Origin: Salinisphaeraceae bacterium
Lineage (GTDB): Bacteria > Pseudomonadota > Gammaproteobacteria > Nevskiales > Salinisphaeraceae
DNA length: 64,000 nt
Reading direction: 5' to 3'
NCBI GenBank assembly: GCA_002683405.1
Contig: NYTH01000006.1
Location: 1-64,000, forward strand
The stretch's first letter is position 1. Each line of letters opens with the position of its first letter. The notes below the pieces were generated by a model. The model saw only the letters and a program-made list of their open reading frames with translations, was not told where the DNA came from and did no database searches. This document shows positions 1 through 64,000 of the stretch, one piece after another. The position numbers were made by a program, and so were the translations under genes.

Positions 1-406
1 CGTCCTTCTGGATGTAAAGGGACAGCGGCCATTCGCCGCGCATTTCCAGATTCAGCGGTCCGGCGTACAGGCCGGGTTGTACCTCGTCCAGGTCGGCCGG
101 CGCGCGCATGGATGCCATGGCGCCCATGGCCGCCATCTCGCCGTAGGCCTTGATGGAGGCGCCGGTTACCGGCTCGCCCTGAGCGTCGGCGACCTTAACC
201 ATGAATTGGTTATCCCCGACTTGAGGCGCCTCGGGGTTGATGTCAACCGTGACCCGGAACGGGCCGGATTCATAGGTCGTGGCGTCGGCCATATTCATCG
301 GAGCCATGCCGGCGCCGGCGAAATAGCGGAAGCCGAAAAAGCCGATGGCGCCGGCGATCAATACGACCGGCAGCGCGATTAACAGCGTGAATTTAAGGTT
401 TTTCAT
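1..406 (-). CDS. RND efflux periplasmic adaptor, CusB-like with N-terminal FixH/YtkA-like domain (partial)
   Basis: Only the N-terminal 135 codons lie inside the window; the gene runs off the left edge. The protein begins with one hydrophobic anchor or signal (about residues 5-25, LLIALPVVLIAGAIGFFGF). A beta-rich segment follows (PFRVTVDINPEAPQVGDNQF) that resembles FixH/YtkA-type domains found at the front of some heavy-metal adaptors; several Met residues follow the anchor (GMAPMNM). The start codon lies 14 bp inside the upstream TolC-like gene, so the two are translationally coupled, as expected for an outer-membrane channel plus adaptor pair. An RND pump gene would be expected next, outside the window. 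Family assignment comes from context and domain resemblance and cannot be confirmed without the C-terminal part. Confidence 0.6.
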   Translation of the reverse strand, partial: MKNLKFTLLIALPVVLIAGAIGFFGFRYFAGAGMAPMNMADATTYESGPFRVTVDINPEAPQVGDNQFMVKVADAQGEPVTGASIKAYGEMAAMGAMASMRAPADLDEVQPGLYAGPLNLEMRGEWPLSLYIQKD

Positions 407-1790
407 GTTGCACCTGTGGGGAGTCCGTATTCTTGGGGGTGGTGGCGACGGCAGGGAGTTCACCGCCGGTCCAGCGTTTCAATTCGGCTAGCGCGGTGTG
501 GTAATCCGCGCGGGCGCTTTCCAATTCCAGTTCGGCTTCGAGCTTGAGTTGCTCGGCGGTGATCACGTCCAGGAAAGCGCCGCCGCCGGATCCGTACTCG
601 GAGCGCGCAGCGCTTAAATTCTCCCGCGTGCGGGGGATTAGCTCGTTTTCATAGAGCACGATAGTTTCCGCCGCTTTGCGGGTATCCGTGCTCGCTTCTC
701 TAAGGTCCGCCAACAGGCGCGCCCGGGTATCTTCCAGTTCGTAGCGCAGACGCATGGAGTCCGCCTTGGCGGCATCCAGCGCGGCGCGGCGTTTGCTACG
801 GTCCAGCGGCAGGTTAATGCTCAGGCCGAATTCGGAACGCGTTTCGCTGGCGGGTCGGTAATCGTTATTGCGCACGATCAGATTCAGGTCGGGATAGAAG
901 GCCTTTTCCGCCAGACCTTCGCGCGCCTGATTGGCCGCCAGAAGTTTGTCCATGCGCGCCAGTTCGGGATGCTGGCGCAGGGCGGCATCTCGAAGCGTGG
1001 TGTATGCAGGTAAGTTGCGCGGACCGGGCAGGTTGGCCGGGGGCGGCAATGGCCGGTCCGCGTCTCTATTAAGTAGCGCGTTAAGGCGCGCGCTTACGGC
1101 GTCCTGTAACCGGGCGAAAACCAAGGCCTGTTTTTTTAACCGTTGTAGTTCAACTTCGGCCTGCAACACGTCCTGCTGGCGGGCCAGACCGGCCGCGTAG
1201 CGGTTCTCGGCGATGCGCCGCAGTTCATCGACCAGGTCCTGGTTGGCGGCGTTGATCTCCAACGCCCGATGCACGTAGGCCCACTGGGCGTAATAGGCGC
1301 GTGTTCGGGCTTCCAGCTGCAGTCGCATGACCTCGACGCCATCCCCGACTGCAGCGGCTTCACGCCGCGCCGCGTCCGCACGCAGCCCAAGCGTGCCGGG
1401 CCACGGCACTTCCTGGCTGAGCTCAATAACGCCGCTGATACCGCGATCTTCGCCTGCCGGGGTGGTAAAACCGTCGAATGTTCTCGGCGCGGTGGTGACA
1501 CGCAGACGCGGGTCGGGCAGGGCGCCGGCGGGTTCGATTCGCGACTCGGCGGCATCCACGGCCGAGCGCATGGCGGCGAGTCCGGCGTTCGCGGACAGCA
1601 CCTGTTTGACCAAATCATCGGCATGCAGGCGGTTGTCACCGAGTTGGCCGGCATTCGCTATTCCGCTGGTCGCGATGGACAGCAGCAGAAGCCATATGCG
1701 TAGCCCGAACCGTAGCGGGCCTGGTGACCAAAGCGTATAGCGGCGTCTTAGTGTCGCAGCACAATGCTGCGCGAAATATGAATGGGACAT
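393..1790 (-). CDS. TolC/CusC-family outer-membrane efflux protein
   Basis: This 465-residue protein is the predicted trimeric outer-membrane channel of an RND-type metal efflux system. After a basic N-terminus, a hydrophobic export signal ends near residue 48 (LLLLSIATSGIANA). Two long alpha-helical, Ala/Arg/Glu-rich repeats typical of the OEP fold follow, including PGTLGLRADAARREA and the second-repeat segment FGLSINLPLDRSKRRAAL. Length is normal for CusC/CzcC proteins. The unusually long basic stretch before the signal suggests the true start could be internal, but no better ATG was seen. It overlaps the following adaptor gene and lies downstream of a Cys-rich secreted protein. Metal specificity cannot be read from the sequence. 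Confidence 0.85.
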   Translation of the reverse strand: MSHSYFAQHCAATLRRRYTLWSPGPLRFGLRIWLLLLSIATSGIANAGQLGDNRLHADDLVKQVLSANAGLAAMRSAVDAAESRIEPAGALPDPRLRVTTAPRTFDGFTTPAGEDRGISGVIELSQEVPWPGTLGLRADAARREAAAVGDGVEVMRLQLEARTRAYYAQWAYVHRALEINAANQDLVDELRRIAENRYAAGLARQQDVLQAEVELQRLKKQALVFARLQDAVSARLNALLNRDADRPLPPPANLPGPRNLPAYTTLRDAALRQHPELARMDKLLAANQAREGLAEKAFYPDLNLIVRNNDYRPASETRSEFGLSINLPLDRSKRRAALDAAKADSMRLRYELEDTRARLLADLREASTDTRKAAETIVLYENELIPRTRENLSAARSEYGSGGGAFLDVITAEQLKLEAELELESARADYHTALAELKRWTGGELPAVATTPKNTDSPQVQHEKP

Positions 1791-1848
1791 GCCCCATCTC
1801 CAAAGCAGTAGAACAGACCGACGCGCATAGGCGTCGACGAGTAAACGT

Positions 1849-2223
1849 CTAGCTTTGGATTAGGGACGGGGGACGGATGAGGTCTTCGGGGTGCGCCGGC
1901 AGGGCCCTGGCACGCAACGCAGTGGTACGCGGGCTTTGCAACGGCAGCAGGTTGAATGCCTGAGAGGCTTTGTTAAGGGTCGCTGTGCCACCGGTGGCGC
2001 AGGGTGCGTCGCAGGCAGCGCAGTTATCGCATTGTCCGCAGCCGCACTCGTCCTCCTGCTCGGCCTCGCTCATTTGCGTTTGATCGGCAACAGCTGACTC
2101 CGCCGCGGAGGTCTCGGCGGCGGACATTTCCATACAAGGGGGCGCGCCAAACGCCGCCGCCGTGGCCGGCAGCGGTATGGAAATCGCCAGGAAGGCGATC
2201 AGTATGGCGCGTAGCAGTGTCAT
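1849..2223 (-). CDS. Small secreted Cys-rich protein preceding the TolC-like gene
   Basis: This 124-residue protein has a clear signal peptide (residues 1-23, ending PATAAA). An acidic linker follows, then a compact cysteine cluster near residues 60-76, CGCGQCDNCAACDAPC, which contains seven cysteines. The cluster looks suited to soft-metal binding or redox chemistry in the periplasm. I do not recognise a named family. It is the first gene of an efflux operon, and small Cys/His-rich secreted proteins of the CzcI type often sit in that position. No good ribosome binding site precedes the ATG. A MerR-type promoter candidate lies about 100 bp upstream. A role in periplasmic metal buffering is inference. 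Confidence 0.6.
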   Translation of the reverse strand: MTLLRAILIAFLAISIPLPATAAAFGAPPCMEMSAAETSAAESAVADQTQMSEAEQEDECGCGQCDNCAACDAPCATGGTATLNKASQAFNLLPLQSPRTTALRARALPAHPEDLIRPPSLIQS

Positions 2224-2322
2224 TACAAGTTTAGTTTAGGTTAAATCCCGATGGATTTGCCAGATGGAATTTGTGAGGGTCGTGATGGATTAAACCCGAC
2301 CCACGGCAAATCGATTGCGGCA

Positions 2323-2354
2323 AGCCTAAAGCCTTTACCTGGGTACGGAGTCAA
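2323..2354 (-). promoter_or_regulatory. Candidate MerR-family-controlled promoter for the 2223-to-1 efflux operon
   Basis: Read on the minus strand, TTGACT (2354-2349) is followed after 20 bp by TAGGCT (2328-2323). The intervening DNA begins CCGTACCCAGGTAAAGG, with partial dyad symmetry (GTACC/GGTA). An over-long spacer with a dyad is the hallmark of promoters activated by MerR-type metal sensors, and TTGACTCCGTAC also opens the classical mer promoter. The -10 match is poor, so confidence is moderate to low. The only MerR gene in view is at 13316-13750. Confidence 0.4.
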
Positions 2355-2369
2355 GCGATATCTGGCCGG

Positions 2370-3044
2370 TCATGGGTAATTGGCTGTGCCGGCGCCGGTA
2401 GCCGCTTGCGCGACGGCTTTTCTTCCTTTGGCCCTAGTTTCAACCGTGGCACCCGCATCGATCAAACGCTCCAGATCGGCGGCGATATCTGTAACCGTCA
2501 ATGACTGATTGAATAACAAGCGGGCATTACCCTGTGGGTCGAACACGAAAACAGCGCTGCTATGGGACACGGGGTAAAACCCGTTTTTGTCCTTTTCGCC
2601 ATAGCCGTAGGTCACGCGGTAGCGTTTGGTCAGTTCGCGCAACTGCGCCTGGCTGCCGGTCATGCCGATGAAACGCTCACCGAAATTATCGGTGTAGCGG
2701 CGCAAGACCGCCGGAGGATCACGTTCGGGGTCGACGCTGACGAACAGCACGCGGATGCGTTCGCGCTGCGCCGGTTCGAGCGTAGCGATGGCCGCCTTGA
2801 GCCGGCCCAGGGTGACCGGACAGATGTCCGGGCAATGGGTAAAGCCGAAAAACAGCAACCGGATATTGTCGGCGTAAGCGCCAGCGCTGACGAGCTCGCT
2901 ATTTTCGTCGACAAGATTGTAGGCCAGCTCGGGCATGACGCCGGTGATGTCATGCCCTCGCCACGGCGGCTCGGACTCGCCACAGGCGGTGAGCCCGGCC
3001 ACCAAAAAGAGTAACGAGATTAGACGCAGGGGTCGCGTGTTCAT
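2370..3044 (-). CDS. SCO1/SenC-family copper chaperone lipoprotein
   Basis: This 224-residue protein delivers copper to, or reduces the thiols of, the CuA site of cytochrome oxidases. The N-terminus is a lipoprotein signal with lipobox LTAC near residue 22. The thioredoxin-like domain carries the SCO copper motif THCPDICPVT (CxxxC) and the distal conserved His in VSHSSAVF. Together these supply the usual Cys-Cys-His copper ligands. The start overlaps the stop of ctaG by the ATGA arrangement, which fixes the start and implies translational coupling. It is the last gene of the dsbD-lspA-ctaG operon, so a joint role in periplasmic copper and thiol handling is likely. The C-terminus has a short basic, Ala-rich tail not typical of the core domain. 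Confidence 0.9.
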   Translation of the reverse strand: MNTRPLRLISLLFLVAGLTACGESEPPWRGHDITGVMPELAYNLVDENSELVSAGAYADNIRLLFFGFTHCPDICPVTLGRLKAAIATLEPAQRERIRVLFVSVDPERDPPAVLRRYTDNFGERFIGMTGSQAQLRELTKRYRVTYGYGEKDKNGFYPVSHSSAVFVFDPQGNARLLFNQSLTVTDIAADLERLIDAGATVETRAKGRKAVAQAATGAGTANYP

Positions 3045-3910
3045 AGTGCCTCCGAGGTTGCTGGGTAAGGGGTCGGGCTGCGCCGGGCCCGCTCGTTGCG
3101 GAAGTGCAGGCGGAGCAAGACCAGCGTGGCAAGCACGCTCATCATGGCCGCGGGGATCCAGGTGAGCAGTCCGCCGAGCTGCTGGTCCACCATTGGCGAA
3201 ATCGGCCAGGCCCGGCCGCAGACGGCGTAGACATCGAAGATGACATCGCGTGACAGTGCGATCCAGGCGCCCAGCAGGATCTGCGGCGGCATCACCGCGC
3301 ACAGGACGGCGATACGCACCCCGATACCGCGGGTCACCGGCGTGGCGCCCGGCGGCCGCGGATCGAGCATGAGCCACCAGAACAGCAGACCGTCGATCGC
3401 CATGCTCAGGTTCATCAGCCAGTAGTAGCGGGCGTTGAGCATGGCGTCGAAATGCACCGACGGAATCAGCCAGAAGTAGATCAGCCCGACGAACAACAAC
3501 CCGGCGATCACCGGCTGTTGCACGACCCGGTAGATGGCGCGCACCGGCAGGCTGCCGGCCAGTCGTTGCCACGCAGCGCGCAGCCAATTCGGCGACCCCG
3601 CGGCCAGCACCGCCGAGGGTGCGCTCAAGGCAATCAGGAACGGGCCCAGATGGTGCAACACCAAGTGCTGGCCGCGATGCACGAAGAACATGTACTGCGC
3701 CAGATAATCCAGATGCGTCTGCATCACCGCGTACATCATCGCCAGCCCGGTCAGAAAGCCGAGCGCGCCCGGCATGTCGCTAAGCTGAGAACGCCGGCCC
3801 AGGCCGCGCACATAAATCGCAAGCACTAGCATGAAGGTCGCGATCAGCGGCCACAGCGGCTCCCACGGCAGTAGCAACCGCAACCACGACAGGAGACCCT
3901 CGTCCACCAT
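3041..3910 (-). CDS. ctaG: CtaG-family cytochrome c oxidase assembly protein (caa3 type)
   Basis: This 289-residue polytopic membrane protein has about seven hydrophobic helices, as in caa3-type CtaG (DUF1404-like), not the single-helix Cox11 type. Visible features are WEPLWPLIATFMLVLAIYVRG at the start, HLGPFLIALSAP with conserved His, and VLCAVMPPQILLGAWIAL. These proteins assist copper insertion into haem-copper oxidase subunits. The chosen ATG lies 7 bp beyond the lspA stop. The gene overlaps the SCO1 start downstream. Genes for oxidase subunits are not present in the window, so the oxidase served, if any, is unknown; a general copper-handling role is possible. Confidence 0.85.
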   Translation of the reverse strand: MVDEGLLSWLRLLLPWEPLWPLIATFMLVLAIYVRGLGRRSQLSDMPGALGFLTGLAMMYAVMQTHLDYLAQYMFFVHRGQHLVLHHLGPFLIALSAPSAVLAAGSPNWLRAAWQRLAGSLPVRAIYRVVQQPVIAGLLFVGLIYFWLIPSVHFDAMLNARYYWLMNLSMAIDGLLFWWLMLDPRPPGATPVTRGIGVRIAVLCAVMPPQILLGAWIALSRDVIFDVYAVCGRAWPISPMVDQQLGGLLTWIPAAMMSVLATLVLLRLHFRNERARRSPTPYPATSEAL

Positions 3911-3917
3911 GGCCGGG

Positions 3918-4448
3918 TTAACCGTCCCCACTTGCCGGCGGCGAATCTCCACTTGCGGGCTGACGTTCCAGGAGCAGTACGAATGCCAGCGCGCCCATGA
4001 CGATGAATATATCGGCCAGATTGAAGGTGGGCCAGCGCAGGCTCTGTACGCCAACGTCGATGAAGTCGGTGACCCGGCCGTCAACTAGCCGGTCCAGCAG
4101 GTTGGCGATGCCGCCGCCCAAAAACAGGCCGGCGCACAAGCCGGCACCAGGCCCCAGGGATTGCCGCCGCAATAACAGCCCGAGCCAGACGCAAAACCCG
4201 GACAGCACCGCCAGATTCAGCAGGGGCACGAAAAGCCCGCCACCGGCAAACAGGCTGAAGGCGACGCCGGTGTTAAAGCCCAGGTGCAGCCGCAGGGTCT
4301 CGCCGAGCAGCGGGAGCGGCGGCTGACCCGCCAGCATGGCCTGCGCCCAGCTTTTGGTCGCGAGGTCGGTGCCGGCGGCCAGCAAGGCCGCGGCGAGCAG
4401 CAATGGGAGGGTTCGACGCATGGGCCGGTTGTTGGGTGTCGCCGTCAT
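3918..4448 (-). CDS. lspA: Lipoprotein signal peptidase (signal peptidase II)
   Basis: This 176-residue inner-membrane aspartyl protease cleaves prolipoproteins at the lipobox. It has four hydrophobic helices. The catalytic region reads GGGIANLLDRLVDGRVTDFI, followed by FNLADIFIV, which supplies the two conserved active-site aspartates (NLLDR and NLAD). The start overlaps the stop of the preceding DsbD-alpha-like gene by ATGA. Placement inside a metal and thiol operon rather than beside ileS suggests an accessory copy, perhaps for the SCO lipoprotein encoded downstream. Extra lspA copies are known in mobile metal-resistance clusters. The short C-terminal tail (PASGDSPPASGDG) is poorly conserved. 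Confidence 0.93.
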   Translation of the reverse strand: MTATPNNRPMRRTLPLLLAAALLAAGTDLATKSWAQAMLAGQPPLPLLGETLRLHLGFNTGVAFSLFAGGGLFVPLLNLAVLSGFCVWLGLLLRRQSLGPGAGLCAGLFLGGGIANLLDRLVDGRVTDFIDVGVQSLRWPTFNLADIFIVMGALAFVLLLERQPASGDSPPASGDG

Positions 4449-4969
4449 GGCGCGTCGGCCTGCGCGCGGACGGTATCCGGCGTCAGGCAGCGTCCGCTGT
4501 CGTGGCACGCCTGTACCTGTACTGCAACGCTCAGAGGCTCGGTTGCACTTGCTTCGGGCAAGGTGGCGGTGATGACGCTGCCGTCGTCGTATACACGCCA
4601 CGGCGCGTCACCGAGCCCGCTGTCGATGTCGCGGCCGGCGGGGTAGTCGACCGTCAACGGTACGGCCGCCCCGGCGTCCGTGTCGGCGGAAAGCACCGTG
4701 GGGATCAGAAAGTCCAGTGAGGCCGGGTTGGCGTTGACATGCCAATCCCCGGCGATATCCAGCGTGACGCGCAGGGTGCGCGCATCCGTTCTCACGGCAC
4801 GGATAGCGACCAGATCGGCGGTGGTCTTGGCTGCCTTATCGTCCAGCCCAGACTGGGCAACACCCTCGCCGGCGTCAGGCGCCGGCCATTGCCATGCCAG
4901 CAGGACGCCCGCCACCGCTAAGGCGGCCAGACCGGGGATGACCCAGCCGAGAACCACTGACTTATTCAT
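4445..4969 (-). CDS. DsbD N-terminal (alpha) domain-like periplasmic thiol protein
   Basis: This 174-residue protein has one N-terminal membrane anchor (about residues 8-27) and an immunoglobulin-like periplasmic domain related to nDsbD/disulphide-bond corrector domains. Diagnostic segments are GDWHVNANPASLDFLIPT and the redox pair CHDSGRC near residues 155-161, matching the Cys pair of nDsbD. It overlaps by ATGA with the next upstream gene, a DsbD beta/gamma protein. The normal single-chain DsbD therefore appears split here into two coupled genes. It would accept electrons from the membrane domain and pass them to periplasmic partners such as the SCO protein; that partner choice is inference. 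Confidence 0.8.
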   Translation of the reverse strand: MNKSVVLGWVIPGLAALAVAGVLLAWQWPAPDAGEGVAQSGLDDKAAKTTADLVAIRAVRTDARTLRVTLDIAGDWHVNANPASLDFLIPTVLSADTDAGAAVPLTVDYPAGRDIDSGLGDAPWRVYDDGSVITATLPEASATEPLSVAVQVQACHDSGRCLTPDTVRAQADAP

Positions 4970-6141
4970 GGTTTGTCTCCCGCAGCGCGCAGCGCCGCTG
5001 CCAGGGTGTCCGCGGTGAACAGATCGGGCAGGCGCTTGTGGATACGTCCCTGACGGTCCAGCACCACCGCGAATGGCAGCCCGGCGCCGCCGAATTCACG
5101 CAAGTACGCTTGCAGGCGTTCGTCCGGCTGGCTCAGGTCGGCGCGCAAGGTTGCCGCCCGCGCGAGCCGGGCGGCTTCGATCACCTTGGCACTCCGGTAC
5201 ACGGTTTGTTCCAGCACCTTGCAGTTGATGCACCAGTCGGCGGTGAATTCGATTAACACCGGGCGCCTGGCCGCCCGGGCGTCCTGCAAGCTCTGTTCGG
5301 TAAGCGGTTGCCACGCCAGGGCGGCATCGGCGTCGGCGCCGGGTTGCGGCCAGGCCGCGAACGCGCTCACCACGGTGCCCGCCAACACCAGCCCCGGCAC
5401 CAATCGCGCGCCCAGGTCGGGTCCGACAATTAGCGCGCGCAGCAGCCAGAATGTCACTATGCCGGCCCAGCCACTCCACAAAAACGCCGCCGCATGACCG
5501 GGCAAAACGGTGGCGGCGAAAAATCCCGCCCCGGCGAGCAGGATCAAGCCGAGAAACTGGTGAATGCGCACCAGCCAGGCACCGCCGCGCGGCATTTTCG
5601 CGATCAGTCCCGGTCGCGCCAGCAGCACCAGATAAGGCAAGGCCAGGCCCAGCCCAACGGCCAGGAAAATGGCAACGATGGCGGCGGGCGACTGAGTCAA
5701 CGCGAAGGCCAGTACCCCACCCAGAAACGGTCCGGTACACGGCGCCGAAAGCACCGCGGCCAGCAGGCCGGCCAGATAGGGTTCGGCGTAGCCCGTGCCC
5801 TGGACCCGGTAGGCCCACTGCGGCGGCTGAAGGCCGCGCCCGGCCAGGCTCCATACGCCGAGGCCGCCCAACACCAGCGCCAATGCGATTCGGAAGCTGG
5901 GCGACTGGAAAATCGTGCCCCAGGTCCAGTTGAGCCAGGCGGTAGCAATCGCCAGACCCCCAAAGAATGTCAGCGTGCCGGCCAGCAGCGCAGCGCCCGC
6001 CAGCAGCCGCCTGCCGGGACCGTCGCCCACCACGCGGCCGATGCTGCGCAGCTTGATCGGCAGCGCCGGCAGCACGCACGGGGTGAGGTTCAGCAGGACG
6101 CCGGCGGTCGTGGCTATCAGCAGGTATTGCAATAGGCTCAT
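4966..6141 (-). CDS. DsbD/CcdA-type transmembrane thiol:disulphide reductase with C-terminal thioredoxin domain
   Basis: This 391-residue protein carries electrons from cytoplasmic thioredoxin to the periplasm. About eight hydrophobic helices include the two membrane-embedded cysteines typical of DsbD-beta: LNLTPCVLPALPIK near residue 22 and LSAPCTGPFLGG near residue 134. A periplasmic thioredoxin-like gamma domain follows, with active site ADWCINCKVLE (CxxC). It lacks the alpha domain, which is encoded separately by the next gene with a 4-bp overlap. The gene heads the operon that includes lspA, ctaG and SCO1. Reduction of SCO or other copper-site cysteines is the most plausible job. Confidence 0.9.
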   Translation of the reverse strand: MSLLQYLLIATTAGVLLNLTPCVLPALPIKLRSIGRVVGDGPGRRLLAGAALLAGTLTFFGGLAIATAWLNWTWGTIFQSPSFRIALALVLGGLGVWSLAGRGLQPPQWAYRVQGTGYAEPYLAGLLAAVLSAPCTGPFLGGVLAFALTQSPAAIVAIFLAVGLGLALPYLVLLARPGLIAKMPRGGAWLVRIHQFLGLILLAGAGFFAATVLPGHAAAFLWSGWAGIVTFWLLRALIVGPDLGARLVPGLVLAGTVVSAFAAWPQPGADADAALAWQPLTEQSLQDARAARRPVLIEFTADWCINCKVLEQTVYRSAKVIEAARLARAATLRADLSQPDERLQAYLREFGGAGLPFAVVLDRQGRIHKRLPDLFTADTLAAALRAAGDKP

Positions 6142-6201
6142 GAAGGGTTAATTCGGTGTTTTGTCACGATGAACATACTTGGTCGTTTTGGGTTTCGACC
6201 T

Positions 6202-6227
6202 AAAAAGGGCGCGGAAAATCCGCGCCC
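6202..6227 (-). terminator. Rho-independent terminator after the peroxiredoxin gene
   Basis: On the minus strand a perfect 9-bp stem GGGCGCGGA / TCCGCGCCC (6227-6219 and 6215-6207) closes a 3-nt loop and is followed at once by TTTTT (6206-6202). It lies 25 bp past the peroxiredoxin stop codon and separates that transcript from dsbD. Confidence 0.93.
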
Positions 6228-6251
6228 CCATGGGTGGATATTAACGCCGTA

Positions 6252-6887
6252 TCAACGATTCGGCTGCTTGGTCACCCGCAGGTAAGGCTTCAAGGTCTTC
6301 CAGCCGTTCGGAAAGTGCTCCTTGGCCTCTTCGTCGGACAGGCTGGGGACGATGATCACATCCTCGCCGTCCTTCCAGTTCACTGGGGTGGCTACCTTGT
6401 AGCCGTCGGTGAGCTGGATGGAATCGATGACCCGCAGGATTTCGTCGAAGTTGCGGCCGGCGCTCTTGGGGTAGGTCAGCGTCATGCGAATCTTCTTGTT
6501 CGTATCAATCACAAATACTGAGCGCACCGTCGAGGTATCACCTTCACCGGGATGCAACATATCGTAGGTTTCCGATACATGCCGGTCGGTGTCGCCGATG
6601 ATTGGAAAGTTGACCGCGCAGCCCTGGGTCTCGTCGATGTCGCCGACCCAGGTTTTGTGGTCCTCGACCGAATCCACGGACACGGCGATGACCTTGCAGT
6701 TGCGCTTGGCGAACTGCTCCTTGAGCTTGGCGGTTTCACCCAACTCGGTGGTGCACACCGGCGTGAAGTCGGCCGGGTGCGAGAACAGCACGGCCCAGCC
6801 GTCGCCGATCCAGTCGTGGAAGTTAATCGTGCCCTCGGTGGTTTCTGCTTCGAAATCCGGGGCGATATCGCCTAAACGTAAACTCAT
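6252..6887 (-). CDS. 1-Cys peroxiredoxin (Prx6 family)
   Basis: This 211-residue thiol peroxidase reduces hydrogen peroxide and organic hydroperoxides. The thioredoxin fold carries the peroxidatic motif HPADFTPVCTTELG near residues 38-51 (PxxxT/SxxC). No resolving cysteine is evident near the C-terminus, and the long C-terminal arm (NWKDGEDVIIVPSLSDEEA) is typical of Prx6. The start was chosen because AAGGAGACC lies just upstream at good spacing. It is followed by a strong terminator. It lies downstream of the RND/PII-like operon, so it may be part of a metal or oxidative stress response, though a separate promoter in the 106-bp gap cannot be excluded. Confidence 0.93.
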   Translation of the reverse strand: MSLRLGDIAPDFEAETTEGTINFHDWIGDGWAVLFSHPADFTPVCTTELGETAKLKEQFAKRNCKVIAVSVDSVEDHKTWVGDIDETQGCAVNFPIIGDTDRHVSETYDMLHPGEGDTSTVRSVFVIDTNKKIRMTLTYPKSAGRNFDEILRVIDSIQLTDGYKVATPVNWKDGEDVIIVPSLSDEEAKEHFPNGWKTLKPYLRVTKQPNR

Positions 6888-6992
6888 AATGGTCTCCTTG
6901 AGAAACAATGATAAACACGTCGTTCAGTTACTTTCTTCACATGGCTACCTCCTCGGACGGGCTGAGTCCGCGCCCGTTGTCGGGACAGGGCT

Positions 6993-7310
6993 TCATCCCT
7001 CGATAGGTGTCGCGGATTCGATATTGCTGACATAAATCCAGCCGCTTTCAGGTTGGCCGGTTCGGGCCTGTTCGCGGATAATTTCCACCGCCGCTGGGAC
7101 ACGTTCGTCCTGCATGCACACGATCTCCAGCTTGACTTCGGTAATGACCGCCGCCCCGATTTCCACCGAATAACGTTGTTCCTCACTGCTCAGGGCGTGT
7201 AATAGCCCCTGCACATCAATGACGGAGAGCTTTTCGTAACCGGCGGTGTGCAGCGCGTGCACCACATCCGCTATCCGGTTGCGGTGAATGAAGGCTTTGA
7301 TTTCTTTCAT
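6993..7310 (-). CDS. PII-like signalling protein linked to metal RND efflux (PII-NG type)
   Basis: This 105-residue protein has the ferredoxin-like fold of the PII superfamily. It opens KEIKAFIHRNRIADVVHAL (beta1-alpha1) and contains VKLEIVCMQDERVPAAVEII. It ends with the B-loop/C-loop-like segment ARTGQPESGWIYVSNIESA, which parallels ARTGxxGDGKIFV of GlnB. The region equivalent to the T-loop is short and divergent, so classical uridylylation or AmtB regulation is unlikely. The start overlaps the stop of the RND pump gene by ATGA. A PII group genetically linked to CusABC-type efflux has been described as PII-NG; a role in sensing nucleotide or metal status of the pump is inference. Confidence 0.8.
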   Translation of the reverse strand: MKEIKAFIHRNRIADVVHALHTAGYEKLSVIDVQGLLHALSSEEQRYSVEIGAAVITEVKLEIVCMQDERVPAAVEIIREQARTGQPESGWIYVSNIESATPIEG

Positions 7311-10300
7311 GCTTTGTCCTCCTTGTCGGTTTCCATCCACTCGTAGATCACGGGCAACAGGACCAGCGTCAACAGGGTTGAGGTAATCAGTCCGCCGACC
7401 ACGACCGCGGCCAGCGGGCGCTGGGTTTCCGCGCCGACGCCGCTGGAGAGCAGCATCGGGATCAGGCCCAAAATGGCGACACTGGCGGTCATCATGACCG
7501 GCCGCAGGCGCAGCTCCGCGCCGCGCCGCACGGCTTCGGCCACCGGCAGGCCTTTTTCGCGCAATTCATTGATAAAGCTCACCAGCACAATGCCGTTGAG
7601 CATGGCGACGCCGAACACCGCGATGAAACCGATGGCCGAGGGCACCGACAGGTATTGACCGCTGATGAACAGCGCGACCAGACCGCCGATGGTGGCGAAC
7701 GGCACATTGGCGATGATCAGGGTGGCGTACTTCACCGAATTGAACGCGGTATAAAGCAGCACGAAAATAAAGAAGATGGTCAAAGGTACGATCAGCGCCA
7801 GGCGCGAGAGCGCCCGCTGCTGGTTCTCGAACGCACCGCCCCATTCGATCCAGTAGCCCGGCGGCAGGTCCACCTTTTGTTCGATGGCGGCGTTGGCGTC
7901 CTGCACAAAAAAATCCACATCCCGGCCACGCACATCCATTTGAATCACCGCGTAGCGCTGCAACTGCTCGCGGCGGACAAAGGAATAGCCCTCGGCGGTG
8001 CTGACCTCGGCCACCCGCGACAGTGGCACGATGGCGCCGCTGGCAGTGCGCAGCGGGATATCATTGATGGCTGCCACCGACGCCTTGGAAGCGTCCTGAA
8101 TCCGGGCGGTGATGTCGAAACGCTTGACGCCGTCGATCAGCGTCGAAACCGGCTGGTTACCGATGCCCGTGCGGACCACGGTCAGCACGTCGTCGGCGTT
8201 CATGCCGTAGCGGGCCAGGGCCTCGCGGTCGACCTTGATCTGAATCTGCGGCTTGCCGATGTTGGCCTCCAGCGAGAGGTCGGCCACACCGGGGACGTTG
8301 TCAATCGCGTTCTTGATCTGGGCGCTCAAACGGTCGAGCTCGGCCAGGTCCTCGCCGTATAGCTTGGCCGCCAGCGTGGCGCGCACGCCCGAGATCAACT
8401 CCTCCACGCGCATCTGGATCGGCTGGGTAAAGGCGATGACCGAGGTCGGCACGGTTTCTTCGAGCGCCTCGCGCATGGCGTCAGCCAACTCGCCAATGGA
8501 GCGGTCCCACTCGCTTTTGGGCGTGAGGCCGGTATAGATTTCCATGTAATTGACATCCGCCGTCTCGCCTTTTTCGGCGCGCCCGATCATGGCGATGGTG
8601 GTTTGCACCTCCGGAAACTGGCCCAGCGCGCGTTGAATATCCTTGGAAATCTCGATGGATTGTTCCAGCGAGGTCGAGGGGATTGAGGTGACCCGCCACA
8701 TGATCGAGCCCTCCTGCAATTGCGGCATGAATTCCTTGCCCAGCAAGGGAAACAACGCCAAGCTCGCGAGCAGCGCGGCGCCGGCGCCGGCCACAATGGT
8801 TTTCTTGTGCGCCAGCGACCAGGCAAGGCTGGGCAGGTAGACGCGTTTGATGCCGCGCACCAGCCAGGTGTCGCGTTCGGCCTTGGGCTTGAGGATAAGC
8901 GCCGCCAGCACCGGGATGATGGTCAGCGTCAGCAGCAGGGAACCGGCCATGGCGAAGCTGATGTTGAATGCCATGGGCTTGAACAGCTTGCCCTCCAGCC
9001 CCTGCAAGCTGAACAGGGGCAGAAACACCACGATGATGATGAGAATGGCGAAGGCGATGGGTTTGGCCACCTCGCGCGCCGCCAGCAACACCGCCGCGCT
9101 GCGGTCGACCTCTTCGCCTTTTTCGCGCCACTCGGCCATGATGCGGAAGGCGTTCTCGGTCATCACGACCGCGCCGTCCACCATCATCCCGATCCCGATC
9201 GCCAGACCCGCCAGTGACATCAGATTGGCCGACAGGCCGGCCTGCTCCATGCAAATGAAAGCGATCAGCATGGCCAGCGGCAGGGCCGAGATCACCACAA
9301 TGGCGGAGCGAAGTTCGCCGAGGAACAGGAACAGCACGAGCGCGACCAGCAGGGAGCCTTCGATCAGCGCACGCTCCGCGGTAGAAACGGCTTCTTCCAC
9401 CAGTTCCGTGCGCTCATAGACCGGGTTGATGGCGACCCCGTCGGGTAGCGCCGATTTGACGATATCGACCTTCTCCTTAACGGCGGAGACCACGTCGTCG
9501 GCGTTGGTGCCGATACGTGCCAGCGCCATGCCCAGTACCACTTCCTTGCCATCGCGCGTGACCGCGCCAAAGCGCAGGGCCGGGGCCTGCTTGACGGTGG
9601 CTACGTCGCGCAGATACACGGGGGTGCCGGCGACGGTTTTCAGCATGATATTGCCGATATCCTGCTCATCGGCCACCAGGCCCAGGCCGCGTACCAGATA
9701 CTGCTCGGGACCAAGATTGACGTACTGCCCGCCCACCTGGCGGTTGTTCGACTCGATGACCTCCATGACATCCTTGTAGCCGAGGTCGTACTTGATCAGC
9801 TTCAACGGGTCGATCACGACCTGGAACTGGCGCTCTTGTCCGCCCCAGGACATCACATCGTCCACCCCCGGCGCGGTGCGCAGGATCAGCCGCACCGTCC
9901 AGTCCTGGATAGTGCGCAGGTCCATGTCCGAAATCTCTTGCTCCAATTGCTCGTCGGCGCGTTCGACGGTGTACCAGAACACTTGCCCCAGGCCGGAACT
10001 ATTGGGCCCCATCTCGGGCTGGCCGTACTCGGACGGCATACGGTTTGACACTTCCTGGAGACGTTCGAGCACCAGCCGGCGCGCGAAGTAAATATCTACG
10101 TCGTCCTCGAAGTAAACGGAAACATAAGACAGCCCAAACAGGCTGACCGAGCGGATGTCGGTTACCCCGGGCAGACCTGCCATTCCGGATTCCACCGGAA
10201 AGGTCAGTAGCTGCTCGACGTCTTCGGCGGCCAGGCCGGGGGATTCGGTATAGATGTTGACCTGTACCGGGGTGACATCCGGAAAGGCGTCGATGGGGAT

Positions 10301-10399
10301 GTTGTTGACCGCGCGCACCCCGAGGTACCCGAGGACCAGAAACGCGATAATCACCAGAAATTTGTAATGCAGCGACGCTTCGACCAGTTTATTCAGCAT
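7307..10399 (-). CDS. Heavy-metal RND efflux pump, CusA/CzcA family
   Basis: This 1030-residue inner-membrane proton antiporter is the motor of a tripartite metal exporter. It shows the full HME-RND layout: TM1 near residues 14-33, a large periplasmic domain with PVQVNIYTESPG, TM2-6, a second periplasmic domain and TM8-12. The proton-relay helix TM4 reads AIGIGMMVDGAVVMTENAFR, with the Asp and Glu used by CzcA/CusA pumps. Start ATG 10399 matches the usual N-terminus (MLNKLVEASL). It follows the adaptor gene by 19 bp and overlaps the PII-like gene. Whether it exports Cu/Ag or Zn/Co/Cd cannot be decided by eye; the TM4 motif is intermediate. Confidence 0.92.
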   Translation of the reverse strand: MLNKLVEASLHYKFLVIIAFLVLGYLGVRAVNNIPIDAFPDVTPVQVNIYTESPGLAAEDVEQLLTFPVESGMAGLPGVTDIRSVSLFGLSYVSVYFEDDVDIYFARRLVLERLQEVSNRMPSEYGQPEMGPNSSGLGQVFWYTVERADEQLEQEISDMDLRTIQDWTVRLILRTAPGVDDVMSWGGQERQFQVVIDPLKLIKYDLGYKDVMEVIESNNRQVGGQYVNLGPEQYLVRGLGLVADEQDIGNIMLKTVAGTPVYLRDVATVKQAPALRFGAVTRDGKEVVLGMALARIGTNADDVVSAVKEKVDIVKSALPDGVAINPVYERTELVEEAVSTAERALIEGSLLVALVLFLFLGELRSAIVVISALPLAMLIAFICMEQAGLSANLMSLAGLAIGIGMMVDGAVVMTENAFRIMAEWREKGEEVDRSAAVLLAAREVAKPIAFAILIIIVVFLPLFSLQGLEGKLFKPMAFNISFAMAGSLLLTLTIIPVLAALILKPKAERDTWLVRGIKRVYLPSLAWSLAHKKTIVAGAGAALLASLALFPLLGKEFMPQLQEGSIMWRVTSIPSTSLEQSIEISKDIQRALGQFPEVQTTIAMIGRAEKGETADVNYMEIYTGLTPKSEWDRSIGELADAMREALEETVPTSVIAFTQPIQMRVEELISGVRATLAAKLYGEDLAELDRLSAQIKNAIDNVPGVADLSLEANIGKPQIQIKVDREALARYGMNADDVLTVVRTGIGNQPVSTLIDGVKRFDITARIQDASKASVAAINDIPLRTASGAIVPLSRVAEVSTAEGYSFVRREQLQRYAVIQMDVRGRDVDFFVQDANAAIEQKVDLPPGYWIEWGGAFENQQRALSRLALIVPLTIFFIFVLLYTAFNSVKYATLIIANVPFATIGGLVALFISGQYLSVPSAIGFIAVFGVAMLNGIVLVSFINELREKGLPVAEAVRRGAELRLRPVMMTASVAILGLIPMLLSSGVGAETQRPLAAVVVGGLITSTLLTLVLLPVIYEWMETDKEDKA

Positions 10400-10418
10400 G
10401 GGGATGATTCTCTGTCTA

Positions 10419-11528
10419 TTAGTCGCTGTCGCCAATCTGCGATTTCAGCGCCATTGATTTGAGTAGGAACGCACCTTGGGTGACGATTTGGTCCTGCCGG
10501 GTGAGGCCGCTTTTGATCTCGGTCCAGCCGCCACGGGTCGCGCCGGTGACGACCGGCCGCGGCTCGAATTCGTCGCCGTTGAGCGTGAACACCGTTTGCG
10601 CGCCATTCATCAACACCAGCGCGTCCGTGGGCACGGCCAGCGCGGCGTCCTCGCCTGCGGTTTGCAGTTCCACGTCCACATATTCGCCGGCGGCGAAGGT
10701 GGTGGCGCCGGGTTCAAATTCGATACGCACGGCGCGGGTGCGGGTGTCGGTGTCCAGGCTGTAATGCAGTTGTACGATGCGGCCGTCGATCCACTCACGG
10801 CCGTCGCGGCTCACCCGTGCCGGCGCGCCCACCGCCAGTCTGGCGACCACCGCGGGGTCGAGCTGCGCCTGCACCCAGGGCGCACTGGTGTCCGTGACCT
10901 CGAACAGTACATGGCCGGGCTCTACATACTCGCCGCGCACAAAATCATCGCGAATAACCCGCCCGTCCTGGGGCGAGAACAGCTCGAATTCGCCGGTGGC
11001 GCGCGAGGCATCCGCGCCTTGCAGCAGCGCGTTGATCTGTGTCTTGTTCATACCGTAGGCCCGCAGTGCGGCATACGCGCGCTGGCGCGCCACCTGGGCC
11101 TCGACATATCGCCGGTCGGACACCACCTGCTTGCCGAGTTGTTTCACCCTCTGCCACTCGCGGTCGGTTTCGATCAGGTCGGCCTGGGCGACCCCGACCT
11201 CTACGCTGGTCAGGGTGACCAGGGGCTGCCCCTGCTTGACCTCATCCCCCAGGCGCGCGTGCCGGGCCGCGACCTGCGCGCTGACGCGCGGGGTGATTTG
11301 CGCCGACTGATACGCATTGATGCGCACTTCGCCCGGCGCGGTAATGCTTCCGGTGAGCGCGCGCCGGCCTACCGCTGCCGTTTCAATGCCCTGTTCCTGC
11401 CGCTGCGCGGGGCTCATGCGCAAGGGCTGTTCCTCCACATGCTCCGCGTCCGATTCGCTATCCGCGAATACGCTGCTAATGGGCAGCAACAATGCGCCGG
11501 CCCATGCCGCTATGATCCATTTGTTCAT
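10419..11528 (-). CDS. RND efflux periplasmic adaptor, CusB/CzcB family
   Basis: This 369-residue adaptor bridges the RND pump and the outer-membrane channel. It has a signal peptide (about residues 1-22, ending SSVFA), then a lipoyl/barrel-sandwich half (ITAPGEVRINAYQSAQITPR), a helical hairpin, and the second half-motif (ELFSPQDGRVIRDDFVRGEY). The beta-barrel and membrane-proximal domains follow. The internal ATG was chosen over an ATG 15 bp upstream because GGAG sits nine bases before it. There is no His-rich N-terminal extension as in CzcB of Cupriavidus. It sits between the TolC-like and pump genes in the standard CBA order. Confidence 0.9.
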   Translation of the reverse strand: MNKWIIAAWAGALLLPISSVFADSESDAEHVEEQPLRMSPAQRQEQGIETAAVGRRALTGSITAPGEVRINAYQSAQITPRVSAQVAARHARLGDEVKQGQPLVTLTSVEVGVAQADLIETDREWQRVKQLGKQVVSDRRYVEAQVARQRAYAALRAYGMNKTQINALLQGADASRATGEFELFSPQDGRVIRDDFVRGEYVEPGHVLFEVTDTSAPWVQAQLDPAVVARLAVGAPARVSRDGREWIDGRIVQLHYSLDTDTRTRAVRIEFEPGATTFAAGEYVDVELQTAGEDAALAVPTDALVLMNGAQTVFTLNGDEFEPRPVVTGATRGGWTEIKSGLTRQDQIVTQGAFLLKSMALKSQIGDSD

Positions 11529-11565
11529 GTACTTTGACTCCATAGTAATTGGTAAGGGATGCGCG

Positions 11566-12843
11566 CTAGGGTTTGCGGGTCAGCCAGTCATCGACCTCGC
11601 CGCTGGCCACCAGCCAGTCGGCCCAGGCGTCCCACAGCCGGTTCTGGATTTTCAGCGCGACGGCCCGTGTTTCCAGCGTCTGGTTAAGCTGCACCAGGTA
11701 ATCGGCGGTGCTCATCTCGCCGTATTTCCAGATGCGATCGAGCTGCGAAACCTGGCTGCTCAGACTCGGCCGGCCGCTGCGCTGCCAGGCCTGCCATGCC
11801 GCATGGCTCAGCCGGTAGCGCTCGGCGGCCGAGAGCAGGCGCGCCCTGGCGCGGCGAAACGCCTCATGTTTGGTTTGTTCGGCCTCGGCCAATTCCGCGC
11901 TCGCGGTATCCACTTCGGCGGCAAAACTGTTGCGCACGAACAGGGGAACACTCAGGTTCAGGCCGACCACGCCGAAGCTGCCGTCTTCGCCGTTGCGAAA
12001 CGTGCGTTCCTGACCCACGGTAGCGCCCACGGTGGGGTCCGGACGGCGCTCACGCCGGCGCAATTCCACCCGCGCCCGGGCGGCAGCACTGCGCGCCTGA
12101 AGTGCACGTATTTGCGGCAGCGCGGTAAGCAGGGCTTGCGCGTTAAAATCAACGGGCGCGGGGATGTCCGCCGGCAACTCAGGCCAGTCCTGAACCGCCT
12201 GACCGGTCACCGCCGCCAGATTTTGGCCGGCCTGCGCCAGATCGGTGGCCGCCAACGACAATTCCAGGTCCGCCTGGGTGCGGGCGAGACTCGCGAGGTC
12301 CAGTTCGATCTGGCTCAGATCGCCGGCGCGGCGGCGCTTTTGGCTGAGATCGGAGAAATCCGTCATCAGGCGCGCGCGCTCCTGCGCGAGGGCCTGCGCC
12401 GCCTCGGCGGTGTGGTAGTCAGCCAAGCCGCTAAGCAGTTCACCGGTGAGCTCCTGACGTCTGACGATATATTCAGCGCGCGCAACCTGTAGCTCGGCGC
12501 TGGCAATGTTGGTGTTGGCACCGCGTTTGTCAGACCAATCCAGGGCCTGTTCCAGGCCCACGGTTCCCAATCGGGATTCCGACTGTTCCGCTTCAATTTG
12601 CAGTTGCGGGTTGTAGATCGGCCGATCCGCGGCGGCAACCCGACCCCCGGCGGCCTCAATCTCGGCGCGCGCGGCAAGAATACCGGGGTTGGTTTCCAGG
12701 GTTGTTTGAATAAACCCTCGTAAAACCGGGCTCGTGGCTTCGGTTTTCGGCGAGGTCTGGGCAAGCGCGAGGTTTACCGACGCAGCGGCAATAGCCGCCG
12801 CCAGGAAGACACGCGACACGCGCCGCAAAAAAATGGTTGACAT
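11566..12843 (-). CDS. TolC-family outer-membrane efflux protein, CzcC-like
   Basis: This 425-residue outer-membrane channel belongs to the second metal efflux operon. A signal peptide spans about residues 1-28 (AAAIAAASVNLALAQ). The two OEP repeats are visible, with conserved turns NPQLQIEAEQ and VVGLNLSVPLFVRNSF. GGAGG lies about ten bases before the ATG. It is distinct from the TolC-like protein at 393-1790, so the island carries two separate tripartite systems. The adaptor and pump genes follow directly on the same strand. Confidence 0.9.
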   Translation of the reverse strand: MSTIFLRRVSRVFLAAAIAAASVNLALAQTSPKTEATSPVLRGFIQTTLETNPGILAARAEIEAAGGRVAAADRPIYNPQLQIEAEQSESRLGTVGLEQALDWSDKRGANTNIASAELQVARAEYIVRRQELTGELLSGLADYHTAEAAQALAQERARLMTDFSDLSQKRRRAGDLSQIELDLASLARTQADLELSLAATDLAQAGQNLAAVTGQAVQDWPELPADIPAPVDFNAQALLTALPQIRALQARSAAARARVELRRRERRPDPTVGATVGQERTFRNGEDGSFGVVGLNLSVPLFVRNSFAAEVDTASAELAEAEQTKHEAFRRARARLLSAAERYRLSHAAWQAWQRSGRPSLSSQVSQLDRIWKYGEMSTADYLVQLNQTLETRAVALKIQNRLWDAWADWLVASGEVDDWLTRKP

Positions 12844-12923
12844 GAAAATTCAGCCTCCAGGCAAGGATCAAAGAAACAACAGCCCACGGCGCGCAGGCTG
12901 CATCGTCAGATCACAGCTGGAGA

Positions 12924-13268
12924 CTAAATATTAGGGGGGAAGGGGGGTGCGTCGGCCGCGCGTGTGCGGAAAACGGTGGCCGCGGCGATGTTGAACGCGA
13001 CGGTGGGCGTCGGCGCCAGGTTTTGGATATGGGGGGTCAAGGCCGAGCAGCAGGTGCTGCCGTGGCAGCATAGGTCGTAGCAAAAATTGGTTTGTTCGGG
13101 GACGGCCGATTCCTGCGTGTCGCACACTAAAGCTCGTGGACTCGTTGTATGCGCTGCGGAGGTCTGCTGGCTTGTCGAGGTAGCGAAGCCTTGGTCAATA
13201 TCAGCCGCCCACGCCAAATTGCCGGTGATTACCAGCAGGGTGAGTATTTGGCAGATCAGGGTACGCAT
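12924..13268 (-). CDS. Small secreted CzcI-like Cys-rich protein
   Basis: This 114-residue protein has a signal peptide (residues 1-21, LLVITGNLAWAA) and a cysteine cluster CYDLCCHGSTCC near residues 62-73 that also contains a His. The arrangement resembles CzcI-type proteins that precede czcCBA operons. The cluster is similar to CDHCCHAGAH in the protein at 20296-20634. It lies directly upstream of the CzcC-like gene and downstream of the MerR gene, all on the minus strand. A regulatory or metal-buffering role for CzcI has been proposed but is not settled. The start was set at the second ATG, which begins the signal peptide. Confidence 0.65.
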   Translation of the reverse strand: MRTLICQILTLLVITGNLAWAADIDQGFATSTSQQTSAAHTTSPRALVCDTQESAVPEQTNFCYDLCCHGSTCCSALTPHIQNLAPTPTVAFNIAAATVFRTRAADAPPFPPNI

Positions 13269-13315
13269 CGGAGCGCTAGGGTAGAAGATATGCAATTCGC
13301 GGACAAGTTAGTGCA

Positions 13316-13750
13316 CTACGCCCACCGCGGTTCTCCCGGCCGATTGGAAGCGAGACCGTCGCCATTCATCGCGGCAAGAATCCGGCAGTCCGCGGCGCTT
13401 CCCCCGGAACAAGCGCCCACCAACTGCTTCAGTGCGGCTTGAAGCGATCTGAGTTCGCGCATACGTTTTTCTGTCTCGCGGAGCTGGGCACAGGCCAAGG
13501 CGCGCACCTGCTCGCAGTCGGCGTCGGGCGCGTCGCTGAGCGTCAGCATCTCGCCGATGCCGGACAGGCCGAAGCCCATGGCTCGCGCCGCGCGGATGAA
13601 GTGCGCACGTTGCAGGCCGGCCGCGTCGTACAGGCGTTGGCCGCCCGCCGTATGGTCGGCGGGCTGCAACAGTCCAAGCGCTTGATAATGCCGCAGCGAT
13701 TGTACGGAGCAGCCGCAGCGGCGGGCGGTTTCGCCAATAGTTAAATACAT
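13316..13750 (-). CDS. MerR-family metal-responsive transcriptional regulator (ZntR/CadR/PbrR-like)
   Basis: This 144-residue regulator has the MerR winged helix at the N-terminus (TIGETARRCGCSVQSLRHYQALGLL). A dimerisation helix follows, then the metal-binding loop CSGGSAADC with the C-x7-C spacing of CueR/ZntR near residues 115-123. A further cysteine at the start of the dimer helix (DADCEQV) is found in sensors of divalent metals and replaced by Ser in CueR, so Zn, Cd, Pb or Co sensing is more likely than Cu(I). It is transcribed divergently from the CDF exporter across a 19-bp-spacer promoter, the probable direct target. Confidence 0.9.
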   Translation of the reverse strand: MYLTIGETARRCGCSVQSLRHYQALGLLQPADHTAGGQRLYDAAGLQRAHFIRAARAMGFGLSGIGEMLTLSDAPDADCEQVRALACAQLRETEKRMRELRSLQAALKQLVGACSGGSAADCRILAAMNGDGLASNRPGEPRWA

Positions 13751-13762
13751 GATGATTGCCGG

Positions 13763-13793
13763 TTGAACCTATAACGATTGTAGCGATTAAGCT
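13763..13793 (+). promoter_or_regulatory. MerR-type promoter with 19-bp spacer driving the CDF exporter
   Basis: TTGAAC at 13763-13768 and TAAGCT at 13788-13793 are separated by exactly 19 bp. The spacer holds the near-perfect dyad CTATAA-CGA-TTGTAG (13769-13783). This geometry is the signature of promoters twisted into register by a metal-bound MerR protein. The MerR gene is adjacent and divergent. Confidence 0.85.
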
Positions 13794-13818
13794 ATTGGTT
13801 TTCATGCGCGGAGCCAAC

Positions 13819-14649
13819 ATGGCTGACAACAAATCAGATCTCCGGATCAGCGAATTTTCCGTGCCCAAGATGGATTGCCCCTCCGAAGAGGGCATGATCC
13901 GCATGGCCCTGGATGGTGTTACCGGCGTGCATGGCCTGGTATTCGATCTGGGCGAGCGGCAGGTCCAGGTGCTACACGATCAGGATGTGGACGAGATCAC
14001 GCCTAAGCTCGAATCCCTGGGGCTGGGGGCGCGCTTGCTGGGCACCCGCGATGCGGACGACGACGATTTGCAAGCGCTGCAACAAAGCCGCGAGGCGGAC
14101 GCGGAGGAGTCCGGCACGCTGAAAATACTGCTGGCCATCAACGGCTTCATGTTCTTCGCCGAATTCACGCTGGGCTGGCTGGCGCAATCCACCGGCCTGC
14201 TGGCCGATTCGCTGGACATGTTTGCCGATGCCGCGGTGTACGGTGTCGCTCTATACGCGGTGGGCCGCAGCATGCAACTGAAAACCCGCGCCGCGCACCT
14301 GGCCGGCTGGCTGCAATTGCTGATGGCCCTGGGCGTGCTCATGGAAGTCGGACGGCGCTTTATATTCGGCAGCGAACCCGTGTCAATGCTGATGATCACC
14401 GTGGGTTCAGTCGCACTGGCCGCAAACGTCACCTGTCTGTTTCTCATCTATCGTCACCGCCACGGCGGCTCGCACATGAAGGCGAGCTGGATATTCTCGG
14501 CCAACGACGTGATTGCCAATATCGGGTTAATCCTGGCCGCAGTGCTCGTAGCATGGACCGGCTCGCGGTACCCAGATTTGATTATCGGCACCATTATCGG
14601 CTTCGTGGTGCTCGACGGCGCCCGGCGTATACTCAAATTGCGGAACTGA
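13819..14649 (+). CDS. CDF-family cation efflux protein with N-terminal HMA-like domain
   Basis: This 276-residue inner-membrane transporter begins with an HMA-like ferredoxin fold of about 70 residues (FSVPKMDCPSEEGMIRMAL). That domain keeps one cysteine of the usual MxCxxC. A CDF domain with about six helices follows. The metal-site helices read LLADSLDMFADAAVYG and FSANDVIANIGLI, so the canonical HxxxD of TM5 is replaced by NDxxxN. It has no His-rich loop and a short C-terminus. GGAG precedes the chosen ATG at 6 bp. It is controlled by the adjacent MerR promoter and followed closely by lnt. Likely substrate is a divalent cation; which one is not determinable. Confidence 0.85.
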   Translation: MADNKSDLRISEFSVPKMDCPSEEGMIRMALDGVTGVHGLVFDLGERQVQVLHDQDVDEITPKLESLGLGARLLGTRDADDDDLQALQQSREADAEESGTLKILLAINGFMFFAEFTLGWLAQSTGLLADSLDMFADAAVYGVALYAVGRSMQLKTRAAHLAGWLQLLMALGVLMEVGRRFIFGSEPVSMLMITVGSVALAANVTCLFLIYRHRHGGSHMKASWIFSANDVIANIGLILAAVLVAWTGSRYPDLIIGTIIGFVVLDGARRILKLRN

Positions 14650-14655
14650 CCGCCG

Positions 14656-16206
14656 ATGGCCAAGGCCCTGTTGCATCTCGGCCGATCCAGGCCGGGTTCG
14701 CTCGCGCCGTGGCTGAGCACTACGGCGGCCGGCGCGGTCCTGCCGCTGGCCTTCGCGCCCTGGTCCTGGTGGTGGCTGGCGCCGTTCTGCGTCGCGGTGC
14801 TGTTTCACAACGCCTGGACCGCGTCACCGGGCCGGGCCTTTGCCCTGGGCTACTTGTTCGGTCTGGGTCTGTTCGGGGTCGGGGTATCCTGGATACACGT
14901 CAGCATGACGCAGTATGGCGGCGGCGGGCCGGTGACCAGCTTTATCGCCACCGGCGGCCTGATCGCCCTCCTGGCCTTGTTTCCGGCCCTGGCCCTGTGT
15001 CTGGCGCGCGGGTTACGGCCGCAAGCCGATGCCTGGGCATTATGGGCATCGCTGCCCGCGGCCTGGCTGGCACTGGAATGGCTGCGCACCTGGCTATTCA
15101 CCGGTTTTCCCTGGCTGCTGCTCGGCTACAGTCAAACCGATGCGCCACTGGCGGCGGCCCTGGCGCCGGTGACGGGCGTGCTCGGCCTGAGCGCCGTGGT
15201 TACCCTGCTGGCCGCAGCCCTGGTCTGGTGCGCCGCCGGACGCGGCTGGCGACGCTGGGCCGTGACCGCCATTGCCGTCGCGGCCCTTGGCGCCGCAACC
15301 CATGCCGGGCTGACACGCGACTGGACCCGGCCGGCCGGGCCACCGCTGGAAGTCGCGCTCGTGCAGGGTAATTTCGACCAGGCCGAGAAATGGCGGCCGG
15401 AAAATCGCAGCAAAACGCTTGCGCGCTACGCCACGCTGAGCGAGCCGCTGGAACAGGCCGATCTGATCGTCTGGCCGGAGACCGCCATGCCGCTGCTTTA
15501 TGCAAACCTGCCGACGGCCTACCTGGACAAGCTCACCCGGCGCCTGGATGCGGCCGAGGCCACGTTGATCCTGGGCGCCCCAACCCGCGGCGAGAGCGGA
15601 CGCATTTTCAATAGCGCCGTCGCCGTAGGCACGTCCGCCGCTTATGCCAAGCGACACCTGGTGCCATTCGGGGAGTATGTGCCCCTGCGCGGGTTGTTCG
15701 GCGACCTGCTCGACGTGTTGGGTGCCCCGGAATCCGACTTCGCCCCCGGCGCGCAAGCCACCCTGCTGCCGGTCGCAGAGTACCGTGCCGCCATTGCGAT
15801 ATGCTACGAAATCATCTTCCCCAGCGAGGTCGCCAGTCTGGCAGCCGGCTCGAACTTTATCGTCAACATGAGCAACGACGCCTGGTTCGGCGACAGCATC
15901 GGGCCCTGGCAGCACTTGCAGATTGCGCGCATGCGGGCCATGGAAACCCAACGCTATGTGTTACGGGCCACCAATACCGGCGTGACCGCGGTGATCAATG
16001 ACCGTGGCCGGGTGCGCGCCCAGGCACAGCAATTCGAGGCGGTAAAGCTGGTATCGAACCTGGTGCCGCGCACGGGGCTTACGCCCTATCTTCGATGGCG
16101 GGATGCACCGCTACTGATCACGATCACCGTCCTGCTGCTGTTTTTGACGATCCGGCGCGGTGCCGGCCGCCCCTTGCGTTTCACAAAAAAAGCGGTGAAA
16201 AGATGA
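14656..16206 (+). CDS. lnt: Apolipoprotein N-acyltransferase
   Basis: This 516-residue inner-membrane enzyme adds the third acyl chain to lipoproteins. The N-terminal half is polytopic (about residues 20-225). The C-terminal periplasmic nitrilase domain starts at LEVALVQGNFDQAEKW. The Glu-Lys-Cys triad is visible in IVWPETAMP, KRHLVPFGEYVPL and AICYEIIFPS, and the last helix is LLITITVLLLFLTI. Length matches Lnt. It starts 6 bp after the CDF exporter, so it probably belongs to the metal-responsive operon. This is unusual for a housekeeping enzyme and suggests an accessory copy. It overlaps the next gene by ATGA. Confidence 0.93.
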   Translation: MAKALLHLGRSRPGSLAPWLSTTAAGAVLPLAFAPWSWWWLAPFCVAVLFHNAWTASPGRAFALGYLFGLGLFGVGVSWIHVSMTQYGGGGPVTSFIATGGLIALLALFPALALCLARGLRPQADAWALWASLPAAWLALEWLRTWLFTGFPWLLLGYSQTDAPLAAALAPVTGVLGLSAVVTLLAAALVWCAAGRGWRRWAVTAIAVAALGAATHAGLTRDWTRPAGPPLEVALVQGNFDQAEKWRPENRSKTLARYATLSEPLEQADLIVWPETAMPLLYANLPTAYLDKLTRRLDAAEATLILGAPTRGESGRIFNSAVAVGTSAAYAKRHLVPFGEYVPLRGLFGDLLDVLGAPESDFAPGAQATLLPVAEYRAAIAICYEIIFPSEVASLAAGSNFIVNMSNDAWFGDSIGPWQHLQIARMRAMETQRYVLRATNTGVTAVINDRGRVRAQAQQFEAVKLVSNLVPRTGLTPYLRWRDAPLLITITVLLLFLTIRRGAGRPLRFTKKAVKR

Positions 16207-16872
16207 CCATGGACAAAAGCGGCAAACCCTATATCCACTCCCTGCGTTATTCGGCCCTGACCGGCCTTTACGATCCGGTGGTGGCCCTGACCACGCGCGA
16301 AAAGACCTTCAAGCGCGCACTGCTCGATGCCGCCGGATTGGAGTCTGGCCAGCAGGTGCTCGATGTCGGCTGCGGGACCGGCACGCTCGCCATCGCGGCC
16401 ATGCGCCGGGTGCCGGGTGCCGTCGCTCAGGATGCACGGTCTTGACGGAGACCCGGCTATTCTGGAGCGGGCGCGGGCCAAGACCGCCCGATCCGGGCTC
16501 GAGATTGTCTACACCGAGGGCATGTCCTATGACCTGCCGTATCCCGACGGTCGCTTCGACCGGGTATTGTCGAGCCTGTTCTTCCACCATCTGACACTGG
16601 AAGACAAGCTGCGCAGCTTTCGCGAAATCCATCGGGTGACTCGGAATGGCGGCGCCTTGTACGTTGCGGATTGGGGCGCGCCGCAGAATGGGCTGATGCG
16701 CCTGGCCTTTTTCGGCATTCAATTGCTGGACGGCTTCGAGACCACCCGGCCCAATGTGCAGGGCAAGTTGCCGGAGTTGATGCAGCAAGCCGGTTTCGAG
16801 CGGGTGCGGGTGATCCGAAACATCCCCACCCTGTTCGGCACCATGGCGATCTATGCAGCCCATAAAGGCTAA
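16203..16872 (+). pseudogene. Class I SAM-dependent methyltransferase, frameshifted
   Basis: The first part reads in one frame through motif I (VLDVGCGTGTLAIAA) and runs into a stop at 16443-16445. The remainder, from HGLDGDPAILERARAK through YDLPYPDGRFDRVLSS and FREIHRVTRNGGALYVADWG, is in the next frame. The joined protein would be a normal methyltransferase of about 220 residues, so one base was gained or two lost between about 16422 and 16435. The start overlaps the lnt stop by ATGA. Both halves keep good coding sense, so this is either a very recent mutation or a sequencing error. Substrate is unknown. Confidence 0.75.
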
Positions 16873-16883
16873 CCCAGTCCGCG

Positions 16884-17900
16884 ATGCCTGAAACCAACGA
16901 CACCCCGCGCTTGCAGCGCATCGACGCCGCGACCCTGGCACAACGGCTGGCCGGGCCGCAGCCGCCGCTGCTGCTGGATGTGCGCCGGCGCGCTGCGTTC
17001 GAGAGCAAGCCGCGCGGCATCGAGACAGCGCTGCCATTGTTGCTGGACGCCGATCCCCCGCGGATTCCGGACCGCCCACGCGCCACGCCCATCGTGGTGT
17101 ACTGCCTGTGCAGTGGCGAGGCGTCGAGCACACGCGCCGCCCTGTGGCTGCTGGCCGCCGGCTACGAACATGTGGCCGTGCTCGACGGTGGCCTGCCGCA
17201 GTGGGAAGCGCAAAACCGTCCGCTGGCCGCCCTGGATTGGACGCGCGAGACCGGCCGTTGGATGAATATCCCTAAAACCGGCAATGCGGCCGCCATTGAT
17301 GCGCCGCTACTCGCCGAAGCCGCCTTTCTATTCGGCCAGGCCTTGCCCTTGCGGCGCGACATGGCGGTGTTGTTCGTGGACATGGTCGACTCGACGCGGT
17401 TGCTGCTGCGCCACGACGCCACCTAAGTACTGCGGCGGGTGCAAGCCTTCATGGCCATCGTGGTCGACGTGGCGGCGCATCACTGCGGCGACGTGCACGA
17501 CTTCGAAGGCGACGGCGCCATGCTTTACTTCGCCGGCCCCGGCGAAGCGCTGCCCGCGGCTTTTGCCTTGCGGGCGGCGCTGGCTGAGTACCGGATCGAG
17601 CAGCCATCGCTGCCGCAGGCCCGTTTCTCGGTGGACGCCGGGCCCCTGGTCATCGGCCACATCGGCACCCGATTCCGGCGCGGCCTGTCCTTTATCGGCC
17701 CCAGCATTAACCGCGCCGCCCGCATCCTGCCGCTGGCGCCGGCCGACGGCATTATCGTCACGCAAGGCGTATTGGAGCACGCGCGGCGCAGCGATCCGGA
17801 TCTGCATGCCGAATTTGTCGAATTGCGTGACCGGCAGCAACTGAAGGGTTTTGGCCGACAATCAGTTCGTTTGTGGGTGGCTCAATCGGGCCGGGGTTAA
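16884..17900 (+). pseudogene. Rhodanese-class III nucleotide cyclase fusion interrupted by an in-frame TAA
   Basis: The reading frame is continuous except for a TAA at 17424-17426. The N-terminal part (about residues 1-120) is a rhodanese domain with LLLDVRRRAAFESK and the loop VVYCLCSGEASS. The C-terminal part is a class III adenylate/guanylate cyclase catalytic domain: MAVLFVDMVDSTRLL with the metal-binding Asp, the stop, then VHDFEGDGAMLYFAG and FIGPSINRAARI. The stop falls after HDAT, inside the first cyclase helix. The downstream piece has an internal ATG at 17451 but would lack the first metal ligand. Rhodanese plus cyclase is a rare combination. Read-through, recent nonsense mutation or sequence error are all possible. 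Confidence 0.75.
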
Positions 17901-17958
17901 CACGAAAATAAGCCTATGCTAATTTAATTAGTATGTACTTAACTTGTGTTGGCATCAC

Positions 17959-19023
17959 GTGAAGCAATCGAGCGGGTGGCTGCCCGGATTTTCCCGGCGC
18001 AATTTTCTGCGTCTGGGTCTGACCGGATCGATGGGTTCTCTGTTCGGCCTATCGGCGGCGCATGGCCGGGGTGATCACGCCCTGCATACGGGCGGCATGA
18101 CCACCGTCGGCGAGGTCGATCACCGCCGTAACGGTTTCGACCCGCATGAACTGCTTACCGACTGGGATGGGGGCCGGGTATCCCGGCTACCAGACGGGCG
18201 GCGCCTGCGCGAATACGAGATCGTGGCGGAGGATCGCGAGATCGAGATCGCGCCGGGGCTGTTCTTTCCGGCCTGGACCTATGCCGGCCGGGTGCCGGGG
18301 CCGACCCTGCGGGCCACCGAGGGCGATGTGGTGCGCATCGTCTTCCGCAATCAAGGCAGCCATCCCCACACCATTCATTTTCACGGCATCCATCCGGCCC
18401 GCATGGACGGCGTGCCCGGCGCCGGCGAGGTTTACCCCGGCGGCCAGTTCATCTACGAGTTCGAGGCCCTGCCGTTCGGTTGCCATCTTTACCACTGCCA
18501 TTCCGTGCCCTTGAAGCGGCATATCCACAAAGGGCTGTACGGGGCCTTCATCGTGGACCCGGACCCGGCGCGGCATCCGGAGCATGCCGAGGCCGCGCGC
18601 TCGCGGTTGCTGGGGACCCCGCAAAACGCCCGCTGGCAGGAAATGGTGATGGTGATGAACGGTTTCGACACCAATTTCGACGAGGAAAACGAGGTCTACG
18701 CGGTCAATACGGTGGCCCATGCCTATAACCAGCGCCCGATCCGGATCGAGCGGGCCCGGCCGATTCGCGTGTATCTGATCAACGTGACCGAGTTCGACCC
18801 GATCAACTCCTTCCACGTGCACGCCAATTTCTTCGACTATTACGACCACGGCACCACGCTGACGCCCACTCTGCGCACGGTGGATACCGTCATGCAGTGC
18901 CAGGCCCAGCGCGGCATCCTCGAGATGAGCTTTGCCGATCACGAGCCGGGGCTATACATGTTCCATGCCCACCAGAGCGAGTTCGTGGAGCTCGGCTGGA
19001 TGGCGCACTTCGAGGTGGTATGA
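17959..19023 (+). CDS. Two-domain multicopper oxidase with Tat signal
   Basis: This 354-residue secreted copper oxidase has a Tat-like signal (FSRRNFLRLG). The first cupredoxin domain holds HPHTIHFHGIHPA and the type-1-like site GCHLYHCHSVPLKRHIHKG. The second holds NSFHVHANFF and FHAHQSEFVELGWM, without the usual Cys of a C-terminal type-1 site. Carrying the type-1 Cys in domain 1 is the layout of NirK and type-B two-domain oxidases. The GTG start was chosen because it directly precedes the Tat region; a TTG 15 bp upstream is the alternative. It overlaps a ZIP transporter gene by ATGA. Periplasmic Cu(I) or metal oxidation is the likely role. Confidence 0.85.
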   Translation: MKQSSGWLPGFSRRNFLRLGLTGSMGSLFGLSAAHGRGDHALHTGGMTTVGEVDHRRNGFDPHELLTDWDGGRVSRLPDGRRLREYEIVAEDREIEIAPGLFFPAWTYAGRVPGPTLRATEGDVVRIVFRNQGSHPHTIHFHGIHPARMDGVPGAGEVYPGGQFIYEFEALPFGCHLYHCHSVPLKRHIHKGLYGAFIVDPDPARHPEHAEAARSRLLGTPQNARWQEMVMVMNGFDTNFDEENEVYAVNTVAHAYNQRPIRIERARPIRVYLINVTEFDPINSFHVHANFFDYYDHGTTLTPTLRTVDTVMQCQAQRGILEMSFADHEPGLYMFHAHQSEFVELGWMAHFEVV

Positions 19024-20171
19024 GCACCGCGCGCTATTGGCTGCACTGGCTGCTGCCGCCGGCCTTGCTGGCGGTGGCCATCTTTGCGCTGTTCAAAGGC
19101 GATTGGCTCGTGGAGCTGGGTGGCGCGCCGGCGCCGTTCGAGGACGTCGTGGTCGAGCGGGTGGTGCTCGACGAACAGGGCATCGCCCTGAAATACCGGG
19201 TCGACAGCCCCGACCCGGTCACCATCGCCCAGGTCCAAGTGGACGGCGCCTATTGGCAATTCACGCAGCAACCGGAGGGCCCGCTGTCCCGCGGCGAGGC
19301 CGCCTGGATCCGGATTCCCTACATGTGGGTCGCCGGCGACGCCCATCACCTGACCCTGGTGAGCTCGACCGGCGCGACCTTCGAGCACAGCGTCGACGTG
19401 GCCCAGGCCACGCCCCAGCCGACCCTGGCGAAGTTCGGCGCGTGGACCTGGGTCGGTCTATACGTGGGGCTGTTTCCGGTGGCGCTCGGCATGTTGTGTT
19501 ATCCGGCGTTGCGCCGCTCGGGCCGTGGGGTTATCGATTTCGCGCTCGCCGTTACCCTGGGGCTGCTCGCTTTCCTGTTCGTGGATACGCTGCTGGAGGC
19601 GCTGGAGCAAGCGGAGCGTGCGGCCAGCCTGTTTCAAGGGCCGATGCTGGTACTGCTCGGCGCTGCCGCGGCTTTCTTCGGTCTGCGCGCGGTTTCTCGT
19701 GGCGGCGCGGACGGCGTGTCACTGGCCTGGCGCATTGCCCTGGGCATCGGCCTGCACAACCTGGGCGAGGGCTTGGCCATCGGCAGCGCCGTGGCCGCCG
19801 GGGAGATCGCCCTGGGCACCTTCCTGGTGCTCGGCTTCACCTTGCACAATGTCACCGAAGGCATCGGCATCGCCGCGCCACTGACCGAATCGCAGCCAAG
19901 ATTACCAACTTGGGCAGGTTTGGCGGCCCTGGCCGGGCTACCGGCGGTGGCGGGTTGCTGGATCGGCGCCTACGCTTTTTCGCCGCAGTTTGCGGCCCTA
20001 TGCCTGGCGCTGGGCGCCGGCGCCATCCTGCAAGTGCTGATCGACGTCGGCCTGTATTTGCACGGTCGCACAGCCTCGGCGCAGGGCCTGACCGGCCAGC
20101 CGCTGCTGGCGGGCGGCCTGCTGACTGGGATGGCCCTTATGTTCGCGACCGCGCTGCTAGTATCCGGGTAG
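19020..20171 (+). CDS. ZIP-family metal transporter with N-terminal periplasmic domain
   Basis: This 383-residue protein has one N-terminal helix and a beta-rich periplasmic segment of about 110 residues (DGAYWQFTQQPEG). A C-terminal ZIP domain with about eight helices follows. The ZIP metal site is clear: GIGLHNLGEGLAIGSA in TM4 and LGFTLHNVTEGIGIAAPL in TM5. ZIP proteins usually move divalent metals toward the cytoplasm. Translational coupling to the multicopper oxidase suggests oxidation-linked metal handling, for example of iron or manganese; this is inference. The periplasmic extension is not part of ordinary ZIP proteins. Confidence 0.85.
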   Translation: MSTARYWLHWLLPPALLAVAIFALFKGDWLVELGGAPAPFEDVVVERVVLDEQGIALKYRVDSPDPVTIAQVQVDGAYWQFTQQPEGPLSRGEAAWIRIPYMWVAGDAHHLTLVSSTGATFEHSVDVAQATPQPTLAKFGAWTWVGLYVGLFPVALGMLCYPALRRSGRGVIDFALAVTLGLLAFLFVDTLLEALEQAERAASLFQGPMLVLLGAAAAFFGLRAVSRGGADGVSLAWRIALGIGLHNLGEGLAIGSAVAAGEIALGTFLVLGFTLHNVTEGIGIAAPLTESQPRLPTWAGLAALAGLPAVAGCWIGAYAFSPQFAALCLALGAGAILQVLIDVGLYLHGRTASAQGLTGQPLLAGGLLTGMALMFATALLVSG

Positions 20172-20295
20172 TTTGTATGGGCAAGCAAGCTGCACGGCCA
20201 CCCACTGGAAACCTTGTCTTGGCATCACATCAGTCCATGGCTAATCCGTGCCGGTATTTGTGAACTCTTACCGGTTTGCGTAGTCTGCTCGTGCA

Positions 20296-20634
20296 ATGCG
20301 TCAGTTCATGCGCCAATTCCCGCGACAGGCGAACGCCGTCCACTGGCTGGTGGCAATCATGCTGGGCGTGAGCGCCCTCGCCTGGGCCTGGCACGTGGAT
20401 ATGCCGGTTTCGGCCGATGAAACCGTGCAGGTAGCCGACAGCCATGCGCATAGCGATAGCGGCGACCTCGTGGATCGCTGCGATCACTGCTGCCACGCCG
20501 GCGCCCATCTGGTGGCGCTGACTTCCACTAGCATCAGCCCGGCTTTTGATTCGACCTCGTCTTATACGCTGGCCACCGCCCCAGCGCTGACGCCGCCCCA
20601 AACCGACCCACCCTTCATACCGCCTATAGCCTGA
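20296..20634 (+). CDS. Small secreted CzcI-like protein
   Basis: This 112-residue protein has a hydrophobic export segment (VHWLVAIMLGVSALAWAW) and a His/Asp-rich stretch. It carries the cluster CDHCCHAGAHLVAL near residues 57-70, resembling CzcI-type proteins. A second ATG four codons in could also be the start. It follows the ZIP gene by 124 bp. Its Cys/His cluster parallels that at 12924-13268, though the two proteins are otherwise dissimilar. Metal binding in the periplasm is inferred from the ligands. Confidence 0.6.
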   Translation: MRQFMRQFPRQANAVHWLVAIMLGVSALAWAWHVDMPVSADETVQVADSHAHSDSGDLVDRCDHCCHAGAHLVALTSTSISPAFDSTSSYTLATAPALTPPQTDPPFIPPIA

Positions 20635-20748
20635 GTTCCTTCGCTCATAACCCGAAGTGGGTAGTAGTTCGTACCAGTTCCCGAACTCCCCAAATCGTCG
20701 TAAATCGTTGTTATTTATAGCGTTACGACCGAATTACCAAAGCAGCGT

Positions 20749-20862
20749 TTGACCGGTCAACACCGACTGACGCCGATTTCGTGAAATAAAATGGGACACT
20801 GACCGTACGGTCAGGCGCGACCTTCGGTCCGGTCAAACCGGCGTGGATTATTGACCGGTCAA
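20749..20862. promoter_or_regulatory. Cluster of three perfect GACC/GGTC palindromes
   Basis: TTGACCGGTCAA occurs at 20749-20760 and again at 20851-20862. Between them CTGACCGTACGGTCAG at 20799-20814 is a perfect 16-bp palindrome. The centres of the outer two lie about 102 bp apart. Such repeats are typical operators of dimeric regulators, for example of the TetR family. The gene they control is unclear, because the nearest downstream gene is the toxin at 21132. Confidence 0.6.
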
Positions 20863-21098
20863 ACTCATACGTTTGTCTACATTGGATCGCGGATGTGGCT
20901 GCCGGAGACATTTCTTGTCAGGGGGACGCGAGCCGAAAAAGAAGCATGCGGTAGGAGGCCCCATAGCCGTTCATGACAATAATCGTGCTTGGCTCGTTGT
21001 GAATCCCTAAATGATTAAAGGGTCCGCGACCCCTCCTTGGCGGCTCGGCGGCTCGGCGGCTCGGCGGCGTCGATAGGATTAAATATGTCACCAGGTGC

Positions 21099-21104
21099 TA
21101 TAAT
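21099..21104 (+). promoter_or_regulatory. Likely -10 element of the toxin-antitoxin promoter
   Basis: A consensus TATAAT lies 28 bp before the toxin start. TATGTCACCAGGTGC just upstream contains a short CACC/GGTG dyad that may be an antitoxin operator. No good -35 was identified. Confidence 0.5.
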
Positions 21105-21131
21105 AAATTCGTCAACAATAAGCGTCACTGG

Positions 21132-21506
21132 ATGCGGATATACGAGACCAAATGGTTTGCCCGTTGGGCTAAAGGTCAGCCGTTGAGTGATGCGGCGCTG
21201 GCGGCGGCGATTGAGGAGATGGAACGCGGTCTGGTTGATGCCGACCTTGGCGGCCTCCTGTTCAAGAAGCGTGTTGGCCACTCTGGGAAAGGCAAGAGCG
21301 GCGGCACGCGCGCACTGGTCGCTTGGCGTAGCCGGAATAGGGCGGTGCTCATCTATGGCTTTGCCAAGAACCAACGCGACAATATAAGTGCGAGGGAACT
21401 GAAAGCGCTAAAGCTATTGGCGCGTGAATTTATGGGCTACGAGGAAAAGCAACTCAAGCGCTTGGTGCGGGCGGATGAGCTACTGGAGGTAGAAGACGAT
21501 GAGTGA
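21132..21506 (+). CDS. RelE/HigB-type toxin of a type II toxin-antitoxin pair
   Basis: This 124-residue protein resembles RelE-superfamily mRNA interferases of the PF06296 kind. It starts RIYETKWFARWAKG and contains LGGLLFKKRVGHSGKGKSGGTRALVAWR and AVLIYGFAKNQRDNIS, with conserved Lys/Arg in the core and a C-terminal helix. These toxins cut mRNA on the ribosome. The gene order toxin-then-antitoxin with an 8-bp overlap is the HigBA/NadS arrangement. GC and codon use are lower than in flanking operons, consistent with an acquired module. Confidence 0.85.
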   Translation: MRIYETKWFARWAKGQPLSDAALAAAIEEMERGLVDADLGGLLFKKRVGHSGKGKSGGTRALVAWRSRNRAVLIYGFAKNQRDNISARELKALKLLAREFMGYEEKQLKRLVRADELLEVEDDE

Positions 21507-21804
21507 TTCCATATTGGATGTAGTCCACGAGACGGCCAAAGGCCTGCGTCAAGCGGGCAGCATGGATATGATGACCATGCGCCAGTTCGATGCGCTCTGC
21601 CTGCCGCCCGTTAAAACCTATACCGCGGCTCAGATCAAGCGTATGCGGGCCAAGAACAAGGCGAGCCAGGCGGTGTTCGCGGCCTATTTGAATACCAGCC
21701 TCTCAACGGTGCAGAAGTGGGAGCGGGGCGAGAAGCATCCGAATGGGCCCTCGCTCAAGCTGCTGAATATCGTTGATCGCAAGGGGATTGATGCGTTGGC
21801 ATAA
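21499..21804 (+). CDS. HTH (XRE/HigA/NadS-type) antitoxin
   Basis: This 101-residue DNA-binding protein is the expected partner of the upstream toxin. The C-terminal helix-turn-helix reads NKASQAVFAAYLNTSLSTVQKWERGEKHPNGPSLKLL, with the typical STVQKWERG recognition segment. The N-terminal 50 residues would contact the toxin. It overlaps the toxin gene by 8 bp. Autorepression of the pair at the upstream promoter is expected from the family. Confidence 0.87.
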   Translation: MSDSILDVVHETAKGLRQAGSMDMMTMRQFDALCLPPVKTYTAAQIKRMRAKNKASQAVFAAYLNTSLSTVQKWERGEKHPNGPSLKLLNIVDRKGIDALA

Positions 21805-22356
21805 TCCATACGACCTAATGGCGAATGCGGGTCCGCGATCTTCCCCCCGCTAATCTTTGCGACACACGATACCTCCCGCACGCTCACCGCGGGTGATTAC
21901 CTTTCTTCCGTTGCTCCATTGTCTCAAGATTAGGAGCCTCCGGGTTTCTCGGGGGCGATTCAGAGGGTTTTGCCGCTGGTACGATGTGGTGCAAGATACC
22001 CGATAGATGGGCCTGTCCTTCCTGCGCCGTTCGGGAAAAGCCCGACTTTGTACCCGTGTGGGAAGGTCCCCGGGCTAAGTAGGCGTTCGGGGGCTGCTGG
22101 AAAAGGTCGTCCTGACCTTTCTCAGGGTCGGCCGACGAAAACTCGGTTTTCACCGGCCTCCCAAAATGAAACACTTGTCATGCATGATTTTTACAGTACA
22201 TTCCTGTATCGCATGTGGGCTGCCTAAATACGCTTTTTCTGAGACGCCTTCACCCGGCGTCCACGAAAGTTCAAAACGGCACTATGAGGCACTAGTATTT
22301 ATCGCGAACGTCGTGCATTCCAGCCCGCGGACGTTCTGCCATTCGAGTCAAAGTGC
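21805..22356. other. Intergenic region without a supported gene
   Basis: Short open frames here lack family resemblance and ribosome binding sites. GGGTCCGCGA occurs at 21829-21838, matching a copy at 21020-21029, so the two copies flank the toxin-antitoxin pair. The segment GGGGCTGCTGGAAAAGG near 22100 resembles ends of some insertion sequences, but no transposase or matching inverted end was found. Confidence 0.5.
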
Positions 22357-23433
22357 CTATGGGGCGTCGGGGGCCTGTTTCCGGTGGTCCTGCTGAGCTG
22401 CCGCGCCCCTGCGATACTGCTCTGGCGTAACGTCAAACCAGCGCTTGAATGCTCGCCGGAAGTTTGCGCTATCGTGATAGTTGAGTAGCGCGGCGATTGC
22501 CTCGTTCGAAAGCCGGGTCTTGCTCAAGTAGCCGGCTGCTTGAGCGGACAGGATTTGCTCGCGGATCTTTCGAAAGCAGCTGCCTTCTTTTTTGAGTTTC
22601 CGCGCCAACGTACGCTTGCTCATGAAAAGAGTGGCCGCCGCTTCTTCTTCACTCAGTGTCCCGGGTGGATGCGACAGCATTATTCGTTTCAGGCGGTTCT
22701 GATAGCTGGGCTTGAGTGTCTGCAGCTGGACAAGCATGGCTTCGCATTGTTCCAGAGCCAGGCGATAGTTCTCATGATTCGCGGACGCGTTGGGTTCACG
22801 ACATAGCGCCATCGGCAGCTTGAGCTTGAGGCTGCTACAGTCGAAATGAACCTGTCCGGGCAGGTATTCCGGATAAACCCTGTGGTACTCGGGTGCAGGA
22901 TGGGCAAAGAGTGTCTCGGCCTCAGACAACGGGCGTCCCACTACGAATTCCCCGATTTCGAACAGTGCCTTCACGGTTGTTTCGGCCAGGCACCGGCTGA
23001 GCTCTGCGTCCAGCGATAGCTCGAAACCAAGCAAACATTCCAGCCAGTTGTCGGCTTGCCGTAATTCAAGCCGGACAAAGCTGGCGCGGGTCGGCAGAAA
23101 TTTGTGAATGGCTTGTAGCGCGGTCAGCAGGTCCGGGCTGCTATTGGCCAGAAACCCCATTGCCCCGTGCGTCCCTGGCGTCAAGCGCTGTCCCAGTCGC
23201 AAACCGAAATCCGGCGTTCGGGACAGATCAAGCGCATTGTGCAGAATGCGTACCTGCTGGGTGTGGGTGAGCAGACTGTCCTCTTTCAGGAAATACGCGG
23301 CGTCAATTCCCGTACCCTGAAGCAGTCTGGACAGGCTTCTCGCGTTCAGGCCAAGTTCCCGGGCGATCAACCGCGAATAGTTCGCCGGAATCCCGGCCCC
23401 TGTGGCAAGCAACGCCTTTCTACGCCGAGTCAT
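22357..23433 (-). CDS. AraC-family transcriptional regulator of the CYP153 operon
   Basis: This 358-residue regulator has an N-terminal ligand-sensing domain of the arabinose-binding-like type found in OruR/MmsR-like proteins (LLQGTGIDAAYFLKEDSLLT, FGLRLGQRLTPGTHGAMGFLA). A C-terminal double HTH follows, with LFMSKRTLARKLKKEGSCF and SNEAIAALLNYHDSANFRRAFKRW. The ATG at 23433 gives the normal family length. It is divergent from the ferredoxin and CYP153A genes, and direct repeats in the gap are plausible binding sites. AraC regulators of this type commonly neighbour CYP153 genes. The inducer, perhaps an alkane or its oxidation product, is inference. Confidence 0.88.
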   Translation of the reverse strand: MTRRRKALLATGAGIPANYSRLIARELGLNARSLSRLLQGTGIDAAYFLKEDSLLTHTQQVRILHNALDLSRTPDFGLRLGQRLTPGTHGAMGFLANSSPDLLTALQAIHKFLPTRASFVRLELRQADNWLECLLGFELSLDAELSRCLAETTVKALFEIGEFVVGRPLSEAETLFAHPAPEYHRVYPEYLPGQVHFDCSSLKLKLPMALCREPNASANHENYRLALEQCEAMLVQLQTLKPSYQNRLKRIMLSHPPGTLSEEEAAATLFMSKRTLARKLKKEGSCFRKIREQILSAQAAGYLSKTRLSNEAIAALLNYHDSANFRRAFKRWFDVTPEQYRRGAAAQQDHRKQAPDAP

Positions 23434-23470
23434 GTGATCTTCACCTGCTGTTTGTGAAGAATTGTCTTTT

Positions 23471-23499
23471 AATGACCCCCAAAATGTCAAAAAATGACC
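23471..23499 (+). promoter_or_regulatory. Direct repeats, likely AraC-type operator
   Basis: AATGACC at 23471-23477 is repeated at 23493-23499, exactly 22 bp (two helical turns) apart. A related AATGTCA lies between them at 23483-23489. In-phase direct half-sites are the usual binding pattern of AraC proteins. They lie between the AraC gene and the ferredoxin start. Confidence 0.55.
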
Positions 23500-23566
23500 T
23501 GGGTCGACTGGTCTTTGCGTGCCTAGACTTGCAATTGACCGAAACCGAACCCGCAGGACACGGACA

Positions 23567-23878
23567 GTGGATAAAGTTACCTTTATCGAGCGCAACGATA
23601 CCGAGCATATAGCGCAGTTCCGGACCGGGATGGCGTTGATGCAAACAGCGGTGGAATACAGGGTACCCGCTATTGACGCCGATTGTGGCGGCTCCTGTGC
23701 CTGCGGTACCTGCCACGTCATAGTGAGCGAAGAGCGATTCGGTGAAGCGGGGAAAAACGAACGCCAGATGCTGGAAATGAAGCCGGAGCGGGGGGAAACT
23801 TCCCGCCTGGCCCGCCAGGTCGAAACCACCGAAGCCATGGACGACTTGGTCGTTCGTTTGCCCGAATATCAAATGTAA
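23567..23878 (+). CDS. [2Fe-2S] ferredoxin of the CYP153A operon, lacking the fourth cluster cysteine
   Basis: This 103-residue protein resembles adrenodoxin/putidaredoxin-type ferredoxins that feed electrons to P450s. The first three ligands are present in CGGSCACGTC (Cys40, Cys46, Cys49; C-x5-C-x2-C). The fourth ligand, normally Cys in SRLxCQI, is Arg83 here (SRLARQV, codon CGC at 23813-23815). The paralogue at 36368-36685 keeps it. One T-to-C change from TGC would explain the loss. The GTG start was chosen for the AGGA upstream and the standard N-terminus DKVTFIE. It lies 17 bp before CYP153A. Without the cysteine a normal cluster would be compromised unless Cys44 substitutes. Confidence 0.88.
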   Translation: MDKVTFIERNDTEHIAQFRTGMALMQTAVEYRVPAIDADCGGSCACGTCHVIVSEERFGEAGKNERQMLEMKPERGETSRLARQVETTEAMDDLVVRLPEYQM

Positions 23879-23895
23879 TTCCTGGAGGGATTGAC

Positions 23896-25308
23896 ATGTC
23901 CACGCAATCTGAAGTTATAAGCGGTTTTCAGACCCGCGCCGCCAATGTAGCGGCCAATCTGGTGCCCATGCACTGGCAAATCCGCGCGCTGCGCTTGCTG
24001 CTGAAAGGCAAGAAATTGACTTTGGGCGCGCGTTCTGTGCCGGATGTGGTTGAAGCGCCGGTGCCCGATGTGAACACATTGGCCTTGGACGAAATCGACC
24101 TCAGCAACCCGTTCCTCTACCGACAGGATAAATGGCGCAGCTATTACAAACGCCTGCGCGACGAGGCGCCGGTGCATTACCAGCAGAACAGCCTGTTTGG
24201 TCCCTTCTGGTCGGTAACCCGGTTCGACGACATTATTTACGTCGACAAGAATCACGAGCTTTTCTCCTCCGAACCCGTGATTATTCTGGGTGACACCCCT
24301 GAGGGTTTGCCCATGGAAATGTTCATTGCGATGGATCCGCCCAAGCATGACGAGCAGCGGCGCGCGGTGCAGAGCGTGGTGTCGCCGCAGAATCTCAAGG
24401 AAATGGAGGACCTGATCCGCTCCCGCACCGAAGAGGTGCTCGATGATCTGCCCCTGAACGAACCGTTCAACTGGGTGCCGAGAGTATCAATTGAACTCAC
24501 CGGCCGAATGCTGGCCACGTTGCTCGATTTTCCCTACGAAAACCGACACAAGTTGGTGTACTGGTCGGATCGGATAACTGGCACGGCCGAATCCACGGGC
24601 GGCGAATACAATAATCCGGACGAGCTATTCGAGGCCGTGGCCGACATGGCCCGTGATTTCACCCAACTGTGGCGCGACAAGCAGGCCCGTCACGCCGCGG
24701 GGGAGCCGCGTAGTTTCGACGTAATCAGCCTCTTGCAAGGTAGCGAAGACACCCAGGACATGATTCGCCGACCGATGGAGTTTCTGGGCAATCTCACCCT
24801 GCTGATCGTCGGCGGCAATGACACCACGCGCAACTCCATGAGTGGTGGCGTGCTCGCTTTGAACGAATTCCCCGACGAATTTGCAAAGCTCAAGGCCAAC
24901 CCGGAGCTGATTCCGAATATGGTCTCGGAAATCATCCGCTGGCAAACACCGCTGGCGCACATGCGCCGCGTCGCGACGCAGGACGTGGAAATGCGCGGCA
25001 AGACGATCAGGAAGGGCGACCGCGTAGTGATGTGGTACGCCTCCGGCAACCGCGACGAGCGCAAGATCGATAGGCCGGACGAATTCATAATTGACCGGAA
25101 AGGCGCCCGTAATCATTTGTCCTTCGGTTTCGGCATCCATCGTTGCATGGGCAACCGGCTGGCTGAAATGCAACTGCGCATTCTCTGGGAGGAGTTGCTC
25201 AAGCGTTTCGAGAACATCGAAGTTGTGGGCGAGCCGGAACGGGTACAGTCCAACTTCGTGCGCGGCTATTCCGAACTGATGGTCAAGCTCACCCCCAAGC
25301 AGGACTAG
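23896..25308 (+). CDS. Cytochrome P450 alkane hydroxylase, CYP153A subfamily
   Basis: This 470-residue soluble P450 closely resembles CYP153A enzymes, which hydroxylate terminal carbons of medium- to long-chain alkanes, fatty acids and related aliphatics. Visible landmarks are VNTLALDEIDLSNPFLYRQ, FIAMDPPKHDEQRR and the I-helix GGNDTTRNSMSGG. The ExxR is in SEIIRWQTPLAHMRR and the haem loop is FGFGIHRCMGNRLAE, with Cys417 as ligand. Length is standard. Electrons should come from a ferredoxin and its reductase; the neighbouring ferredoxin is defective-looking and no reductase is in the window. It is likely induced through the adjacent AraC protein. Confidence 0.95.
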   Translation: MSTQSEVISGFQTRAANVAANLVPMHWQIRALRLLLKGKKLTLGARSVPDVVEAPVPDVNTLALDEIDLSNPFLYRQDKWRSYYKRLRDEAPVHYQQNSLFGPFWSVTRFDDIIYVDKNHELFSSEPVIILGDTPEGLPMEMFIAMDPPKHDEQRRAVQSVVSPQNLKEMEDLIRSRTEEVLDDLPLNEPFNWVPRVSIELTGRMLATLLDFPYENRHKLVYWSDRITGTAESTGGEYNNPDELFEAVADMARDFTQLWRDKQARHAAGEPRSFDVISLLQGSEDTQDMIRRPMEFLGNLTLLIVGGNDTTRNSMSGGVLALNEFPDEFAKLKANPELIPNMVSEIIRWQTPLAHMRRVATQDVEMRGKTIRKGDRVVMWYASGNRDERKIDRPDEFIIDRKGARNHLSFGFGIHRCMGNRLAEMQLRILWEELLKRFENIEVVGEPERVQSNFVRGYSELMVKLTPKQD

Positions 25309-25364
25309 CAACCCCCTTGACGCCCGCCGTGACCGACCCGAGTGGAATTTGTACACCGATTAGG

Positions 25365-25382
25365 TGATCATTCGGTCAATAA
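25365..25382 (+). promoter_or_regulatory. Candidate operator TGATC-N4-GGTCA-ATAA upstream of the BVMO
   Basis: TGATCATTCGGTCA (25365-25378) is followed by ATAA. It matches the dyad seen at 32209-32226, at 20800-20813 and, on the other strand, at 51387-51400. It lies in the gap between CYP153A and the Baeyer-Villiger monooxygenase, about 145 bp before the latter's start. Confidence 0.4.
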
Positions 25383-25525
25383 GCTAAATTGTGTCCGCTG
25401 GCTAAGGCCTTGCGCCATTGGGGGTGGGCTGCGTGCCTGACGTGTTGCCCTCCGAATCAGGATCCGCGCGTGCCGACGCGTACATGATCGGGAGTGCGCG
25501 AGGAAGGGCACCAAGGGTGAGCACG

Positions 25526-27157
25526 ATGACCGAACACCGATCCGTTGATGCACTTGTCATAGGGGCGGGCTTTGCCGGCCTGTACCTTATGTACCGGCTG
25601 CGCGACCTGCTGGGTCTGGAGGTAATTGGCGTTGACGCCGCCAGCGACGTCGGCGGTACCTGGTACTGGAACCGCTATCCCGGCGCGCGTTCGGACACAG
25701 AGAGCCAGGTGTACTGCTACTCGTTCAGCAAGGCGTTGCTGCGCGAATGGCGCTGGAGCGATCGCTACCCGCGACAGCCCGAGATCCTGAGATACCTGAA
25801 CTTTGTTGCCGATCAGTTCGATCTGAAACGCAGCTTCATTTTCGGCGAGCGCGTAATCGCCGCTCACTACGACGACGATGCCGGCCGCTGGCAGGTTACA
25901 ACCGACCAGGGTCGTCGCATCGACTGCCGCTATCTGCTCGCGGGAGTGGGTCTGCTTTCGGCCGCCAACCTGCCGGCGATTCCGGGGCGCGAGTCGTTTG
26001 GCGGAGAGCAGTACCACACGGGCAACTGGCCGCGGCAGGGCGTAGGCTTTGCCGGCAAGCGGGTGGGGGTCATCGGCACCGGGTCCACCGGGGTGCAGCT
26101 CATTAGTGAAATCGCCGGCCAGGTCGAACACCTGACAGTCTTCCAGCGTTCGCCCCAGTACAGCGTACCGGCGCGTCACGGGCCCCTGGCGGAGGAAACC
26201 CAGGCGCAAATCCAGCAAAACTACGACCAGATATGGGCGCGGGTACGCAGCTCGGGGGTGGCTTTCGATTTTCCGGAGGCAACGGTATCGGCGCTATCAG
26301 TTGATGAGGCTGCGCGCCAGGCTGAATTCGAGCGTGGCTGGCAGGAGGGTGGCGGGTTTCGCTTCATGTTCGGGTGTTTCAACGATATCGCCACGGACCC
26401 GCGTGCCAACGAAATGGCCGCCGAGTTCATCCGCGGCAAGATTCGCGAAATCGTCAAGGACCCGCGGATCGCGCAAAAGCTGCTGCCCGATGACCTCTAT
26501 GCCAAACGGCCGCTGTGCGACCCCGGCTATTACCAGGTCTATAACCGCGATAATGTGGAACTCGTCGATGTACGGGCCGAACCCATCGAGACCATCACCC
26601 ACGGCGGCGTGCGGACTCGTGCGGGCGAATACCCCCTGGATATGCTCGTATTCGCCACCGGTTTCGATGCGGTCACGGGCAATTACACCCGCATGGATAT
26701 TCGCGGACGCGGGGGGCAACTGCTGGCCGATGTGTGGGCCGACGGGCCGACCAGCTATGCGGGCATGGCCAATCATGGCTTTCCTAACCTGTTCATGGTG
26801 GAGGGCCCGAACGGCCCGTTTACCAACCTGCCGCCGACCATAGAAACGCAGGTGGAATGGATCAGCGGGCTTATCGCTCATGGCCTGCGCGAAGACAGGC
26901 CCATTCTGGAAGCCCGAGCCGAAGCCGAGTCCCGATGGCTGTCGACATGCCGGGAGATTGCGGATCAAACCCTGTTCCCTCAGGCGGACTCCTGGATTTT
27001 CGGCAGCAACGTGCCGGGCAAGGCCCGCGCGGTGATGTTCTACCTGGGCGGTCTGGGGCCGTACCGCCAACTACTGGGCGAACAGCGCCGCCAGGGGTAC
27101 CCCGCAATCCGGCAATCCGGCTTGTCGGCGGCGGCGCGGGCCGCGGATTCGGAATGA
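25526..27157 (+). CDS. Class I Baeyer-Villiger monooxygenase (cyclohexanone-monooxygenase-like)
   Basis: This 543-residue FAD/NADPH enzyme inserts oxygen beside a ketone to give an ester or lactone. The first Rossmann motif is VIGAGFAGLYLMYRL and the second is VIGTGSTGVQLI. Between them lies the BVMO fingerprint SFGGEQYHTGNWP (FxGxxxHxxxWP). GGTWYWNRYPGARSD is also typical, and length matches cyclohexanone-type BVMOs. The start is either this ATG or the GTG 9 bp upstream; both have AAGGG-type sites. Next to an alcohol dehydrogenase and a P450 it could complete an alcohol, ketone, lactone sequence for a cyclic or internal-ketone substrate (inference). Confidence 0.93.
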   Translation: MTEHRSVDALVIGAGFAGLYLMYRLRDLLGLEVIGVDAASDVGGTWYWNRYPGARSDTESQVYCYSFSKALLREWRWSDRYPRQPEILRYLNFVADQFDLKRSFIFGERVIAAHYDDDAGRWQVTTDQGRRIDCRYLLAGVGLLSAANLPAIPGRESFGGEQYHTGNWPRQGVGFAGKRVGVIGTGSTGVQLISEIAGQVEHLTVFQRSPQYSVPARHGPLAEETQAQIQQNYDQIWARVRSSGVAFDFPEATVSALSVDEAARQAEFERGWQEGGGFRFMFGCFNDIATDPRANEMAAEFIRGKIREIVKDPRIAQKLLPDDLYAKRPLCDPGYYQVYNRDNVELVDVRAEPIETITHGGVRTRAGEYPLDMLVFATGFDAVTGNYTRMDIRGRGGQLLADVWADGPTSYAGMANHGFPNLFMVEGPNGPFTNLPPTIETQVEWISGLIAHGLREDRPILEARAEAESRWLSTCREIADQTLFPQADSWIFGSNVPGKARAVMFYLGGLGPYRQLLGEQRRQGYPAIRQSGLSAAARAADSE

Positions 27158-27192
27158 TCCGGTTCGGCCTGTCGGCTTCCGTATCCGGATCA
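27155..27192. terminator. Possible bidirectional hairpin between convergent genes
   Basis: TGATCCGG (27155-27162) and CCGGATCA (27185-27192) are perfect inverted repeats that contain the stop codons of both convergent genes. There is no T-tract and the loop is 22 nt, so termination function is only suggested. Confidence 0.4.
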
Positions 27193-28290
27193 GCGACCCA
27201 GGCCGGGAATCAGCATGGAATGGATGGATTCCTCGCCGGGAATTTCGCGTGCCAGGGTCCGGATGCCCAGCTCCGCGTCCTCGAGGTCGAAGTCGTGGGT
27301 ATGCATGTTTTGCAGGGGCAGGCGGCGCGACTCGATCAGGCTGATGGCGCTGCGATAGCCGGAAGAGGTCACACCAATGGCCCCCTTCACCTGGATTTCC
27401 TTGAGCACGATATGGTCGGAGATAAAATCCGGGATGGGCTTGAAGCCCTTCACCCCGGCCAGCACGATGGTGCCGCCTCGGCGAACGGCCTGCACGGCGT
27501 CTGTAATGGGCTGGGTGGAGTAGGAGGTTACTTCCACCACCACGTCGACACCGCGGCCGTCGGTGATCTCGTTGACCCGTTCGAGCAGGTTTTCGTTTTC
27601 CACGTCGACAACATGGTCAGCCCCGTAGAGCCTGGCCAGTTCCAGTTTTTTCTCGTCGGCGGCCAGGCCGGTCACGATAATGTTCGCCGCGCCGGCTTCG
27701 CGGGCCGCGATGACGCTCGCCAGGCCCCGTTGCCCCGGCCCCATGATCAGCACGCTGTCGCCCACGGTGGTGCCCGGCATTTCCACGGCCCAGCGGAATC
27801 CCGCGCCAAGGGGATTGAACATCACGGCAAGTTCCGGTGGCAGGCTCTTGTCGACCTTGTGCACGACCGCGTTGGGGGCGACCACCATGTATTCGGCGTA
27901 AGCGCCCCACAGGCCGTGCGCCTGGCTGGTGAGGATATAGGAATAAATCTGACGGTCCGGGCACAGGTGGTAATGGCCGCCGTAACAGGTGCTGCAGCAG
28001 TGGCAGGCGAGCATGGTCTCCACCGCCACGCGGTCGCCCACATCCACTTTCCAGCGGGCCGCCGCCCGGTCGCCGATGGCTTCTATGATGCCCAGCGGTT
28101 CGTGACCGGGGATGACCGGCATGGGCATTTGCAGCACCCCCGCATATTGCTCGTAATCGCTGCCGCACAGGCCGCAGGCTTCGATACGCAAGATTGCGAT
28201 GTCATCGGCCAGTTGCGGCATGGGAAATTCATGAGCTTCCAGCTTGCGCGGGGCGGTCTGAACCATGGCGAGGGTCTTACTGGGCAACAT
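27190..28290 (-). CDS. Zinc-dependent medium-chain alcohol dehydrogenase
   Basis: This 366-residue MDR enzyme oxidises an alcohol with NAD(P). The catalytic-zinc region is ACGLCGSDYEQYAG and GHEPLGIIEAIGD. A four-cysteine structural-zinc lobe follows (CHCCSTCYGGHYHLC), and the Rossmann segment is VLIMGPGQRGLASVIAAREAGA. AAGGAGCC precedes the ATG. The gene converges with the BVMO gene and is divergent from a CMD-like gene. Supply of a ketone to the BVMO is an attractive role, though no substrate can be named. Confidence 0.9.
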   Translation of the reverse strand: MLPSKTLAMVQTAPRKLEAHEFPMPQLADDIAILRIEACGLCGSDYEQYAGVLQMPMPVIPGHEPLGIIEAIGDRAAARWKVDVGDRVAVETMLACHCCSTCYGGHYHLCPDRQIYSYILTSQAHGLWGAYAEYMVVAPNAVVHKVDKSLPPELAVMFNPLGAGFRWAVEMPGTTVGDSVLIMGPGQRGLASVIAAREAGAANIIVTGLAADEKKLELARLYGADHVVDVENENLLERVNEITDGRGVDVVVEVTSYSTQPITDAVQAVRRGGTIVLAGVKGFKPIPDFISDHIVLKEIQVKGAIGVTSSGYRSAISLIESRRLPLQNMHTHDFDLEDAELGIRTLAREIPGEESIHSMLIPGLGR

Positions 28291-28372
28291 GTGAGGCTCC
28301 TTTTGAGTCGTATACCTTCCAGGCGGAATGACCAGGCCTGGGTGAAATCGGAAAAACCAAGGAGGATGAACA

Positions 28373-28963
28373 ATGGCAACCGAAGAGCAGCCGCGGATCG
28401 AGATGCTTCCGCAGGCGAGCGCGGCGCAAATAGCCGCCGAGCACGGGATGATGGAAGAGCTGGCACCGCTGAGCGTTTTTCGCATCCTGCTGCACCACCC
28501 CGACCTGGCGAACCAGCTGCAAGGCACGCTCAAGCAGTTGCTTTTCGAGGGCAACCGGCTGGATGCGCGTCTGCGCGAGCTCATCATCATGCGCATTGGC
28601 TGGGTCACCGGATCCGTTTACGAATGGACTCAGCACTGGCGATTGTCCATGGATCTGGAAATCCCCGAAGCCGACCTGATCGCCGTGCGCGACTGGCGCA
28701 GTGATAAGGCCACACTTTCCGACCAGGACCGCGACATTCTCCAGGCGGTGGACGAAACCCTGGAAGCGGGCAAGATTTCCGATGCCACCTGGTCGCGCTG
28801 TGCCGCATTTCTGACCACGCCGGAAGAGCGTATAGAGCTGGTGGTTGCGATCGGTAACTGGACCATGTTTTCCCAGTTGCTGCGCAGCTTGCAGGTGCCC
28901 CTGGAGGACGGCGTGGCCGCCTGGCCGCCCGACGGTCGTGCGCCGGCCAGCGCAGCGGGCTAG
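28373..28963 (+). CDS. Carboxymuconolactone decarboxylase/AhpD-like protein without the CxxC motif
   Basis: This 196-residue all-helical protein matches the CMD fold through LRELIIMRIGWVTGSVYEWTQHWRLS. The usual redox CxxC of AhpD-type proteins is absent, and the family His is kept in TQHW. Such Cys-free CMD-like proteins are common near catabolic genes and poorly characterised. An excellent site, AAGGAGG, precedes the ATG. A thioesterase gene follows 57 bp downstream in the same direction. Lactone-related chemistry would fit the BVMO next door but is speculation. Confidence 0.75.
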   Translation: MATEEQPRIEMLPQASAAQIAAEHGMMEELAPLSVFRILLHHPDLANQLQGTLKQLLFEGNRLDARLRELIIMRIGWVTGSVYEWTQHWRLSMDLEIPEADLIAVRDWRSDKATLSDQDRDILQAVDETLEAGKISDATWSRCAAFLTTPEERIELVVAIGNWTMFSQLLRSLQVPLEDGVAAWPPDGRAPASAAG

Positions 28964-29020
28964 CCCGCGGTTGCCGCCAGCAACATTTATCCGGTATCCC
29001 CTCCAAGCGAGAGACGAAGT

Positions 29021-29473
29021 ATGAGCCCCGAGAGACTGCCCCCCTTCAATGAGAAAATTGCCAGGCATTTCGTGGAGATGAGCAACAGCATGGCCGGCCT
29101 GCCGGAATACCTGGGCATCAGGCTGATCGGCATGGAGCCCGGCCGGGCGGAAGCCGAATTGCGAGTGGAAGAAAAGCTGATTACCGCCATGGGCAATATG
29201 CACGGCGGGGTGCTTTCGGCCTTCTCCGATCACCTGCTGGCCTGCGTTTGCTATCCGCACATGGAGGAGGGCGCCTGGGCGGCCACCACGGAGTTCAAGG
29301 TCAACCTCTTGGCGCCGGTGACCGGCGGCACGCTGCGGGCCAGTGCAACGCTCGTCAGCATGAGCAAGACCACGGCGGTCGTGCGTATCGATGTGGAAAA
29401 CGACGGTCGGCCCTGCAGCGCGGCGCAGGGTACGGTGACCCTGATGCGACCGCGGGCGAAGCCGCGGTCCTAG
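29021..29473 (+). CDS. PaaI-type hotdog-fold acyl-CoA thioesterase
   Basis: This 150-residue hotdog protein has the PaaI/4-HBA-CoA thioesterase active-site region MGNMHGGVLSAFSDHLLA near residues 57-74, with the HGG motif and an acidic residue on the central helix. The closing strands AATTEFKVNLLAPVTGGTL are also typical. It would release free acid and CoA from an acyl-CoA. It converges with the LuxR-type regulator gene. Confidence 0.85.
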   Translation: MSPERLPPFNEKIARHFVEMSNSMAGLPEYLGIRLIGMEPGRAEAELRVEEKLITAMGNMHGGVLSAFSDHLLACVCYPHMEEGAWAATTEFKVNLLAPVTGGTLRASATLVSMSKTTAVVRIDVENDGRPCSAAQGTVTLMRPRAKPRS

Positions 29474-29484
29474 ATCCCAGCCCT

Positions 29485-32196
29485 CTATTCGCTGCCCTCC
29501 AGCAGATTCATATCCTTGGCGGCCGCAATGGCCGCCACGCGGTTTTTCACGCCGAGCTTGGCGTAAATGTTGGTCAGGTGCCATTTAAGCGTGCCTTCGG
29601 TAATAAACAGGGCATCGGCGAGTTGCTTGTTGCCTGGGCCGGTCTGCATGCGGGCAAGAATCTGGCGTTCTCGCGCGGTGAGTTGTTTTTGGCGATCTTC
29701 GCTGTCGGACGCCGGCTGGCAGCTTGAGCCACAGTTGCCCAGCGCGTTGAGCAGCCGCTGCGCGTACTCGATACCGGGGCCGTTGGTGGATGATTCGGAC
29801 TTGTCACGCAGGTAGGTCGTCAGCAGGGGCTGTAAGCGCTTGCCTTCGTCGAGCAGGGTGCGCTGGTAGCCTTCGGCCAGGGCAATATCCAGTGCGTCTT
29901 GCAGGCAATCCAGGGCATGCGGTGACTCGTCAGCGTACAGAGCCATGGCGCGCAGCAGCAGTATCTCTGTCTGTTTTCGCTTCTGTCCGCTTGCCCGCGC
30001 GTGGGCAAGCGCCTCGTCGGTGAGTTCGATAGCCGCTGGGGCATTGTTTCGCGACAGGGCAATGCGTGCGTGGATGCGATTTGCCTTATCCTCCAGCACC
30101 CTGTGCCAGGGTTCGTGTACGGCAGGCCCTGACGAGAGTTGTTGCAATTCCTCCCACTGCCCGCTGGCCTGGTCGTTTTCTTCCGAGCGAAGCAGCAGGT
30201 TCACGCGTTCGGCGCCAAGGCAAATGGCCACCCGTGGCAGACCACGAACCCGGCCCGCGGCTTCGCCCTCGGCCAGCGTCTGCAGGGCTTCCAGGGAGTC
30301 GCCGGCCGCGAATTGCAGGCGCGCCAGTGTTACGTAGCCGACAATAATCGGGTCTGTCGAGCTTTGCTCCATCAACGCCGTGAGACCATGTCCCAGCGCG
30401 TCCCGCGCTTCGCCAAGCCGGTTGAACTCGTAAAGCAGGCCCGCCCTCATGGCGTGCAACATGGTGGCGGCGGGCGATTCGACACCCAGCGCCGGCGCCA
30501 GTTCGTCCAGTGCAAGATCACACTCGTCCAGGGCCTGTCGGTAGCGGCCCTGTTTGACGAGGATGGTCACCGCCAGCATGCAGGCCCAGGACTGCACGTA
30601 ATGGCCCTGGCATTCTCGGCAGAGCGATTGCGCGGTACGAATGTGCTCGAGCGCGGCCGGAAACTGGCTGAGCGATTTCATGGAAAACGCCAGCAGGACG
30701 TGGGCCACCGCGCGGTCGAACGCGCTCGCTTTCGGCCAGTTTGATAGCCACTGTTGCGTGGAGGATACGCAGGCCATCGCCTGATCACTCAGGCCGGCCT
30801 TGGCGCATTGCTGCAGCTCGATTCCGGCCTCGATCACCCGCGGCTGGACGGCCGGATTAGTAGACGTTCCCAGCTTGTGCTCCTTCGCCAAATGCGCCTG
30901 CAGATTCGCGCGAATGGCATCCGCCTCCTCCCATCGGCGCAGAAAGTTCAGCGACCAGGCCTGGTGGAGACGAATTTCCGGGTGCCGGGCCAACACGTCC
31001 GCAGGCAGCTTATTGGTCCAGTACAGGTAAGTATTGTGTTGGCCGTATTGTTGGGCGGTACGTTGCGCATGATCGCCAATCAGTTGGGCGGCCTGGTCGG
31101 GATAACCGGCGTTAAGACAGACTTCAATTGCCTTGTCCACATCACCGGTGTCCAGCAGCCATTTGTAGGCACGGGCGTAGGAGGGTGCCAGCAAATCGCC
31201 GAACGGGTGTTCCCCGGATTGCAGACGCTTGAGCAACCAGCCCCGGAATAGAGGATGAAGCTTGTATTCCTCCCGCTGGCCCCCCACGCGGGTGATGGGG
31301 AGCGCCCGCCGGGCTAGCTCATCCAGCAGCGCTTGTGCCTGCTGGCAACCGGCTACCGCACCGGCAAGGGCTGTGCTGAAAGAGGGGAGCAGCGAGAGTC
31401 TGAGCAGGTGCTCGTATATGCGCGGCGGCATCCGGTTTATCACGCTGTCATTCAGATAGTCGGTGATCAGCTGCGAATCGCCCTGAAGCGCACCGAGTAA
31501 CTGGTCCTGGGCGGCGTCGTCACCGTCCAGCGACAGCGCCACCAGACGTACCGCGGCCGGCCAACCTTGCGTGCGAGTCTGCAACTCTTCGAGAAAGCTC
31601 TTGCGCGGCACAATTCCGTGCTGGCGGAGCAAGGCGGCGCTTTCCTCTACCGAAAACGCTAGCTCCGAGATGCCCAATCGATGCAGTCGTCCCTCGAGCA
31701 GGGCCGAGCTAACCAGCCCTGCGAGGGGGGTCCGGCTACTGAAGATGCAAGTCAGCCCTTCCGGCTGGGCGTTCAGAATCTGCCGCAGCACGTTCTCTGC
31801 GGGCTTCTGCAGCAGCTCGTGTACATCATCAATAACCAAGGCAGAGCGGGGATTGCCAGCCGACAGTTCTGCAAGCAATGCGCGTAGCAGGGGCCCTCGG
31901 CCGATCTGCCCCGTGCTGTCAAGCAGGGACATCCTGGCCCGCGCGCCCGAACTGCCCAGGTTTTTGGCCAAATCCATGACCAGCCGGTCGCCCTGATGGT
32001 CGTCGGAGCGGGCGTGCAAGGATACGATTTGCCAATCCTGTTTGCGCAACGTGTGCTCCCACTGCGCAATCTGCGTGGATTTGCCGTAGCCGGCCGGCGC
32101 GCAAATAACCACGACCTGGCCCCGGCCCTTAAGCATCTGCTTCGGCAGGTTCAGACGCTGTCGCGGTATGTGCCAGCTGCTAGCTTGATCGCTCAT
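29485..32196 (-). CDS. Large ATP-binding LuxR-family regulator (MalT/AlkS-like)
   Basis: This 903-residue STAND/LAL-type activator opens with a P-loop NTPase (APAGYGKST near residue 35; Walker B LVIDDVHELL near residue 117). A helical arm and a long TPR-like region follow, from about residue 330 to 800. The C-terminus is a LuxR HTH, LTARERQILARMQTGPGNKQ and LKWHLTNIYAKLGVKNR. Domain order and length match MalT and AlkS, the alkane-responsive activator. The inner ATG was chosen because GAGAG is spaced six bases before it. It is divergent from the MMPL exporter. Control of exporter and P450 genes is inference. Confidence 0.88.
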   Translation of the reverse strand: MSDQASSWHIPRQRLNLPKQMLKGRGQVVVICAPAGYGKSTQIAQWEHTLRKQDWQIVSLHARSDDHQGDRLVMDLAKNLGSSGARARMSLLDSTGQIGRGPLLRALLAELSAGNPRSALVIDDVHELLQKPAENVLRQILNAQPEGLTCIFSSRTPLAGLVSSALLEGRLHRLGISELAFSVEESAALLRQHGIVPRKSFLEELQTRTQGWPAAVRLVALSLDGDDAAQDQLLGALQGDSQLITDYLNDSVINRMPPRIYEHLLRLSLLPSFSTALAGAVAGCQQAQALLDELARRALPITRVGGQREEYKLHPLFRGWLLKRLQSGEHPFGDLLAPSYARAYKWLLDTGDVDKAIEVCLNAGYPDQAAQLIGDHAQRTAQQYGQHNTYLYWTNKLPADVLARHPEIRLHQAWSLNFLRRWEEADAIRANLQAHLAKEHKLGTSTNPAVQPRVIEAGIELQQCAKAGLSDQAMACVSSTQQWLSNWPKASAFDRAVAHVLLAFSMKSLSQFPAALEHIRTAQSLCRECQGHYVQSWACMLAVTILVKQGRYRQALDECDLALDELAPALGVESPAATMLHAMRAGLLYEFNRLGEARDALGHGLTALMEQSSTDPIIVGYVTLARLQFAAGDSLEALQTLAEGEAAGRVRGLPRVAICLGAERVNLLLRSEENDQASGQWEELQQLSSGPAVHEPWHRVLEDKANRIHARIALSRNNAPAAIELTDEALAHARASGQKRKQTEILLLRAMALYADESPHALDCLQDALDIALAEGYQRTLLDEGKRLQPLLTTYLRDKSESSTNGPGIEYAQRLLNALGNCGSSCQPASDSEDRQKQLTARERQILARMQTGPGNKQLADALFITEGTLKWHLTNIYAKLGVKNRVAAIAAAKDMNLLEGSE

Positions 32197-32208
32197 GGCC
32201 ATCTCTCA

Positions 32209-32226
32209 TGACCGAAAGGTCAATAA
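32209..32226. promoter_or_regulatory. Candidate operator TGACC-N4-GGTCA-ATAA between the LuxR regulator and exporter genes
   Basis: TGACCGAAAGGTCA (32209-32222) is an inverted repeat with 5-bp arms, followed by ATAA. It lies in the 217-bp divergent gap, immediately upstream of the regulator start. The sequence matches the dyads at 25365 and 20800, and on the other strand 51387. Confidence 0.45.
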
Positions 32227-32413
32227 CGGTGCTATTATGCATGAACGCTGTGTTCGAGGCGAGGCCGGCCATGACGGGCGAGCAGTGCCTTGCAGGCTGT
32301 CGGAATCCTGAGGTACTGGGGGTAAGCGCCGGATTGCTCCGGCTGGTAATCGTCGCCGGTCCCGAGAAAAACGCTGCCTGGATTCGGACGGATTTTTAAG
32401 AGGAATTAACCCA

Positions 32414-34840
32414 GTGTATTCGCTTCGTCACCGATTCGCGGAATGGGTTCTCGACCACCGCGGGCTTGCCTACGCAATCTTCGGCCTGATAACGGTATTT
32501 TTCGCCGCCGGCCTGCCCAATGTGAAGCTCGAAACCGTATTCTCGGAGTTGCTGCCCCGGGATGATCCCTACGTCCAGGTTTTCAAGGAGCACCCCTATT
32601 TCGGCAACCCGCTGACCATGCTGGTCATGGTCAAGCGCAAGGACGGGACCATTTACCATCCGGATACGCTGTCCAAGGTATGGACGCTCACGCGGGATAT
32701 CGACCTGGCCCCGGCGGTGGATCATGACACCGTGATCTCCATTGCCAGCACCAAGGCCCGCTACACCAACGCCACGCCCGCCGGCATTTCCTCGGAGGCG
32801 CTGATGGGGGATTCCCCGCCGGCCAACGAGGAAGAAATGGCCGAATTCCGATCGCGCGTGGATAAGGCGCCCAACGTGCGCGCGTTCATGATTTCGCCCG
32901 ACGGCAGCGCCACCATCATCCAGGCCACCTTCATCGAGCACCTGCTGGATTACGGCGAAACCTTCGAGTTCGTGCAGGCACTGGTGGAGGCCGCGCGCGA
33001 CGAGAACCATGAAGTTCATCTCGCCGGCCAACCGGCGCTGACTGGCTGGGTTTATCGCTACGAGTGGGAAATGGCCGCCATCTTCGCGCTGACCATACTC
33101 GCCCTCGTCGCCGCGCTGGTGTTCTACATGCGCAACCTGGTGGGCGTGCTCACACCCATTATCACCAGCAGCGTGGCCGCCATCTGGGCCTTCGGCCTGG
33201 TCGGTTGGCTGGACATTTCGGTGGAACCGCTGCTCATGGTGGTGCCGCTGCTGCTCACGGCGCGCTCGTTCTCGCACAGCGTTCAGTTCACCGAGCGCTT
33301 TTACGAGATCTACGCGGAGGTCGGTGAGCGCGTTCAGGCGGCCAAGATCACCATGAAGGTGATGATGATGCCTTCGGTACTGAGCATCGTCACCGACGTG
33401 ATGGGTATTTCCGTGGTCATGGCCGCGCCCATCCCGGCGATGGTAAAGCACGCCATTTTCTGCGGCATGTGGGCCGTCTGGCTGATTCCCACGGGGGTGG
33501 TGCTCATATCGCTGCTGCTGGCCACCCTGCCGCCGCCGCGAAACGTTGACAAGATGGTGCGTGGAGACTCGATGTCCGGGTTTCACAAGGTTCTCTACGG
33601 CGCGCTGGACCATGTTGCCGGCCTGGTGACCGGCGGCAAGGCGCGGTTCACGGCGGTATTCGTGGCCGGAGTAGGCCTGGCCGCGTTGGCCACGGCCTCG
33701 CAGATCAAGATTGGAAATCCCGTGGAGGGCACCGCCCTGCTTTGGCAGGATTCGGAGTTCAACACGGCCGTGCGCAAGCTTAATGACCACTTCCCCGGCG
33801 CCAATACGCTGGAAATCGTCATCCAGGCCAAGGACCCGAACAACCCACGCTGGACGGCCCAGCATCTAAAGGTAATCCAAACGGCGCTGGAGTTACAGCT
33901 AATCCTGGAACGGGGCGAGAACCCGCCGCGCGCCACCCTGTCCTTTGCCGATTACGTGATGCAATCGCACCGCATCTTCAATGGCGGCAACCCCAAGTGG
34001 CTGATGATCGACCCCACTCAGGAAGCCGCCAGCGGTAGCGCCATGGCCACCATGTTCGGCACCAGCCCGAAAAACCTCAGCCACGTCATGACTTTCGATG
34101 CCCAACAGCTCACCGTGTCGGCCTGGTATCCGGACAACAAGCAGGAAACGGTGGATGCGGCGCTGCAAGCCGCCCACGAAGCGGTCGCGCAGGTGGGCGC
34201 CGACCACCCGACGTTCACGCTGCGCGTGGCCACGGGCATCATCCCGCTGCAGGAGGCGGTGAACCGGGTGGTCGAACGCTACCACCACGTGGTGGTGCTA
34301 TTGCTGGACGCCTTTATCCTGATCATGTTCTCTCTGGCCTACCGTTCCTTGGTGGCCGGCCTGATCCTGCTGGTGCCCGTGAACCTGGCGCATTTCGCCA
34401 TGATCGCCTGCATGCACCTTCTGGGGGTGGGGCTGGACGTGAACTCGATGATCGTGGCCGCCATCGGGCTGGGTGTGGGTATCGACTACGGCATTTACCT
34501 GCTCTCGCGCATTTGCGAGGAATACCAGCTCAACGATGGGCAGTGGGACAGCACCATGCGCTCGGCCCTGCGCACCACGGGCAAGGCCATCCTGTTTACG
34601 GCCAGCATCATGGCCGTGGGTATCACGCCGCTTTATTTCCTGTCGGGGCTGAAATTCGTGGCCGACATGGGCCTGCTCATCATGGCCATCATGGGCATCA
34701 ACATGGTCACCGCGCTGCTGGTACTCCCTTTGCTGATTACCCTGATCAAACCGCGCTTTGTTGCCAAGCCCCAAACACTGCTTGGAGAGTCGGTCGATTG
34801 GGAAAGCTACGAGAATGTGGCGCCCGGGCGGGCAGTATGA
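32414..34840 (+). CDS. MMPL/RND-superfamily exporter
   Basis: This 808-residue membrane protein has the two-repeat RND layout. TM1 is near residues 20-38, then a periplasmic domain and a block of five or six helices (AAIFALTILALVAALVFYMRN). TM7 follows near residue 415, then a second periplasmic domain and a final block (IVAAIGLGVGIDYGIYLLSR). The GxGxDYGIYLL segment is typical of MMPL/hydrophobe exporters. Related genes often accompany steroid, terpene or hydrocarbon catabolic clusters, commonly with DUF1302 and DUF1329 partners, none of which is present here. The GTG start is preceded by AAGAGGAAT. Transport of hydrophobic substrate or product is likely. Confidence 0.88.
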   Translation: MYSLRHRFAEWVLDHRGLAYAIFGLITVFFAAGLPNVKLETVFSELLPRDDPYVQVFKEHPYFGNPLTMLVMVKRKDGTIYHPDTLSKVWTLTRDIDLAPAVDHDTVISIASTKARYTNATPAGISSEALMGDSPPANEEEMAEFRSRVDKAPNVRAFMISPDGSATIIQATFIEHLLDYGETFEFVQALVEAARDENHEVHLAGQPALTGWVYRYEWEMAAIFALTILALVAALVFYMRNLVGVLTPIITSSVAAIWAFGLVGWLDISVEPLLMVVPLLLTARSFSHSVQFTERFYEIYAEVGERVQAAKITMKVMMMPSVLSIVTDVMGISVVMAAPIPAMVKHAIFCGMWAVWLIPTGVVLISLLLATLPPPRNVDKMVRGDSMSGFHKVLYGALDHVAGLVTGGKARFTAVFVAGVGLAALATASQIKIGNPVEGTALLWQDSEFNTAVRKLNDHFPGANTLEIVIQAKDPNNPRWTAQHLKVIQTALELQLILERGENPPRATLSFADYVMQSHRIFNGGNPKWLMIDPTQEAASGSAMATMFGTSPKNLSHVMTFDAQQLTVSAWYPDNKQETVDAALQAAHEAVAQVGADHPTFTLRVATGIIPLQEAVNRVVERYHHVVVLLLDAFILIMFSLAYRSLVAGLILLVPVNLAHFAMIACMHLLGVGLDVNSMIVAAIGLGVGIDYGIYLLSRICEEYQLNDGQWDSTMRSALRTTGKAILFTASIMAVGITPLYFLSGLKFVADMGLLIMAIMGINMVTALLVLPLLITLIKPRFVAKPQTLLGESVDWESYENVAPGRAV

Positions 34841-34908
34841 AGATTTTTGGCAGTAATTTTCGACTGCGTGAGGTGGCCAGATCAGCCGGATATGGGTCTC
34901 CTGTAAAT

Positions 34909-34926
34909 ACCTGACTTTAATCAGGT
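34909..34926. promoter_or_regulatory. 18-bp inverted repeat upstream of the second P450
   Basis: ACCTGA-CTTTAA-TCAGGT is a dyad with perfect 6-bp arms, about 100 bp before the P450 start. It could be an operator or a weak terminator of the exporter gene; there is no T-tract. Confidence 0.4.
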
Positions 34927-35024
34927 GACAGCGGCTTGCCCGCAGTGCAAGATTTCCCTTCAACAAAATCGAACTTAGGCCGGCTTTGCCGACGCGCGGC
35001 GTGGCCGAGGACACGGAGGAGCAT

Positions 35025-36290
35025 ATGCAAGCAAACGCGGAAATCCAGTCAGTAGCGGCGGAGCGAGCGTATTCGGTGCCATTAAGCGAAATCGATGTCA
35101 GCGACCCTAAGCTGCATCAGGCCGACGCCATCTGGCCCTATTTTTCCCGGCTGCGGCAGGAGGCGCCTGTGCATTACACGCCGGACAGCGACTTCGGCGC
35201 ATTCTGGTCCGTGACCCGGTACAAGGACATCATGAATATCGAGATGCAGCCGAAGACGTTCTCCTCGGAGGCGGCCCGTGGCGGCATCACGATAATGGAT
35301 GGCAATGAAGTCGCTACCCTGCCCATGTTCATTGCAATGGACCCCCCCAAGCACGATGCACAACGGAAAGTGGTCAGTCCCATCGTGGCGCCTCACAACC
35401 TCGCCAAGCTCGAGGATTTAATCCGTCAACGTACCGCTGAGAGACTCGACGAACTGCCGTTGAACGAGGAATTCGACTGGGTGCAGGAAGTGTCGATAAA
35501 CCTGACGACCAAGATGCTTGCCACGCTTTTCGATTTCCCCTACGAGGACCGGCACCTACTCACCCATTGGTCGGATATCGCGACGACACTACCGGGTGCC
35601 GGGCTGATCGATAGCGAAGAGGAGCGAATGGTCGAGGTGCAAGCCTGCGCCGAGTACATGACGCGGCTTTGGAACGAGCGTGTTAATTCAGAGCCCGGAC
35701 CCGATGTATTGTCCATGCTGGCGCACTCGGACAAGACTCGCAACATGTCGCCCGAAGAGTTTCTGGGCAATATGTTCCTGTTGATTGTCGGTGGAAACGA
35801 TACCACCCGCAACTCGATGAGCGGGGGGCTGTTGGCTCTTAATCAGCACCCCGGGGAGTACGAAAAGCTCGCTGCCAATCCCGAGCTCGTCCAGAGCTCG
35901 CTGGTGCCGGAGATAATACGCTGGCAAACGCCGCTGGCTCACATGCGGCGTACCGCCAATACCGACATTGAGTTCGCTGGGGAGAAAATCCGCAAGGGCG
36001 ACAAGGTCATCATGTGGTACGTGTCCGGTAACCGTGACGAACGGAGCATCGACAGGCCCAACGAGTTCATTGTCGATCGCCAGCGGCCGCGCCAACACCT
36101 GTCCTTCGGATTCGGCATCCATCGCTGTGTTGGCAACCGTCTTGCAGAATTGCAGCTGCGTATACTCTGGGAGGAACTGTTGCAGCGCTGGCCCGATCCC
36201 ATGCAGATCGAGGTGACGGGGCAGCCGCAGCGGATTCTGTCCAATTTCATCAAGGGCTACGAAAGCCTGCCGGTGCGTATAAACGCCTGA
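35025..36290 (+). CDS. Cytochrome P450, CYP153 family (second copy)
   Basis: This 421-residue P450 is related to, but clearly diverged from, the CYP153A at 23896. Shared segments are FIAMDPPKHDAQRK, GGNDTTRNSMSGG, EIIRWQTPLAHMRR and the haem loop FGFGIHRCVGNRLAE (Cys368). It lacks the N-terminal 45-residue extension of the first copy and differs through the substrate-recognition region after DFPYED (ATTLPGAGLIDS). The ATG is preceded by GGAGG. The next gene is an intact ferredoxin. A substrate differing from that of the CYP153A is likely, but unknown. Confidence 0.93.
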   Translation: MQANAEIQSVAAERAYSVPLSEIDVSDPKLHQADAIWPYFSRLRQEAPVHYTPDSDFGAFWSVTRYKDIMNIEMQPKTFSSEAARGGITIMDGNEVATLPMFIAMDPPKHDAQRKVVSPIVAPHNLAKLEDLIRQRTAERLDELPLNEEFDWVQEVSINLTTKMLATLFDFPYEDRHLLTHWSDIATTLPGAGLIDSEEERMVEVQACAEYMTRLWNERVNSEPGPDVLSMLAHSDKTRNMSPEEFLGNMFLLIVGGNDTTRNSMSGGLLALNQHPGEYEKLAANPELVQSSLVPEIIRWQTPLAHMRRTANTDIEFAGEKIRKGDKVIMWYVSGNRDERSIDRPNEFIVDRQRPRQHLSFGFGIHRCVGNRLAELQLRILWEELLQRWPDPMQIEVTGQPQRILSNFIKGYESLPVRINA

Positions 36291-36302
36291 AGCCCGGCTG
36301 TT

Positions 36303-36339
36303 CCACCGGGATGCGGGGCCCAAGCCCCGTACCTGGTGG
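36303..36339 (+). other. Extended stem-loop between P450 and ferredoxin genes
   Basis: CGGGGC-CCAA-GCCCCG (36314-36329) forms a strong 6-bp stem with a 4-nt loop. It is flanked by CCACC (36303-36307) and GGTGG (36335-36339), which can extend the structure. With no U-tract directly after it, attenuation or mRNA stabilisation between the two genes is more plausible than full termination. Confidence 0.5.
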
Positions 36340-36367
36340 TCCCTTTTATTCGCTACGGAGATGATTC

Positions 36368-36685
36368 ATGAAGATAACGTTTATCGAGTACAACGGTACC
36401 GCCATGGAAGTGGAAGCCGCCCAAGACGGCACGCTTAGGGACGTGGCACTGGATAATCTGGTGCCTGGCATCGATGGCGATTGCGGCGGTGATTGCGCGT
36501 GCGCGACCTGCCACGTATTTATTGACGATGAATGGCAGGCGAAACTCCCCCCGCTCAGCGACGACGAAGATACGATGCTTGCACTCTGTGATGATCGTAC
36601 CGAGGCTTCACGGCTGGGTTGCCAGATCAAGCTTGGTCCCGAACTGGATGGCCTCGTCGTGCGCACTCCGGAGGGGCAGCATTAG
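36368..36685 (+). CDS. [2Fe-2S] ferredoxin paired with the second CYP153-like P450
   Basis: This 105-residue adrenodoxin/putidaredoxin-type ferredoxin has all four ligands: CGGDCACATC (Cys39, Cys45, Cys48) and Cys85 in SRLGCQIKLGPELDG. It should carry electrons from a ferredoxin reductase to the upstream P450. The reductase is missing from the window, so it must be encoded elsewhere. ACGGAGATGATTC before the ATG supplies the ribosome binding site. Because the ferredoxin of the CYP153A operon looks defective, this protein might serve both P450s (inference). Confidence 0.93.
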   Translation: MKITFIEYNGTAMEVEAAQDGTLRDVALDNLVPGIDGDCGGDCACATCHVFIDDEWQAKLPPLSDDEDTMLALCDDRTEASRLGCQIKLGPELDGLVVRTPEGQH

Positions 36686-36798
36686 GTCGGCTTAGCAATC
36701 GGCACGACGGCTGAGCAAGGAATTGCAGGAATAGCCTGTCGATGCAGCTACATTCTCGCTGCTCTTTATTCAATCGAATGATAAAGATAATAACGATC

Positions 36799-38154
36799 GG
36801 CTCTTCCGGTAATCGTGTAGGTGGAATCGAGGATCTGCAGGGCTGGTGGACCGTGTGGCAACGCGGTTGGGCGGCTGTAGCGTGGTGGTGAGGCTTGTCA
36901 TTATGCGCACATGGCTAGCCCCAGAAAGAAGCGTCTTTTAGACGCATACCGGTTTCCGGGCTTTCGGCTCTTCGAGCAGATCAACGGCATTTTTGGTGAT
37001 CCACACGCGCGTGTGGTCACCTTGGTCCGGCGCTCAAAAAAAAACGATCTGCGGCGTGTGTGGCTGCGCGCATTCGGGTTGGTACGACCGGCGCACCCGG
37101 CGGGTTCGCGATATGCCATGTGGGCCGTATCGGATTTTCCTGGAGTTCCGGGTCCGGTGTGTGCGTTGCAAGCGCTGCAAGAAGGTGAAGCGCGAGCGCT
37201 TAGATTTTCTGTCGGACAGCCCGTTTTACACGAAACGTTTTGCCTACTACGTGGGTCGGCGCTGTCGCAACGAGACGGTATCGACGGTCGCCAAGGAGCT
37301 GCACCTGGACTGGGACAGCGTCAAGGCGTTGGATAACTGGACAAGCAGTACATGAAGGCCCAGCTGGCCAAGGCGGGCACCTCGGGTCCCAAGCGGATTG
37401 GCATCGACGAAATCTCGATCAAGAAGCGGCACAGCTATCGCATCGTGTTCAGCGCTCTGGATCCGGGTCGGCCGATCTGGTTCGGCGGCGAAGATCGCTC
37501 GGAGGCGAGCATGGCGCAGTTCTATGCCGCGACCTGGGCGAGAAAAAGAGCCGAAAGATTCGCCTGGCCCTGATGGACATGTGGAAGCCGTTTCGCAAAC
37601 CCACACAGGCCCATTCGCCACAGGCGGCGATTCTTTTCGACAAGTTTCACGTCATGCGCCATCTGGGCGAGGCGCTCGACAAGGTTCGCAAAAGCGAATA
37701 TGCGCACCTGTCCGGCAAGGATCGTCGATTCATCAAGGGACGGAAGTTCACGCTGTTGTCCAACCGGGAAAATCTGACGCTGGTAGGCCGCCAATCCCTG
37801 AAGACTCTGCTTGCGGCCAACAAGCGCTTGAACGTCGCTTACTTGCTCAAGGAATCCTTCGGCTTCGGCCAGCTCTGGAACTACCGAAGCCAAGCCTGGG
37901 CCAGGCGCTTCTTCGGGAACTGGCGAGAGTCCCTGAAGTGGAAGCGCCTCAAGCCCTTCGAGAAGTTCGCAGAGATGATTGATCGGCATTGGGATGGAAT
38001 CGCCGTCTACTGCGAGCCCGAAAACAAAGTCTCGCTTGGCTTCGTAGAAGGACTGAACAACAAGATTCGTGTTATCCAGCGCGGCTCGTACGGGCTACGA
38101 GAGGAAGAATACCCGCGGCTCAAAATCCTCACTTGCATGCTGCCTCAGCTATGA
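36799..38154 (+). mobile_element. Degenerate ISL3-family insertion sequence
   Basis: GGCTCTTCCGGTAATCGTGT at 36799-36818 has the look of an ISL3 terminal inverted repeat (GGCTCTTCC start) and lies 112 bp before the transposase start. The matching right end (a GGAAGAGCC-type sequence) was not found after the transposase. The element therefore seems to have lost its right end, perhaps by deletion; the right boundary given is only the end of the transposase remnant. It marks the junction between the P450 block and the CoA-ester block. Confidence 0.75.
36911..38154 (+). pseudogene. ISL3-family transposase with at least three frameshifts
   Basis: Coding sense moves between frames. The N-terminus KKRLLDAYRFPGFRLFEQ is followed, after a 9-A run near 37036-37046, by the Cys-rich zinc-finger segment ICGVCGCAHSGWYDRRTR. 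A second shift near 37335-37350 precedes IGIDEISIKKRHSYRIV, with the catalytic DE. A third near 37535 precedes LALMDMWKPFRKPT, ILFDKFHVMRHLGEALD and FVEGLNNKIRVIQRGSYG. Together they span a nearly full ISL3 transposase of about 400 residues, which cannot be made as one protein. The element should be immobile unless a related transposase acts in trans. Confidence 0.85.
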
Positions 38155-38337
38155 CATGATCCTGTTTAAGCGGTAATAAGGGCCTGGCAGAACATCGTTC
38201 ATTTCGAACTTCCGATTTCACCAGGTCCGCATATTTCCAAGCCCATGGTAGTAAATTCAGGTACCAAACCTGTATGGCCGCGAACGCTTCATCGGGCCGC
38301 TCTTTCTGCCGTAACGAATGTAAAAAAGCGCCTTGCA

Positions 38338-39009
38338 ATGAATGCAGATAAACACTCGATTTTCCTGATATCAACCGATTTTCTGGATTTCAAGGAACAG
38401 AAAGTCCAAGATTTCGTTTCAAGCCATACGAAAGGCGGCAGCGACCGGGAACGTGCGGTGTCTCTGTACTACGCGGTCAGAGACGGATTTCGGTACGACC
38501 CATACCGAATCGAAATAAGTACCGAAGGCTTGCGTGCCAGCAGCGTGTTGGACAAGGGTTATGGTTGGTGCGTCACCAAAGCCGTTTTACTGGCCGCGGC
38601 ATGTCGCGCTATCGGCATACCATCTCGTTTGGGCTACGCCGATGTGCGCAATCACCTGTCGACTGAACGCTTGCGGCAAACGCTCAAAACCGATGTTTTC
38701 TACTACCACGGCTATACGGACATCTGGCTTGATGGCGCATGGCGAAAAGCCACCCCCGCCTTCAATATCGAATTGTGCGACAGGTTTGGCCTACACCCGC
38801 TAGATTTCGATGGTCGTAATGATTCGATCTATCATCCGTTCGACAAATCCGGTCAACGCCACATGGAATACATCCATTTTCACGGTGAATGCGCGGATGT
38901 TCCACTGCAGAAAATACGGGATACTTTTGATCGGGAATATCCGGGTGTGCTCAATACCTTGAGCGCCGCGGACTTCCAGAGCGATGTACTGAGTGAACCC
39001 GTGCCCTGA
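38338..39009 (+). CDS. Transglutaminase-like domain protein
   Basis: This 223-residue protein has a transglutaminase/papain-like core. The nucleophile region is KGYGWCVTKAVLLAAACRAIGIPSR, the His is in YYHGYTDIWL, and the Asp/Asn position lies in WRKATPAFNIELC. Such small bacterial proteins may act as proteases or amidases; the substrate is unknown. No signal peptide is seen, so it is probably cytoplasmic. It is isolated between the decayed IS and a 580-bp gene-poor stretch, and its base composition is more AT-rich than its neighbours, suggesting separate acquisition. Confidence 0.75.
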   Translation: MNADKHSIFLISTDFLDFKEQKVQDFVSSHTKGGSDRERAVSLYYAVRDGFRYDPYRIEISTEGLRASSVLDKGYGWCVTKAVLLAAACRAIGIPSRLGYADVRNHLSTERLRQTLKTDVFYYHGYTDIWLDGAWRKATPAFNIELCDRFGLHPLDFDGRNDSIYHPFDKSGQRHMEYIHFHGECADVPLQKIRDTFDREYPGVLNTLSAADFQSDVLSEPVP

Positions 39010-39589
39010 CGCCAGTACATTCTTAATCCGTTCCTGGTAATTGTCAGAATTTCAGGGTCGGTGGGAATAAGCGCCAAACACCTGTGAGGCCACCCGCCGC
39101 CGATAGGCATAGAAGGCACGATTGGCCTGTATTCTATCTTTCCGCATTGCAGCGAAGGCATGCGCGGCCTGGCTGTTGCCATGGACCACCACCAAGGTCA
39201 CGTAGCGGTCAAGGCGTGGGGTTTTTGCGGCAACAGCGTGCCGTTTCTCGGGTCGGCATACGTTCACATCACTGTGGGTCACGGTACGGGCCAGGATATT
39301 GTCGATCCCGGGCAGTGCCCCGCGCAATTTTATCGGGGTGGTGGCCGTGCCATCGACTCGAATCCGCACCGTCCAGCGAGGGGTCTGCGTTACGGAACAG
39401 CCCTGGTTCCCTTGAATGGGTTCCCTCATCGGTGCTTTACCGTGGATAGGCCCAATCCGGGCTTGTAGCCACGGTATGTCCGTGCGTGCTGTAATCCAGT
39501 AAAGTACGTATACGCTCTACGCAACAAATTGCTAGCATTCAGTCGGAGCGCCGCGAGTTCTTGTTGGCATAAGAGGAGGCAAGGGGCAG
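39010..39589. other. Gene-poor interval; no supported gene
   Basis: Two overlapping open frames of about 100-125 codons exist on opposite strands, but neither shows a recognisable domain, signal or ribosome binding site. The last 100 bp before the SDR start must hold its promoter. AAGAGGAGGC just before the SDR is its ribosome binding site. Confidence 0.5.
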
Positions 39590-40489
39590 ATGAAAATAGA
39601 ACAGGGACAGGTCGCAGTCGTGACGGGCGCGGGCAGTGGCATTGGTCAGGCCACGGCGGTGCTTCTCGCCAGCCGGGGCGTGGTCGTGGCCTTGGCGGAT
39701 ATCAATGAATCCGGTATGGCGGAGACGGCGCGGCGAATCGCAAAGACAGGCAGCCACAGTAGTCAGCACGTGGTCGACGTGGGCAATCGCAAGCAGATGG
39801 AAGCTTTCGCCCGGTCGGTGGAAAGCGCGCATCAACGCGTCGATATCGTTATCAATAACGCGGGCATAGGCATCCTGGAGGATTTCGTGGACAACAGCCT
39901 GGACGAGTTCCAGAAAGTTGTGGATGTCAACCTCTGGGGCGTGGTGTACGGCGCCAAGCTGTTCCTGCCGTTGATGCGCCGGCAGGGCAGCGGTCACATC
40001 GTCAACATCTCCAGCCTGGCCGGCATTATTTCCACACCCGGCATGGTGTCCTACGGCACGACCAAATACGCCGTTCGGGGTTTTTCGGAATCGCTGCGCA
40101 TCGAACTGGCGGAATATGGCATTGGAGTGACTTCGGTACACCCGGGCCTGATCGGCACCAACATTCTCAAGGTGAACCGGAGCGCCGACGCTCGCTTGCA
40201 CGAAAGGCTCATCGAATGGTTCGATCGCTGGGGCCGGCCCCCGGAGCTGGTGGCGCGCAAGCTCGTGCGGGGCATCGAGCGCAACCGCATGCGCGTTCTG
40301 GTTACCCCGGAAACCTATGTCATGGATTTTGCCAAGCGCATGGTGCCGGCGACAGCCGAACGCCTGAGCGGCTTCGTGCTGGAACGCATCAAGTTGGCCG
40401 GCAATCCCGATTATCGCGCCGACCGCGAAAAGCGGCGCACGGCGCAGCGCCCTGACCCTGCCGCGGCCAATAGGCAAACGGGGTCGTAG
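39590..40489 (+). CDS. Short-chain dehydrogenase/reductase
   Basis: This 299-residue classical SDR has the cofactor motif VVTGAGSGIGQA, NNAGIGILEDF, the Ser in VNISSLAG and the catalytic Tyr-Lys in YGTTKYAVRGF. A C-terminal extension of about 60 residues ends in a basic, disordered-looking tail (ADREKRRTAQRPD). LADINES after beta2, with an Asp, favours NAD(H). It stands alone and converges with the acyl-CoA dehydrogenase operon. Substrate is unknown; hydroxy- or keto-lipid chemistry would fit the context. Confidence 0.88.
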   Translation: MKIEQGQVAVVTGAGSGIGQATAVLLASRGVVVALADINESGMAETARRIAKTGSHSSQHVVDVGNRKQMEAFARSVESAHQRVDIVINNAGIGILEDFVDNSLDEFQKVVDVNLWGVVYGAKLFLPLMRRQGSGHIVNISSLAGIISTPGMVSYGTTKYAVRGFSESLRIELAEYGIGVTSVHPGLIGTNILKVNRSADARLHERLIEWFDRWGRPPELVARKLVRGIERNRMRVLVTPETYVMDFAKRMVPATAERLSGFVLERIKLAGNPDYRADREKRRTAQRPDPAAANRQTGS

Positions 40490-40648
40490 CCGCGGGGCGT
40501 CTCAGGAGCTTGCACGCCCGCTATCTTCGCTAGATTGAAAGCCGGGTATGGTCGGCTTCTCGTCAGCGACTTACCGGCGGCGCCCAGCCATGTACACGAG
40601 CCTTTTTTCAGGGGTATACCGGGCGGACTGGGACATGATGGACCGCCC

Positions 40649-41800
40649 TCAGGCGTGCAGGCCGCGCGCGATGAGTTCCTTCATGATCTCGTTTGAACCG
40701 CCGTAGATTTTCTGCACGCGCGCGTCTGCGTACAGGCGGGCGATGGGATACTCCAGCATGTACCCGTAACCGCCGAAGAACTGCAGACAGGCATCGACGA
40801 TTTCGCACTGCTTCTGGGTGGCCCACCATTTGGCCATCGAGGCGGTTTCGGCGTCGAGTTCGCCCCGGTTTAGCTGCGCAATGCAATGGTCGATGAATAC
40901 CCGGCCGATGCGGGCTTCGGTCTTGCATTCGGCCAGGCGGAACCGGGTGTTCTGGAAAGACAGCACCGACTGGCCAAAGGCCTGGCGTGCGCTGCAGTAC
41001 TCGATGGTGTGGCGTAAAGCCGCCTCGGCTGCGGCGATGCCGCCCACGGCAATCATCAGCCGCTCGCGGGGCAACTGGTTCATCAGTTGATAAAATCCCT
41101 GGCCTTCCCGACCGCCAAGCAGGTTTTCGGCGGGCACGCGCATGTCCTCGAAGAACAACTCGCTCGTATCCTGTCCCTTCTGCCCAATCTTGCTGAGAAT
41201 ACGTCCACGGCGGTAACCCTCCAGCTTCCCGGTTTCGGCCAGGAGCAGGGAAATGCCCTTGGCACCCTCGTTCTTGCCCGTCTTGCAGACGATGAGCAGC
41301 AGGTCGTGTACGTGGCCATTGGATATGAAGGTCTTGGCGCCGTTGACTACGTACTCGTCGCCGCGCAGCTCCGCGCGGGTTCGTACCGCTTGCAGATCGG
41401 AACCGGTGCCCGGCTCGGTCATGGCAATGGCGCCCACCAGCTCTCCGGACACCAGCCGTGGCAACCAGTCGCGTTTCTGCTCTTGCGTGCCGCAGCCCAC
41501 GATGTAGTGGGCTGCGATCTCGTGCACCGCCTTGGCCCAGCTCGTGTTGCCAGCGTAGGCAAGTTCCTCGTAAACCACCGACTCATGGGCGAAACTGCCG
41601 CCCGCTCCCCCGTACTCTTCGGGGACATCAGTGCCGAGCAGCCCGGCCTGGCCGGCCTTGCTCCAGAGTTCACGGTCCACATGCTGCTGGTCGGCCCAAC
41701 GCTCCTCGTGGGGTTTGATTTCGCGGGCGATAAATTTGCGGACGTTGTCGCGGAACAGTTCCAGTTCCTCGTCCATCCAGGGGGAGACATAATCGGCCAT
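40649..41800 (-). CDS. Acyl-CoA dehydrogenase, long-chain (LCAD-like)
   Basis: This 383-residue flavoenzyme introduces the alpha-beta double bond in an acyl-CoA. FAD-binding and substrate segments are GAIAMTEPGTGSDLQAV and FISNGHVHDLLLIV. The C-terminus reads IYGGSNEIMKELIARGL, with Gly where short- and medium-chain enzymes have Glu. As in LCAD and isovaleryl-CoA dehydrogenase, the base is probably the Glu of LPRERLMIAVGG. QAFGQSVLSFQNTRFRLAE matches LCAD closely. It is the last gene of the eleven-gene minus-strand operon. Long or branched acyl-CoAs are likely substrates. Confidence 0.9.
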   Translation of the reverse strand: MADYVSPWMDEELELFRDNVRKFIAREIKPHEERWADQQHVDRELWSKAGQAGLLGTDVPEEYGGAGGSFAHESVVYEELAYAGNTSWAKAVHEIAAHYIVGCGTQEQKRDWLPRLVSGELVGAIAMTEPGTGSDLQAVRTRAELRGDEYVVNGAKTFISNGHVHDLLLIVCKTGKNEGAKGISLLLAETGKLEGYRRGRILSKIGQKGQDTSELFFEDMRVPAENLLGGREGQGFYQLMNQLPRERLMIAVGGIAAAEAALRHTIEYCSARQAFGQSVLSFQNTRFRLAECKTEARIGRVFIDHCIAQLNRGELDAETASMAKWWATQKQCEIVDACLQFFGGYGYMLEYPIARLYADARVQKIYGGSNEIMKELIARGLHA

Positions 41801-41832
41801 GTTGTCCTCGACAGTGGTATCAGTTGGGTTGT

Positions 41833-42624
41833 TCAGCCCGGCGTACTCAACCCGCCGTTAACGCTGAGGGTCTGGCCGGTAATGGCGCGCGCACCCGGCC
41901 CGGCGAAGAAAGCGACCGCCGCGGCGATATCCTCGCAGCGAACGTCAAACAACATGCGTTTTTTCAACTGCTGGAGCATGCCGTCGTGATTGTCCATAAG
42001 GGCCGCGGAACCGGCTTGCCAGCGAGGTATGGCGTCGCTGACGAAGCTCAGCGAGACCACGTTGATACGCACGCCCTCGCGTCCGAACTCGCGCGCCAGT
42101 GCCCGGCTCATCTGCATCATGCCCCCGGTAGCCCCGCCAATCATGGATTCGCCCACTGTGGCAATGCGGCCGGCATCGGTGCCTACCAGCACGATGCTTC
42201 CAGCGCCCGTGGCGCGCATATGGGGCGCGAAGGCCTGTAGCGCATACACGCGTGACAGCCAGTGTGCCTCGATGTATTGCTGCCAGTGGGCTGCTTACAT
42301 GTCGTCAAACAGGCGGAAGGCCTGTGAGTCATGGCTGGCGCCCGCGCCGGTAACCACCAGGATATCCACGCGCCCGTGCGCGGCCACGACGCGCTCGGCT
42401 AGCGCCTGCATGGCCTTCGGTTGCAGTAGATCGCCGCTTTCGAACTCAGCGCTGCCCCTGGCCCGGCTAATGGCGGCCACCACGGCCTGGCCGTCCTTGC
42501 GGTTGCGGCCGCTGACCACCACGTGCGCGCCTAGCCGGGCAAGCTCTTCAGCGCAGGCGCGGCCGATGTAGGCGGTGGCGCCGGTAACCACGGCAACCTG
42601 GTCGGCTAACGGTTTTTCACTCAT
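41833..42624 (-). pseudogene. SDR interrupted by an in-frame TAA
   Basis: One continuous frame encodes a typical SDR except for a TAA at 42297-42295 after residue 109. The first part has QVAVVTGATAYIGRACAEEL and VDILVVTGAGASHD; the second has IVLVGTDAGRI and GREGVRINVVSLSF and ends ITGQTLSVNGGL. The active-site position is MIGGATGGMMQM, so the YxxxK tyrosine is replaced. Removing the stop restores a protein of about 263 residues. The codons flanking the stop (DDM and AAHWQQYIEAHW) are normal SDR sequence, so a recent nonsense mutation or sequence error is likely. It lies between the CoA-transferase and the LCAD-like gene. Confidence 0.8.
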
Positions 42625-42665
42625 TGGCATGCTCGTCGAGTCAGGGAACTGGTTGGTCGCGAAGC

Positions 42666-44375
42666 TCAGTCCAGGAACCAGCGTTGCGGGTCGAAACGCC
42701 GGAGCTGGGCGAGTTCCTCGTCATCCGGGGGCTCCAGCCAGCTCACTTCGGCAGCGGTTTCGAAGGCGAAGCCGCAGCCATCGCGGATGGCCTGCACGCG
42801 CTCGGCTTCGCTGCGATCACTGCCGTCGGATAGCAGGCGTGTCAGGCGCAGGCGCCGCACACCGGCCGGCTTTTCGAATACGGCCTGGTCCGTGACCAGG
42901 GTGCGCAAACGTCGACCCGGCGAGGTGACGTAGGGCACCTTTTCCACGCAGCGGTTGGGCGCGAGCCGTCCGACCACCAGCAGTTCCCGGGCATTGCTGG
43001 CGATGTCATTGGCACCGCCTGAGCCGGCAATGAAAAGCTTGCCGGGAATCAGCGTGGTGTTGATGTCACCCTGCGCATCGATCTGGCCGAAGCCCATGAC
43101 GCCCAGACAGCGGGCCTGAGCACCGGCCATGAGTATGCCCATGAGCCGGGGGGTGTCGGTAAGCGACGTGCAGGAGAAGTAATTGGCCTGGTTGAACACC
43201 GCGGGATCGCCGTCGGCGGGTGCGTAGCCGTACAGACCGACTTCGGCCATGAGCTGGAATGCGTGCTCGCCGCCGGCCAGGGCGCGGTGCGCCAGCCAGG
43301 CAGCGAGGTTGGCCTGTCCGGCTCCGGCCAGCAGGCTGCCGAGCCCGCTCACCACGATTCGTTCGCGGATCATCCGGGCCGCGGCGCAGAGCATGCGTTC
43401 GACCGTGCTGGGTGGGCCGGTCTTGGGTACGGGTAGCGCACGGGCCCGCCCGGCGGCATCGTCGTCGGCACGCTGGCGCAGTCGCCTGCGCCGGGCTTTA
43501 CCCAGATGTTCGGCATAGGCTTCGGGACTTTCACAGCCTAGCACCCACTCGTCGATCCACGCTTGCAGTGTGGCTGGTTTCTCGCCCGCCGTGCGCGCCT
43601 GGTTCACGAATTCGTAGTCTTCCGCATAGCCGGAAAAATCCGGTATGCCAGCCCTGCTCATGCCTCCCGGATGCGCGCCCCAGGGCGCGGGGCAGACCGC
43701 GCGCACATAGTCGCCGGGCAGTTGCACCAGGTGCGCGTGTCGCCGCAGTGTCTCGCTGTCCACAATGTGTTCGGCGGTGACAATAGCGCCCTCGCGGGCG
43801 GCCAGCGCCCCGTATGCATTCTCGGCCTGTGGATAACCGAATACGGTGTTGCCCTGCTCGTCGGCCATCCAGGCATGTACCAGGCTCAGGTCCGGGTAAA
43901 GTGCATGCACCAGCGCCAGGCGGCCGTGGCCCCGCGGGTCTTGGGTGACGGTCAGCGCATGGCTGTTATCGGTTTCCATGTTGCTGCCCAGCAGCGAGCG
44001 CGTGGGCAGCCAGGGCACGCCCTGCGCGGCGGCCTTGAGCCGCAGCGGCAAGCTCAGAATGCTCCACATTTCCAGTTCCAGCTCGCCCGACTTCCAGGCT
44101 CGCTGGAATACCGGATTGGGGCCGGGGGTGCGATAGGGCTCACCGCAATAGCTGGCAATAATCTTGCTGACCAGGCCTCCTGCCACCCAGACTGCATGCG
44201 GGTGATTGGCGGAAAATGCGATCAGTTCAAAGCCAGGGGCCTGGCCCCAGAAGCGGCGGGCCACGGCGTGCATGGCCGCGGTGGGCCAGCGTAGCCCGGT
44301 TTGCAGCGTATGCACGCGCATGCCGGGCCGCAGGAAACGGGCCACGGCCTCGTTGACCGGCATGCACTTGCTCAT
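42666..44375 (-). CDS. Fused alpha-beta CoA-transferase family I protein (GctAB/IpdAB-like)
   Basis: This 569-residue protein joins both halves of a family I CoA-transferase. The A half (about residues 1-260) starts MPVNEAVARFLRPGMRVHTL and contains LVHAWMADEQGNTVFGYPQ. The B half begins near residue 330 (ERMLCAAARMIRERIVVSGLG) and has QLMAEVGLYGYAP, whose Glu sits where glutaconate CoA-transferases carry the catalytic residue. GSGGANDIASNARELLVV is also typical. The nearest relatives I can recall are glutaconate-CoA-transferase-like and IpdAB ring-opening hydrolases of steroid catabolism, normally two separate chains. It could transfer CoA or hydrolyse a beta-diketone ring CoA ester. Confidence 0.75.
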   Translation of the reverse strand: MSKCMPVNEAVARFLRPGMRVHTLQTGLRWPTAAMHAVARRFWGQAPGFELIAFSANHPHAVWVAGGLVSKIIASYCGEPYRTPGPNPVFQRAWKSGELELEMWSILSLPLRLKAAAQGVPWLPTRSLLGSNMETDNSHALTVTQDPRGHGRLALVHALYPDLSLVHAWMADEQGNTVFGYPQAENAYGALAAREGAIVTAEHIVDSETLRRHAHLVQLPGDYVRAVCPAPWGAHPGGMSRAGIPDFSGYAEDYEFVNQARTAGEKPATLQAWIDEWVLGCESPEAYAEHLGKARRRRLRQRADDDAAGRARALPVPKTGPPSTVERMLCAAARMIRERIVVSGLGSLLAGAGQANLAAWLAHRALAGGEHAFQLMAEVGLYGYAPADGDPAVFNQANYFSCTSLTDTPRLMGILMAGAQARCLGVMGFGQIDAQGDINTTLIPGKLFIAGSGGANDIASNARELLVVGRLAPNRCVEKVPYVTSPGRRLRTLVTDQAVFEKPAGVRRLRLTRLLSDGSDRSEAERVQAIRDGCGFAFETAAEVSWLEPPDDEELAQLRRFDPQRWFLD

Positions 44376-44377
44376 CG

Positions 44378-45529
44378 TTATTCCTGCCGCGGTGCCAGCG
44401 CGCGGATTTGCTCATCGCTGTAGCCGAGCCCGGTGAGTACCTGGTGGGCATCGGCATTGAGCTCCGGCCAAAGACAGTCCACTTCGGTGGGGGTTCGGGA
44501 AAAGCGTAGCGGCTGGTCGGGCATCAGCCCGCCCTCGGGGCGGGGTAGCAGCATGCCGCGGGCGCGTAAATGCGGATCACCGGCAATCTCGTCCAGGCTG
44601 CGCACCGGGGTGACGCAACAGTCCACCTCGGCGAAAATCACCTCCCATTCGGCCTGGGTTCTGCGGCCGAATGCCTCGGCCAGGCGCGCGCGTGCGGCCT
44701 GCCCGGCCGGCCCCAGAGCGTAAGCCTGATCCTTGATGTCCTCGACGCCAAGGGTCTTTACCAGCCGTTCCCAGAATTTCCATTCCAGACCGCCGGCCAG
44801 CATGTAGCGTCCATCGGCGGTGGGGTAGACGCCATAGCTGGGGAAGCCGCCGGTTAAGCGGCCTTCTCCCGGCGCTTCCGGCGGCTCTCCGGCCAGCACG
44901 GGTATACCGCTGGCCGCCAGCCAGGGCAGCAGGCCCTCGAACATGGAAACATCGATGAACTGGCCGTGGCCGCTACGGTTGCGTTCCACCAGCGCAGCAA
45001 GCACGGCGATCACCGCCAGCAACGAGCCCCCGCCGATGTCGGCGACCTGGGTGGGCAGCACATGGGGCGGCCCCGCGGCAGCGCGGTTCTGGTCGATCAG
45101 CCCGAGCAGCGACAGGTAATTGCCATCGTGTCCGGCCCTCTGCGCGTATGGGCCGTTCTGGCCGTAGCCACTTATGGCGCAGTAGATCAGTCGCGGGTGG
45201 TCCGCGGACAGAGTGGCATAGTCGAGCCCCAGTCGGGCCATGACACCCGGACGGAACTGTTCGACCACCACATCTGCCTGCGCGATCAGTCGCAGAGCGG
45301 CATCGCGGCCGGCGTCGGTCTTGAGGTCCAGGGCGAGGCTCTTCTTGCCGCGGTTGAGGTAGCCGAAGCGCGGGGCGGGGCTGCCATCGCGGTTGACCCG
45401 GCCGGGGTCGCCACCCGGCTCTTCGATCTTGATGACCTCCGCGCCGAAATCGGCCAGGAACAGCGTGCCCAGCGGTCCAGGCAGCAGACGGGTGAAATCG
45501 ACGACTTTCAGTCCTTCCAGCAGGGCCAT
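44378..45529 (-). CDS. CaiB/BaiF-family protein, alpha-methylacyl-CoA racemase-like
   Basis: This 383-residue family III enzyme starts ALLEGLKVVDFTRLLPGPLGT and contains LNRGKKSLALDLK. GPYAQRAGHDGNYLSLLG matches the GHDxNY catalytic His/Asn region of alpha-methylacyl-CoA racemases. PTQVADIGGGSLLAV holds the conserved Asp. These racemases convert (R)- to (S)-2-methylacyl-CoA so that beta-oxidation of methyl-branched chains can proceed. A CoA-transferase function is the alternative. It starts 6 bp after the citryl-CoA-lyase-like gene and ends 2 bp before the fused CoA-transferase. Confidence 0.8.
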   Translation of the reverse strand: MALLEGLKVVDFTRLLPGPLGTLFLADFGAEVIKIEEPGGDPGRVNRDGSPAPRFGYLNRGKKSLALDLKTDAGRDAALRLIAQADVVVEQFRPGVMARLGLDYATLSADHPRLIYCAISGYGQNGPYAQRAGHDGNYLSLLGLIDQNRAAAGPPHVLPTQVADIGGGSLLAVIAVLAALVERNRSGHGQFIDVSMFEGLLPWLAASGIPVLAGEPPEAPGEGRLTGGFPSYGVYPTADGRYMLAGGLEWKFWERLVKTLGVEDIKDQAYALGPAGQAARARLAEAFGRRTQAEWEVIFAEVDCCVTPVRSLDEIAGDPHLRARGMLLPRPEGGLMPDQPLRFSRTPTEVDCLWPELNADAHQVLTGLGYSDEQIRALAPRQE

Positions 45530-45535
45530 GACAGT

Positions 45536-46312
45536 CTACTCGTTGAAAGGGGCTTCGCCGGCGTAGGGAATACTTTCCTCCGCGGCTTCCCAGATACGCA
45601 TGCCAGCCGGGTAGGCGCGTTCCTCGCGTATATGGCCCACCAGCCCGGCCGCGCGCGCGATCACCGCAATACCCCGCATGACGTCCCAGGGAATGTCGAT
45701 CTCGCGCAGAATCGCGGCAATGCCCCCGGTGGCGTTTATGGTGATATGGCGGCCGTAGACCTCGTCTACCGCCTCACCCAGCAGTTGCAGGGCCGCGATG
45801 TGTCGTCCGGGAATATCCTCGCGCTTGGCTACTTCCAGAAAGCGGGGCGTGCGTGGGTCGTCGGGCTTGTGCAGGTTGTGACCGAAACCCGGCAGGCGTT
45901 TTTTCTCCGCGCGGTATTCAGTGGCGATTTGCCTGGCCCGGGCGGCACTGTCGGGCGCGGCGACAATATCGTCGAGCAGTCTTGCGCAGCCTTCCATGGT
46001 GCCCACGAAAACGCTGCCTACCGCGCAAAGGCCCGCCGCCACCGCCGATTGCAGTGCTTCCGGGCAGCTCATGTAGACCATGCGCGTGGCCACCACGCTT
46101 GGCGTCAGGCCGTGCTCCATCAGGCCCACCATGGCCGCGTCCAGGATACGCCGCTGGGCGGCCGTGGGGCGCTCGCCCATGATCTGGAAGTAGGCCATCT
46201 CGGTAAAGCTCAGTTCACCGATGAGTTCATCCACGAGGCTCTTGTCGCGGATGTAGATGGCGTCGCTGGTATGGGTGGAGATGTAGGTTCTGGGTTCGGG
46301 CCGGTCTGCCAT
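45536..46312 (-). CDS. Citryl-CoA lyase/citrate synthase-like protein (short form)
   Basis: This 258-residue protein corresponds to the C-terminal catalytic part of citrate synthase. It shows the active-site stretch LPGFGHNLHKPDDPRTPRFL (His and the following Arg) and INATGGIAAILREIDIPW. Stand-alone proteins of this size are annotated as citryl-CoA lyases. They catalyse a Claisen-type condensation or cleavage between acetyl-CoA and an oxo-acid or its CoA ester. In this operon it might cleave a branched hydroxy-acyl intermediate; substrate unknown. Confidence 0.78.
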   Translation of the reverse strand: MADRPEPRTYISTHTSDAIYIRDKSLVDELIGELSFTEMAYFQIMGERPTAAQRRILDAAMVGLMEHGLTPSVVATRMVYMSCPEALQSAVAAGLCAVGSVFVGTMEGCARLLDDIVAAPDSAARARQIATEYRAEKKRLPGFGHNLHKPDDPRTPRFLEVAKREDIPGRHIAALQLLGEAVDEVYGRHITINATGGIAAILREIDIPWDVMRGIAVIARAAGLVGHIREERAYPAGMRIWEAAEESIPYAGEAPFNE

Positions 46313-46340
46313 ACGGGCTCCCTGGGTTAATTCGTGGGTT

Positions 46341-47102
46341 TCAGTTCCAGTTTTCGCGCGCGGATTTGGCCGAACGGCCGCCGCAGACGAACAGTGTTTG
46401 CGCCGTGATGTAGGCTGCCGCTTCGGAAGCCAGAAAACAGACGGCTTCGCCGATCTCGCGGGGCTGGGCGGCGCGGCCCAACGGCGTGGCCCGGGCTACC
46501 CGTTCGTGGAGTTCGGGGTTGGCCTGGCGAATAAGCGGGGTTTCCACCAGTCCCGGCGCGACCACGTTGACGGTGATGTTGTCCGGCCCCAGTTCTAGCG
46601 CCAATGCGCGGCTCATGCCGATCAGGCCGGCCTTCGAGAAGGCGTAATTAGTCTGGCCGAAGTTGCCCAGCGCCGCGCGCGAGGCCATGGACACGATCTT
46701 GCCGTAGCCCCTTGCGCGCATGCCGGGTACGGCGGCCTGTATGCCGTTCCAGACGCCGCGCGTATTGACCGCCAGCACGGCCTTCCACTCCTCCGGCGCC
46801 ATGTTCCTGATCTGCTTGTCGCGGATGATGCCGGCATTGTTCACCAGGATATCGAGCCGCCCATGCCGGGCCTCGATCCGGGCAACCACCTCCCGCATGG
46901 CGTGCCGGTCGGTCACGTCGCAGGTCAGTGGTTGCGCGCCGACGCCCATGGCCGCGGCGGCTTGTTCCGCGGCGGCCTGGTCGATGTCCAGCACCATGAC
47001 CTTTGCCCCCCGTTCAGCCAGCAGCGCGGCACAGGCCTGGCCGATTCCCGAACCGGCGCCGGTAACCAGGGCAATGCGGCCATCGAAGCGCAGGCTGTCC
47101 AT
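46341..47102 (-). CDS. FabG-like short-chain dehydrogenase (3-hydroxyacyl-CoA/ACP type)
   Basis: This 253-residue classical SDR has ALVTGAGSGIGQACA, DILVNNAGIIRDKQI, the catalytic Ser in VSMASRAALG and Tyr-Lys in YAFSKAGLIGM. MVLDID after beta2 favours NAD(H). It most resembles beta-ketoacyl reductases and 3-hydroxyacyl-CoA dehydrogenases. ATG 47102 was preferred to a TTG two codons upstream. It starts 2 bp after the MaoC hydratase stop, so the pair could carry out hydration and then oxidation of an enoyl-CoA. Confidence 0.9.
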   Translation of the reverse strand: MDSLRFDGRIALVTGAGSGIGQACAALLAERGAKVMVLDIDQAAAEQAAAAMGVGAQPLTCDVTDRHAMREVVARIEARHGRLDILVNNAGIIRDKQIRNMAPEEWKAVLAVNTRGVWNGIQAAVPGMRARGYGKIVSMASRAALGNFGQTNYAFSKAGLIGMSRALALELGPDNITVNVVAPGLVETPLIRQANPELHERVARATPLGRAAQPREIGEAVCFLASEAAAYITAQTLFVCGGRSAKSARENWN

Positions 47103-47104
47103 GC

Positions 47105-47560
47105 TCAACCTGCCTTCTCGTCTGTTCGGCGCCGGATCATGAGCTTGAATATGCCCTTCTGCACGGTTTCGCCGTGCTGGTTGATCAGCCGCATCTCGCG
47201 CTCGACGATACCGCGTTCCGGATTGGAGGTTTCCCGCTTGGCGGCGATGGTCATGCGCAGATGCACGGTATCGCCCAGCCGAATCGGTCCGGTGAAATCC
47301 CAGGTCAGCCCCAGAAACGCAACCGCTGTGCCGTCAAAAATACCCAGGCGCGCTGATAGACCGCTGATGACCGCGACGCCCAGCAGGCCGTGGGCGATAC
47401 GCTCGCCAAAGGCGCTGTCACGGGCGAATTCGGCATCGGTATGTATGGGGTTGTAGTCACCGGACAGGCCGGCGAACTGAACTACATCGGTTTCGGTGAT
47501 GGTGCGGCCGGGCGAGACGAACTCGCGGCCGATTTCCAGGTCTTCGTAATAGAGGCCCAT
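47105..47560 (-). CDS. MaoC-family (R)-specific enoyl-CoA hydratase
   Basis: This 151-residue hotdog-fold hydratase has the hydratase-2 motif FAGLSGDYNPIHTDAEFA (Asp and His) near residues 29-46, followed by GERIAHGLLGVAVI. It adds water to trans-2-enoyl-CoA to give the (R)-3-hydroxyacyl-CoA. The following SDR would oxidise that product. It sits in the middle of the 51361-to-40649 operon. Confidence 0.9.
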   Translation of the reverse strand: MGLYYEDLEIGREFVSPGRTITETDVVQFAGLSGDYNPIHTDAEFARDSAFGERIAHGLLGVAVISGLSARLGIFDGTAVAFLGLTWDFTGPIRLGDTVHLRMTIAAKRETSNPERGIVEREMRLINQHGETVQKGIFKLMIRRRTDEKAG

Positions 47561-47588
47561 AACCTTGTTGCTCCGCTAGAGGTCGTTG

Positions 47589-48236
47589 CTAGAAGCGGCT
47601 CTGGCCCAGACCGGCGCCGCCGTCAACGTCCAGTTGCGCGCCGGCGACAAAGCCGGCCGCAGGTGAGAGGAGGAAGGCGATCGGGGCGGCCAGGTCGTCT
47701 AGCCCGGCCCCACGTCCCAGCCAGGCATAGCCGGCCTGACGCATGGCTCGGCCGGGGGCCTGGCGTTCGGCATAGGCGGTTGCCGGTGGCGTTGCCACCA
47801 CGGTGTTTACGCGAACACCCTTGCGGCCGGCCTCCATGGCCAGGCTGCGGGTGAAACCGGTCATGCCCGCGTTGACCAGGCTGGTCAATGCGGTGCCGGC
47901 ACCCGCGCCGCCATAGAGTTCGCGCCACAGAACCTGCACCATCGCGCCCCGCTCGCGCGCGCTCAGGTACTGGGCGGCCGCGCGATGGATGCCGTAGGCC
48001 GCGTCCAGCCACTGCATGGCTGCGTCCTCGAAGGCGTGCTCGTCCTCGGCCAGCGGCCGCTCCGGCCAGAGCGGGGCCACGCTGACCAGCGCATCGATGT
48101 CCTCGGGCACCGCGGCACCGGCGGACTCGTCCCGGCCCCAGGGCAGAATGCTGGCAGCGTAGCCCTGTACCGCTCCGGCGATGGCATCGGCGAGTTCGGT
48201 ATCGTCGCAGACGATTAGCAGTTTCCCGGTTGGCAT
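47589..48236 (-). CDS. Degenerate SDR-fold protein without catalytic motifs
   Basis: This 215-residue protein is SDR-like in its C-terminal half (NAGMTGFTRSLAMEAGRKGV, PIAFLLSPAAGFVAGAQLDV, DGGAG). The TGxxxGxG cofactor motif is missing; the start is KLLIVCDDTELADAI. The YxxxK pair is replaced by LVNAG. It therefore probably lacks dehydrogenase activity and may be a structural or regulatory partner of another SDR, such as the one at 46341. The start overlaps the stop of the upstream acyl-CoA dehydrogenase (TAATG). Confidence 0.75.
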   Translation of the reverse strand: MPTGKLLIVCDDTELADAIAGAVQGYAASILPWGRDESAGAAVPEDIDALVSVAPLWPERPLAEDEHAFEDAAMQWLDAAYGIHRAAAQYLSARERGAMVQVLWRELYGGAGAGTALTSLVNAGMTGFTRSLAMEAGRKGVRVNTVVATPPATAYAERQAPGRAMRQAGYAWLGRGAGLDDLAAPIAFLLSPAAGFVAGAQLDVDGGAGLGQSRF

Positions 48237-49408
48237 TAGGCGCGGTCCACGAGGCCGAGTACTCGAGCCATGTTGAGGGTGAGCGCCTCGTTGGCGCCCT
48301 CGGTAATGGTGTACAGCCGTCCATCACGCCATAGCTGTTCGATGCCGTATTCCTCGATATAGCCGTAACCCCCATGCAACTGAACGGCGTCGAACAGGAT
48401 GGTCTGGAGCTGCTCGGAGCAGAACACCTTGACCATCGAGGATTCGGCTCTGACATCCAGGTTCCGGTCGTAGAGCCCGGCTACGCGGTGGGTGTAGCTG
48501 CGCATGACGTCCAGGTGCATGGCCATGCGTGCCAGTTTGGTCTGGGTGAGCTGCATGTTTGCCAGTCGCTCGCCGAACAGGCGCCGCTCGTTGACGTAGG
48601 CCGCGGTTTTTTCCAGCGCGGCCTGGCCAACACCGGTGGTGCGTGCGCCGTAGGTAATCCTTCCCGAGGCCATCAGCGACTTCATCATGTTCATGCCGGT
48701 GCCTTCCTCCTTGCCCAGCATGGCGCTGGCCGGCACACGTACGTTTTCCAGGCGTAGTTCGCCAACCTGGGAGGAGCGGTTGCCGCATTTTTTAAGAGTG
48801 CGCACGCATTCCATGCCGGGCCGGTCCATTTCCACCAGGAACACGTTCATGCCGCGGCGCCCGGCCTCCGGGCGGGTCTTGGCGTGCACCACGGCAAAAT
48901 CCGCAATGGGGGCGTTGGTGATGAAGACCTTGTAGCCGTCCAGTACGTAGTCATCGCCCTCGCGCCGCGCGGTGGTGCGAATGGCGGCGGCGTCGGAGCC
49001 GGCCTCGGCTTCGGTGAGCGCCCAGCAGGCGATTTTCTCGCCGCGCAGCGCTGGTCGCAGGAACGCTTCCTGCTGTTCGGTGCTGCCATGATGGGCGATG
49101 ATTTCCGCGGTAATGCCTCCCTGGATCATCAGCGCGCCGGCGATGCCGGCATTGACGCGGCACAGTTCCTCGATAAAGACCATTTCCGTGAGCTTGTCGG
49201 CACCGCCACCGCCGAGTGACTCGTCCAGGTTGATGCCCAGCCAGCCGAGCTTGCCGACCTGCGCGAACAACTCGCGCGGGGTCTGCCCCGTGGCCTCGGC
49301 CTGAGCGGCACGCGGCCGGATTTCGGCCTCCGCGAAGCGGCGTACGGTGGCCCGGAACTCGGTCAGTTCGGCGGCTTCGTCCTTGGGCTGGTAACGGGCG
49401 TCGGCCAT
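48236..49408 (-). CDS. Acyl-CoA dehydrogenase
   Basis: This 390-residue enzyme has CWALTEAEAGSDAAAIRTTA (FAD/substrate loop) and the C-terminal catalytic Glu in LYTITEGANEALTLNMAR (TEG, equivalent to YEG). QLHGGYGYIEEYGIEQLWRD is typical. It follows the crotonase gene by 2 bp. Together with the two other acyl-CoA dehydrogenases of this operon, it suggests stepwise oxidation of a complex acyl chain or ring. Substrate range is not readable. Confidence 0.9.
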   Translation of the reverse strand: MADARYQPKDEAAELTEFRATVRRFAEAEIRPRAAQAEATGQTPRELFAQVGKLGWLGINLDESLGGGGADKLTEMVFIEELCRVNAGIAGALMIQGGITAEIIAHHGSTEQQEAFLRPALRGEKIACWALTEAEAGSDAAAIRTTARREGDDYVLDGYKVFITNAPIADFAVVHAKTRPEAGRRGMNVFLVEMDRPGMECVRTLKKCGNRSSQVGELRLENVRVPASAMLGKEEGTGMNMMKSLMASGRITYGARTTGVGQAALEKTAAYVNERRLFGERLANMQLTQTKLARMAMHLDVMRSYTHRVAGLYDRNLDVRAESSMVKVFCSEQLQTILFDAVQLHGGYGYIEEYGIEQLWRDGRLYTITEGANEALTLNMARVLGLVDRA

Positions 49409-49410
49409 GC

Positions 49411-50187
49411 TTACTCGCCTCTGAATACCGGCGGTCGTTTTTCCACGAATGCGGCCATGCCTTCACGCTTGTCCTGGCTGGCAAACAGCCGGGCCAGACA
49501 TTGCATCTCCACCTCCAGGGCCACGGCAAGACTGGCATCCGGGCCTATGTTGGCCGTGGTCTTGGCGGCCTCCAGGGCCAGGGCCGGGCGCGAGCACAGT
49601 GTTGTGGCCCACTGGCGGGCCAGGTCCAGCAGTTCGGCGTCGGCGACCACGTGGTTGACCAGGCCGGCCTCGCAAGCCCGGTCGGCAGCCACCGGCTCGC
49701 CGAACATGAGCCACTGCTTGGCGCGATTGCGGCCCAGTAACCGTGTCAGCCGTTGCGTGCCGCCGGCACCGGGGATGACACCGATCTTGATCTCCGGCAC
49801 GCCGAAGCGGGCGGATTCGGCAGCCAGCACGAGATCGCATGCCAGCACCAGTTCGCAGCCGCCCCCCAGGGCCAGTCCGTTGACCGCCGCGATGACCGGT
49901 TGCGGCAGGGCCTCAATGCGCTTGTACAGGTCTTGCATCTGTCGTACCCAGGGCATGACATCGACGGCCCCCAGCGGCGCCAGCTGCGCAATGTCCGCGC
50001 CGGCGGCAAAGGCACGTCCGCCACCGGTAATGATGAGCACGCGGGAGTCGGACGCTTCGTCCAGCGCGGCATCGATGGCCTGCATCAACTCGCGCGACAG
50101 CGCGTTCAGGGCCTCGGGGCGGTTGAGAGTAAGCAGGGCAACCTGTCCCTGCTCGAAGCGCTCCAGGATGACCAGTTGCTCGCTCAT
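49411..50187 (-). CDS. Enoyl-CoA hydratase (crotonase family)
   Basis: This 258-residue crotonase has a complete active site: oxyanion-hole segment AFAAGADIAQL, the first Glu in LGGGCELVLACD and the second Glu in VPEIKIGVIPGAGGTQRL. It hydrates 2-enoyl-CoA to (S)-3-hydroxyacyl-CoA. The inner ATG was chosen because AAAGGAGAACAC lies before it. It sits between two acyl-CoA dehydrogenases. By analogy with alicyclic degradation it could act on a cyclic enoyl-CoA such as cyclohexene-carboxyl-CoA, the BadK role (inference). Confidence 0.9.
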   Translation of the reverse strand: MSEQLVILERFEQGQVALLTLNRPEALNALSRELMQAIDAALDEASDSRVLIITGGGRAFAAGADIAQLAPLGAVDVMPWVRQMQDLYKRIEALPQPVIAAVNGLALGGGCELVLACDLVLAAESARFGVPEIKIGVIPGAGGTQRLTRLLGRNRAKQWLMFGEPVAADRACEAGLVNHVVADAELLDLARQWATTLCSRPALALEAAKTTANIGPDASLAVALEVEMQCLARLFASQDKREGMAAFVEKRPPVFRGE

Positions 50188-50209
50188 GCCCGTGTTCTCC
50201 TTTTTTTCA

Positions 50210-51361
50210 TCAGGGTGCCACACCGCGCGGCAGCTTCTGTCGCGCGATGATCAGTTTCATGATCTGCGCGGTGCCATCGCCGATTTCCAGGCCCATGACA
50301 TCGCGCAGGCGCTGCTGGTGGGGGTAGTCGTCGGAGTAGCCGGCGTGGCCATGGGTGAGCAGGCACTGGTGGATGACCTCAAAAGCGGTCTTGGGAGCCA
50401 GGTACTTGGCCATGGCGGCTTCCTGGGTGTGCGGCAGGCCGGCGTCGCGCAGGCTCAGTGTCTTGTAGCAGAGCAAACGCGCGGCTTCCAGCCGGGCCTC
50501 GGCGTCCGCCAGTTCGAAGCTCACGCCCTGGTGGCGGGCCAGCGGCTGGCCGAACGCCTGGCGCTCGGCGGTATAGGCCCAGGTCTCGTCCAGCGAGGCC
50601 CGTGCCGGGCCCACAACCTGCAAGCCGATAAGCGCGCGGCTGTAGTCGAAGCCCTGCATGACTTCCTTGAAGCCCTGGCCTTCCGGACCGAGTCGGTAAT
50701 CCGCGGGAACGCGCACCCCGTCGAAGAACAGCGACCCGCGTCCCACCGCCCCCGAGCCCACATCATGGAAGACGGTCTTACGCACGTTCGGATCGTCGAG
50801 TGGCACCAGCAGCGCAGTCATCCCGCCCGCGCCCGATCCGGGTGCCCCCGTGCGGGCGAACAGCACGATGGCATCAGCCTGAGTGCAGGCTGAAATCGAG
50901 GTTTTCTCGCCGCTGATAACGTAATGATTACCGTCCGCTTCGGCTGTTACCCGCGCCTGGCTGGCATCGGAGCCGGCGTGCGGCTCGGTCAGCCCGAGCG
51001 CGACCAGGCTCTCGCCGCGGCAAATGCGCCCCACCCATTCGCGGGCCAGGTCGGTATCGGCGTTGCCGGCGATTATCTTGCCGCAGAGCGAGCCGAGCAG
51101 TTGCGCGTAAGCCACGTTGAGGTCGGCCGCGGCTATGGCTTCCATGACGATTCCGCTGGCCACGCCGGGCAACCCCGCGCCGCCCAGGTCCTCGGGCAAT
51201 TCCGGGGCAATCAGCCCCAGACGCCCCATCTCGCGGGTCAGCTCGGCATCCAGGCAAGCGTCTTGCTCGCGACGGGCATATCCGGGCGCGACTCGTTCAG
51301 TTGCAAAACGGCGGGCGGTTTCTCCGACGCTTGCCAATTCGTCGCTGATTACAAAATTCAT
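50210..51361 (-). CDS. Acyl-CoA dehydrogenase, cyclohexanecarboxyl-CoA dehydrogenase-like
   Basis: This 383-residue flavoenzyme has ALGLTEPHAGSDASQARV and HGHAGYSDDYPHQQRLRDVMG. Its catalytic loop reads EIGDGTAQIMKLIIARQ, with Asp where most short-chain enzymes have Glu. An Asp base and an overall similar sequence are associated with alicyclic acyl-CoA dehydrogenases of the AliB/BadJ kind, from recollection of those families. It is the first gene of the minus-strand operon and is divergent from a BadH-like SDR across 142 bp. Saturated cyclic or alpha-branched acyl-CoAs are the suggested substrates. Confidence 0.82.
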   Translation of the reverse strand: MNFVISDELASVGETARRFATERVAPGYARREQDACLDAELTREMGRLGLIAPELPEDLGGAGLPGVASGIVMEAIAAADLNVAYAQLLGSLCGKIIAGNADTDLAREWVGRICRGESLVALGLTEPHAGSDASQARVTAEADGNHYVISGEKTSISACTQADAIVLFARTGAPGSGAGGMTALLVPLDDPNVRKTVFHDVGSGAVGRGSLFFDGVRVPADYRLGPEGQGFKEVMQGFDYSRALIGLQVVGPARASLDETWAYTAERQAFGQPLARHQGVSFELADAEARLEAARLLCYKTLSLRDAGLPHTQEAAMAKYLAPKTAFEVIHQCLLTHGHAGYSDDYPHQQRLRDVMGLEIGDGTAQIMKLIIARQKLPRGVAP

Positions 51362-51382
51362 TTCGCTGCACCGGTTCCACAG

Positions 51383-51400
51383 TTATTGACCAATGGGTTA
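51383..51400. promoter_or_regulatory. Candidate operator in the divergent AliB-like/BadH-like gap
   Basis: Read on the minus strand, TAACCCATTGGTCA is followed by ATAA, matching the dyad TGAYC-N4-GGTCA-ATAA at 25365 and 32209. On the plus strand TTGACC here could also serve as a -35 for the 51504 operon. It lies 22 bp upstream of the acyl-CoA dehydrogenase start. Confidence 0.4.
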
Positions 51401-51503
51401 TTATCGAAGATACCCTAGTTGTCCGCGTTTGAACATGGGGCGGTAAGCTGGTCTTGAAAACGAATCACGACATTAGACGGGTCATCAGTTCAAGAGGTAA
51501 TAC

Positions 51504-52250
51504 ATGGTGGATATGCAGGATCGCGTCGCCCTGGTAACAGGCGGCGGCAGCGGGATCGGGCGGGCGATCGTGGAGCGGCTTGCCGGCCGCGGCGCGACGC
51601 TCGCGGTGGTGGATGTCAATGAACAGGGCGCGGAGCAGGCGGCCGGTGCCGCGGGTGGCGACAGCGCCGCGTTCGTGACGGATGTCGCGGATTTCGCGGC
51701 GGTGACTTCCATGGTGGAGGCGGTGAAGGCGCGCTACGGCCGCATTGACGTGCTGGTCAACTGTGCCGGCTGGGACAAGATCGAGCCCTTTCTCGACAAT
51801 GAACCCGCGCTCTGGGACAAAGTGATCGGTATCAATCTCTATGGCGTGATTCATACCTGTCACAAGGTATTGCCGATCATGGCGGAGCAGGGCTATGGGC
51901 GGGTGGTCAACATCGGCTCGGATGCGGGTCGTGTGGGCTCCTCGGGCGAAGCAGTGTACTCGGCTACCAAGGGCGGCATTATCGCCATGAGCAAGACTCT
52001 GGCCCGCGAGATGGCGCGCTACAAGATCACCATTAATACCGTGTGCCCCGGCCCCTCGGATACGCCGCTGTTCGAGCAGATTGCAGGATATAACCCCAAG
52101 ATCGTCGAGGCACTGAAGAAGGCAATACCGTTCCGTCGCCTGGGTACGCCTGACGACCTGGCCGGTGCGGTCGCCTTTTTCGCCTCGGATGAAGCCGCCT
52201 TCGTCACCGGCCAGACCCTGTCCGTTTCGGGCGGGCTGACCATGGCATGA
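51504..52250 (+). CDS. SDR similar to 2-hydroxycyclohexanecarboxyl-CoA dehydrogenase (BadH)
   Basis: This 248-residue SDR has ALVTGGGSGIGRAIVERL, VDVNEQ (NAD-type Asp), VLVNCAGWDKIEPF, VNIGSDAGRVGSSGEAVY, Tyr-Lys in YSATKGGIIA and GQTLSVSGGLTMA. AGWD, SDAxRVGSSGEAVY and LSVSGGLTM are the segments I recall as characteristic of BadH in Rhodopseudomonas, which oxidises 2-hydroxycyclohexane-1-carboxyl-CoA to the ketone. AAGAGGTAATAC precedes the ATG. It opens the plus-strand operon. The similarity is the strongest clue to ring-acid catabolism here, but other 3-hydroxyacyl-CoAs are possible. Confidence 0.82.
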   Translation: MVDMQDRVALVTGGGSGIGRAIVERLAGRGATLAVVDVNEQGAEQAAGAAGGDSAAFVTDVADFAAVTSMVEAVKARYGRIDVLVNCAGWDKIEPFLDNEPALWDKVIGINLYGVIHTCHKVLPIMAEQGYGRVVNIGSDAGRVGSSGEAVYSATKGGIIAMSKTLAREMARYKITINTVCPGPSDTPLFEQIAGYNPKIVEALKKAIPFRRLGTPDDLAGAVAFFASDEAAFVTGQTLSVSGGLTMA

Positions 52251-52269
52251 TCCAAAGGGGTAACAGAAC

Positions 52270-52749
52270 ATGTATGGCGATGACGTGCGTCAGAGTCTGC
52301 CGCAGGGGAACGATACGGGCCCCCATATATGGGCCGAGTCGACATTTTTCACCTGGATGGGCCTGGAAATAGTTGAAGCAAGGAACGATTACGCCAAATT
52401 ACGGCTGCCGGTGCAGCCCCATCACCGAGGCGGCGGCGGCACGGCTGCGGTCAACGGCGGGGTGTTGTCCTACATGCTGGATGGTGTCATGGGCGTGGCC
52501 GTGCATTCGGGCAACCCGCCGGATATCGGCGGCCAGGTCACGCTGACGCTGAACCTGGAATTTCTCGACATGGCTACCGCGGATACGGAAATCCTCTGCG
52601 AGGCCGAGGTTATTCGGCGCGGCGGCAGCACGGTGTTCGTGGACGGCCGGGTATACAACAACCAGGGGCGGGTGGCCTGTCGGGGCCACGGCATCTACCG
52701 CCTGTTTCGCCGGCCTCCGTCCGGTAACAGCAATCAGGAAACAAGCTAA
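52270..52749 (+). CDS. PaaI-family hotdog thioesterase
   Basis: This 159-residue hotdog protein has VNGGVLSYMLDGVMGVAV in place of the usual HGG, with the acidic Asp on the central helix, and typical strands VTLTLNLEFLDMATADTEI. It would hydrolyse an acyl-CoA or act as a non-catalytic binder. The start is preceded by AAAGGGGTAAC. It overlaps the following crotonase-like gene (TAATG), so the two are coupled. Confidence 0.82.
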   Translation: MYGDDVRQSLPQGNDTGPHIWAESTFFTWMGLEIVEARNDYAKLRLPVQPHHRGGGGTAAVNGGVLSYMLDGVMGVAVHSGNPPDIGGQVTLTLNLEFLDMATADTEILCEAEVIRRGGSTVFVDGRVYNNQGRVACRGHGIYRLFRRPPSGNSNQETS

Positions 52750-53558
52750 TGACACAGAAATATCAGGGCTACAAACGGCTCAAGTTCGATTACCCCGAGG
52801 AACGCATCCTCAGAATCACCATCAACAACCCGGACCGCCTCAATGCGCTGGATGCCGATGGTCATCGCGAGCTCACTTACGTTTGGGAGGAGGTCAACAA
52901 GGACCGCGACATCAGCGCCGTGGTGCTCACCGGCGAAGGTAAGGCCTTCTCCGCCGGCGGTGACTTCGACATGATCGAAAACATCATGGACGACCCCAAG
53001 ACGCGTTTGGAAACCTGGCGCGAGGCCAAGGATCTGGTCTACAACATCCTCAACTGCGGCAAACCCATTGTGTCTGCCATCAACGGCGCGGCGGTGGGCG
53101 CGGGGCTGGTGGCCGCACTATGTGCGGATGTCCCCATCGCCGCTAGAGGCGCCAAACTGGTGGATGGTCATACCCGGCTGGGTGTAGCCGCCGGCGACCA
53201 TGCGGTAATCATCTGGCCGCTGCTCTGTGGCATGGCAAAGGCGAAATACTATCTGATGACCTGCGACCCGCTTACCGGCGAGGAGGCCGAGCGTATTGGC
53301 CTGGTCGCCAAGGTGGCCGATGCCGACAAGGTCATGGACGAAGCCCTGGACGTCGCGCGCCGGCTGGCTAACGGGCCGCCCGCGGCCATACGTTTTACCA
53401 AGTATGCGCTCAACAACGTGTTGCGCATGCTCGGGCCATCATTTGATGCTTCGACCGCCCTGGAGATGATCGGATTCTCCGGCGACGAGCCACGCGAGGG
53501 CGTGGCCGCGCACAAGGAAAAACGCGAACCGCGTTGGGATCAGGACTGCCCCATCTAA
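52749..53558 (+). CDS. Crotonase-superfamily protein lacking both hydratase glutamates
   Basis: This 269-residue protein has the crotonase fold and oxyanion hole (GKAFSAGGDFDMIENI, INGAAVGAGLVAALCADV). The first catalytic Glu of hydratases is replaced (GAGLVAA instead of GGGCELA). The second region reads LVDGHTRLGVAAGDHA instead of PEIxxGxxPGxGG. It is therefore not an ordinary enoyl-CoA hydratase. Related sequences are widely annotated as hydratases without proof. Hydrolase or C-C bond-cleaving activity, as in BadI and MenB relatives, is possible. The neighbouring BadH-like SDR would make the beta-keto ring substrate such an enzyme needs. Confidence 0.82.
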   Translation: MTQKYQGYKRLKFDYPEERILRITINNPDRLNALDADGHRELTYVWEEVNKDRDISAVVLTGEGKAFSAGGDFDMIENIMDDPKTRLETWREAKDLVYNILNCGKPIVSAINGAAVGAGLVAALCADVPIAARGAKLVDGHTRLGVAAGDHAVIIWPLLCGMAKAKYYLMTCDPLTGEEAERIGLVAKVADADKVMDEALDVARRLANGPPAAIRFTKYALNNVLRMLGPSFDASTALEMIGFSGDEPREGVAAHKEKREPRWDQDCPI

Positions 53559-53586
53559 GGCGATTGATCGCCTAGCGAGATTGCTC

Positions 53587-55239
53587 ATGATTCTGCACGA
53601 CCAAGCCCTTATTCGTGAATACACGCAAGCCGGTTACTGGGGTCAGCGAACGCTGATCGACGAGTTCCGGGAGCAGGCGTCGGCGCACCGCGACCGGCTG
53701 GCGGTCGTGGACCCGCCGGACCGCGAGCAGCTGCTGGGTACCAAGCCACGGGAGAAGACCTGGGCGCAGATCGCGGGGGCCGTGGAAGCCGTGGCGGCCC
53801 GGCTGCAGGATATGGGCCTGGAAAAGGATGAGGTGGTGATCTTCCAGGCGCCCAATGTCTGGGAGCTACTGGTGCTTTACTTCGCCGTGGGCCGCATCGG
53901 CGGTATCCCGTCGCCGCTGCCAATGCAGTGGCGCCAGCATGAACTGGGGCACGTGGCCGGCACCACGGGTGCACGCTTCTATATTGCCGCCGACAATTTC
54001 AGGGGAATGAATTACCTGGATCTTGTGGACAAACTCGAGGACGACCATCGCATCGAGCACCGTATTCCCCTTACCCGGATCAGCGAATGGACGGATAAGC
54101 CCGGCGACGCTGGCCTGCCACGCGACGTGGTGATCGATGCAAACGACGTGTTTACCCTGTGCTGGACTTCCGGCACCGAATCGCTGCCCAAGGGTACGCC
54201 GCTGACGCATAACAACTGGTTCTTTCAGGCTGACCGCGTTCTGGGGCTGGTTGACGTGCGCGATGGCGACCGCCTGTTATGCGTGGCACCAGTGGTCAAC
54301 ATGACCGGCGTCGGCGCGATGCTTTTGCCCTGGGTGTTCAAGGCGGCTACGCTCCTGTTGCACCACCCCCTGAACATGGAGTTGCTGCTGCAGCAGCTTA
54401 CCGACGCCGAGCCCCAGTACAGTATTCTGGTGCCGGCCATGCTCAACATGCTGGTCAAGCTGCCGAATGTGGACTCACTGGATCTGAGCCATATACGGAC
54501 CGTAACCACCGGATCGGCGCCGCCCTCGGCATTCGCGCTGGAGGAATTCAAGCGGCGCTGGGGAATCGAGATTACCAATCTCTGGGGCCAGAACGAGGGC
54601 ACGGCGCTGGTGGCGGGTCCGCACGACGTGCCCGAGTTGAACAAGCGCGTGGACCACATGCCCTGGTGGGGACGCGAGGCGGTCGATTGGCCCTCGGCCA
54701 TACCCGGCGTGCGGGTGAAGATTGTGGGCGACAACGGCGAGAGCCTGACCGAACCCGGGGCCGTGGGCGAGTTGGCATACCGCGGGCCGAATCTTTTTCC
54801 CGGCTATTTCAGGCGGCCGGACGTCAACGAAAAATCCTTTGATAAAGAGGGTTTTTTCTTTACTGGCGACAACTTCAAGATTCTGGACGAGCGCTTTGTC
54901 AGCTTCTTTGATCGCAAGAAGGACATCATCATCCGGGGCGGGTTCAATATCAGCGCCGCTGAAATTGAGAATCTGGCCCAGGCCCCCCCGCGAGTGGGCG
55001 ATGCGGCCGCCATTGCCGTGCCGGACGAAGTGATGGGCGAAAAGGTCTGCCTGTGCGTGGTTGCCAAACCCGGTGAGCAAACGCCAGGGCTGGAGGACCT
55101 CACAGCCTGGATGCGCGAGCAGGGGGTGGCCAGTTACAAGCTGCCGGAGTACCTGCGCCTGGTGGATACCATTCCGCGCAACCCCGTGGGCAAGATACTC
55201 AAACGCGATCTGCGTCAGCAGGGCGCCGATGGCAGTTGA
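53587..55239 (+). CDS. Acyl-CoA synthetase (AMP-forming), cyclohexanecarboxylate-CoA ligase-like
   Basis: This 550-residue enzyme activates a carboxylic acid with ATP and CoA. Motif I is LCWTSGTESLPKGTPLTHNN, the A5-like motif is NLWGQNEGTAL (in place of YGxTE), and the hinge region is FFTGDNFKILDERFVSFFDRKKD. The final catalytic Lys is in NPVGKILKRDLR. The N-terminus (REYTQAGYWGQRTLIDEF) recalls AliA-type cyclohexanecarboxylate ligases. The ATG was preferred to a TTG two codons upstream. It follows the crotonase-like gene by 28 bp. It probably activates the acid that feeds the surrounding CoA pathway. Confidence 0.87.
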   Translation: MILHDQALIREYTQAGYWGQRTLIDEFREQASAHRDRLAVVDPPDREQLLGTKPREKTWAQIAGAVEAVAARLQDMGLEKDEVVIFQAPNVWELLVLYFAVGRIGGIPSPLPMQWRQHELGHVAGTTGARFYIAADNFRGMNYLDLVDKLEDDHRIEHRIPLTRISEWTDKPGDAGLPRDVVIDANDVFTLCWTSGTESLPKGTPLTHNNWFFQADRVLGLVDVRDGDRLLCVAPVVNMTGVGAMLLPWVFKAATLLLHHPLNMELLLQQLTDAEPQYSILVPAMLNMLVKLPNVDSLDLSHIRTVTTGSAPPSAFALEEFKRRWGIEITNLWGQNEGTALVAGPHDVPELNKRVDHMPWWGREAVDWPSAIPGVRVKIVGDNGESLTEPGAVGELAYRGPNLFPGYFRRPDVNEKSFDKEGFFFTGDNFKILDERFVSFFDRKKDIIIRGGFNISAAEIENLAQAPPRVGDAAAIAVPDEVMGEKVCLCVVAKPGEQTPGLEDLTAWMREQGVASYKLPEYLRLVDTIPRNPVGKILKRDLRQQGADGS

Positions 55240-55289
55240 TACTCCGCGGTCGGCGCCGCTTGTCGACAGCGGCTCCATGGTCGGCGGTG

Positions 55290-56093
55290 ATGCGTAGCTG
55301 GCTGTTCGTGCCGGGCAGCCATGGCGCACGCATCGCCAAGGCACTGGATAGCGCTGCCGACGCCGTTATTATTGACTGGGAGGATGGGGTCGCGCCGGCC
55401 GACAAGGCTGCGGCCCGCACGACCACCGCTGCCGCGCTCTCAGCGCTTTCCTCGCGGCGACCATGGCTGCGCATCAATGCGCACGGCGATTGGCATGCAG
55501 ATGATCTCGCCGCGGCGCGCGAGTTGCCCCTGGCTGGTCTGGTCCTGCCAAAGGCCGAATCGTCCGAGTTCTGTACGCGCCTGGCGGCGGCGGGGTGGCC
55601 CCTGCTACTTCTGATAGAAACCCCGCTGGGCGTGGAGCGCGCGTTCGATCTGGCCTGTCTGCCTGGTGTCGACTGGCTGGGTTTCGGCAGTCTGGACTAT
55701 CTGGCCGCGATTCAGGGCGAGTACAGCGTCACGGGGGATACGTTGAATTACGCGCGATCGCGGCTGATCAATGCCGCGCGTGCCGCGGGGCTCAGCGGCG
55801 TGGTAGATGGCGCTTTTGTCGAATATCGGGACATCGAGGGTCTGCGCGCCGAGGCCGATCTTGCCCGCAGGCTGGGCTTCGATGGCAAGCTGCTGATTCA
55901 TCCGGGGCAGATCGCGCCGGTGCATGCAGCGCTGGCTCCGAGCGCATCTGACCGGGATTGGGCGCGCCGGTTACTGGATGCCTGGGAGGCCAGCGGTGCC
56001 GGTGGCGTGATTTCCCTGGACGGCCGCATGATCGACGCGCCGCTGGTGGCGGCGGCAAGGACCATATTGCTGCGCGCAGGCGAGCCGCGCTAG
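55290..56093 (+). CDS. HpcH/HpaI-CitE-family lyase (malyl/citramalyl-CoA lyase-like)
   Basis: This 267-residue TIM-barrel protein resembles CitE-like lyases. Recognisable parts are RSWLFVPGSHGARIAKAL, the metal-binding DAVIIDWEDGVAPADK, RINAHGDWH, the Glu in LLLIETPLGVERA and GFDGKLLIHPGQIAPVHAAL. These enzymes cleave or form beta-hydroxyacyl-CoA esters such as malyl-, methylmalyl- or citramalyl-CoA. The inner ATG was chosen because it begins the conserved RSxLFVPG segment; a longer version from a TTG at 55236 is possible. Its stop overlaps the stop of the convergent DUF35 gene. Confidence 0.85.
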   Translation: MRSWLFVPGSHGARIAKALDSAADAVIIDWEDGVAPADKAAARTTTAAALSALSSRRPWLRINAHGDWHADDLAAARELPLAGLVLPKAESSEFCTRLAAAGWPLLLLIETPLGVERAFDLACLPGVDWLGFGSLDYLAAIQGEYSVTGDTLNYARSRLINAARAAGLSGVVDGAFVEYRDIEGLRAEADLARRLGFDGKLLIHPGQIAPVHAALAPSASDRDWARRLLDAWEASGAGGVISLDGRMIDAPLVAAARTILLRAGEPR

Positions 56094-56515
56094 CGCGCCA
56101 CGGGTCGGAAGAACGGGAGCTTGCCACCACTGCGCAGGGGCTTGAATTCTACCTCCATGGGCATGCCGAGTTCGAGTTCGCGGTAATCCAGGCCCGTCAG
56201 GCCAGCCGCCATGCGCAGCTCTTCCTCCATTTCCACAACGAGTACCGCGTAGGGAAAGACCGTTTCGAACTCCGGCGACATGGGCATGTGACACACGGTC
56301 CAGGAATATACCGTGCCGCGGCCGCTGGACTCGCGCCAGCCCCAGGCCGGTGAGCCGCAATGGGCGCACATGTAACGGGGCACATGCCGCCAGGTGCCGC
56401 ATTCCAGGCAGCATTGAAAGGCGAGCACGCCTTGCGCGCAGTGATCCCAGAACTGCTGGTCGAGATAATGCTGTGAGGTGGGTGCGGGCGCGGGGTTGGG
56501 CAGGTTGTCGCTCAT
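56090..56515 (-). CDS. DUF35 zinc-ribbon/OB-fold acyl-CoA-binding protein
   Basis: This 141-residue protein has an N-terminal helix (SQHYLDQQFWDHCAQG) and a rubredoxin-like zinc ribbon CLECGTWRHVPRYMCAHCG (CxxC-x12-CxxC). An OB fold follows (GTVYSWTVCHMP, FPYAVLVVEMEEELRMAAGL). DUF35 proteins partner thiolase-like enzymes. In steroid side-chain catabolism the Ltp2-ChsH2(DUF35) pair is an aldolase. Here it directly follows a thiolase-like gene by 20 bp, the expected partner. No enzyme activity of its own is expected. Confidence 0.88.
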   Translation of the reverse strand: MSDNLPNPAPAPTSQHYLDQQFWDHCAQGVLAFQCCLECGTWRHVPRYMCAHCGSPAWGWRESSGRGTVYSWTVCHMPMSPEFETVFPYAVLVVEMEEELRMAAGLTGLDYRELELGMPMEVEFKPLRSGGKLPFFRPVAR

Positions 56516-56535
56516 GATTATTACTTCGCAAATGT

Positions 56536-57717
56536 TTATCGCCGCAGAATTGCAAGGCTGCCATCGCCGAAATCGCCCCAGCCGGTCACCACGCCGATCT
56601 CGGCGTCGGCAACCTGCATTTCGCCGGCGTCGCCGCGCAACTGGCGAACGGCTTCCACGACGTGATTCAGCCCCCATACGTGGGCCTGCGAGAGCAACCC
56701 GCCGTGTGTATTGAGAGGATATTTCCCTCCGATTTCCAGATTGCCATCGGCCACCAGGGCCTCCACGTCGCCGCGCTCGCACAGGCCCAGAGCCTCGAGC
56801 TGAAGCAGGACCACATAGGTAAAACAGTCGTAAACCTGGAGAAAGTCCAGGTCAGTGGGTTTGATGCCGGCCATTGCAAAGGCCTTGGGTGCCGAGTTGT
56901 TCAGGCCGATATGGAACATGTCGGGCCGGTTGGCAATATCGTCCGCCGGATAGGGATGGCCCTCGGCGGCTGCGAGAATGCGCACCGGGCGGTGTGGCAG
57001 GTCGGCCGCGTGCTCGGCCGAGGTCACCACCACCGCGCAAGCGCCGTCGGTTTCCAGGCAGCAGTCGAACAGGCGGAATGGCTCGGAAATCATGCGCGAG
57101 TTCAGGTAGGCCTGCATATCCATGGGCTGTCCCCGGGTGACCGCCCGGGCGTTGTGCTGAGCGTGCCGGCGGCAGGCCAGGGCCACCGCGCCGGTGGCCT
57201 GGTCGCTGATACCGTAGGTGAGCTTGTGCCGCATGGCGATCCAGGCGTACATCTGCACCGGGGACGCAGCGCCATAGGGGGCGTAGTAATTGGTGAGCGT
57301 GCGCTCCATGGCTGCCAGCGAAATCGTTTCCTGATGCTTTATGCCTGGCTTGGGCCGCAGGGCAGTAAAGCCGTTCCAGCCCACCATGATCACCACGTTG
57401 CGTGCAATACCGCTGGCTACCGCCAGGGCCGCACTCTGCAAGGCGGTAACCGGGCTGGCGCCGCCCATGTGGATGCCCACGGTATAGCGTATATCGCGTA
57501 TCCCCAGATTAGCGGCCACCTCCTCGGCCGTTATGAGTACCGGTGGCAGAACGATACCGTCGATGTCGCCTGGTTGCAGTCCGGCGTCGGCGACGGCCGT
57601 GCGGGTGGCTTCGATCATGGCCTCGGCCGAGGGCCGACCCGCGCCGCGCACGTACTCGGTTTCGCCGATGCCGACGACGGCGGCCCGGTCACGAAAATCG
57701 ACTGGATACTTGCTCAC
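56536..57717 (-). CDS. Thiolase-superfamily protein (SCP-x/Ltp-like lipid-transfer thiolase)
   Basis: This 393-residue thiolase-fold protein begins [18 protein letters not shown] and contains [56 protein letters not shown] and [22 protein letters not shown]. It follows the SCP-x/Ltp branch rather than classical thiolases. With a DUF35 partner it may be a retro-aldolase like Ltp2, or a true thiolase. The GTG start is preceded by CAGGAGTATTC and gives the standard N-terminus. It lies between the MaoC and DUF35 genes. Confidence 0.87.
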
Positions 57718-57751
57718 GAATACTCCTGGAAAAACGCGAAATGATGAAAAC

Positions 57752-58246
57752 TCATGACCGGGGGGCCGGCCCCGGCGGTTGCCGCGCCTGGGCGTATGCC
57801 CGCCGCTGAACCAGCACGGCACGCTCGAGCTCGAGTACCACGGTGCCATCCTCGGTATAACCGAGCGTAAGTACCCGCACGATGCCGTGTTCCGGCCGCG
57901 AACGTGATGCTCGTACCTCCAGTACCTCGCTCTGTGCGTACAGTGTCTGCCCTTCGAACAGGGGGTGGGGCAAGCTGATTCTTTCCCAACCCAGGTTCAC
58001 GCCGTTGCGGGAAATGTCGGCCACCGACAGACCGGTGACCACGGACAGCGTGAGGCAGGAATTCACCAGGGGCTGCCCGAAGTCGGTGCTGGCCGCGTAA
58101 TGATGGTCGAAATGCACCGGGTTGGGATTGCAGGTAAGCAGGGTGAACCAGCTGTTGTCAGCGCTGCTGATGGTTCGCCCCTGCGCGTGACGCACGACTT
58201 GTCCGGGCTCGAAATCTTCGAAACAGGGTCCGTCGTTCCGGCTCAT
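57752..58246 (-). CDS. MaoC-family hydratase (mesaconyl/itaconyl-CoA hydratase-like)
   Basis: This 164-residue hotdog hydratase opens [19 protein letters not shown] and has [19 protein letters not shown], with the catalytic Asn/His region. [19 protein letters not shown] follows. The layout matches the MaoC group that includes mesaconyl- and itaconyl-CoA hydratases. ATG 58246 was chosen because it overlaps the CaiB stop by ATGA. Together with the CaiB and CitE-like genes it could form a C5 branched-dicarboxylate route; with the thiolase/DUF35 pair it could act in side-chain aldol cleavage. The sequence does not decide between them. Confidence 0.87.
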
Positions 58247-59442
58247 ATGACTTTTCGCGCTTGCCATGACTCGATCCTCTTGGCGGGGAAGCCCAGTTCC
58301 GCCAGTATGCTTTTGCTGTGTTCGCCTAGGCCGGGTACCGGGTCCATGCGTGGCCGCAGGCCTTCCACGCGTCCCGGCGGCAGCAGGGCCCGGAAATGCC
58401 TGCCCTCCGGCAGGGCCACTTCCTGCCAGCGCGATCGCGCCGCCAGTTGCGGATGGGCGGCCAGGCCATGCATGTCTCGCATTTCCGCGTAGGCCACACG
58501 GGCGCGTTCCAGCAGTGCGATGGTGTCGGCGCGGAGCAGGCTGCCCAGGCGCTGGCGCACGATGGCTTCCAGCGCCTGGATGTTTTCCACGCGCCGGGCG
58601 TTGTTCGCAAAACGCGGGTCGGCGGCCAGTTCCGGTGCTTCCAGCACGACCGCGGCAAAGCCGGCCCATTCGCGCTCGTTTTGCAGCCCGATCATGAGCA
58701 CGTGACCGTCAGCCGTGGAAAACGGCCCGTATGGCGCCACCGTGGCATGCCGGGCGCCGGCTCGGGGGGGTGCCCGGCCACCGGATTGCGCGGTGTACAG
58801 CGGGTGGCCGGCCCATTCGCTAATGGCCTCCAGCATGGACATCTCGATGTGTCGCCCGCGACTGTCACGCTGGCGAGTGTACAGGGCTGTCAGGATGTGG
58901 GTGAGGCAGTACATGGCCGCGGCAATATCGGCAATGGACAGGCCGACCTTGCATGGCTGTTCTGGCGTGCCGGTAACCGACAGGATGCCGGCCTCGGCCT
59001 GCAACAGCAGGTCGTAGGCCTTGCGGTCCCGGTAGGGGCCATCCTCGCCGTAGCCCGACAGGTCGCAGACAACGAGCGTGGGAAATTCGGCCCGCAAGCG
59101 CGCGGCGCCCAGGCCCAGCCGGGCGCTAGCCCCGGGCGCGAGGTTCTGGATGAACACGTCGGCCCCGGCCAGCAGTCGGTCCATCACCTCGGCCGCCTCG
59201 GAGCTTTTAAGGTCCAGCGTCAGGGATTCCTTGGAGCGGTTGCACCAGACGAAATAGGCGGACTGTCCCTCGACCCGGGTATCGTAATGGCGGGCAAAAT
59301 CGCCGCCGTCGGGCCGTTCGACCTTGATCACCCGGGCCCCCAGGTCGGCCAGGTGCCGTGTAGCCAGCGGCACGGAAACCGCCTGTTCCAGGGAAATCAC
59401 CGTGATGCCGGCCAGCGGCAATCTGTCGTCGTCCATGGCCAT
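58243..59442 (-). CDS. CaiB/BaiF-family (type III) CoA-transferase
   Basis: This 399-residue protein begins LPLAGITVISLEQAVSVPLATRHLADLG and contains FARHYDTRVEGQSAYFVWCN, LAPGASARLGLGA and the catalytic Asp in VGLSIADIAAAMYCL. It lacks the GHDxNY motif of racemases (AYDLLLQAEAG instead), so CoA transfer between acids is the better call than racemisation. A second ATG two codons in is an equal start candidate. It sits 4 bp after an acyl-CoA dehydrogenase stop and overlaps the MaoC gene. Confidence 0.88.
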   Translation of the reverse strand: MAMDDDRLPLAGITVISLEQAVSVPLATRHLADLGARVIKVERPDGGDFARHYDTRVEGQSAYFVWCNRSKESLTLDLKSSEAAEVMDRLLAGADVFIQNLAPGASARLGLGAARLRAEFPTLVVCDLSGYGEDGPYRDRKAYDLLLQAEAGILSVTGTPEQPCKVGLSIADIAAAMYCLTHILTALYTRQRDSRGRHIEMSMLEAISEWAGHPLYTAQSGGRAPPRAGARHATVAPYGPFSTADGHVLMIGLQNEREWAGFAAVVLEAPELAADPRFANNARRVENIQALEAIVRQRLGSLLRADTIALLERARVAYAEMRDMHGLAAHPQLAARSRWQEVALPEGRHFRALLPPGRVEGLRPRMDPVPGLGEHSKSILAELGFPAKRIESWQARKVI

Positions 59443-59446
59443 GTTG

Positions 59447-60610
59447 TCAATAGCTGCGCGGCATGCCCAGTACGTGCTGGGCGAGGTAGGAAAGAATCAT
59501 GTTGGTGGAGACCGGTGCGACCTGATACAGGCGGGTTTCGCGGAACTTGCGTTCGATGTCGTACTCGGTGGCGAAGCCGAAGCCACCGTGAGTCTGCAGC
59601 GCGGCGTTGGCCAGGTCCCAGGCCGCGTCCGCTGCCAGCAGTTTGGCCATGTTGGCCTCGGCCCCGCAGGCTTGGCCGGCATCGAACAGCGTGGCGGCCT
59701 CGAAGCGCATCAGGTCCGCCGCCCGCAAATCGGCGTAGGCGCGCGCAATGGGAAACTGGATGCCCTGATTGGCGCCAATGGCACGGCCAAATACCCTGCG
59801 TTCGCTGGCGTAGTTGCGCGCACGCTCGACAAACCAGTAGCCATCGCCGATGGATTCCGCGGCGATGAGGATACGCTCGGCGTTCATGCCGTCCAGGATG
59901 TATTTGAACCCCTTCCCCGCCTCACCTATCAGCGCATCCCCGGGCAGCATGAGATCGTGAAAGAAGACCTGCGTGCTGTGGTGATTGATCATGGCCTGGA
60001 TCGGCCGGATTTCCACCTGGCCATCGTCCACGGCCTGACGTAGGTCGAACAGGAACAACGATAGCCCGTGGCTGCGTTTGTCCACCTGGTCGGCGGGTGT
60101 GGTACGGGCCAGCAGCAGCATCAGGTCGGATTGGCGGGCCCGCGATGTCCATATTTTCTGGCCGTTGACCCGAAAGCCCTCGCCCTCGGCGCTGGCGGTA
60201 GTCCGGATCGACAGGGTATCGGTACCGGCGTCGGGTTCGGTCACGCCGAAGGCCTGTAGACGTAAGTCGCCGCTGGCGATGCGCGGCAGGTAATACTCTT
60301 TCTGCGCTTGGCTGCCATGACGCAGCAGCGAGCCCATGATGTACATCTGGGCGTGGCAGACGGCGGCATTACCCCCGGAGCGATTGATCTCCTCCAGGAT
60401 CACGGAGGCCTCGGCTATTCCCAGCCCGGAGCCGCCATAGTTCTCGGGAATGAGGGCGGCCAGATAGCCGGATTCGGTCATGGCGTTGACGAATTCGTCC
60501 GGGTAGCCGCCGTCGCGGTCCAGCTCGCGCCAGTAGCTGTCCGGATAGCGGCGGCACAGCCCGCGCATGGCCTCCCGCAGGGCGGCGTAGTCGACTTGCG
60601 GCTGGCTCAC
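59447..60610 (-). CDS. Acyl-CoA dehydrogenase
   Basis: This 387-residue enzyme has GVTEPDAGTDTLSIRTTA, WTSRARQSDLMLLLART and LQTHGGFGFATEYDIERKFRE. The C-terminal catalytic Glu is absent (LYQVAPVSTNMILSYL). As in the LCAD/IVD group, the base may be a Glu in helix G (NAERILIAAESIGDG). This C-terminal signature is common in a branch of poorly characterised acyl-CoA dehydrogenases near CaiB genes. The GTG start overlaps the upstream dehydrogenase stop. The pair could form a heteromer, as described for steroid-type dehydrogenases, but that is inference. Confidence 0.87.
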   Translation of the reverse strand: MSQPQVDYAALREAMRGLCRRYPDSYWRELDRDGGYPDEFVNAMTESGYLAALIPENYGGSGLGIAEASVILEEINRSGGNAAVCHAQMYIMGSLLRHGSQAQKEYYLPRIASGDLRLQAFGVTEPDAGTDTLSIRTTASAEGEGFRVNGQKIWTSRARQSDLMLLLARTTPADQVDKRSHGLSLFLFDLRQAVDDGQVEIRPIQAMINHHSTQVFFHDLMLPGDALIGEAGKGFKYILDGMNAERILIAAESIGDGYWFVERARNYASERRVFGRAIGANQGIQFPIARAYADLRAADLMRFEAATLFDAGQACGAEANMAKLLAADAAWDLANAALQTHGGFGFATEYDIERKFRETRLYQVAPVSTNMILSYLAQHVLGMPRSY

Positions 60611-61758
60611 CAGGCCGCCTCCTTGCGCAGGTTGCGGGCGATCACCAACTGCTGAATCTGGCTGGTGCCCTCGAATAGCCGGAACAGGCGCACGTCGCGG
60701 TAGAACTGTTCCACGCGGTAGTCGCGCATGTAGCCCGCGCCTCCATGGATCTGCACGGCACGGTCGGCCACCCGGCCCACCATTTCGCTGGCGAACAGCT
60801 TGCAGCAGGCGGCGTCGGTGGTGACGGGCAGGCCCTCGTCGTAGCGCCGCGCCGCATCCAGGGTCATGCTGCGGGCGGCGTAGGATTCCGCGCGTGCGTC
60901 GGCAAGCATCGCCTGCACGAGCTGCTGTTCGGCAATAGGTTTGCCGAACTGTCGGCGTTCCTCGGCATAGCGCAGGCTGTCGCGCAGCAGGCGCTCGGCT
61001 GCGCCGACGCTCGCCGCTGCCACCATGAGCCTGCCCCGGTCCAGCACCTGCATGGCAATCCTGATGCCTTCGCCCTCGCTGCCCAGCAGTGCCCCGGCGG
61101 GCACCCGGCAATCCTGGAAAATCACGTCGCATGTATGCGATCCGGCCATGCCCATCTTGCGATCCGGCTTGCCCAGGGTAATGCCATCAAGATCGGCGTC
61201 CACAGCGAAACAGGACACCCCGGCCGCGCCGGGTTCGTCCGGATCGGTACGCGCCATCAGGGTAAAGACCCCGGCCTGGGGCGCGTTGGAAATATATCGC
61301 TTGCCGCCATTGACCACGTAGACGTCGCCGTGGCGAATGGCGCGGGTTTTCAGGGACGCTGCGTCCGACCCGGCTTCCGGTTCCGTCAGCGCGAAGGACC
61401 CGATAAGTTCGCCCCTTGCCATCGGCGGTAGGTAGCGCTGCTTCTGGTCCTCGTTGCCGGAGTAGAGGATGGCTTTCGAGCCGATGCCGTTATTGGTACC
61501 GACAAGACTGCGAAACACCGGCGAAGCATGGGCCAGGCGGATGATGACCTCCAGCTCCTCCTCCAGCGTAAGCCCCATGCCACCGTATTCCTCGGGGATC
61601 GATAGCCCGAACAGGCCCAGTGATCGCATGTCCGCGACGATGTCGTCGGGGATGGCATCCTGCTCGGCCACCTCGGCTTCCGCTGGTACAAGCCGCTCGC
61701 GCACGAAGCGGCTTACCGCCTCGAGTATGCCGTTTAACGTGTTCTGGTCCCGTATCAT
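60607..61758 (-). CDS. Acyl-CoA dehydrogenase, short/medium-chain type
   Basis: This 383-residue enzyme has the full acyl-CoA dehydrogenase pattern: SFALTEPEAGSDAASLKTRA, YISNAPQAGVFTLMART, QIHGGAGYMRDYRVEQFYRD and the catalytic Glu in FRLFEGTSQIQQLVIARNL. It is the first enzyme gene after the sigma-54 activator, with a 4-bp overlap. The following dehydrogenase lacks the C-terminal Glu, so this one is the more certain catalyst of the two. Confidence 0.92.
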   Translation of the reverse strand: MIRDQNTLNGILEAVSRFVRERLVPAEAEVAEQDAIPDDIVADMRSLGLFGLSIPEEYGGMGLTLEEELEVIIRLAHASPVFRSLVGTNNGIGSKAILYSGNEDQKQRYLPPMARGELIGSFALTEPEAGSDAASLKTRAIRHGDVYVVNGGKRYISNAPQAGVFTLMARTDPDEPGAAGVSCFAVDADLDGITLGKPDRKMGMAGSHTCDVIFQDCRVPAGALLGSEGEGIRIAMQVLDRGRLMVAAASVGAAERLLRDSLRYAEERRQFGKPIAEQQLVQAMLADARAESYAARSMTLDAARRYDEGLPVTTDAACCKLFASEMVGRVADRAVQIHGGAGYMRDYRVEQFYRDVRLFRLFEGTSQIQQLVIARNLRKEAAW

Positions 61759-63740
61759 GAGTCGAGTCGTTGTCCTTGTGGGCGGTTCGCGGCGCCGGGG
61801 TCATCGTCGTAGCGCTGCAGGCGGCGGTAGAGCGTGGCCCGGGATATTCCCAGCCGGCGTGCTGCCTCGCTGCGGTTGCCACCGCTACCGCTCAGGGCTT
61901 GCTCAATGGCTCGCTGCTCAGCGCGGCGTAAATCGCCATGCGGGCCGCCGGTCTGGGCACCCATCTGTTCCGCACCGTCGGCCATCAGCGCCGGCAAATG
62001 GGCCGGCGTAAGCAGCGTGGCGTCGTTCATGACCACCAGGTATTCGATGATGTTAGTCAGCTCCCGCAGATTGCCCGGATAAGCGTAGCTTCGCAGCAGC
62101 TCTCGCAGCGACTGGTCAAGACGCTTCGTGCAGCCGTAATTCGAGCCAGCGCAAGCCAGCGCCCGGTCCAGGTAACGATCAACATCCGCTACGCGTTCGC
62201 GCAGCGGCGGGAGACTGATGCTCAAGCGGAAACGGTAGTAGAGATCGTCGCGGAATCTGCCTGCCCGGACCTGTTCGAGCAGATTACGGTTGGTGGCCGC
62301 TATGATGCGTACATCAACGGATTGGGCAGCGGTGCCGCCCAGCCGAGTCACTGCGCGTTCCTCCAGGACTCGAAGCAGATAGGGTTGCAAGTCCAGCGGT
62401 AGTTCGCCGAGCTCGTCCAGGAACAGGGTGCCTCCCCGTGCCTGCTCGAACTTGCCCGCGGCGCCGCCGCGCCGCGCGCCGGTGAAGGCCCCTTCTTCGT
62501 GTCCGAACAACTCGCTGGCGAGCAGTTCGCGGGGAATCGCGCCGCAATTGACTGCCACGAAGGACTTGTCGCGTCGGGGGCTATCGCGATGGATGGCATG
62601 CGCCAGAAGCTCCTTGCCGGTACCGGTTTCGCCTTGGATCAGCACGGGCAGGTCGAAGGGCGCCACGCGAATGCCCGCGGCCACGGCATCGCGCATGGCC
62701 GGAGTGCGATGATTGGCCAGCGGGTCGCTCATGTCGCCGCGGTCGGGAATTTCGGCTTGCGGGGTTCGAGCGTGCGACCGGGGCGTGGCACCCGGCGCCG
62801 GGATCTGCACGATGGCGCCGATGTCCCGGCCATGCATTTGTACCGGTTTGACCCAGTCGGGTTCAATCCAGTCCGGGTACCGGAATTGCGCCGCCGACCG
62901 GGCATCGGCGCGTCCCAGGTGGCCGCCGGCAAGTACCTTGGAATCCACGCCGCGTGTTTCCAGAATGGCCGTTACCCGTTCGTTCTGCCTTAACAGCCGG
63001 CCGTGCTTGTTGATCAGCAGCAGACCGTCGTTGCCCTGGTGAGGCAGGGAGTCGATGTATCTATCCAGCAGCAGGCTGTGCCGCTCGGACTGCATCTGCC
63101 GCAATATGGCCTCCACGCGGCGGGCGGCCGCCACGATGAGTGGCAGGGCCATGCTGTCCAGGATCTCGTTCTGGTAGGAGATATCGAGCGCGCCCAGCAG
63201 CCTGCCGTCGCCCGGGTCATGCACCAGGCTGGCCGCGCAGGTCCAGCTCTTGACCCCCGCGCAATAATGTTCGCTGGCGTGTACCTGTACTGCCTGCCCG
63301 GCCGCCAGCGCCGTGCCCACCGCGTTGGTGCCGCAGATTTCCTCTTGCCACAGCCCGCCAGGGACGATGTTGGCTTCGACCCCGGCCTCCTGGCTGGAGC
63401 GGCTGCCGCGCGATTCCAGTATCAGCCCCTCGGGATTGCACAACAGCACCAGTGCGCCCTGATCCGTTAGCAGGTCAACAGTATCCGCCAGGACTGGCTG
63501 GGCGGCTTGCAGCAGGTCGTCGTGGGCCAGTTGCTTGGTTTGCAGCCGGGCGCTTTGCAGGGGAGCCTTTTGCCGTTGCGGATCAACCTCGCGGGACCGG
63601 CTGCGCTGCCAGGACTGCAACACCACCGGTCTCAGCCCCGACGACGGCACCGGTTCACCGCTCAGGAAAGCTTCCCACGCGCGCATGACGTTGGTGGTTT
63701 CGGGTTTAATGGAATCCAGTCCCGTCTCGTCTTTCCTCAT
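61755..63740 (-). CDS. Sigma-54-dependent transcriptional activator (AcoR-like)
   Basis: This 661-residue regulator has an N-terminal GAF-type sensor of the AcoR group (LWQEEICGTNAVGTALA near residue 130, HYCAGVKSWTCAASLVHD near residue 158). The AAA+ domain carries Walker A GETGTGKE, the sigma-54 contact loop EEGAFTGARRG and LDELGELPLDLQPYLLRVLEER. The C-terminus is a Fis-type HTH (NRSEAARRLGISRATLYRRL). It heads the operon that it probably controls. AGGAG stands seven bases before the ATG. The effector is unknown, and I did not find a convincing -24/-12 promoter by eye. Confidence 0.93.
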   Translation of the reverse strand: MRKDETGLDSIKPETTNVMRAWEAFLSGEPVPSSGLRPVVLQSWQRSRSREVDPQRQKAPLQSARLQTKQLAHDDLLQAAQPVLADTVDLLTDQGALVLLCNPEGLILESRGSRSSQEAGVEANIVPGGLWQEEICGTNAVGTALAAGQAVQVHASEHYCAGVKSWTCAASLVHDPGDGRLLGALDISYQNEILDSMALPLIVAAARRVEAILRQMQSERHSLLLDRYIDSLPHQGNDGLLLINKHGRLLRQNERVTAILETRGVDSKVLAGGHLGRADARSAAQFRYPDWIEPDWVKPVQMHGRDIGAIVQIPAPGATPRSHARTPQAEIPDRGDMSDPLANHRTPAMRDAVAAGIRVAPFDLPVLIQGETGTGKELLAHAIHRDSPRRDKSFVAVNCGAIPRELLASELFGHEEGAFTGARRGGAAGKFEQARGGTLFLDELGELPLDLQPYLLRVLEERAVTRLGGTAAQSVDVRIIAATNRNLLEQVRAGRFRDDLYYRFRLSISLPPLRERVADVDRYLDRALACAGSNYGCTKRLDQSLRELLRSYAYPGNLRELTNIIEYLVVMNDATLLTPAHLPALMADGAEQMGAQTGGPHGDLRRAEQRAIEQALSGSGGNRSEAARRLGISRATLYRRLQRYDDDPGAANRPQGQRLDS

Positions 63741-63854
63741 GCTTGTACTCCTGCCCCCGGAGGAGGCGTTACTGACCGGCAGCAGCGACTTGCGCGGGAT
63801 GCTGTAGACTGCCGGCGGAAAATCGGCTTCGTGCTCTCGTAATCAGGAAAGAAC

Positions 63855-64000
63855 ATCAACAACCTACGTGAACGCAAGCGCCTGCCTCCCGATGAGCGTC
63901 GGGCGCAACTGCTTGAATGCGCCATTCAAGCGGTCGCCGAGCACGGAATTTCGCGAGCAACACATTCGCATGTTGCGAAGCTGGCGGGCGTGTCCAAGCC
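63855..64000 (+). CDS. TetR-family regulator, N-terminal fragment at window edge
   Basis: The last 146 bases encode RLPPDERRAQLLECAIQAV, then AEHGISRATHSHVAKLAGVSK, a TetR-type helix-turn-helix. The gene continues beyond the window. No ATG, GTG or TTG occurs between the in-frame TAA at 63840-63842 and the conserved region. An ATC at 63855 is spaced six bases after AGGA, so either a rare ATC start is used or one base differs from the true sequence. It is divergent from the sigma-54 activator gene and is a candidate binder of the GACC/GGTC dyads in this window (inference). Confidence 0.65.
   Translation, partial: MNNLRERKRLPPDERRAQLLECAIQAVAEHGISRATHSHVAKLAGVSK

Follow-up and report, generated by a model that had tools for sequence, protein, structure and literature searches.

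A CYP153A-operon ferredoxin with arginine at the fourth cluster-ligand position has probably lost, or is losing, its function

The closest described relatives of the ferredoxin considered here, Fdx1, are the CYP153A-operon ferredoxins of Marinobacter, Alcanivorax, Acinetobacter EB104, Solimonas, and Sinimarinibacterium. These proteins are approximately 50 to 64% identical to Fdx1, share with it the CGGxCACGTCHVIV and LPEYQM/LPEFQM motifs, and are encoded, in most cases, in the same AraC / Fdx > CYP153A order. The fold and the C-x5-C-x2-C loop of Fdx1 are also found in Rhodobacter capsulatus FdVI (1e9m), putidaredoxin, terpredoxin, and adrenodoxin, and an extra cysteine at position 44 is common to Fdx1, FdVI, and terpredoxin. 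All four of these proteins have a cysteine as the fourth ligand, whereas Fdx1 has an arginine. In adrenodoxin, the replacement of any ligand cysteine by serine yields an apo-protein, and E. coli Fdx that lacks its cluster is unfolded (PMC3827102).

Two kinds of natural protein come near to Fdx1 in their departure from four-cysteine ligation. First, P450-associated [3Fe-4S]/[4Fe-4S] ferredoxins with the motif CXX?XXC(X)nCP are natural P450 donors that work with a non-cysteine residue in place of one usual cysteine (PMC6237146); unlike Fdx1, they have another fold and cluster, and their substitution is widespread and compatible with a [3Fe-4S] cluster. Second, the auxiliary [2Fe-2S] cluster of biotin synthase has three cysteines and one arginine, Arg260, as its natural ligands (PMC11138216, PMC11099021), the same set of residues that is available in Fdx1. 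However, biotin synthase is not a ferredoxin but a radical SAM enzyme, and its cluster is sacrificial.

Fdx1 is encoded in a window of 64,000 nucleotides, the whole stretch of DNA analysed, from a Salinisphaeraceae bacterium (Table 1). The gene lies directly upstream of a CYP153A gene (P450_1), from which it is separated by a 17-nt gap, and is divergent from an AraC gene, and so has the position expected of an operon ferredoxin. A sequence-only reading had named the downstream gene a CYP153A, and this is borne out by matches to the PDB entries 5fyf, 3rwl (CYP153A7), and, as the best of the three, 8b2p ("Cytochrome P450 alkane hydroxylase"). The Fdx1 frame is intact over 103 codons, without a stop, frameshift, or truncation, and homologues align with it end to end; a wrong frame or a frameshift as the source of the missing cysteine was rejected on the basis of this alignment, which runs to the last residue. 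The Pfam Fer2 match (E 1e-6, above the gathering cut-off) ends at residue 66, while that of the paralogue Fdx2 extends to residue 88. The lack of a reductase gene in the operon was not counted as an additional sign of decay because several homologous modules are also without a reductase within 4 kb. Directly 3' of P450_1, at 25418-27157, is a gene for a flavin monooxygenase (FMO)-like, Baeyer-Villiger-type monooxygenase; no such gene was seen there in those homologous modules that were examined.

Table 1. Positions of the ferredoxin module, of altered sites in Fdx1, and of the second CYP153A gene pair in the window
Feature	Position	Strand	Remarks
AraC-family regulator, divergent from Fdx1	22357..23433	-	Conserved AraC / Fdx > CYP153A module
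Fdx1, adrenodoxin/putidaredoxin-type [2Fe-2S] ferredoxin ORF	23567..23878	+	GTG start, 103 aa, 312 bases
Fdx1 Gly35 to Ala	23669..23671	+	Column invariant in 31 other operon ferredoxins
Fdx1 Cys40-x3-Cys44-x-Cys46-x2-Cys49 cluster-binding loop	23684..23713	+	From translation and alignment
Fdx1 Trp57 to Arg, then Phe58, then three-residue deletion	23735..23740	+	Deletion private to Fdx1
Fdx1 putative partner-recognition (acidic) helix, residues 63-74, KNERQMLEMKPE	23753..23788	+	Net charge 0
Fdx1 T72K, inside the acidic helix	23780-23782	+	Invariant column
Fdx1 codon CGC, Arg83, fourth-ligand position	23813..23815	+	Cys column in 170/171 homologues
Fdx1 Gly93 to Asp	23843..23845	+	Invariant column
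CYP153A (P450_1), intact	23896..25308	+	PDB matches; normal purifying selection
P450_2, second CYP153A-type P450, upstream of Fdx2	34986..36290	+	
Fdx2, intact four-cysteine ferredoxin, SRLGCQI	36368..36685	+	Candidate in-trans donor

The cluster loop of Fdx1 reads C40-GGSCA-C46-GT-C49, so the Cys-x5-Cys-x2-Cys arrangement is present, as the sequence-only reading had noted, and these three columns are cysteine in all 171 aligned homologues. The fourth, C-terminal ligand cysteine is missing. The translation agrees with the earlier observation that SRLARQV, with the CGC codon of Arg83, stands where Fdx2 has SRLGCQI. That reading would have fallen if arginine were usual in close homologues; instead, the column holds cysteine in 170 of 171 distinct aligned sequences (110 of them cellular, the remainder from viral contigs), and Fdx1 alone has arginine. 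A later search added 15 ferredoxin loci, partly overlapping with the aligned genes, and each has the fourth cysteine. The viral contigs hold only more distant ferredoxins, again all with cysteine at this column, and a plasmid search returned no match of 60% identity or more. The genomes searched for relatives belong to genera other than that of the source genome. The scans of the collection used the CGGxC/TCHV region as their seed; they are therefore uninformative on the loss of Cys40 to Cys49 but place no constraint on column 83. Arg83 is, therefore, a real observation and a statistically unusual one.

The sequence comparison indicates that Arg83 is one of several changes in Fdx1 and not an isolated one. 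Fdx1 breaks five columns that are invariant across the 31 operon ferredoxins from its clade used for comparison (G35A, W57R, T72K, C83R, and G93D), compared with a maximum of two in any of those 31 taxa. Its neighbors do not show this pattern: P450_1 breaks two invariant columns, where other taxa break up to nine, and the adjoining AraC breaks none. Moreover, the private deletion and a neutral recognition helix set Fdx1 apart from the other CYP153A-operon ferredoxins compared. These changes bear on the idea that Arg83 reflects faulty base calling or assembly in an otherwise working, fast-evolving ferredoxin. CGC is a single transition away from TGC, and the genome (3.72 Mb, 99% complete) is a draft assembly of 58 contigs; nevertheless, one error is insufficient to account for four more invariant columns, an in-frame deletion, and an altered helix charge, and we regard such an error as very improbable.

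The helix at residues 63 to 74 was matched by eye to the acidic helix with which adrenodoxin binds its reductase, by contacts from Asp72, Asp76, and Asp79 (PMC7593955). Fdx1 lacks the acidic character of this helix, which has a net charge of 0 vs −3 to −5 in all 31 homologues; the total charge of the protein is −6, compared with −7 to −15. Structure predictions also differ. The AlphaFold model of Fdx1 has a mean pLDDT of 84.6, compared with 92.5 for an intact homologue modelled with the same set of sequences, and the values for residues 41 to 50, in the cluster loop, are 69 and 82, respectively. A short helix predicted at residues 55 to 58 of the intact homologue is missing from the Fdx1 model, at the W57R site. 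The beta-grasp ferredoxin fold is retained, with 1e9m as the best Foldseek match (TM 0.90, E 8.6e-11; phmmer E 1.4e-20), as are the TCHVIV and LPEYQM motifs, three ligands, and Cys44.

Because the three genes of the module share a history, P450 and AraC can serve as clocks for the ferredoxin. On a fixed P450+AraC tree of 32 taxa, the terminal branch of Fdx1 measures 0.66 substitutions per site, the longest of the 32 in the ferredoxin tree, while the P450 (0.22) and AraC (0.27) branches of the same lineage are not extreme. The Fdx1 branch is 2.4 times the length expected from P450 (2ΔlnL 15.3) and 3.2 times that expected from AraC (2ΔlnL 24.8). One other taxon (L079) has a similar ratio of ferredoxin to P450 branch length, but its branch is much shorter. 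When a single synonymous time was imposed on the three linked genes, a codon model gave an omega of 0.176 (0.136 to 0.258) on the Fdx1 branch vs 0.105 on other ferredoxin branches (2ΔlnL 6.5), and values of 0.063 for P450 and 0.12 for AraC on the same branch. A two-ratio test of Fdx1 only, in which time was not shared, was not significant (omega 0.175 vs 0.105, 2ΔlnL 1.6); only the model with shared time reaches significance.

An omega of 1 over the whole Fdx1 branch is strongly rejected (2ΔlnL 71). Hence, Fdx1 was under constraint for most of the branch, and its loss would be recent or partial; judging from the omega values, relaxation, were it complete, would occupy only about 8% (3 to 17%) of the branch. 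Neither of the usual marks of a pseudogene, a disrupted frame or neutrality over the whole branch, is seen in Fdx1, and its omega is raised over the background. An alternative is that Fdx1 has been repurposed without a cluster, for example as a regulator, a decoy, or an ORF retained for translational coupling to the P450. The intact ORF and the 17-nt gap are consistent with such a role, as is the substitution of function-defining sites while constraint persists elsewhere in the protein. However, no other member was found that carries these changes independently, and nothing points to any particular new role, which leaves repurposing with little probability.

The sequence-only reading had also raised the possibility that Cys44 substitutes as the fourth ligand, in which case Fdx1 would work normally. 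Cys44 is present inside the cluster loop, but it was not newly gained to compensate, an idea that we rejected because the residue is ancestral. It occurs in 167 of 171 homologues, all of which except Fdx1 also have the canonical fourth cysteine, and in FdVI (1e9m) its equivalent is a nonligand that coexists with the four canonical ligands. Moreover, a terpredoxin in which the equivalent residue is mutated (C43S, 9q36) is still deposited as a [2Fe-2S] ferredoxin. The open-access literature on terpredoxin and on ligand swapping in ferredoxins yielded nothing of use. A swap to Cys44 is, on this evidence, extremely unlikely, and this part of the earlier reading is not supported.

A further possibility is that Fdx1 is functional with an atypical [2Fe-2S] cluster held by Cys40, Cys46, Cys49, and either Arg83 or water/solvent, with an altered potential and lability. 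Biotin synthase Arg260 provides a natural precedent, the P450-linked ferredoxins with a noncysteine motif residue are working proteins, and the intact frame and the rejection of whole-branch neutrality also fit. These precedents, however, have other folds or are [3Fe-4S] proteins, and no homologue of Fdx1 has arginine or any other noncysteine residue at this column. The apo-protein produced by Cys-to-Ser ligand changes in adrenodoxin argues in the same direction, and the lost recognition charge, W57R, and the deletion would be left unexplained. We therefore consider an atypical working cluster unlikely, and the narrower proposal of a working ferredoxin with three cysteines and one arginine as cluster ligands still less probable. 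We know of no natural arginine ligand of a [2Fe-2S] cluster beyond that of biotin synthase. If Arg83 did ligate the cluster, the coordination would be new to a family that has been studied very closely, and Fdx1 would be, to our knowledge, the first adrenodoxin-type carrier to combine an arginine ligand with a changed redox potential or lability.

In our assessment, it is instead probable that Fdx1, the cognate ferredoxin of the P450_1 module, stopped functioning recently or is now decaying, that it is without a working cluster, and that its CYP153A is fed in trans by Fdx2 or Fdx3. We infer the loss of the cluster, the cross-supply, and the order of these events from the comparisons above and from the gene content of the genome. 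With Arg83, a stable [2Fe-2S] cluster would most likely not form, and Fdx1 would be made as an unstable apo-protein, while the neutralized helix would weaken its binding to the reductase and the P450. P450_1 would stay functional, receiving electrons from the reductase on another contig via Fdx3 and/or Fdx2. Two of the three alternatives offered by the sequence-only reading, reliance on another ferredoxin and a newly defective gene, are mutually compatible, and both are favored by the extra lesions, the rate of evolution, and the presence of Fdx2 and Fdx3.

The genome encodes three P450-type ferredoxins, Fdx1, Fdx2 (C6:36371), and Fdx3 (C33:93492), of which the latter two are intact, and four CYP153A-type P450s. 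Only one ferredoxin reductase with a Reductase_C domain (PF14759) was found, and its gene adjoins that of Fdx3 on contig C33; a CYP153A-type P450 gene on that contig (P450_3) is convergent with the Fdx3-reductase pair (L205:3644-7074). P450_1 has a clade relative in the genome, a CYP153A with 67% identity to it (C32:12645-14009; L217:6634-8019), that has no ferredoxin beside it in the surrounding 18 kb, although in the order as a whole at least 37 of the 39 remaining full-length P450s in the P450_1 clade have a ferredoxin as their immediate neighbor. Neither CYP153A of this clade in the genome thus has a normal adjacent ferredoxin, which is most economically read as supply in trans. CYP153A from M. 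aquaeolei works with CamA/CamB, a foreign pair (PMC3815936), and so cross-supply is chemically possible.

In a redundant set, the decay of one paralogue is nothing out of the ordinary in evolution. Nevertheless, if the loss of Fdx1 and supply in trans are correct, this would be a natural P450 operon in which the P450 has been retained after its own electron carrier failed, and the source genome would share electron supply for CYP153A between operons. The case matters for the assignment of redox partners from gene order: annotation would misassign the role of donor to the adjacent gene, and those who rebuild the operon would pick the wrong ferredoxin.

Finally, the wider distribution of CYP153A suggests that the module was gained by the source lineage, possibly horizontally, or lost elsewhere in its family, because a search for CYP153A at E 1e-110 gave no match in any of 16 same-family genomes (G001-G016), whereas many genomes in other families of the order have one. 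Within the window, the second CYP153A cluster adjoins a mobile element: an ISL3-type transposase gene lies at 37240-38154, approximately 550 bp 3' of the Fdx2 gene.
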